Source: a virus. Taken from it: a stretch of 26,469 nucleotides of DNA. Numbering within the stretch: the first letter of the stretch is position 1; each line of letters opens with the position of its first letter. Positions 1 through 26,469 of the stretch are shown here, one piece after another. The notes under the pieces were generated by a model. The model did no database searches and had not been told where the DNA came from. It saw nothing but the letters and a program-made list of their open reading frames with translations. A program made the translations under genes and the position numbers. The stretch spans positions 1 to 26,469 of the IMG/VR virus record IMGVR_UViG_3300031898_000013; one strand, 5' to 3'.

Positions 1-16
1 ATAGGACAGCCTCGGT

Positions 17-598
17 TTATAGGGATCGGACGTAGGATTTGTCCCGCGCCCAGGTAAAGCCCCTATCAAATGCGATGCGATAGGACTTCTTATACACACC
101 CACAACGGTTCCTTCCCCTGCTATGACATCAAAAACCCGACTTCCCTTCTTTACCTTCTGATCCATTTCCTCCCTTGCTTCTTGGCGTTTCCGCTCTGCA
201 TCACCCGCCACCCGAACTTGCCGGATGTTCTCTGCCTTTTGCCTCATGGCGTTTGCGACTTGGAGGGATTCCATTGCCCTATGATCTGTCTTATTCATCC
301 GTGCCCGTAAGGGGATATGCCCAGGTTGAGTAATAAACGCCCAATCGTGGCGGATTGACGGATAGCTGTTAAGCTGAGCCTCCGCCTTCTCCTCCCGTTT
401 AGCGGCCCATCCTTCCAACCGTTCGGCCCTGGCCTCTGCTTTGGCCAAGCGGTATTGGCGGATTTCTTCGGGATCGGTTGGCTCATGGCCAAGGCAAAAA
501 ACGCCCATACTCTTTTCATACATGGCCAACACGCCCACGGGCAAGGCGGCTCCGCACTTACGGCATTCTCCAGTCCATTTGATTTCTATCTGTTTCAT
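17..598 (-). CDS. DUF3560-like zinc-binding accessory protein
   Basis: A 193-residue leftward protein. The N-terminus carries a probable zinc site (C12-x2-C15 ... C35-x2-H38). An Arg/Glu/Ala-rich helix at about residues 45-75 follows, then a segment around SYPSIRHDWAFITQPGHIP that resembles the DUF3560 family, common in phage and plasmid accessory regions and of unknown function. The C-terminus (KKGSRVFDVIAGEGTVVGV) looks like a small SH3/KOW-type beta barrel. The frame extends up to 682, but the ATG at 598 is preferred because GGAAGGA lies just upstream and the longer form would overlap the next leftward gene. Family assignment is by memory of the motif and is moderate. Confidence 0.7.
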   Translation of the reverse strand: MKQIEIKWTGECRKCGAALPVGVLAMYEKSMGVFCLGHEPTDPEEIRQYRLAKAEARAERLEGWAAKREEKAEAQLNSYPSIRHDWAFITQPGHIPLRARMNKTDHRAMESLQVANAMRQKAENIRQVRVAGDAERKRQEAREEMDQKVKKGSRVFDVIAGEGTVVGVYKKSYRIAFDRGFTWARDKSYVRSL

Positions 599-644
599 GG
601 CGTTTCCTTCCCCGTCTGGCCGATAGGACAGCCGTCCGCTGGGG

Positions 645-878
645 CTAATATGCGAGACAATACCGCATCCGCTCATAGTCATACAGGCAGAGCGGATGAC
701 CGGTCAACGCTAGGTTAGACATGGTTTGCTGAGAATGCTCACCTAAGGCGTTGTATGTCCGCCTAACATGGGCTACCATATCCTCGACATGATGATAAGC
801 GGCCCGGATAGCGTCCCGAAGCGCTTCCACTGTTGCACCTTCCCCTTTTGCTACCCATACTGTGCCGAGCTTATCCAT
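645..878 (-). CDS. small hypothetical protein of the leftward cluster
   Basis: A 77-residue leftward ORF beginning MDKLGTVWVAKGEGATVEAL. Its ATG is preceded by AAAGGAGAG at good spacing, which is the main reason to call it real. It sits 46 bases upstream of the DUF3560-like gene in the same direction, so the two are probably co-transcribed. The sequence is mostly helical in character, with a Cys/Tyr-containing tail, and has no signal peptide or membrane segment. I recognise no family. Plus-strand ORFs across the same bases lack ribosome sites and look like shadows. Confidence 0.6.
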   Translation of the reverse strand: MDKLGTVWVAKGEGATVEALRDAIRAAYHHVEDMVAHVRRTYNALGEHSQQTMSNLALTGHPLCLYDYERMRYCLAY

Positions 879-901
879 TTTCTCTCCTTTCTTTGTTCAC
901 G

Positions 902-960
902 CCCCAGTCCACTGGGGTTTTCCGCTGGCTTCACACCGGCACAGCCCCTTTGCGGGGGCT
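902..960 (-). other. two GC-rich hairpins in the leftward spacer
   Basis: The 104-base spacer between two leftward genes holds two short perfect stems: CCCCAGT/ACTGGGG (902-908 with 911-917) and AGCCCC/GGGGCT (943-948 with 955-960). Neither is followed by a T-run on either strand, so they are poor intrinsic terminators. They could act as mRNA processing or stability structures in the leader of the 77-residue protein gene. Confidence 0.4.
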
Positions 961-982
961 TCTCCCTACACGGGGATGCGCT

Positions 983-1093
983 TTACCAGCGTATATACCA
1001 TGCTTTGTCGCCGATTCTTAATCGCCACATCCTTCGACCGGTGAATAAATTTATCCAGTTAAGGTTAATCTCTATGTCAAGATGCAATCTCAT
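983..1093 (-). CDS. 36-residue Trp/Arg-rich small protein
   Basis: A leftward ORF starting MRLHLDIEINLNWINLFTGR and ending KAWYIRW. It begins 12 bases after the stop of the preceding leftward ORF, with GGAGG about 8 bases before its ATG. Its translation has four Trp and many Arg residues, and no family is recognised. Support comes from the ribosome site and tight packing with its neighbours; it is short enough that chance cannot be excluded. Confidence 0.4.
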   Translation of the reverse strand: MRLHLDIEINLNWINLFTGRRMWRLRIGDKAWYIRW

Positions 1094-1105
1094 TTAGATG
1101 CCTCC

Positions 1106-1240
1106 TTACATACCCAGCAGTTTGTCACAATAATCCGGGTCTTCAAGGTTCTTGGCCCAATTTTCCGCCGCAGCCTTTTCTTCTGCCTCTCGTTCGGCCT
1201 TCACCAGATCGTCTCGCTGTTCCCTCAATGTTTTTTCCAC
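1106..1240 (-). CDS. 44-residue acidic/helical small protein (GTG start)
   Basis: A leftward ORF with a GTG start, preceded by GAGAGGG, encoding a charged helical peptide that starts MEKTLREQRDDLVKAERE and ends DYCDKLLGM. The frame is closed by a stop 27 bases upstream of the GTG. It is the first gene of the leftward cluster next to the control region and lies directly upstream of the 36-residue ORF. The Glu/Arg/Ala/Lys pattern is typical of small phage early proteins, possibly a coiled coil. Function unknown. Confidence 0.55.
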   Translation of the reverse strand: MEKTLREQRDDLVKAEREAEEKAAAENWAKNLEDPDYCDKLLGM

Positions 1241-1478
1241 TTTTCCCTCTCGCGGTGCGATCGATTAAGTGCTACCTTTATTGCAAGCAAGTTGCGTGCC
1301 AAGTCCGTAAGTGATTGATTTCATTGCATATGGGTAGTTTGGGTAATAACCAAAAATGGTGATTTTCAGCGTATCAAAATCGACACAGATTGAGATAAAT
1401 GCTTGATATGATTGCAATAAGTGCATGTGGTGATTTTCAGCATATGGTGGTGATTTTCACCACCTTCTTAAAAAAGAC
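1241..1478. promoter_or_regulatory. divergent control region with operator-like repeats
   Basis: This stretch separates the leftward cluster from the rightward promoter and has no credible ORF. The 12-base box TGGTGATTTTCA occurs three times in the same orientation at 1357-1368, 1428-1439 and 1448-1459. The last copy is embedded in a perfect palindrome, GGTGGTGATTTTCACCACC (1446-1464), whose right end is 14 bases from the -35 hexamer of the promoter at 1479. The second and third copies form an imperfect tandem repeat that starts GCATGTGG/GCATATGG. This arrangement is typical of repressor operators controlling an early phage promoter. No repressor gene is recognised in the window, and a clear leftward promoter was not found. 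Confidence 0.6.
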
Positions 1479-1507
1479 TTGACAAGGGGATTATAGGGGA
1501 TTATAGT
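1479..1507 (+). promoter_or_regulatory. consensus sigma-70 promoter
   Basis: TTGACA at 1479-1484, a 17-base spacer, then TATAGT at 1502-1507. The -35 matches consensus fully and the -10 at five of six positions. The spacer and -10 contain a small direct repeat (GGGGATTATA). Transcription would start near 1514 and run right into the hairpin-rich region. The operator-like palindrome just upstream suggests repressor control. Confidence 0.75.
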
Positions 1508-1559
1508 TTTAATGAGGATGTAATTTTATTTGGCACGCAGTATATATGGAGGCAACAGG

Positions 1560-1925
1560 TTGAACGGTAGGAACGGACAACTTAGGCTTGCCAAAACACA
1601 GAGCCCTAAGCTTACAACGCTTGGGGCTTCTTCTTTTCTCAGTATTCCCGCAGGAGGCGTCCTCGGCCAAGGTCAGGCCGATTTGGGTCAGGGAATTAAA
1701 AAGGCTGCTCTCGATACGGCGGACGAACAGTCTGCCGCTGCGGATTCGGTAAATGCATCCGCCCGAAAGCCTCCTATCTATTACAAACCTGTGGCTTCAC
1801 CCTATGGAGATCCGCCGCTCCTAGGGGCAATCCTCCCTCCTTCGTCTCACTTAGCAAGTCGGCCCTTTGTGGTCTTAACCTCCTTCTGCCATATTGGGCC
1901 GGCGGGTGTTGGGGCTTCGATATAG
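1560..1925 (+). CDS. doubtful ORF in a possible structured RNA
   Basis: An open frame starting at a TTG with GGAGG eight bases upstream (1548-1552), giving 121 residues; a longer form would use a TTG at 1530. The middle (KKAALDTADEQSAAADSVNA) looks protein-like, with many G-first codons. The C-terminal third does not, and no family is recognised. Several hairpins lie inside the frame, including one with a T-rich tail at 1602-1640, and the frame closes within the stem of the terminator at 1911. It could be a small unknown protein, or a fortuitous frame in a non-coding transcript made from the promoter at 1479. Confidence 0.3.
   Translation: MNGRNGQLRLAKTQSPKLTTLGASSFLSIPAGGVLGQGQADLGQGIKKAALDTADEQSAAADSVNASARKPPIYYKPVASPYGDPPLLGAILPPSSHLASRPFVVLTSFCHIGPAGVGASI
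1602..1640 (+). terminator. possible terminator or attenuator hairpin
   Basis: A ten-pair stem (1602-1611 with 1619-1628, one G-U pair) and seven-base loop are followed by a T-rich tail interrupted by C (TTCTTCTTTTCTC). It lies about 90 bases after the predicted transcript start. It may stop part of the transcription early, giving a short leader RNA, or be an internal stem of a longer RNA. Confidence 0.45.
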
Positions 1926-1952
1926 GGCAGACATCGAAGCCCCTTCCTTTTT
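1911..1952 (+). terminator. intrinsic terminator closing the control-region transcript
   Basis: An eleven-pair perfect stem, GGGGCTTCGAT (1911-1921) with ATCGAAGCCCC (1933-1943), followed by TTCCTTTTT. It shares TTGGGGCTTC with the hairpin at 1621-1630. It probably defines the 3-prime end of a transcript of roughly 430 bases from the promoter at 1479. Confidence 0.75.
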
Positions 1953-1983
1953 GGGGGTAATAACGGCGTAAAATAGTACTTAA

Positions 1984-2065
1984 AATTCAGCCCTTATCCT
2001 AAACCGAGGGGCAAGCACACAACTATAAGTGATGCAATCGCAGTTGTGAGTCTTGCCCCTTTTTT
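1984..2065 (+). terminator. terminator element, copy A
   Basis: Stem GGGGCAAG (2008-2015) with CTTGCCCC (2052-2059), inner stem CACAACT/AGTTGTG (2018-2024 with 2042-2048), then six T. A second element at 15104-15167 has the same conserved upstream flank (CCCTTATC, then TAA, then GAGGGGC) and the same GCCCCTTTTTTG end. As a terminator it insulates the nuclease and small terminase genes from the control region. Confidence 0.8.
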
Positions 2066-2098
2066 GTAGTTTTAACAGGGAAAATTTCAAGAAAAAAG

Positions 2099-2374
2099 AT
2101 GAAAAAATATAAGGGTTTTGGTGAACGAACAAAAGTATATGAAAATCAGGCAGAAGAAGCATTTCGAAGAACTATCATCCGTCAAGGATGGAAAGTAAGT
2201 AGAAGGGGATGGCCTGACTTTGTCTGTTATAAAAACGAAGAATTCATTCTGGTTGAAGTTAAGAAAACACAGAATCACCATCTTAAAAAAGCCCAAAGTC
2301 TTTTGAGTGGTTTTTTATCTCAGCATGGAATCAAAACTTGGATTTGGAGTCCTGATATAGGTTTTTGGAAGTAA
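2099..2374 (+). CDS. small VRR-NUC-like nuclease
   Basis: A 91-residue protein with the layout of a minimal VRR-NUC domain of the PD-(D/E)xK nuclease superfamily. It has an N-terminal helix with E20, a GWPD motif (D40), the ILVEVKK strand (E53, K55) and a following helix with Q66. Such stand-alone domains are frequent in phages and are thought to cut branched or specific DNA during replication or packaging. The ATG has only a weak purine-rich ribosome site. The gene follows terminator copy A and overlaps the upstream region of the small terminase gene, which fits a packaging-linked role, but that is inference. Confidence 0.75.
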   Translation: MKKYKGFGERTKVYENQAEEAFRRTIIRQGWKVSRRGWPDFVCYKNEEFILVEVKKTQNHHLKKAQSLLSGFLSQHGIKTWIWSPDIGFWK

Positions 2375-2391
2375 GGAGAGATAAAGAGAGG

Positions 2392-3075
2392 ATGGAGGGT
2401 AATAATAAGAGACAAGGAAAAAGAGAAATTATGGCAGGAAGAAGCAAAAGAGACGCAGGAAATGGCAAAGAGAGAAGACAACCGAAAAAGGGTCCTTTGG
2501 GTGGAATCCAACCGAAGCATCATGCAAGGAAGGATCGGACAACGAGTTTACTGCGCAGAGCCAGGATTCTTGAGGCGGCAGTTAAGGGTAAGAGTTTGAC
2601 ACAAGTGGCAATAGAAACTGGGTTGTCTCCTCGGTCAGCGGCTCAACAAGCCCATCAAATCTTGCATCATCCTTCAGTTCAGAGCGCTTTTGCGATGCTG
2701 CTTGCCCAACGAGGCTTGACGGACGAATTTCTGGCAGACAAGATAAAAAGCCTCCTTGATGCCCGTCAAACCCTTTACTTTCAACGGGATGGCGTGGTTA
2801 CAGATCAGCGGGAGATCCAAGCAATAGAGACTCAGCGGAAAACCGCCGAGCTGGCGGCTAAGCTCAAGGGCCACCTTCGCGAACAGCCAGAGGTCAATGT
2901 CGAAGTAGGTCTGATGGCGGTTGTGATTCAGGCGATGCACTCTCCGGGCGGGGAGTTATACAAGGGAAACCCACAAGATATTGTGGATTGTGGACAAGTA
3001 GACGAAAAAGAGCTATTTAGGGACAAGATCGAAATTCCCACAAAGCCGCTTCCAGTAAGGACTGGCAGGCGATAA
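2392..3075 (+). CDS. terS: probable terminase small subunit
   Basis: A 227-residue basic protein. The first 50 residues are a Lys/Arg/Gly-rich arm. Residues about 58-95 (ARILEAAVKGKSLTQVAIET...) form a helix-turn-helix, and residues 105-162 form a helical region (GLTDEFLADKIKSLLDA, then TAELAAKLKG). This order matches terminase small subunits that recognise the packaging site. The frame reaches back to a TTG at 2365, but the ATG at 2392 with AAGGAGAG/GAGAGG upstream is more likely; an ATG at 2431 is a further alternative. The large subunit lies about 6.6 kb downstream rather than next door. An unrelated HTH regulator cannot be excluded. Confidence 0.65.
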   Translation: MEGNNKRQGKREIMAGRSKRDAGNGKERRQPKKGPLGGIQPKHHARKDRTTSLLRRARILEAAVKGKSLTQVAIETGLSPRSAAQQAHQILHHPSVQSAFAMLLAQRGLTDEFLADKIKSLLDARQTLYFQRDGVVTDQREIQAIETQRKTAELAAKLKGHLREQPEVNVEVGLMAVVIQAMHSPGGELYKGNPQDIVDCGQVDEKELFRDKIEIPTKPLPVRTGRR

Positions 3076-3130
3076 GAGTCAAAAGTTTACATAATGTCCC
3101 TTATGCGAACATGGCCATGCCCAGCAGGAG

Positions 3131-3364
3131 ATGGATCGAGCGGCAAAACCAGGGGCCAGTGAAAAGATGAAGCCAGGCTTCCACCCAAAGACCAGAGGGG
3201 AGAGGCGGAAGGCGGAGCGAGCACACCGCAGGCGGAGGCGCGAGCGATGGACCAGGCCCGCGAAGGCCATGGAGGGGGGGGTGCGAGGGTCAAATGGGTC
3301 TAATTCAAAATTTGACTTATCCCCTCCCCCGCGAGACTATACTTTTGAACTCCGAGACACTTGA
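3131..3364 (+). CDS. doubtful Arg-rich small ORF
   Basis: A 77-codon frame in the 218-base spacer after the small terminase, with a run of basic residues (RRKAERAHRRRRRERW). AGGAG directly abuts the ATG, which is too close for normal use, and the frame overlaps the next gene by 71 bases. The GC- and purine-rich DNA could produce an open frame by chance. If real it would be a nucleic-acid-binding peptide. No family recognised. Confidence 0.2.
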   Translation: MDRAAKPGASEKMKPGFHPKTRGERRKAERAHRRRRRERWTRPAKAMEGGVRGSNGSNSKFDLSPPPRDYTFELRDT

Positions 3365-3764
3365 TATGCAACAAGCCATCAGCGATATTGCGCGTTTTCT
3401 TCTGTCCTGCAAGGAGCAGAGCCTTCGATCATTCATGTCCAAACACGGCTTGCTTCCCAAGCAGGTAGAACTGGTGGTGCATGCACAAGACCCATACCGA
3501 TGGGATGTGCGGAAGAAAAACGGCAGTATTGTGGAGTCCTTCGGGTTGGACTTTAACCTCAACAACTGTTCCAATCTATTTCTTCATTCGTTTCACTTGG
3601 CTGCCTTATCCGAAGAGCGTATCTTCATATACAGGGCTCAAGCCATGAAGCGTTGTCCCCACTGCGGTTGCCAAGTAGAACAGGATCAGGATTTTTGCCC
3701 TGAATGCGGTATTCAGCTCCGTTTTGACTTCGAGTCGAAGAGGCAGGGTCTTAGGGCCGGATAG
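3294..3764 (+). CDS. zinc-ribbon hypothetical protein
   Basis: A 156-residue protein ending in a four-cysteine zinc ribbon, C121-x2-C124 ... C135-x2-C138 (CPHCGCQVEQDQDFCPECG). The N-terminal part (residues 25-115) is an unrecognised mixed alpha/beta domain. GAGGG lies four bases before the ATG at 3294; an internal ATG at 3366 has no ribosome site. A zinc ribbon of this kind is usually a protein- or nucleic-acid-binding add-on. The stop codon lies within the left arm of a 13-base inverted repeat shared with the next spacer. Confidence 0.65.
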   Translation: MGLIQNLTYPLPRETILLNSETLDMQQAISDIARFLLSCKEQSLRSFMSKHGLLPKQVELVVHAQDPYRWDVRKKNGSIVESFGLDFNLNNCSNLFLHSFHLAALSEERIFIYRAQAMKRCPHCGCQVEQDQDFCPECGIQLRFDFESKRQGLRAG

Positions 3765-3869
3765 GTGCTCTTTCACAAATGACCAGAAGCTGTTTTCTCC
3801 AGTTGCACGGAGAGGGCTTTAACGCTTTTTAGTCTGAAACTGGCGCGATCCGCCGACTATCCGGCCCTA
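3752..3869. repeat. 13-base perfect inverted repeat around a spacer
   Basis: TAGGGCCGGATAG (3752-3764) and its exact reverse complement CTATCCGGCCCTA (3857-3869) bracket the 119-base spacer between the zinc-ribbon gene and the next ORF. The left arm includes the zinc-ribbon stop codon. No transposase or target duplication is visible. It may fold as a long-range RNA stem or mark a small inserted segment. Confidence 0.5.
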
Positions 3870-3883
3870 TCCGCCATCATGGA

Positions 3884-4087
3884 ATGAAAAGCATGAGTGA
3901 CCCCAGCCACAAAGAAGATCACTATTCTGATCCACCCGAACTGCCAGAGAGGGTCTTTCTTCGGGACTATTTCAAGCATGAGCGCACAGGCGAGTGCTTC
4001 GTCTGTGTCGGGATAGTGAAGCGGCTGTTAGCGGACAGAAGGCTCACGGTCATCGAGTTGTGCGTGGAAAGTGAATGCTGGCCCTGA
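3884..4087 (+). CDS. small hypothetical protein
   Basis: A 67-residue ORF beginning MKSMSDPSHKEDHYSDPPEL. The middle (PERVFLRDYFKHERTGECFVCVGIV) looks like a small beta-rich domain and there are several cysteines. No strong ribosome site is visible; the second ATG at 3893 is an alternative. Its end runs close to the next ORF. Support is moderate and function unknown. Confidence 0.45.
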   Translation: MKSMSDPSHKEDHYSDPPELPERVFLRDYFKHERTGECFVCVGIVKRLLADRRLTVIELCVESECWP

Positions 4088-4107
4088 ACCGTCAGAACAG
4101 GAGACAG

Positions 4108-4272
4108 ATGAGCACCGAAGCGGCCCCCGAATTCGTCCTTTTCTGCTTTGAGGACCTGTTTTACGACAAAAGAAAGTTCACGGAAGAAACGCCGGAGAGC
4201 GGAGACGATGAATCGCCCTCTCTTCCCGCGAGCCCTGCTTCTACTTTCATCACGCACGAGGAGGTTATGTGA
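4108..4272 (+). CDS. 54-residue acidic small protein
   Basis: Starts MSTEAAPEFVLFCFEDLFYD, with AGGAGA before the ATG at 4108, and ends in an acidic, Ser/Pro-rich tail. The frame is open from 4075, but the earlier ATG has no ribosome site. Its stop overlaps the start of the next gene (TGATG), indicating translational coupling. No family recognised. Confidence 0.5.
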   Translation: MSTEAAPEFVLFCFEDLFYDKRKFTEETPESGDDESPSLPASPASTFITHEEVM

Positions 4273-4646
4273 TGGAACACATAGTAACTGACAAGATTTT
4301 CGACGCAGTCACGATCAACGCCACGGCGAGCGTGAGCAGCGAACTCATCAACCTTTGGGAATGCCATGGCAATTTCGCCGTGCATGTCACTTCGCTGACC
4401 GGCACTACCCCGAATTTGAAGATTGAATACAACATCTGTCCCCTCCAGCAAGGGACTTTTTATGAGCCATCTTCTGCGCCGGATATTGTTTCGGTACTGA
4501 CGGCGGCGCCGGACGCCTTCGCCTTTGACCCGATTCCTGCGGCTTTCATGAAGATCAAAATCACAGGGAATGCGACCAATGGATCGAACACAGTAATCAC
4601 GGCCTATCTCACCAGAAGCGTGGAGAGAGCAAGGGCTCAGGACTAA
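4272..4646 (+). CDS. probable virion beta-sandwich protein
   Basis: A 124-residue protein with alternating strands, many Thr/Ala/Ile residues and no signal peptide (MEHIVTDKIFDAVTINATAS ... NTVITAYLTRSVERARAQD). The pattern resembles small phage head or tail structural proteins of beta-sandwich type. GAGGAGG lies seven bases before the ATG at 4272; the GTG at 4269 is too close to it. It shares an operon with the next gene, which has similar character. The exact role in the particle cannot be told from sequence. Confidence 0.6.
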   Translation: MEHIVTDKIFDAVTINATASVSSELINLWECHGNFAVHVTSLTGTTPNLKIEYNICPLQQGTFYEPSSAPDIVSVLTAAPDAFAFDPIPAAFMKIKITGNATNGSNTVITAYLTRSVERARAQD

Positions 4647-4661
4647 TAAGGAGAACAAGAG

Positions 4662-5192
4662 ATGTGGCAAAAGGGCATATTGAGAAATGGCTTACTGGCA
4701 AATTGGAGCACAACCTCGCAGACAATTTCTGCTGCGACGAGAACCTATATAGCCGGATCAGCCATTAATGTCCCTCTGACAAGACTGAAAATCGGAACCA
4801 CTTTCCGTTGGAAATTCAATATTAGGAAAACTGCCGCAGGAACAGCAGCCAGCACCTTTGACATTGCTTTTGGGACGACAGGTACGACCACGGACACCGC
4901 CAGGGTCTCCTTCACCAAGCCAGCGGGAACGGCAGCGGCGGACGAAGGTTTTATAGAGATCATGGCAATTTGCCGGGGGCCTCTTTCTGCGTCTGGGATC
5001 GTCGTGGGCGAGTTCTCATTGATCCATAATCTGGCCTCGACTGGCCACGCCACGATTCCCTGTGTGGTTGTCAACACAGTCTCCTCGGCCTTCGATGTGA
5101 CCACGCCGACTTATGTGGGCATATGTATTACTTCTGGTGCCTCGGATGCGATCACGATTGAGCAGGTAACAGCCGAGGTTTGGAACATCTGA
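4662..5192 (+). CDS. probable virion structural protein
   Basis: A 176-residue protein rich in Thr, Ala, Ser and Ile in strand-like patterns, starting MWQKGILRNGLLANWSTTSQ and ending TIEQVTAEVWNI. AAGGAGA lies before the ATG, 15 bases after the stop of the preceding gene. The composition fits a tail or appendage beta-sandwich protein that could be incorporated with the fibres encoded just downstream. No specific family recognised. Confidence 0.6.
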   Translation: MWQKGILRNGLLANWSTTSQTISAATRTYIAGSAINVPLTRLKIGTTFRWKFNIRKTAAGTAASTFDIAFGTTGTTTDTARVSFTKPAGTAAADEGFIEIMAICRGPLSASGIVVGEFSLIHNLASTGHATIPCVVVNTVSSAFDVTTPTYVGICITSGASDAITIEQVTAEVWNI

Positions 5193-5228
5193 GCGGAACG
5201 AGGTGGCGGCAGAAATGGAAGCTTCTGC

Positions 5229-5339
5229 GGGACAAAGGACTCCATTTTGTGTAAACTAAATGAGCGATATGCTATTTTGTGTAATGCGAAGGTATGTTAT
5301 GGTTTACACAAACTAAAAGGACTATTTGATAAATGTCCG
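5229..5339. repeat. IS256-end-like inverted repeat (possible MITE) or operator spacer
   Basis: In the 177-base gap before the fibre genes, TTTGTGTAAAC (5246-5256) has an exact inverted copy GTTTACACAAA (5302-5312), and a third partial copy TTTGTGTAA lies at 5276-5284. Outer GGACA (5230-5234) and TGTCC (5334-5338) also pair. Motifs like TTTGTGTAAA occur at the ends of IS256-family insertion sequences, so this may be a short non-autonomous remnant. Equally it may be a regulator-binding array upstream of the fibre operon; a weak promoter (TTTACA at 5303, then TTTGAT at 5325) overlaps the right copy. Confidence 0.45.
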
Positions 5340-5369
5340 CGAAGATCATAATGCGCGAAGGAATGAAAC

Positions 5370-6287
5370 ATGCAACCTGATTACAAGGTTGTTCGCAGTT
5401 TCTTTATCCGAAACTCCGACAAGATGATGATCATTCCTCCTTGGGAGGAAATCGGCATTATTGGGGGTGAACCCCTCTTTATGCTCGATGGCTCTTCTTA
5501 TATCGTTCCTGTGTCTTCCCATCCGGTTTGTCCGAAAACCCATCAAGTCGAAGAACTCGGACAAAGCGGTAGGGAATGGGGAAAGGCATGGCTCAAAGAC
5601 CTGCATGTTTCTGGCACTGCTCAATTCCCAAACTCAGGCCTTGGCATTTTAGATACCGATGCTTCTCATCGACTTATCCTTAGTCCTGCCTCGAATTTAA
5701 GTGCTCAAAGAACCCTTAGCCTCATTACCGGCGACGCTGACCGCTCCATCACTTTGCAGGGCAATCCTACGCTCAATGATTGGTTCGATCAATCCGTTAA
5801 GCAGGTAGCATCTCCTACCTTCGCTGGAATGACTCTCACCGGATTCTCTGGCTTTGTCAAAGCTACAGCAGGGGTCCTGAGCGCAGCGGCATTAACGGAC
5901 GCTGATATCCCTGACGATATTACTCTGACCAACATCACCCAAATCACGAATAGGTCACATACTAACTTGAGTGATATTGGTAGTCTGTCGCATGCTACAA
6001 TAGATGGTTACCTCGATCAGGCGGTGAAACAGGCCAGCTCTCCAACCTTTGCTGGGTTAACACTCACTGGATTTTCAGGGTATGTGAAGGCTACAGCTGG
6101 CATTCTTTCCGCGGATGTTTTACGCTTTGCTGGCCTTTTCGAAATTGATATCAATGAGAATTTTATGCCCCGCACAACTGTCGAATCTGATTTGTTTTTC
6201 GAATTGGATATAAACGAAAATATTATACCCTCGCCATATTATTTCGAAGTGGATGCGAATTCGAATATTATGCCTTCCTTGACATAG
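5370..6287 (+). CDS. tail fibre protein with internal repeats
   Basis: A 305-residue fibre-like protein. Residues 69-82 (EWGKAWLKDLHVSG) form a motif shared with the next gene (residues 25-37 there). A 34-residue unit occurs at 139-172 and 215-248, each containing SPTFAG, LTGFSG and VKATAG. The C-terminus has three short repeats, FEIDINENFMP (257-267), FELDINENIIP (277-287) and FEVDANSNIMP (292-302). Repeats of this kind are typical of trimeric shaft segments. GAAGGA precedes the ATG. It likely helps the phage bind the host. A chaperone or baseplate adaptor is less likely. Confidence 0.75.
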   Translation: MQPDYKVVRSFFIRNSDKMMIIPPWEEIGIIGGEPLFMLDGSSYIVPVSSHPVCPKTHQVEELGQSGREWGKAWLKDLHVSGTAQFPNSGLGILDTDASHRLILSPASNLSAQRTLSLITGDADRSITLQGNPTLNDWFDQSVKQVASPTFAGMTLTGFSGFVKATAGVLSAAALTDADIPDDITLTNITQITNRSHTNLSDIGSLSHATIDGYLDQAVKQASSPTFAGLTLTGFSGYVKATAGILSADVLRFAGLFEIDINENFMPRTTVESDLFFELDINENIIPSPYYFEVDANSNIMPSLT

Positions 6288-6298
6288 GAGGTAGAGAA

Positions 6299-7375
6299 AT
6301 GCCAACTCGTAGCATAGTTCCACGAGCAAATGGAGAAGGGAGTTTAGGGGAAGGCTCAACCCCGAAACGCTGGGGAAAAGCATGGCTCGTCGATTTGGAT
6401 GCCAGTGGTATCATAAAGGCCCGGAAATTCTCTCTGTATAATCAGAGTATTGCAACCACCATCGTCCATTCCGGTAAAAATATTAAGCATGCTGGTAACA
6501 ATGGGCTCGGTCAATCTAAGCCCGCCTATTTCAAATCTGCGCAATCAGTGGAAATCGCCGGAACCAGAACCAGCGATACGGTATTTACCCGGACTTCTGG
6601 CACCTGGGTTGCTAATGCTCTGGTGGGTCAATACTGTTACAGTTATGTAAGCACCTCTCCGGCCAGTGGGATTTGGTTGCCGATTACTGCAAATACTACG
6701 ACAGCCTTGACGGTGAGCGGGACACTCTATCCTGCCGCGACAGCCGTAAGGACGTGCATCTGGCTGCCGAATTTCTCGCTTTATGCTCACAGTCAAGGAT
6801 CAGGCGCTTTTATTGGCGGCGTCTTCGATGGAGAAAGCATCTGGCTGGTACCTTATAATTCCGCTAATCTGGTCAAAGTCAACCCTGCTGATGGTTCCAT
6901 GACTACCTATGCTCACGGTCAAGGAGGAGGCGCTTTCCGCTGTGGTACTTTCGATGGAGAAAGCATCTGGCTGGTACCTTATACTTCCGCTAATCTGGTC
7001 AAAGTCAACCCTGCTGGATTTGGGCGAAATCCCAGCAGTAAGGCGAATAAAAATTGGATCAACCGCACTGCCTCTCGCGCATTGGGCACGGTCTATACCA
7101 ACCCAAATACCTCAAGGGCGTTGTTGATCATGGCAACCGTTAGATGTGCAATTTCGGTAGCGGCAGGATATGCCTATGTCCAAGCATTTTCCGATGCATC
7201 AGCCACTCCTACGGCGGCAGCAAGCGGTAAGGTAGGCATTGAGGTCGGCTTATTGAACGAAGACAATACTTTTCAAGTTACTTTCATTGTCCGGGCAAAC
7301 GAGAAATATAAGATTACTGCGACGACCAGTAACGGGACTTGCACCTTGGGCAACTGGACGGAAGTCGTTCTATAG
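6299..7375 (+). CDS. tail fibre protein with propeller-like repeat
   Basis: A 358-residue fibre-like protein with GGAGG before its ATG, 11 bases after the previous fibre gene. The N-terminus (PTRSIVPRANGEGSLG ... RWGKAWLVDLDASG) resembles fibre attachment regions. Residues 162-203 and 204-239 are two copies of a 42-residue unit with FDGESIWLVPY and NLVKVNP, similar to blades of beta-propeller repeats. The C-terminus is a beta-rich domain. The repeats are nearly identical at DNA level, implying recent duplication. Two blades cannot close a propeller, so the unit may trimerise or be a remnant of a longer array. Confidence 0.75.
   Translation: MPTRSIVPRANGEGSLGEGSTPKRWGKAWLVDLDASGIIKARKFSLYNQSIATTIVHSGKNIKHAGNNGLGQSKPAYFKSAQSVEIAGTRTSDTVFTRTSGTWVANALVGQYCYSYVSTSPASGIWLPITANTTTALTVSGTLYPAATAVRTCIWLPNFSLYAHSQGSGAFIGGVFDGESIWLVPYNSANLVKVNPADGSMTTYAHGQGGGAFRCGTFDGESIWLVPYTSANLVKVNPAGFGRNPSSKANKNWINRTASRALGTVYTNPNTSRALLIMATVRCAISVAAGYAYVQAFSDASATPTAAASGKVGIEVGLLNEDNTFQVTFIVRANEKYKITATTSNGTCTLGNWTEVVL
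6782..7016 (+). repeat. 126-base in-frame tandem repeat inside the fibre gene
   Basis: Unit 1 is 6782-6907 and unit 2 starts at 6908 and stays similar to about 7016. The part beginning GATGGAGAAAGCATCTGGCT is almost identical for about 60 bases, with only one visible difference (TATAATT versus TATACTT). The unit equals 42 codons, so copy-number change keeps the frame. Confidence 0.9.
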
Positions 7376-7384
7376 GAGAAAACA

Positions 7385-7621
7385 GTGATTGCATTAAGTG
7401 CAGTTTTGGCATGGAAGTTTCCTGGGGAAAGAATTGCGACTCAGAATGATGAACTCGTTGAGTGGTCGAAGGGCGCATTTCCAACTCAGGAAGAAATCAA
7501 AATCTGGCAAGAAGAATATGAATCCTACCTCGCAGTAAGAAAACAGCAGTGGACAGACTTTAAGGCGTACGTAAACAAGTATCTTGGATACAAAGAGGAA
7601 ACCTGGATATCGGGGATATAG
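7385..7621 (+). CDS. small tail-fibre-associated protein
   Basis: A 78-residue protein with a GTG start and AGGAGA six bases before it, ten bases after the fibre stop. It contains LAWKFPGE, then DELVEWSKGAFPTQEEIKIW, a layout common in small proteins encoded just after phage fibre genes (comparable to XkdW or fibre assembly proteins). A role in fibre assembly is inferred from position and this pattern. Confidence 0.6.
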   Translation: MIALSAVLAWKFPGERIATQNDELVEWSKGAFPTQEEIKIWQEEYESYLAVRKQQWTDFKAYVNKYLGYKEETWISGI

Positions 7622-7637
7622 TACAGGAGACGATTTC

Positions 7638-7856
7638 ATGGATTTGCAGCAAATAGATTTAGAGATATTGGTTAGATTCTTAGGTCGAAGCGAGCTGGAA
7701 AAATTTCTCTTATATCAAGAAAATGAGGCATTGAAGAAGGAGATAAATTCCCTTCAATCAATAAAAGAAAATAAAAAACCCGAGAGCGAACCTCTGCCAA
7801 AGGCAAATGAGAATTTGCCGCCTGCTAAAACTCAAGAGGATAAAAGGAGTGGCTGA
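7638..7856 (+). CDS. small helical hypothetical protein
   Basis: A 72-residue protein starting MDLQQIDLEILVRFLGRSEL. A Leu/Glu/Lys helix at about 15-40 could form a coiled coil and is followed by a disordered Lys/Pro/Glu tail. CAGGAGA lies before the ATG at 7638; the frame is open from 7584 but that part overlaps the previous gene. It precedes a membrane protein gene and may be a cytoplasmic partner, but no function is recognised. Confidence 0.6.
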   Translation: MDLQQIDLEILVRFLGRSELEKFLLYQENEALKKEINSLQSIKENKKPESEPLPKANENLPPAKTQEDKRSG

Positions 7857-7880
7857 TGAAATGTGCGGAGGAATGAGACA

Positions 7881-8273
7881 ATGAACAACAGGGTGAACAT
7901 CTTTTTGTTATCGGTGTTGTTCGGCTTGATCGTCGGTTCCGTCGTCAATTTCTATCGAATCTCACAACCAATAGCCGATGTGTCCTTTTCGGAAAGAGGG
8001 ATCACCGTTCTGTCCTTGAATCCAGAATTAACCAAGGAAGAGCAGATCACGATGAGCTACTGGCGAGGAAAAGTAGACACGAAGTTGAACTCCATCGACA
8101 AGAAGATGGACGAATTCCAAAGCCAGATCAAGGAGTTAAACTGTAATTTGTCGGAGGTAAAGATCGCGGCGGCCAAGGAAGGCAGCATTTACGGGGCGAT
8201 AACTTCGCTAATCGTCTTCCTCGCTTCCCTTCTTGGCCAGAATATTCTCAGGAGAAACAAAAAAATCTCATGA
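7881..8273 (+). CDS. two-TM membrane protein with coiled coil
   Basis: A 130-residue protein. Residues 5-25 are a hydrophobic N-terminal segment (NIFLLSVLFGLIVGSVVNFY). The middle (about 60-95) is a charged helical coiled-coil region, and a second hydrophobic segment (about 103-121) ends in a basic tail RRNKKIS. GGAGG lies nine bases before the ATG at 7881. Its stop overlaps the next start (ATGA). The topology and position among small membrane and exported genes suggest part of a lysis or superinfection module, but no holin family is recognised. Confidence 0.65.
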   Translation: MNNRVNIFLLSVLFGLIVGSVVNFYRISQPIADVSFSERGITVLSLNPELTKEEQITMSYWRGKVDTKLNSIDKKMDEFQSQIKELNCNLSEVKIAAAKEGSIYGAITSLIVFLASLLGQNILRRNKKIS

Positions 8274-8707
8274 ACTCCCGATGTTTGTTCGGTTTGATCC
8301 TGATGCTTCTTCTCTCTGTTCCTATTTTTGGCCATTCCGATACGGCCATTCCCGACTACTACGGGGATATGGAAAAGCTGGATGCCTTGGAACGGGTCTT
8401 CCTGGAGCCTTATGTCCCGAACTCTTTGGATCTCACCTATCAGTCTATTATTCAAGAATGGCTGGATGAACATATACCCGGATTTGTCATCTTTGCACTG
8501 AGATCCAGAATAGAGAAAAATTGCATCATGCACAATCTGGAGACTGGGGAAAATGAAATAGGTTCTTATATCTATCTGCTCTTCAAAATGTCCCGCGGGG
8601 AGAGCCACGAAGTCCAATTCTGCGTGGGTTGTATTTGGAAAGATCCCCGAACGCAAGAACTTCAGTTTCGGGGGATGTATACGGTAGGGATCAAATACGG
8701 CATCTAA
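8270..8707 (+). CDS. secreted hypothetical protein
   Basis: A 145-residue protein with a clear signal peptide (MNSRCLFGLILMLLLSVPIF, cleavage near residue 22) and a mature mixed alpha/beta domain with several Cys (for example FCVGCIW). It is translationally coupled to the preceding membrane protein by an ATGA overlap. Export to the periplasm would fit a lysis or envelope-modifying role. No endolysin motif is visible and no family is recognised. Confidence 0.65.
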   Translation: MNSRCLFGLILMLLLSVPIFGHSDTAIPDYYGDMEKLDALERVFLEPYVPNSLDLTYQSIIQEWLDEHIPGFVIFALRSRIEKNCIMHNLETGENEIGSYIYLLFKMSRGESHEVQFCVGCIWKDPRTQELQFRGMYTVGIKYGI

Positions 8708-8727
8708 GATCGAAAGGAGACAATGAA

Positions 8728-9114
8728 ATGGCGAAGAAAGTCTGGATTGTTATGTTGGCCTTCTTGCTCGTTTTGGCTTTCGGTTGCGCGGGCACCAGGG
8801 GCAAGGTCGTCTCCTCCTATGAACTGGCGGGGACGATCCTCAAGGCGGCCTACGATGTGGCTAAGCCTGCCTGCGATACGGGCACGCTCTCGGCGGAAGA
8901 CTGCGCCAAGATCAAAGATTGCTACAACCAAGCCCGTCAGTATTACATCATAGCTGGCGATGTGTTGATCTTGGCTCTGGAGACCGAAGAGATCACTCAA
9001 AAACAGGCCGATCTTGAAGAGTATCAAAAGCTCGTCAATCTTTACACGGAGAGCATGTCCAAAATGCTGAAAATGCTGGTTGATCTCGGGGTGATCGAGG
9101 AAGGAGACAAATAG
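8728..9114 (+). CDS. phage-encoded lipoprotein
   Basis: A 128-residue protein with a lipoprotein signal: basic start MAKKVW, hydrophobic core, and LAFGC with C20 as the lipidation site. The mature part is helical and charged, with one pair of Cys in the region CDTGTLSAEDCAK. AAAGGAGA is seven bases before the ATG at 8728; a nearby ATG at 8723 belongs to another frame and is not used. It could be an outer-membrane spanin-like or superinfection-exclusion lipoprotein. It is not Pro-rich like Rz1, so spanin is only one possibility. Confidence 0.7.
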   Translation: MAKKVWIVMLAFLLVLAFGCAGTRGKVVSSYELAGTILKAAYDVAKPACDTGTLSAEDCAKIKDCYNQARQYYIIAGDVLILALETEEITQKQADLEEYQKLVNLYTESMSKMLKMLVDLGVIEEGDK

Positions 9115-9282
9115 ATGGACATCGGAACGGCGACCTTACTCGTGAATGCGATAACCGCCTTGCTGGCTGCTCTTCCCAGCCTCATCAAGGCCATCCAGGA
9201 AATGGATGCCCCGGATGAGGAGAAGGAAAAGCTAATTCAAAGAATCAGGAACGCCCAGGCAGCTTTGCCGGTATGGGAATAG
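9115..9282 (+). CDS. 55-residue small amphipathic protein
   Basis: Starts MDIGTATLLVNAITALLAAL directly after the lipoprotein stop, with AAGGAGA seven bases upstream. Residues 5-25 are moderately hydrophobic and the remainder is a charged helix (DAPDEEKEKLIQRIRNAQAA). It could be a small membrane-associated lysis protein. It falls between the lipoprotein and holin-like genes with no spare bases, which supports reality despite its size. Confidence 0.6.
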   Translation: MDIGTATLLVNAITALLAALPSLIKAIQEMDAPDEEKEKLIQRIRNAQAALPVWE

Positions 9283-9295
9283 GAGGGGTTGAGGA

Positions 9296-9496
9296 ATGAA
9301 CAAGTGGTTGCTCGGTTTGAGGAAATGGTCGGTGGTGATTATCGTTATGCTTTTGGCCTCGGCCTTGAAGGCTTGGGGCAACTTGAGCGATGATCTCTAC
9401 AAGATCGCGCTCTACATCGCGGGCGGTTTTGTCGGCCTTGATTTTATTGGGAAGTTTACGGGCTCAGAAACGGACCCACTGCAGAAGACGAAATAG
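9296..9496 (+). CDS. putative holin-like small membrane protein
   Basis: A 66-residue protein with a basic N-terminus, hydrophobic segments at about 11-28 (WSVVIIVMLLASALKAWG) and 36-54, and a charged tail ETDPLQKTK. Size and two-segment layout match small phage holins that time lysis by opening the inner membrane. AGGAGGGG lies upstream of the ATG. No endolysin is seen beside it in this window, so the holin call rests on topology and location only. Confidence 0.5.
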   Translation: MNKWLLGLRKWSVVIIVMLLASALKAWGNLSDDLYKIALYIAGGFVGLDFIGKFTGSETDPLQKTK

Positions 9497-9502
9497 AGCG
9501 AA

Positions 9503-9733
9503 ATGCAGCGAAAAGAAATCAAGTCCAGTTTCATCGAATCCATCGGACACAATGAGGAGACGGACACACTGGAAGTGGCCTTCAAGGATGGGAATATCTA
9601 CCGATATATCGGCGTCCCGGCTGATCTCCATGAGTCCGTAATCGGTGCCGAGTCCATCGGAAAGGCATTTCATCAGCATATCTTGAAGGCCGGGTTTCAT
9701 ATGGAGAAGGTGAAACCCGAGGATTCAGAATGA
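9503..9733 (+). CDS. KTSC domain protein
   Basis: A 76-residue protein matching the KTSC domain pattern: SSFIESIGHNEETDTLEVAF, then DGNIYRYIGVP, then ESIGKAFHQHIL. The domain is common in phages and bacteria and its function is not established; some members are fused to replication or tRNA-related proteins. Its stop overlaps the terminase start (ATGA). The ribosome site is weak (AGCGAA), suggesting coupling to the preceding gene. Confidence 0.75.
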   Translation: MQRKEIKSSFIESIGHNEETDTLEVAFKDGNIYRYIGVPADLHESVIGAESIGKAFHQHILKAGFHMEKVKPEDSE

Positions 9734-11202
9734 GAAACGCGACGGGATTCAACATCGAGGCCAAGATCGAAGAGTGCAGGCGAGTAGCCAGATCCTTTCT
9801 CTACTTCATCAACAAGTATGTCTTCATTGAGGAGAAGGAGACGAAGCGAGCTATCAAGATTCAACTCTGGCCAGAGCAGGAGAAGATCGTGCCTACCATC
9901 GTCGAATCCAATCTCTTGATTATTCTGAAGGCTCGCCAACTCGGACTCACCTGGATTGTGGCCATGTATGTCCTCTGGCAGATCATAAGAAACCCGCTCT
10001 TCCTGGCGGTTGTTATCTCGGTTACAGAGGACCTCAGCATCGAATTCTTGGATCGTGTCTATTTCATCATGGATCGCCTCCCCCCCTGGCTTAAACCGCC
10101 CACCAAATCCCGCACCAAGCAGGTCTTTGAGTTCCAGCACGGCAACGGTTTGGTCAGCACGATCAAGAGCCTGCCGACCACCGAGATGGGAGCACAGTCC
10201 AAAACCCCTAACCTTTTGGTGATGGACGAGACCTGCAAGAACCGCTTGGCGAAGGAAATCTTCAATGCCTCCTTTCCCGGGATCGAGCAGGCCAAAGGCC
10301 AAGTTATCGTCATTTCGAATTCGTTCAAGGAAGGCGCCGGATGGTATTGGACACGGGATCTCTATATCGCCACCATGAGGGGATTGAACAAGTTCAAACG
10401 TGTCTTCTTGCCATGGGACGCCCATCCTCACAGGCCAGCAGACTTCAAGGAGCAGATGGTCGCCTCTGGCATGACGGAGCAGGATATCAACGAGAACTAT
10501 CCCGATACGGAGGAACAGGCGATCACCGACAGGAACATCGTCGGCGTTTACTACGCGAAGCAGATGACGGAGGCGCGGAAGGAGAAGCGAATCTGTCCCG
10601 TTCCTTGGGTCCCTGGCTTCGAGGTCTACACCTTTTGGGACATAGGTGTCAGAGACATGACCAGCGTTTGGTTCATGCAGCACATCGGGAAGGAATATCG
10701 CTTTATCGACTACTACGAAAACTTCGGCATGGGAATGGTGCATTACGCCAAAGTCCTCAAGGAAAAGGACTATGTTTACGGCGACCACTACATGCCCCAC
10801 GATGTCGAAAAACGGGCTCCCCATAGCGACAGTGAGGTCGCGCTCACCTTGAAAGAGATCGCGGAAAACCTTGGCATAAAACCGATCATCAAAGTTCCGA
10901 GGGCGAAGGATACTCAAGCCATCTTGAACGCCATCGAGTTGGGAAGGAACATCATCGGCCAGTGCTGGTTCGATGAAAAAAAGTGTGCCAAGGGAATCCT
11001 GTGCCTTGAGTCCTACCGTTCGGAATGGGATGAGGAGAATGAGATCTTCAGCAGAAAACCCTTGGACAACTTCGCGGTCCACGGTGCCGATGCCTTTCGC
11101 ACCTTCGCCCAGGGATACAAGCCGAAAGTCCAAATGAAGTCATACAGCGATTCACGAACATCTTATCGTGATTATGGTGCATTGGCCTATTTAGGGAACT
11201 AA
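9730..11202 (+). CDS. terL: terminase large subunit
   Basis: A 490-residue packaging ATPase-nuclease that pumps DNA into the prohead. The ATPase part has a variant Walker A, LKARQLGLTW (66-75), Walker B NLLVMDE (161-167) and a coupling segment VISNS (194-198). The linker YPDTEEQAI (258-266) matches the usual motif between the domains. The nuclease part shows WDIG (D304), PHDVEKR (D358) and HGADAF (D454) as likely metal ligands. Full length for the family. The start overlaps the KTSC stop. A long antisense frame across it is a shadow. Confidence 0.95.
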   Translation: MRNATGFNIEAKIEECRRVARSFLYFINKYVFIEEKETKRAIKIQLWPEQEKIVPTIVESNLLIILKARQLGLTWIVAMYVLWQIIRNPLFLAVVISVTEDLSIEFLDRVYFIMDRLPPWLKPPTKSRTKQVFEFQHGNGLVSTIKSLPTTEMGAQSKTPNLLVMDETCKNRLAKEIFNASFPGIEQAKGQVIVISNSFKEGAGWYWTRDLYIATMRGLNKFKRVFLPWDAHPHRPADFKEQMVASGMTEQDINENYPDTEEQAITDRNIVGVYYAKQMTEARKEKRICPVPWVPGFEVYTFWDIGVRDMTSVWFMQHIGKEYRFIDYYENFGMGMVHYAKVLKEKDYVYGDHYMPHDVEKRAPHSDSEVALTLKEIAENLGIKPIIKVPRAKDTQAILNAIELGRNIIGQCWFDEKKCAKGILCLESYRSEWDEENEIFSRKPLDNFAVHGADAFRTFAQGYKPKVQMKSYSDSRTSYRDYGALAYLGN

Positions 11203-11203
11203 C

Positions 11204-13444
11204 ATGCTGCAACCAGAGAGATCTTCCAAGACTAAGAGAGAACCCACTGAGCGCGATGACCAGATCCTCAAGGAGGCGCGGGATCGTCTGAAGAAGGCGA
11301 TGAACGAAGACGAAGAGAATCGAAGGTGGGCGATGGAGGATTTGGAATTCATCGCCAAACCAGGCGCTCAATGGCCGGAGAAGATCCGCTTGGATCGGGA
11401 GACAGATGGCCGTCCCTGCATCACTACCAACAAGATGCCGATCTTCATTGATCAGGTGGTCGGTGATCAAAGAATGAACCGGCCTTCCGTAAAGGTTATT
11501 CCGGTAGATTCAAGGGCCGATCCGATTCGGGCCAGCATAATTGGAGGCTGGATCAAGAACATTGAGCAAGTATCCAAATCGGACACTGCCATAGACCATG
11601 GCTTTGAACACGCAGTTGCCTGCGGATATGGCGCCATACGCGTCGTGACTGATTACGAAAGCGACGATTCCTTTACGCAGAACGCTTTCATTCAGAAGAT
11701 CGAGAATGCACTGGCTATCTATTGGGGACCTCATTCCGAATACGATTGTTCCGATGCGATGTATTGCTTTATCGTCGCCGAGATCGACAGGGATGAGTTT
11801 GAAGAGACATACGGCGAACAGCCGATGGCCTTCAAGCCGGGCGATAGCCGCTATGTAGAGGGATGGTGCGATGCGAACAAAGTAAGGGTCGTCGAATATT
11901 TTGTGAAAGAGGCGAATCCCAAGACAATCTACCTGTTGGAAGACGGAAGCGTAGTGGACAAGTTGGAACAAGGCCAAAAGGTAGTAAAGCAGCGCGAAAC
12001 CAAAAACTACAAAATCAAGTGGTATCTGTTGAGCGGAGACAGGATTCTTAACGAAAAAGATTGGGTCGGGAAGAAGTATATTCCCGTTATTCCAATTTGG
12101 GGCAAAGAAATTAATGTCGGTGGGAGGCGCTTTGTCAGGGGATTGATCCGAAACGCGAAGGACCCGCAGCGAATGTATAATTATTGGAACTCCTGCGAGA
12201 CGGAGATAATCACCCTTGCCCCGAAGAGCCCTTACCTTGCGACGGCAAAACAGATCGAGGGACACGAGACGCAGTGGAACGAAGCGCACCGGAAGAACTT
12301 TCCTTATCTCTTGGTGAACCCCGATCCAGACGCCCCGGGCTGGCCCCACCGGGAGGTTCCGCCACAAGCATCCTCGGCGATGATAGAAAGGATTCGCACC
12401 GCGGATCAAGAGATACGGGATACAATGGGACTTCAAAGGGCTTCCCTCGGCATGCAAAGCAACGAAAGATCCGGGGTTGCCATCCGGGAACGGAAAATGG
12501 AAGGCGATGTGGGAACTTTCGCTTTCATCGACAATCTTGCCCGATCCGTCGCGCATCTCGGTCGGGTCTTAGTTGATATGGCGCCAGGCATTCTGGATAC
12601 AGAGCGCATTATCCGGTTGGGCTTGGAGGGCAACCTTAATAAGTTCGAGGCGATCAATGTCCGAACGGAAGATGGCAAGATCGTAAACGATATGTCAGTG
12701 GGCACTTACGATGTCGTTGTCACGGTTGGCCCCTCCTTCACGACCCAGCGGGCGGAATCGAGGGAATCGATGAAGGAATTCGTGCAGTATGTCCCAGCGG
12801 CAGGCCCCTTGGTCGGCGACCTCTATGCGAAGTCGATGGATTGGCAAGGCGCCGACGAATTCGCCGAACGGCTGGAATATCTGCTTCCCCCGGAAGTTCG
12901 GGCGAAGTTAGCGGAAAAAAGAAGGGAGAGCGGAGAGGAAGCCCCGGAAGTCGTCCCTACCCCTATTGCCGTTGGCCCTCCTCCCGATCCCCTACTCGAA
13001 GCAAAGCTGCAAGAAGCGATGCTGGGACTTGAAGAGTTGCAGATAAAGATCGAGCAAGAAAAGGCCAAGTTGCAAGGATTGCAACTTGAAAATCAGATCA
13101 AGGCCATCAGGGCGGCTGTGCCTCCAAGAGAAGTCGCAAGCAGGCAAGAAGGCGGACCCGTGGAAGCTGGCCAGCCCGTTTTGGTGGGTGAAGAAGGACC
13201 AGGGGTTATCGTTCCGAGAAAAGATGTGGCAGTAATTCCTGCTCAAGCTACATCTTTGGAAAACTTAATCCGCACGGAAGGAACATGGGAAAGAGAAAAT
13301 GGACGATTGATTTATACTCCATCGGGTCTTGTCCTCAGATACTACACATTGCAAGAATTGATGAATTACTTTGATGCATATTTCCCCGGTGCCGTCCTTA
13401 ATCTACCAACAGGCATAGGAGAACATACTGCACCACCGTTTTAA
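11204..13444 (+). CDS. P22-type portal protein with long C-terminal extension
   Basis: A 746-residue portal forming the DNA channel at one capsid vertex. The core shows the P22 portal order: the N-terminal helix (DQILKEARDRLKKAMNEDEE), IDQVVGDQRMNRPSVKV, HAVACGYGAIRV, IPVIPIWGKEI and MGLQRASLGMQSNERSG. Residues about 597-640 are a coiled coil, as in P22, where the barrel projects into the capsid. Residues 650-682 hold a VGEEGPGVIVP motif usually seen in tape-measure proteins, and the final 60 residues are more AT-rich and unrecognised. The ATG has a modest AGGGA site one base after terL. Confidence 0.9.
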   Translation: MLQPERSSKTKREPTERDDQILKEARDRLKKAMNEDEENRRWAMEDLEFIAKPGAQWPEKIRLDRETDGRPCITTNKMPIFIDQVVGDQRMNRPSVKVIPVDSRADPIRASIIGGWIKNIEQVSKSDTAIDHGFEHAVACGYGAIRVVTDYESDDSFTQNAFIQKIENALAIYWGPHSEYDCSDAMYCFIVAEIDRDEFEETYGEQPMAFKPGDSRYVEGWCDANKVRVVEYFVKEANPKTIYLLEDGSVVDKLEQGQKVVKQRETKNYKIKWYLLSGDRILNEKDWVGKKYIPVIPIWGKEINVGGRRFVRGLIRNAKDPQRMYNYWNSCETEIITLAPKSPYLATAKQIEGHETQWNEAHRKNFPYLLVNPDPDAPGWPHREVPPQASSAMIERIRTADQEIRDTMGLQRASLGMQSNERSGVAIRERKMEGDVGTFAFIDNLARSVAHLGRVLVDMAPGILDTERIIRLGLEGNLNKFEAINVRTEDGKIVNDMSVGTYDVVVTVGPSFTTQRAESRESMKEFVQYVPAAGPLVGDLYAKSMDWQGADEFAERLEYLLPPEVRAKLAEKRRESGEEAPEVVPTPIAVGPPPDPLLEAKLQEAMLGLEELQIKIEQEKAKLQGLQLENQIKAIRAAVPPREVASRQEGGPVEAGQPVLVGEEGPGVIVPRKDVAVIPAQATSLENLIRTEGTWERENGRLIYTPSGLVLRYYTLQELMNYFDAYFPGAVLNLPTGIGEHTAPPF

Positions 13445-13473
13445 CATCATGAAGGGCAATGAAGGGCGATGAG

Positions 13474-13842
13474 ATGAAGTTCGGGGAGAATATGCAACTC
13501 CTAATTGTTTCATTCGTAGGCGACCTGAATCGCGGGGAGTGCATGGATCTGACCATCAAGATCACGGAAACAATCGGACTTCATATCCCCGTAAGTTGCA
13601 CTATATGCGACTATCCTACGAACCAAGGTAAGGGAGGAGTAGGATTTACATTCTTCCAGCCGATCACGGAGTCATTCATCGTGTGGGATATATGGTCCGA
13701 ACTGAAGGGCGGCTATCTGATCATCTGTTCATGCAAGCTGTTTTGGGTTCCCACTGTAATCAAGATATTGAGAAAAAATCAGTTGGAGCCGATGGTCGTC
13801 AAAAGTGAATATCTTTGTTTGAATCCGCTGGGCGAACTATGA
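13474..13842 (+). CDS. AdoMet decarboxylase-fold-like small protein
   Basis: A 122-residue protein. The segment at 65-90 (TESFIVWDIWSE, then GGYLIICSCKLF) and the preceding strands resemble prokaryotic S-adenosylmethionine decarboxylase, where the matching site reads ESH and supplies the self-cleaving Ser. Here the His is replaced by Phe, so self-processing activity is unlikely. A structural or regulatory role of the fold is possible. The ATG at 13474 has GAAGGG seven bases upstream; the ATG at 13459 is an alternative giving 127 residues. The fold call is tentative. Confidence 0.6.
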   Translation: MKFGENMQLLIVSFVGDLNRGECMDLTIKITETIGLHIPVSCTICDYPTNQGKGGVGFTFFQPITESFIVWDIWSELKGGYLIICSCKLFWVPTVIKILRKNQLEPMVVKSEYLCLNPLGEL

Positions 13843-13936
13843 ACGGAGACTATTCAACTGGGATTGAATTCTAATGGCTTCGAGCAATGTATTGTTAACT
13901 CCCAAAATCATCGTTGAAAAGTCAAGGAGGAGAAAG

Positions 13937-14191
13937 ATGCCAGTAACGGTTAGGAAAAAGGATGGATATCAAGTTAGGACCCCGGGCGGAGTCAAGGCCA
14001 AAGGAACCACATTCCAAAAGGCCCAAGCCCAAGCCGCGCTATTGCGAGGCATTGAGCATGGATGGACACCGACCGGGAAACCTGCACGAAAGTATCGCGG
14101 AGGCAATGCCCTAAGAAGGGCAGCTAAGGGGTCATCACCTGCCGTATTGAGAGAAGCCAAGAGGAAAACCAAGAAAAGAGCGGTAGCATAG
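13937..14191 (+). CDS. small basic protein
   Basis: An 84-residue, Lys/Arg-rich protein starting MPVTVRKKDGYQVRTPGGVK, with strong AAGGAGGAG before its ATG. Content such as GYQVRTPGGVKAKGTT, then AQAALLRGIEHG, is typical of small basic phage proteins near capsid genes; DNA or capsid binding is possible. The frame continues upstream to an ATG at 13874 encoding MASSNVLLTPKIIVEK, which resembles the coat protein N-terminus. The longer form has only a weak ribosome site. Confidence 0.65.
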   Translation: MPVTVRKKDGYQVRTPGGVKAKGTTFQKAQAQAALLRGIEHGWTPTGKPARKYRGGNALRRAAKGSSPAVLREAKRKTKKRAVA

Positions 14192-14201
14192 GAGAAAAGA
14201 G

Positions 14202-14546
14202 ATGCCTGAACTCGTCAATGTCAAACTTCCGAAGAAGAGCAAGGCCAAATTGGAAAAGGAACACTTAGTGGTGGGACAGGACCAATGGCCCTGGGGTCTC
14301 AAATTGAACTTCGAGAAGGAGCAGATTGATAAGTTACCTGCTCTTGAAGGTTTCAAGGTAAACGACAAGGTTACAATTCACGCCCAAGGGTCCGTGGTAG
14401 CCGTAAGGGTCTCGGAAAGACAAGGAGATGAGGATCAATACAGCGTCGAGATCCAGATCGAGGAAGTTTCCGTTGAGCCAGCAGTCAAAAAGAAGCTCGA
14501 AGAGATGACTATGCCCGAGTATAGAAAAGCTCGAATGGGAAAATGA
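14202..14546 (+). CDS. capsid staple-like protein
   Basis: A 114-residue protein following the pattern of phage capsid staple proteins: short basic start (MPELVNVKLPKKSK), then WPWGLKLNFEKEQIDKLPAL, FKVNDKVTIHAQGSVVAVRV, and ending in a Q-I-strand region (VEIQIEEVSV). Such proteins bind the capsid surface or local threefold sites and stabilise the head. AGGAGAAAAGAG precedes the ATG. Placement between portal and scaffold fits. The next gene starts in an ATGA overlap. Family identity is by pattern only. Confidence 0.65.
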   Translation: MPELVNVKLPKKSKAKLEKEHLVVGQDQWPWGLKLNFEKEQIDKLPALEGFKVNDKVTIHAQGSVVAVRVSERQGDEDQYSVEIQIEEVSVEPAVKKKLEEMTMPEYRKARMGK

Positions 14547-14710
14547 ACAAGCTCGTATTGGAAAGCCAAGAGAAGGACAAGAAGATAATTATTCCTATCA
14601 AGGAATTGGAAGAACGGTTCCATGGAAAGATAACCATTCACTTCGCGCATGGCGTTCCCAAGAAAGTGGAAGTCAATAAAGTTGAGGAGGTTGATTTACT
14701 ATGTCCTTAG
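14543..14710 (+). CDS. DUF2292-like small protein
   Basis: A 55-residue protein starting MNKLVLESQEKDKKIIIPIK with a segment ELEERFHGKITIHFAHGVPKK, similar in layout to DUF2292/YezD-type small proteins (helix, then two strands with a Gly turn). It starts in an ATGA overlap with the staple-like gene and its end overlaps the next gene by ten bases, so it is embedded in a translationally coupled set. Function unknown. Confidence 0.55.
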   Translation: MNKLVLESQEKDKKIIIPIKELEERFHGKITIHFAHGVPKKVEVNKVEEVDLLCP

Positions 14711-15102
14711 TAATAACTACAAGTCTTATCGCAAAAGAAATCTTGATGCTACTGGAAAGAGAATTGGTATCTGTAAACACAGATAGGATGCAGATAGGAC
14801 CGAACCTTTATAATGTTGAATTTCGTATTGAAGAAAGTGATTTACTACAACCACTTGATATTTTTTCAAAAGAATTCATAATACCATGTGTTGCGCAACT
14901 AATTCATTCTTCCTTGCACGATATTTCAGAGCCGAAGGGAAATCCTTGGTATTGGAAATTGCTGATGTCGAAATCAAGTTCGTTGGATCATCATGAATGG
15001 TCCACAGTAACTTATAAAAATATGTGTGTAAGAGTCATAAGGTATTATCATTCAGGAGAAAATGAAATGAGAATCAAAGTTGATTTCGCTGCGTTGAACT
15101 AA
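14701..15102 (+). CDS. coat-protein-N-terminus-like small protein
   Basis: A 133-residue protein. Its start SLVITTSLIAKEILMLLERE parallels the coat protein start (ATLLSPTIIAKEVLMQI), and residues 39-69 (VEFRIEESDLLQPLDIFSKE ...) parallel coat residues 81-111 (WEFTSQELTLIIEEYSRRYL ...). The remainder (about 80-133) is unrelated to the coat protein. GAGGAGG lies ten bases before the ATG. The gene is clearly more AT-rich than its neighbours, suggesting separate acquisition. It could be a minor capsid or decoy-like assembly factor. Homology to the coat protein is inferred from short motifs and needs a structure comparison. Confidence 0.6.
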   Translation: MSLVITTSLIAKEILMLLERELVSVNTDRMQIGPNLYNVEFRIEESDLLQPLDIFSKEFIIPCVAQLIHSSLHDISEPKGNPWYWKLLMSKSSSLDHHEWSTVTYKNMCVRVIRYYHSGENEMRIKVDFAALN

Positions 15103-15103
15103 G

Positions 15104-15167
15104 AATCCAACCCTTATCGTAACAAGAGGGGCGACCGCTGGATTATCCCAGCAATCGCCCCTTTTTT
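15104..15167 (+). terminator. terminator element, copy B
   Basis: Stem GGGGCGA (15128-15134) with TCGCCCC (15155-15161), inner stem GCTGG/CCAGC (15137-15141 with 15148-15152), then six T. The 29-base upstream flank matches copy A (1984-2012) at 23 positions, and both end in GCAATCGC ... GCCCCTTTTTTG. It separates the small-gene set from the scaffold and coat genes. Confidence 0.8.
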
Positions 15168-15222
15168 GTTTGTACCAACTCAACCAAGCCAATCTTGGGC
15201 ACTTTCCGAGGAGGAATGCGAA

Positions 15223-16137
15223 ATGGCAAAGCAGGAAAAGAAAGACGAAATCAAGGATGTGAGTGTCGTCCCGGTGATCAAGAACATCGTGGATGACGCT
15301 AATGCGCTATCGGTGACTTCAGTAGGACCGCTGCCAGAGGCCGCTGATTCTACCGAGAAAGCCGTGAAGGAAGAGGAAGCCCCGGCAACTTCCGAACCGG
15401 AGAAAAAGGAGGAAGAAAAGGAGATTTCTCCCGACACTCCGCCAGCAGAAAAACCTGAACCCAAACCGAAGGACGTGGTTCAGCGCAGGATCGATGAAAT
15501 CACCAAGAAGTTTCGGACAGCCGAACGCGAACGCGACTTCGAGCGCAGCAAACGGATCGAACTTGAAGCCGAAGTGGAAAAGCTGAAGGAGTCCGCTCCG
15601 CCGACAGACAAACCGAAGTTGGAGGATTTCGAGTCTGAGGTCGAATTCCTGGAGGCCCTTACCGATTGGAAGGTTGAGCAAAAGCTAAGGGTCGAAAAGG
15701 AGAAGAGCTTGCAGGAAAAGGCCACAGAACAAGAAAGGGCAGCGGTAGCCGAAGGCTACGATGCCGTGGACGCAAGCATGGAGAAAGGACGCGAGAAATA
15801 TTCCGATTTCGAAGATCTCGTCATGTCCGAAAACCTCCAAATCTCCGATGCAATGTTAGCCACGGTGATGCTTTCCGAAATTGCCGAGGATATCCTTTAT
15901 TACCTCGGCTCGCACCCAGAGGAATCCGCCGCTATCGCAGCGCTTGAAGATGAACGCCAGGTCGCGTTCGAGATCGGCAAAATCGAGGAGAGGCTGAAGG
16001 CTCCTCCACTACCCAAAAAACTACCTGGAGCACCACCGCCCATCACTCCGGTCAGGACTACGGGGGTCGTTGAAAAGAATCCTGAGAATATGACCGCCAA
16101 GGAGTATCGGGCGTGGCGCGAAGGGAAAAAACGATAA
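15223..16137 (+). CDS. scaffolding protein
   Basis: A 304-residue, highly charged helical protein that would direct assembly of the coat shell. Residues about 1-85 are disordered and Glu/Lys/Pro-rich. Residues 86-130 (RRIDEITKKFRTAERERDFE) form a coiled coil and KPKLEDFESEVEFLEALTDW follows, a pattern usual in P22-type scaffolds. The end (about 280-304) is basic (AKEYRAWREGKKR), as expected of the coat-binding segment. GAGGAGGA precedes the ATG at 15223; the frame is open from 15166 but without a ribosome site. It directly precedes the coat gene. Confidence 0.85.
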   Translation: MAKQEKKDEIKDVSVVPVIKNIVDDANALSVTSVGPLPEAADSTEKAVKEEEAPATSEPEKKEEEKEISPDTPPAEKPEPKPKDVVQRRIDEITKKFRTAERERDFERSKRIELEAEVEKLKESAPPTDKPKLEDFESEVEFLEALTDWKVEQKLRVEKEKSLQEKATEQERAAVAEGYDAVDASMEKGREKYSDFEDLVMSENLQISDAMLATVMLSEIAEDILYYLGSHPEESAAIAALEDERQVAFEIGKIEERLKAPPLPKKLPGAPPPITPVRTTGVVEKNPENMTAKEYRAWREGKKR

Positions 16138-16149
16138 GGAGCACGCATC

Positions 16150-17337
16150 ATGGCCACATTGCTTAGCCCGACTATCATTGCGAAAGAGGTCTTGATGCAG
16201 ATCGTGAACAGCATGGCGATGGCCCGGCATGTTCATACTGCATACAAGAACGAATTCGTGAAGAAAGGTTCGACGATAACGATCCGTAAACCTAACAAGT
16301 TTCGGGAAACGAAGGCTGAAGCGATCAGCAAGACAGCCATCGTCGAACCATCCACCTCGATCACCGTTGCAACTCAGGGTCATGTAGCTTGGGAGTTTAC
16401 TTCTCAAGAGTTGACCCTAATCATCGAAGAGTATAGCCGCAGATATCTCCAGCCCGCCTCACTTGCCATTGCAAACGGCACGGATGCTGATCTCTGCGCA
16501 CTCTATGCCGATGTTTACAATTCCGTCGGCACACCGGGCACAACTCCAGCAACCTTCGCTGCCTTAGGTGCCGCGCAACAGCGTCTCGACGACGAAGCCG
16601 TTCCCTCCGATACCCGAGTGGGAATCCTGAACCCTGCGGCAAACTGGGCGCTCGCTGACGGCCTGAAGGGCACCTTCGCCCAGCATGTCGCAGAGTCCAT
16701 CATTACCAAGGGATATCTCGGGGTCATCGCAAACCTCGCGCTTTACATGGATCAAAATGTGGTCCGGCACACGACCGGGCACTTCACCAGCGGTGCGACC
16801 CCACTCATGAACGGTGCCACCGCTAACGGTGCGACTTCAGTAGTAACAGACGGATGGGATGCCGGAAACAACACCGTCAAGAAGGGTGATGTATTCACTA
16901 TCGCTGGCGTCTACGCGGTCAATCCCATGTCGGGTCAATCCACCGGGGTTCTGCGTCAGTTCGTCGTCACGGCAGATACGACTTCCTCCGGTGGTGCGAT
17001 GACGATTCCCATCTCGCCAGTGATCCAAAGCACCGGCGCTTACCAGACCGTTTCCGCGCTTCCAGCGGACAATGCCGCGCTGAGCTTCATGGGAACCCAA
17101 GATACCGCCTATCCGCAGAATCTGGTCTATCACCCCAACGCTTTTGCCTTGGTCACAGTGCCCCTGGAAATGCCTTCCGGGGTATGGGGAGCGCGGGAGA
17201 CGGATCCAGAGGCTGGTCTCAGTGTCTGCGTAATCAAAGACTTTAACATTGAGACCTACAAGGAAATTTGCCGATTGGATATTCTGCGCGGTGTCAAGAC
17301 ACTCTATCCCGAGTTCGCCGTCAGGATATGGGGATAA
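16150..17337 (+). CDS. P22-like major capsid (coat) protein
   Basis: A 395-residue coat protein of the HK97 fold, P22 gp5-like branch. The N-terminal arm is LLSPTIIAKEVLMQIVNSMA. KKGSTITIRKPNKF and residues 81-111 (WEFTSQELTLIIEEYSRRYL) mark the E-loop and spine-helix region. The central region (about 205-290), rich in Gly/Thr, is where P22 carries its insertion domain. The end AVRIWG is typical. It follows the scaffold by 12 bases and is followed by a hairpin, consistent with high expression. Confidence 0.9.
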   Translation: MATLLSPTIIAKEVLMQIVNSMAMARHVHTAYKNEFVKKGSTITIRKPNKFRETKAEAISKTAIVEPSTSITVATQGHVAWEFTSQELTLIIEEYSRRYLQPASLAIANGTDADLCALYADVYNSVGTPGTTPATFAALGAAQQRLDDEAVPSDTRVGILNPAANWALADGLKGTFAQHVAESIITKGYLGVIANLALYMDQNVVRHTTGHFTSGATPLMNGATANGATSVVTDGWDAGNNTVKKGDVFTIAGVYAVNPMSGQSTGVLRQFVVTADTTSSGGAMTIPISPVIQSTGAYQTVSALPADNAALSFMGTQDTAYPQNLVYHPNAFALVTVPLEMPSGVWGARETDPEAGLSVCVIKDFNIETYKEICRLDILRGVKTLYPEFAVRIWG

Positions 17338-17350
17338 CACTTTCGAGGGA

Positions 17351-17380
17351 GGGATGATCAAGGTCTTGCTTGATCATCCC
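17351..17380 (+). terminator. hairpin after the coat gene
   Basis: A twelve-pair perfect stem, GGGATGATCAAG (17351-17362) with CTTGATCATCCC (17369-17380), followed by TTACCTT rather than a clean T-run. It is probably a leaky terminator or an mRNA 3-prime stabiliser that tunes coat expression relative to the genes after it. Confidence 0.6.
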
Positions 17381-17404
17381 TTACCTTGAGAAAGGAGATG
17401 AGAA

Positions 17405-17836
17405 ATGGCTTACCTTGATAGGGTGTTTGAAAACGACGCTGAGGATGTCAGAATTCCCAATCCTTTGGTATTTGCAGGCCGCGTCCGCGAAGTTCTGACG
17501 CCCGTAGATGTTGATGCGCAGAATAATACCCTTACAGTCGCTCAAATTGTCGCCGGTATTGTGGTTCACACATCAGTTACTGGTGCCGGCACGGTGACTA
17601 CCGATACCGCAGCCAACATCATTGCTGGTAGCGGTGGAGTAGGAGCGCTGAAGAACAATGGAGAGACCATTAGTTGTCGCTACATCAACGACGGAACGCA
17701 GACTCTAACCTTGAGCGCCGGCACGGGTGTAACCATTGCCGATGCGGGTCAAACGATAGCGGCTGATGAGGCTGCGCTTCTACTCTTTCGCCGGACATCA
17801 GCCACCGCCGTGACGGTTTATATCATCGGTGCCTAA
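17405..17836 (+). CDS. capsid decoration-like protein
   Basis: A 143-residue beta-rich protein. The TLTVAQIVAGIVVHTSVTGA, then TTDTAANIIAGSGG, then LTLSAGTGVTIADAG segments form a pattern frequent in small phage head auxiliary or fibre-base proteins, usually trimeric. AAAGGAGAT precedes the ATG. Location right after the coat gene favours a role on the capsid exterior. A tail adaptor is an alternative. Confidence 0.65.
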   Translation: MAYLDRVFENDAEDVRIPNPLVFAGRVREVLTPVDVDAQNNTLTVAQIVAGIVVHTSVTGAGTVTTDTAANIIAGSGGVGALKNNGETISCRYINDGTQTLTLSAGTGVTIADAGQTIAADEAALLLFRRTSATAVTVYIIGA

Positions 17837-17852
17837 AAAAACAAAGGTTTCC

Positions 17853-17875
17853 GGGGGTGTACCCGAAACACCCCC
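17853..17875 (+). terminator. weak terminator-like hairpin
   Basis: GGGGGTGT (17853-17860) with ACACCCCC (17868-17875), seven-base loop, followed by GCATTTC, so no true T-run. An alternative fold pairs GTTTC/GGG with CCC/GAAAC. It lies in the 66-base gap after the decoration-like gene and may attenuate read-through. Confidence 0.45.
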
Positions 17876-17902
17876 GCATTTCACTAATTTCAGGAGGAAG
17901 TG

Positions 17903-18262
17903 ATGGAAGAGAGGCAATACCGAACTCCTGTCTGGTTGTATCACAAAGATGTGATCAAAGGAGAACTGTTCACGACAGACGAAGAGTTAGCCAAGGCCGA
18001 AGCCGAAGGTTGGGTGGATACCCCTGCCAAGGCCATGCCACTCCCCGGGTGCGAGCATGTCTATACGGCGTATCAAGCGAAGCTGGCAGCGGAGAAAGTC
18101 ACCGAGAAAAAGGACCAACCTTCACCCGCAAAACTAACAGAAGACAATACTGCCGCAATAACTCCCCCAGGGCTTCATGTTTGCACCCTCTGCGGCAAGA
18201 CATTCTCTTCGGTTAAGGCCCTCAATACGCACGGGAGGTTCAAGCACCAAAAGAGGAAATAA
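17903..18262 (+). CDS. head-neck protein with C-terminal C2H2 zinc finger
   Basis: A 119-residue protein. The N-terminal half (RTPVWLYHKDVIKGELFTTD ... AEAEGWVDTPAKA) resembles a small domain common among phage head genes. The tail is a classical C2H2 finger: C94-x2-C97-x12-H110-x4-H115, with F and L at the expected core positions (GKTFSSVKALNTH). AGGAGG lies five bases before the ATG at 17903; GTG at 17900 is too close to it. The finger could bind DNA at the portal or a host factor. Zinc fingers of this class are unusual in phage virion genes. Confidence 0.7.
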   Translation: MEERQYRTPVWLYHKDVIKGELFTTDEELAKAEAEGWVDTPAKAMPLPGCEHVYTAYQAKLAAEKVTEKKDQPSPAKLTEDNTAAITPPGLHVCTLCGKTFSSVKALNTHGRFKHQKRK

Positions 18263-18264
18263 CC

Positions 18265-18981
18265 ATGATCGTTCAAGACTTGATCAAGGCAGGCATGAGG
18301 AAGGCGGGGGTCCTCTCTTACGGCGAGACTCCCGAATCGTCGAGGCTTACCGACGGATTGCAGGCATTGCAGCTTATGCTCAGGAATTGGGCATCCAAGC
18401 GAATTCGTGTCTTCGCCTCCGCGAAGGAGAGCTTCAATCTCGTCTCCTCCAAATATATCTACACTTGGGGACCGGGGGGTGACATCACAACGACAAGACC
18501 GCATCAGATTCTTGGTGCGTTTGTGAAAGATTCTGGCGGGACGGATCACCCCATCGATGTTATCCCTGAAGGATGGTATCGGGGGATCTCCCTGAAGACG
18601 ATCACGGGTCGTCCGCAGTTCCTCTTCTATCATCCGCTTTATCCAGTGGCGGCCATCTACCTTCATCCCATACCAAACCTTACAGAAACAATGTGGGTGG
18701 ATAGCTTGAAACCCTTCACCGAGATCAGTTCGTTCGCCACGCTTGCGGACACGATTGCCTTCCCCCCAAACTATGAGGAGGCACTGATCTATAACTTGGC
18801 CATTCGCATTGCGCCTGAGTATGGGGTGTCTCTGTCCGCTGAAACCGTGGGCATTGCCAAAAGCAGTTACAACGATCTCGTCTCGCTGAACTCTTCCAAT
18901 CAGGTAGAGGCGGTGAATCTAAGCCAACTCATGCCTACAGTGGAAGGAGTTCGGCCCACCTATAACATCTATTCGGGGTAA
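18265..18981 (+). CDS. P22 gp4-like tail accessory factor
   Basis: A 238-residue protein with the gp4 family start VQDLIKAGMRKAGVLSYGET, then RLTDGLQALQLMLRNWASKR, and a conserved region around FPPNYEEALIYNLAIRIAPE. In P22, gp4 closes the portal after packaging and starts tail assembly. It starts two bases after the previous gene and is followed by other tail proteins. The assignment is among the firmest here after the packaging genes. Confidence 0.85.
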   Translation: MIVQDLIKAGMRKAGVLSYGETPESSRLTDGLQALQLMLRNWASKRIRVFASAKESFNLVSSKYIYTWGPGGDITTTRPHQILGAFVKDSGGTDHPIDVIPEGWYRGISLKTITGRPQFLFYHPLYPVAAIYLHPIPNLTETMWVDSLKPFTEISSFATLADTIAFPPNYEEALIYNLAIRIAPEYGVSLSAETVGIAKSSYNDLVSLNSSNQVEAVNLSQLMPTVEGVRPTYNIYSG

Positions 18982-18985
18982 GCCC

Positions 18986-19369
18986 ATGATCGAGGAAAAA
19001 GAAAAAGAAGCAATCATCGAGGAGGCCGTGAATAAAGCCGTGGAAAAAACTCTCCTCATGATACCGGAAGTCATCGGCAATCTCATAGCGAGCCATGCTG
19101 CGCTCCACAAGATCAACGCCAAGTTCTATGCCGATCATCCTGAATTCAAGGATCACAAGGATGTAGTAGCGGCAGTGGTGGAAATGGTGGAAGGCAAAGA
19201 CCCAAATGCCAAATACGAAGATATACTCGACAGGGCTGTGCCCGAGATCAGGCACCGGATTACCATGATGAAGAACTTGGACTTGGAAAATGTCAGCCGG
19301 ACTCCTGACAGGAACTTTCAGTACCTGCAATTGCCTGAATCACCAAAAGATTCTTATGGAGAAATCTGA
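18986..19369 (+). CDS. small helical tail-region protein
   Basis: A 127-residue acidic protein with a helical N-terminus (EEKEKEAIIEEAVNKAVEKT) and a segment HPEFKDHKDVVAAVVEMVEG often seen next to gp4-like genes. The last 25 residues look disordered. It overlaps the next start (ATGA). No function known. Confidence 0.65.
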   Translation: MIEEKEKEAIIEEAVNKAVEKTLLMIPEVIGNLIASHAALHKINAKFYADHPEFKDHKDVVAAVVEMVEGKDPNAKYEDILDRAVPEIRHRITMMKNLDLENVSRTPDRNFQYLQLPESPKDSYGEI

Positions 19370-19929
19370 TGCGAAGAGCAGCTACAAGTGAGTTTTCCGT
19401 GACCATCACGCCGCCCCAATTGTGTCGGGGACTCAGGCCGTCCAAAAATGTGCCCCGAAATAGTAGATACTTGGTCGAGTGCAAGGGCGCAGTCGGCTAC
19501 GATGGAGTCCTTCATGTCATTGACGAATTGACGAGGATGGCCACGACGGTCATAACCGATGCTTTTCCCTTTCCGCAAATCTTCGTCTTCACGAACCTGA
19601 TTATCGTGTGCAGCCAGACCAAGATTTACGAGTGGGTCTCCGGTGCATTGGTGCAAAAATTGACCGTCACACGAGGTTCCACCTGGAGCGCCGTGGACTT
19701 CTATGAGTTTATCTATCTATCTAATGGGAAAGTTGCCGTCGTTAGGGATGCCGGGACAAAAGCCTATTCGGTTAGCACGGCTGTCCCTACCGCGTCTTCG
19801 ATCTGCAACTTCAATGGACAGGTCTTGGTGGGTGCCCCCGATACTCCGATTCCCGGAGCGAGCTTGACGATTAAGGCCGATCCAATGGTTGTTAACCTGA
19901 CCCAACACGGAACCTACCAAGGAACATAA
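19369..19929 (+). CDS. gp10-like tail hub protein (short)
   Basis: A 186-residue protein. GLRPSKNVPRNSRYLVECKG, then FPFPQIFVFTNLIIVCSQTK and WSAVDFYEFIYLSNGKVAVV resemble the beta-propeller part of P22 gp10-type head-closure/tail proteins. P22 gp10 is much longer, so this may be a reduced form or only share the propeller segment. Position after the gp4-like gene supports a tail role. Its stop overlaps the next ATG. Confidence 0.55.
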   Translation: MRRAATSEFSVTITPPQLCRGLRPSKNVPRNSRYLVECKGAVGYDGVLHVIDELTRMATTVITDAFPFPQIFVFTNLIIVCSQTKIYEWVSGALVQKLTVTRGSTWSAVDFYEFIYLSNGKVAVVRDAGTKAYSVSTAVPTASSICNFNGQVLVGAPDTPIPGASLTIKADPMVVNLTQHGTYQGT

Positions 19930-20288
19930 TGCCATACAGCACTCTTGCCAAAAATACCTTACTGAATCATCTTGGCACCCTGGCTGTATATGTTTCGCTT
20001 CACAACGCAGATCCGGGAGGCAATGGCGGCAACGAAATCAGTGGAGGCAGTCCTGCTTATGCCAGGAAGACGATCACCTGGAATGCCGCCTCAGGGGGAG
20101 AAAAGACTGCTTCTAATATGCCCATCTTCGATGTCCCGGCGCAGACTTGGGTGCGCTTTGTTGGTCTCTGGTCAGCGGTAAGCGGTGGGAACTTTTATGG
20201 ATCGGCGGATGTAAATGATGTCTTTTTCGCCAATCAGGGGACTTGCACTTTGGATTCTACTATTCTCAATTTGAACGCGGGCGGATGA
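19929..20288 (+). CDS. phage tail protein (PGGNGGNEISGG family)
   Basis: A 119-residue protein: AVYVSLHNADPGGNGGNEIS, then AYARKTITWNAASGG, then FDVPAQTWVRFVGLWSAVSG. This order is seen in a widespread group of small phage tail or fibre-connector proteins. It starts in an overlap with the preceding gene and ends two bases before the next. Probably a structural link between tail and appendage. Confidence 0.65.
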   Translation: MPYSTLAKNTLLNHLGTLAVYVSLHNADPGGNGGNEISGGSPAYARKTITWNAASGGEKTASNMPIFDVPAQTWVRFVGLWSAVSGGNFYGSADVNDVFFANQGTCTLDSTILNLNAGG

Positions 20289-20289
20289 C

Positions 20290-21390
20290 ATGGGATGGCT
20301 CTCGGGCTGGCAATATAGGAAGGCAGTCACGCTGAGTAGGTCTGTCGGTGCCGTCTCCGACTATCAGATGAAGGCACTCATCGGAGAAAGTGCAGGGGCT
20401 TCGGGCTACGATGTCCACTGCGAGGGCCATGTCCTGTCTTCCTTTAACGATCTCCGGTTTACCAAGAGCGATGGGACAAGCTTGCTCGAATACTGGATCG
20501 AATCCATAACCGGAACCACGCCGAATCAATTGGCCACTGTCTGGATTAAGTTTGACTACATCGGAACGGGTGCCACTACTTTTTATATGTATTATGGAAA
20601 GTCGGATGCCTCGGCTTATAGTAACGGCGACAATACCTTTCTGTTTTTCGATCATTTCGGAGGAACAGCGATTGACGAAAACAAATGGACAATCAATGGT
20701 ACTCCGATCATCACAGTTTCTGGAAGTATTGCCGACATCCAGAGCGACCATGGAGCCACAGAGGGCATTTTCGGAAAGACTGGATTTAGTACTTCCGCCC
20801 TAAGAACGCGAATAAAGATTTCTACGCCTTATTGGTGTTACGGCGGCTTTTACAGTCTCACTGTTAGCCAATATGCCCTTTATGGCATCTTGACATCAAC
20901 AACCGAAGGCGTGGAAAGTTACAACGCTGGTGCAGAAACTACTCCCTTCTCCATCGACAATGCATTGTTTGCCTTGGTCGATGTTCTGTACCTCAACAAC
21001 ACCAGCCAGGAATACATCGAGAATGGTGTCTCCAAGGCTATCCACACCACGAAGAAACTTACCGCCACCGATGTTGCCCCGAGGTTCTATGGCTGGAAAG
21101 GAGGCGTCAGCAATCCTCGTGTCTATGTAGATTGGGTCTTCATCAGGCAGTATCTTGCCACCGAACCATCTTGGGGGAGTTGGGGAGAAGAAGAACAGCC
21201 GCCGCCTTCCGAACACATAAGTGCATCGATCTCCGGTGGGGGATCCCTTCTTTGCTTCGCAATCGGCTTTTGTTTGCTTTTTGACTATTTCAAGTTCGGA
21301 TACCTCAACAATCCCTATTGGACCGCAGAAGCAGCGCATGTCGATAAACATTTGCCCTGCGGATATTGGTTTAGGCAAACACCTGAGTAA
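20290..21390 (+). CDS. DUF2341 lectin-like appendage protein
   Basis: A 366-residue protein. The N-terminal 140 residues match DUF2341: WQYRKAVTL, FNDLRFTKSDGTSLLEYWIE, FYMYYGKSDASAYS, FLFFDHFGG. A lectin/ConA-like beta region follows (about 140-300), then a short hydrophobic segment (about 315-335) and a tail with PCGYW (356-360), a motif also found in the 475-residue protein downstream. DUF2341 often occurs on bacterial surface and adhesin proteins, so host-surface or sugar binding is likely. Confidence 0.7.
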   Translation: MGWLSGWQYRKAVTLSRSVGAVSDYQMKALIGESAGASGYDVHCEGHVLSSFNDLRFTKSDGTSLLEYWIESITGTTPNQLATVWIKFDYIGTGATTFYMYYGKSDASAYSNGDNTFLFFDHFGGTAIDENKWTINGTPIITVSGSIADIQSDHGATEGIFGKTGFSTSALRTRIKISTPYWCYGGFYSLTVSQYALYGILTSTTEGVESYNAGAETTPFSIDNALFALVDVLYLNNTSQEYIENGVSKAIHTTKKLTATDVAPRFYGWKGGVSNPRVYVDWVFIRQYLATEPSWGSWGEEEQPPPSEHISASISGGGSLLCFAIGFCLLFDYFKFGYLNNPYWTAEAAHVDKHLPCGYWFRQTPE

Positions 21391-21407
21391 GAAATGGAGG
21401 AAAAGAC

Positions 21408-21908
21408 ATGGTAGCGACAGTTCAAATTCATGAAATGACAGCAACCAATTCCGGGGTGGACAAGACCTCGGGGACAATTCGATTCAAAGCGGCGGATAAC
21501 ACCACGGTGGACACCAACGACCGCCTGCAGATCCCGGGAGCCGGAGTGACTTACAGCTACACCAAGCACGCGAAGTTCTACTTCTCGACCGCCCCCTCCG
21601 TGGACATCCAAAACCTGCGATGCTACACGGATGGATCGAATAACTTCGGGGCGGGCGTCGGCGTCCAGTACGACATCCCGGCGGGCGGTAACGGGACCTT
21701 TCCAAACATCAACACCAACATCTCCGGGACGGACCTGTTCACCAAGACCTCGGGAGCTTCAGTAGACCTCGATACCATCAATACCGGGCCGCATACGGGG
21801 ACCGGCTACAAGGGGGATACGATCCGCATGCAGATGTCGGTGACCACTACTGCATCGCCTGGGCAACTGAGCCCGGAGGTATGTACCTGGGCCTACGACG
21901 AGACATGA
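21408..21908 (+). CDS. tail structural protein
   Basis: A 166-residue protein of strand-rich composition: VQIHEMTATNSGVDKT, then IRFKAADNTTVDTNDRLQIP, then LRCYTDGSNNFGAGVGVQYD. The pattern is familiar from small tail or appendage proteins in podovirus-like genomes. ATGGAGGAAAAG precedes the ATG. It is GC-rich compared with the HNH gene that follows. Confidence 0.65.
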   Translation: MVATVQIHEMTATNSGVDKTSGTIRFKAADNTTVDTNDRLQIPGAGVTYSYTKHAKFYFSTAPSVDIQNLRCYTDGSNNFGAGVGVQYDIPAGGNGTFPNINTNISGTDLFTKTSGASVDLDTINTGPHTGTGYKGDTIRMQMSVTTTASPGQLSPEVCTWAYDET

Positions 21909-21921
21909 GAGGAAAAGTGGC

Positions 21922-21951
21922 TTGACAATCATGGTAGGCTAATGTTATTCT
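21922..21951 (+). promoter_or_regulatory. promoter of the HNH gene
   Basis: TTGACA (21922-21927), then TTATTC with a 17-base spacer or TATTCT with 18, in the 65-base gap before the HNH gene. The -35 is perfect and the -10 weak. An independent promoter is usual for free-standing homing endonuclease genes. Confidence 0.55.
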
Positions 21952-21973
21952 TCTCTTAAAGAAGGATAATATC

Positions 21974-22567
21974 ATGCAAAAGAGAAGTTGGACGCGGCTG
22001 GACGGTCTATTTCTGGAAAGACAGAGACAGAAATCTGATCTGCAATGCGCCTGCGGTTGTGGGCAATTCATTAGTAATCGAGCCAAAAAGGCTAAACTGA
22101 AAGGGTTCACGGACGGATATGTCAAAGGCCATACATGGAAAGGCAGGAAGATGCCAAAGTGGGCTAAAGAAAAGATGAGCCTTCATCATGCCGATGTCTC
22201 TGGCAAGAAAAATCCCAACTATGGAAAGGGACTCTTCGGAGCTGATAATCCCAACTGGCAAGGCGGTAAAGTGATTCGTTTTTACAACCGGAAAAACCAA
22301 CCACAGGTGAATACCTTAGAGGATCGTGCATTCAAAAAGAGAATTAAGCAAAGAGATAAAAGATGCGTTCTTTGTGGAAGCACTATAAAGTTGAATACGC
22401 ATCATATCGACTCTTGGGTGGAGCAGCCAGATTTTCGGTTTGCCGTAAACAATTGCGTCATTCTCTGCAAGCGTTGCCACGTCAGAGCCGATAATAAACA
22501 CCATAAGCATCAGATCAAGCCAATGTTAAAAGCTTATCTTGAATCTTTCATCCCTAGGGAATCATAG
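21974..22567 (+). CDS. HNH homing-type endonuclease with NUMOD3
   Basis: A 197-residue free-standing nuclease. An N-terminal CACGCG motif (25-30) is followed by NUMOD3-like DNA-binding motifs (KMSLHHADVSGKKNPNYGKG). The HNH core has zinc cysteines C131, C134, C165 and C168, with H143/H144, N160 and H169 as likely catalytic residues. Such enzymes cut a specific site and spread by homing. GAAGGA precedes the ATG and the gene has its own promoter. It is more AT-rich than the tail genes around it, which suggests insertion into the tail operon. Confidence 0.9.
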   Translation: MQKRSWTRLDGLFLERQRQKSDLQCACGCGQFISNRAKKAKLKGFTDGYVKGHTWKGRKMPKWAKEKMSLHHADVSGKKNPNYGKGLFGADNPNWQGGKVIRFYNRKNQPQVNTLEDRAFKKRIKQRDKRCVLCGSTIKLNTHHIDSWVEQPDFRFAVNNCVILCKRCHVRADNKHHKHQIKPMLKAYLESFIPRES

Positions 22568-22568
22568 C

Positions 22569-23753
22569 ATGCCAGAGCGCGCGCATATATTCATCGGAAC
22601 CCCACACCACCGGGATATGGAGCCGGAGTATGTCATGTCGGTCTATAAAACGGCGGTAATTCTCTCCAAGATAGGAGTGACCGTTGATTACATGCCTTGG
22701 GAGGGCGGGATTATCAGTGCCCAGAGGAATGAACTGGTGAAGAAGTTTCTTGAGGGCAGCGCTGACTACCTGCTCTTCTGTGATGCGGATTCATGCTGGC
22801 AACCGTTCACCGTGACGGAGATGTTGGATGCGGACAAGCCGATCATCGGGAGTCTCTACCGTTTGCGGGAGGAACCATTCCTGCCCGTCGTCTACAATAT
22901 TGCCGAGGAACTGGAGGATGGTTACTTTCGCCGTCTCTCCCACGAGGAAATTCCCAATGAACCTTTTGTGTGCGGGGCGGTGGGCGCTGGCCTGCTCCTG
23001 ATAAAGAGAGTTGTTCTGGAGAAGATAATGGAAGAGACATTTGTTAAGCAGTATGGCTTCCCTTTCAACCTCTGGCAAAGGCCGGACGGCGTCCAGTTGG
23101 GCGAGGACATGAGCTTTTCGATGCGGGCGAGAATTGCCGGTTTTGAGACCTGGTGTTATCCTTCCCCGGATATGGTTCACATGGGAATAATCCGAGTAGG
23201 CAACGACTCAGTCCTGACACCGACCTTCCCGCATTATTCGAATGACATACCGGGCTGGATGAGTGCCACGGAACTGAATTGGCTCTATCAGACGGCAAAA
23301 GGGATGAAGTCGATCATCGAGATCGGCTGCTGGAAGGGGCGCAGCACTCTTGCCCTGCTTAATGCCTGCCGTGGGCAGGTCTATGCCGTGGATACCTTTA
23401 AGGGGAGCTGGGACGAACTGGAAGGGCCGCACAGGGAAGCCGTGACTGGGGATGTTAAGGCAGAGTTCGAAACGAACACAATGAACTTCCGCAATCTGAC
23501 GACTCTTACTATGACAAGCGAGGAAGCCTCAAACTGCTTGGGACCAAAGGTAAGGGCAGATATGATATTTATCGACGGCTCCCACCGGTATGAAGATATT
23601 CTCCAGGACATCAGGCTCTGGGTACATAAGGCAAGGAAGCTCATCTGCGGCCATGACTATAATTGGCCCGGAGTCCAGAAGGCGGTGAACGACATGTTCG
23701 ACGAGGACCATTACAAAGGATCTGGGACGATCTGGTGCCACAAATGCGGATAG
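22569..23753 (+). CDS. glycosyltransferase-methyltransferase fusion
   Basis: A 394-residue two-domain enzyme. The N-terminal half has a GT-A glycosyltransferase look: LLFCDADS with the DxD motif D72/D74, GEDMSFSMRARIAG (178-191), and an acceptor-loop region. Residues about 245-394 are a class I AdoMet-dependent methyltransferase: IIEIGCWKGRST (249-260, AdoMet loop), VDTF (274-277) and FIDGSHRYE (334-342). It would add a sugar and a methyl group to a glycan or protein. Embedded among tail genes, it may decorate virion proteins or alter the host surface. The ATG at 22569 has a modest ribosome site and follows the HNH stop directly. Confidence 0.85.
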   Translation: MPERAHIFIGTPHHRDMEPEYVMSVYKTAVILSKIGVTVDYMPWEGGIISAQRNELVKKFLEGSADYLLFCDADSCWQPFTVTEMLDADKPIIGSLYRLREEPFLPVVYNIAEELEDGYFRRLSHEEIPNEPFVCGAVGAGLLLIKRVVLEKIMEETFVKQYGFPFNLWQRPDGVQLGEDMSFSMRARIAGFETWCYPSPDMVHMGIIRVGNDSVLTPTFPHYSNDIPGWMSATELNWLYQTAKGMKSIIEIGCWKGRSTLALLNACRGQVYAVDTFKGSWDELEGPHREAVTGDVKAEFETNTMNFRNLTTLTMTSEEASNCLGPKVRADMIFIDGSHRYEDILQDIRLWVHKARKLICGHDYNWPGVQKAVNDMFDEDHYKGSGTIWCHKCG

Positions 23754-24100
23754 AAGAGTTCTACGAGTGGGAGGTCGAAACGGATGATCACGAAATCCTG
23801 CGGCAGTACGCCGAGGACGGACAGGAGGTGCCGTCGGAATCCATCCCAGCCGAGCGGGTCATCCGCGCCTCTATCATTCACCACGCAGTGGCCGCGCCTC
23901 GGCATGACATTCTTATTGATCCGGAGAAAGGGGAGAAGTTCGTCCGCCATTTTGGCAGGGGGATCATAAAATACCGAGACGGTGAATACAGGGTAGTAGA
24001 ATATCTTCACTGCCTGGAGACGAATCGCTATCGGCTTTGGATCTTTTCCAGGACTGGACAGACTTTAGTGACTAATGTGGAATTTGAAGTTTACCTGTAA
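23744..24100 (+). CDS. small hypothetical protein in the tail operon
   Basis: A 118-residue protein starting MRIEEFYEWEVETDDHEILR, overlapping the end of the transferase gene by ten bases. The frame is open from 23663, but that part lies inside the previous gene. It has an N-terminal acidic helix and a strand-rich C-terminal half (YRLWIFSRTGQTLV). No family recognised. Confidence 0.6.
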   Translation: MRIEEFYEWEVETDDHEILRQYAEDGQEVPSESIPAERVIRASIIHHAVAAPRHDILIDPEKGEKFVRHFGRGIIKYRDGEYRVVEYLHCLETNRYRLWIFSRTGQTLVTNVEFEVYL

Positions 24101-24109
24101 AGGAAAAAC

Positions 24110-25537
24110 ATGGCTTGGTCCAAAGTAGGCGAAATAGGGACAATCATCACGGCGGGGAGCGGAAACCAGAGCATTACCCTGCCTGGGCCTCCCATAGCTA
24201 ACGACTTGGTGATCGTAGCTACCTCCGCGGATGTGAGTTGCGCGAATTGCATCGCCACCTCCGGCTATACCGTTCCAGAGAACGGAACCGACGCGAACCC
24301 AGGGGCGAACTTCGGCTACAAGGTGATGGAGTCGACCCCCGACACCACGGTGCTGATCGTCAGGGACGCCACCATCCTCCGCTCCAACGTCGTGCAGGTA
24401 TGGAGGGGCGGTAACGCGGCGTCCATCCTCGACCAGAGCATGCCCACCCCCGCCACCGGCTCTTCGGCGAACCCCGACCCCCCGGCCATCGTGACCCAGA
24501 ACGCGAACGCCCTGGTGGTGGCGATCGCCCACCTCGACGACGACGATACCACGGTCACCGCCTACCCCTCCGGTTATAGCAACGGTATCTCGCAGAACAC
24601 CGGGCAGGGAAGCACGACCGTGGGGAGCACCACTGCCGTCTGCTCTTACGTGAAGGTGACCGCCGGCAGCGAGGACCCCGGGGCCTACACGATGGGTTCC
24701 TCGGACCAGTGGCAGGCGGCGACGATCAGCTTCCGCATTCTCGCAGAAGCAGTCACCTACCTCGATGCGATTTTGGAAACATATCAACCACCGACTCCAC
24801 CCAAGCCCGTCGTTCTCACCCCCGTTTGGCCCTTTACTCCCCAATACAACAAGCCTTATTACAACGAGGGGGATCACATTGCCAGTTGGCAGAATCCCGT
24901 CTGGTCCTGCAAATATACGGAAGATGAGTCGAAGGTCCCCATAACTCCCACCCATCAACCGTGCGGCTACTGGACGAAGGATTATGTAAAAGAGATCATA
25001 TCAAGAATTGATGCTTCTTTTGACATAAAACACATAGATCCAGGCGAATGCGTTACTGTTGGTTACCGCCTGCTGATATACCAAAATGATTCCTATTACC
25101 AAGCAGGATATGTAACAACTACATATAATTGGGTAAATCATGTTTTCTCTAATCTTCAAGCAGCAGATTTCTATCTTGTCTCAGGCATTGGAGCACCACA
25201 TCCTGATTTCTCTGCCTCTCGGCCTCCTATTCAATTCGGATATGTTGGAACCAATAGCACGCCTGGATACCAGACTACAACTAAAAGTGGAATAGATAAC
25301 TGGTCGGTTACTATAAATCTAAAGGATAATTTTTTTGATGATCTTTTTAGCAATGATGATTGGTCTGCCAAGATAATCTATCAATTAGGCACACCCCCTC
25401 CTTCTTTTAACGCCTATCAAGTTCTTACGGGGGGCAATCCCAATGAATACCGTTACTTGGCTCATGTCTTGGGAGGGCCAGAGGGCGGATCAATAATAAC
25501 GGCTCACTTACAAAGGAGAGCTGTTTTCGACTGCTAA
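24110..25537 (+). CDS. mosaic tail appendage protein
   Basis: A 475-residue protein in two parts. Residues about 1-215 form a Thr/Val-rich beta domain encoded by very GC-rich DNA, similar in style to cell-surface or fibre repeats. A Pro-rich linker (YQPPTPPKPVVLTPVWPFTP) and a short segment with PCGYW (284-288), shared with the DUF2341 protein, follow. Residues about 300-475 are strand-rich and encoded by AT-rich DNA. The base change within one frame suggests domain swapping. AAAGGAA precedes the ATG. Probably a receptor-binding appendage. Confidence 0.65.
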   Translation: MAWSKVGEIGTIITAGSGNQSITLPGPPIANDLVIVATSADVSCANCIATSGYTVPENGTDANPGANFGYKVMESTPDTTVLIVRDATILRSNVVQVWRGGNAASILDQSMPTPATGSSANPDPPAIVTQNANALVVAIAHLDDDDTTVTAYPSGYSNGISQNTGQGSTTVGSTTAVCSYVKVTAGSEDPGAYTMGSSDQWQAATISFRILAEAVTYLDAILETYQPPTPPKPVVLTPVWPFTPQYNKPYYNEGDHIASWQNPVWSCKYTEDESKVPITPTHQPCGYWTKDYVKEIISRIDASFDIKHIDPGECVTVGYRLLIYQNDSYYQAGYVTTTYNWVNHVFSNLQAADFYLVSGIGAPHPDFSASRPPIQFGYVGTNSTPGYQTTTKSGIDNWSVTINLKDNFFDDLFSNDDWSAKIIYQLGTPPPSFNAYQVLTGGNPNEYRYLAHVLGGPEGGSIITAHLQRRAVFDC

Positions 25538-25561
25538 AAATCTTTAGAAAGGAGAAAAACT

Positions 25562-26005
25562 ATGGCATCAAGCGCATCCAATAAGATTGCCTATCTCTTG
25601 GCCAAAAAGATAGTCGATTTTTCAACCGATGTTTTCAAGATCATTCTCATGGCAGAAGGATTTACCTTCAATAAGGATACGCATCATTGTTATGCGGACG
25701 TCTCTGCTAGCGAACTCGCCACGGGGTATGGATATACCCAAAACAGCAAAGTTCTCACTGACGTGAGTGTAACTGAAAATGACACAGATGATCGATGTGA
25801 AGTGAAATGGTCCAATCCTTCTTGGCTTGCCTCGGGAGGAAGCATAGGACCCACAGTTGGAGCCATTGTTTTCGACGACACAGTGACGACTCCAACTGCC
25901 GATCCCATTGTCGGCTACATCAATTTCGGCGGGCCTCAAACCCAAGCGGACGGCGGCCAAGCAACAATTGCTAATGTGGAATTCCGTCTGAACGTGACCA
26001 GTTAA
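25562..26005 (+). CDS. tail protein, paralogue 1
   Basis: A 147-residue protein: DVFKIILMAEGFTFNKDTHH, then CYADVSASELATGYGYTQNS, and IVFDDTVTTP followed by YINFGG near the end. The next gene encodes a close relative (DTFKMILMQSGFVFNKDNHH). Small proteins of this pattern occur in phage tails and appendages. AAAGGAG precedes the ATG. Confidence 0.65.
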   Translation: MASSASNKIAYLLAKKIVDFSTDVFKIILMAEGFTFNKDTHHCYADVSASELATGYGYTQNSKVLTDVSVTENDTDDRCEVKWSNPSWLASGGSIGPTVGAIVFDDTVTTPTADPIVGYINFGGPQTQADGGQATIANVEFRLNVTS

Positions 26006-26017
26006 TAAGGAGGGATC

Positions 26018-26458
26018 ATGAACCAGGTCCCGAATAGCCTTAAAAAGATGCTGTGGAAGGGCGATATTCACGCTCTCACCGACACCTTTAAGATGATCCT
26101 GATGCAGTCTGGCTTTGTCTTCAACAAAGATAACCACCACTGCTATGCCGATATCTCCGCTTCCGAATTGCCTACTGCATTCGGTTATACGGTTGGCGGC
26201 CAGACTTTAACCGGGGTTTCGTTGGTAGTTAACAATACCCTTGACCGAGCGGAACTAACTTGGTCTCCCCATCAATGGGACGCCGTGGGCGGAGCCCTCG
26301 TCGCATCGGGAGCAATCATCTTCGACGACACAACTGCAACAGGGAGTGGACACGACTATACGGATGCCATCGCCTCATATATCGACTTCGGCGGAACTAG
26401 GACGGTTTTGGATGGCACCCCATTGCGAGTCGAAGGACTTGCGGAATTCACTGAGTAA
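26018..26458 (+). CDS. tail protein, paralogue 2
   Basis: A 146-residue relative of the previous gene, sharing DxFKxILM, GFxFNKDxHHCYAD, SASEL, GYT, AIxFDDT and the Y-I-x-F-G-G ending, with different loops. AAGGAGG precedes the ATG, 12 bases after the previous stop. The two probably arose by tandem duplication and may make alternative or mixed assemblies. Confidence 0.65.
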   Translation: MNQVPNSLKKMLWKGDIHALTDTFKMILMQSGFVFNKDNHHCYADISASELPTAFGYTVGGQTLTGVSLVVNNTLDRAELTWSPHQWDAVGGALVASGAIIFDDTTATGSGHDYTDAIASYIDFGGTRTVLDGTPLRVEGLAEFTE

Positions 26459-26460
26459 AT

Positions 26461-26469
26461 AAAGGAGGT
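26461..26469 (+). promoter_or_regulatory. ribosome binding site of a gene beyond the window
   Basis: AAAGGAGGT, a full anti-SD match, three bases after the last stop codon and at the window edge. It shows that the tail operon continues to the right. Confidence 0.8.

Follow-up and report, generated by a model that had tools for sequence, protein, structure and literature searches.

A possible attenuated leader ahead of the packaging genes of a P22-like phage

What is encoded in the gap that separates the divergent leftward and rightward gene groups of a P22-like phage? The question arises from a 26,469-base virus record, which was analysed over its whole length (the window) and which belongs to a P22-like phage, as its portal is of the P22 type (Pfam E 1e-172) and it also encodes a terminase large subunit and a major head protein. 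The rightward group runs from 2099 through a VRR-NUC-like gene and the small terminase gene to the structural genes (Table 1). The match of the VRR-NUC-like gene to its Pfam family (E 0.00037) is below the curated cut-off, and its single-sequence predicted model is a complete alpha/beta structure (pLDDT 56, pTM 0.45). On the leftward side of the divergent promoter region, the 44-codon ORF at 1106-1240 (VEKTLREQRDDLVKAEREAEEK...) has a purine-rich stretch before its GTG and is probably a small gene. The stretch studied here occupies the gap between the two groups, and the original prediction interpreted it as a possible structured non-coding RNA.

Table 1 Features in and around the gap between the leftward and rightward genes, with positions in the window.
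Feature	Position	Strand	Description	Basis
Small leftward gene	17-682	minus		
Small leftward gene	645-878	minus		
Small leftward gene	1106-1240	minus		
Operator-like repeat, copy 1	1357-1374	+	TGGTGATTTTCAGCGTAT	
Operator-like repeat, copy 2	1428-1445	+		
Operator-like repeat, copy 3	1448-1465	+	Near-palindrome TGGTGATTTTCACCA	
Sigma-70-like promoter	1479-1507	+	TTGACA-17-TATAGT	Consensus scan
Tandem repeat	1485-1506	+	Perfect 10-bp repeat, 2.2 copies of AGGGGATTAT, filling the -35/-10 spacer	
Shine-Dalgarno sequence	1548-1552	+	GGAGG, 7 nt 5' of TTG 1560	
ORF, translation uncertain	1560-1925	+	121 codons, TTG 1560 to TAG 1925, no known family	
T-tailed hairpin 1	1601-1630	+	-18.5 kcal/mol, tail TTCTTTTCT, within the ORF	
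Hairpin with loop GAACA	1717-1737	+	8 pairs	Predicted fold
Terminator 2	1911-1952	+	11-pair hairpin 1911-1943, -18.3 kcal/mol, tail TTCCTTTTT	
Terminator 3	2008-2065	+	52-nt hairpin 2008-2059, -26.3 kcal/mol, tail TTTTTT	
VRR-NUC-like gene	2099-2374	+	First gene after the leader	Pfam VRR_NUC; homologue in L014
Small terminase subunit gene (terS)	2431-3075	+		Family matches; homologue in L014

The borders of a predicted transcription unit can be seen in this gap. The promoter at 1479, the T-tailed hairpin within the ORF and the eleven-pair terminator, all named in the original prediction, were found again here, and several further elements had been overlooked, namely the tandem repeat in the promoter spacer, the operator-like repeats upstream, the GGAGG and the terminator at 2008-2059. 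No other sigma-70-like site in the 26-kb window, whichever the strand, matches 11 or more of the 12 bases (shuffles gave 0.08 per strand). From the position of this promoter we infer a transcription start near 1514. The operator-like repeat is present in three copies in the window, against 0.04 expected. Between the promoter and the VRR-NUC-like and small terminase genes, three T-tailed hairpins of -18 kcal/mol or lower are found within 560 nt of the promoter, and among 600 shuffles none had three such hairpins and 3 had two. These hairpins rank among the four strongest plus-strand terminator candidates in the window. The fourth candidate (15128-15161, -23.2 kcal/mol, TTTTTT) falls within what is presumably the structural operon and stands immediately 5' of the gene that comes before that for the major head protein. 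Jointly, the strong promoter, the ribosome-binding site and the three terminator-like hairpins are far from chance, and a discrete transcript of ~440 nt, predicted to run from promoter to terminator, is well supported at the DNA level. On the plus strand, no sigma-70-like site with at least 9 of 12 matches was found in 1510-3360, and a single 8/12 site was found in 1901-2440. Since no consensus promoter follows the hairpins, the packaging genes would be reachable only by read-through, if the host uses ordinary promoters.

We tentatively read this arrangement as an attenuated leader of the type known from lambda pR' and AlpA, which would be opened by antitermination and would head the packaging and structural genes, and we put the probability of this reading at about 0.45. 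RNA polymerase would start at ~1514 from the strong promoter flanked by repressor-type operators, and by default it would stop at the T-tailed hairpins at ~1630, 1950 and 2065. The main product would then be an RNA of ~440 nt, on which a small ORF may also be translated. With a loaded antiterminator, for which the spacer tandem repeat is the candidate site, transcription would read through into the VRR-NUC-like gene, the small terminase gene and the genes beyond. This mechanism is drawn from the anatomy of the locus, in which the promoter, the repeats, the ribosome-binding site, the ORF and the ordered hairpins are sequence-level features, and we infer from it that termination and read-through occur, that an antiterminator exists and that the downstream genes depend on the promoter at 1479.

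Several features favour the attenuated leader. First, the sole strong promoter in 26 kb is followed by three T-tailed hairpins and by no consensus promoter. Second, the spacer of the promoter is occupied by a tandem repeat, just where lambda Q and AlpA have their binding elements, between -35 and -10 (PMC7969949). The repeat can be regarded as a candidate antiterminator-loading element, of a sequence unlike the known elements; that of AlpA, for example, is GGGACGN5GGTA (PMC7969949), as against AGGGGATTAT in the window. Third, two related contigs carry comparable signals before the same genes. In L015, a 15-bp repeat in 3.7 copies is followed by TTGACA-17-TAGGAT and a leader of ~500 nt before terS, and in L014, the operator 12-mer TGGTGATTTTCA is present beside a TTGACA upstream of VRR/terS, with ~300 nt from this TTGACA to VRR.

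In phage lambda, the pR' leader is terminated at tR' and the RNA is ~194 nt long. The window appears to share with lambda pR' the promoter, the short terminated leader and the late genes, as well as a candidate binding element that overlaps the promoter, but its RNA would be ~440 nt long with further hairpins. The antiterminator Q of lambda and its binding element have been described (PMC7171158); no protein of the Q families PF06530 and PF03589 was found in the window or in seven related records, which are fragments, and in the PF06323 profile search the control was silent. In Pseudomonas aeruginosa, one intrinsic terminator precedes alpB and two precede PA0807 behind AlpA promoters (PMC7969949). 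The order of promoter, spacer element, putative intrinsic terminators and operon in the window resembles these AlpA-controlled loci, but the stretch in the window carries in addition an ORF with a ribosome-binding site. A terminated short form and a read-through form, here by proposal only, would also be shared with IsrK of the Gifsy-1 prophage, for which read-through and a trans-acting short form were demonstrated experimentally (PMC4825925).

Homologues were searched using the ORF peptide, the DNA, the neighbouring genes (terS, VRR and terL) and exact motifs as queries. These recovered relatives of the phage and none of the segment itself, for which no homologue was found when viral contigs, phages, plasmids, E. 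coli genomes and related phage records were searched. The relatives with 70-76% identical terminase were all metagenomic viral contigs, the best deposited phages reached ~31% terminase identity, and the bacterial genome collection yielded none. The leaders of L015 and L014 showed no resemblance to that of the window and no comparable terminators, and in L016 and L018, read by eye, the promoter apparently stands directly before terS without a leader. The arrangement of promoter and terminators is therefore not conserved. The ORF in the L015 leader is not meaningfully similar to that of the window, and an Rfam search of the related loci at gathering and permissive thresholds returned nothing. 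Part of the L015 leader (360-865) was considered by eye as an RNase P RNA and was dropped (nothing in cmscan, fold z -1.7). As the leaders differ between relatives, the leader is variable, which fits either a fast-changing switch region or an inserted accessory unit. A separate observation concerns the leftward genes of L014, where at five places in 4909-6176 a similar GC-rich hairpin (for example GGGGGCC-GAAA-GGGCCCC, read leftward) is found directly 5' of AAGGAG as a repeated hairpin-plus-Shine-Dalgarno element; a similar GC hairpin is located 5' of AAAGGAG at 880-960 (minus) of the window.

The lack of conservation of the arrangement counts against the attenuated leader, as does the fact that no antiterminator was found, and a host-specific, non-consensus promoter after 2065 is possible. 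The ribosome-binding site and the ORF also count against it, since they could mean a plain gene. In that case, the segment would be an autonomous accessory gene (moron) that had been inserted between the packaging operon and the leftward genes and has a promoter, ribosome-binding site, 121-codon protein and terminator of its own. The genes of the packaging operon would be transcribed from another promoter, unseen by the consensus scan, and the terminators would insulate them. We consider this reading somewhat unlikely, although the complete unit from promoter to terminator is present. The ORF may be translated, because GGAGG precedes its TTG at a distance of 7 nt, and of 5000 shuffles, 3 contained such a GGAGG and start together with an ORF of 110 codons or more. 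The p value for the stop-free run by itself is 0.0175, and when codon use was compared with the phage genes, the first half of the ORF fitted (p 0.018). However, the second half gave no signal (p 0.35), and the signal is weak across the entire ORF. The family searches were negative, in agreement with the original prediction, and no homologue of the ORF was found. The single-sequence model of the product is nearly all coil (pLDDT 54, pTM 0.12, compared with pTM 0.45 for the VRR control). In addition, the ORF starts with TTG, contains a T-tailed hairpin and ends with a stop codon within the hairpin of terminator 2. On these sequence features, translation of the ORF is plausible.

The idea of a structured RNA survives as a non-coding RNA of ~440 nt that would stand on its own, act in trans in a regulatory or structural role and contain the ORF only incidentally. 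We regard this as improbable. The discrete promoter-to-terminator unit, the part of the original claim that holds, agrees with it, as do the fold z of -2.7 with the terminator included and the weak codon signal; the claim of structure does not hold. The predicted fold contains all the stems that had been named (1602-1628, 1717-1737 and 1740-1762), but a succession of stable stems is not above chance, as hairpins are as dense in shuffled sequences. In 1509-1910, 4 local hairpins of -11 kcal/mol or lower were counted, compared with a shuffle mean of 3.3, and 45 of 100 shuffles reached 4. When the terminator was left out, z was -1.8, a value reached by 17% of the 105 plus-strand 404-nt tiles of the window (7% reach -2.7). 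The structured-RNA reading is thus unsupported, since the stems exceed neither composition-matched chance nor the coding sequence of the phage itself, and the ribosome-binding site also speaks against it. The Rfam covariance search, which had been proposed as a check, found no family in the window at gathering scores, GOLLD and ROOL included, and at E<=10 it gave only three sub-threshold matches to other families in 1000-2400. GOLLD RNAs are in many cases longer than 800 nt, and GOLLD and ROOL often lie near tRNAs (PMC12286853). The window RNA would resemble them as a long phage-encoded transcript, but it would be ~440 nt long, and the 26.5 kb window has no tRNA, no Rfam match and no excess of structure in this RNA. 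Overall, the stretch has the appearance of a common type of phage switch, possibly with a small protein inside, and not of a novel ornate RNA. There is only a slim chance that the ~440-nt RNA represents an undescribed, fast-evolving class of phage leader RNA that acts itself, as a cis antitermination signal or in trans on transcripts of the host or the phage, with an incidental ORF.

Two other hairpins were noted. The hairpin with loop GAACA (GGCGGAC-GAACA-GTCTGCC) recurs as an exact copy of 19 nt at 4262-4288 of L039. There it has a T tail, is terminator-like and lies upstream of the HNH and terminase genes, with an HTH-type late-regulator-like gene on its other side. The similarity stops after 22 nt, and the copy is probably a coincidence, since ~0.3-0.4 chance matches are expected by a rough estimate of the collection size. 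In the window, the strongest local structure on the plus strand (tile z -7.0; z -5.2) is a 22-pair hairpin without a T tail at 17341-17391, just 3' of the major head protein gene and just 5' of the Shine-Dalgarno sequence of the next gene. This hairpin perhaps stabilises the mRNA or tunes translation.

The segment might also lack any function of its own, its ORF being decayed or fortuitous and flanked by a promoter and by terminators that insulate transcription. This would fit the lack of conservation in relatives with 70-76% identical terminase, but it is very unlikely given that the promoter, ribosome-binding site and three hairpins are so far from chance. We favour the attenuated leader, followed by the autonomous small gene, the trans-acting RNA and the functionless region in this order.

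A promoter-to-terminator stretch with visible hairpins is, by itself, no evidence for a structured RNA. If the attenuated leader is the correct reading, the leader would be the place where expression of the packaging and structural genes is switched on in an uncultured group of P22-like phages, for which no close relative was found among deposited phage records, and a candidate site for its antiterminator is named here.
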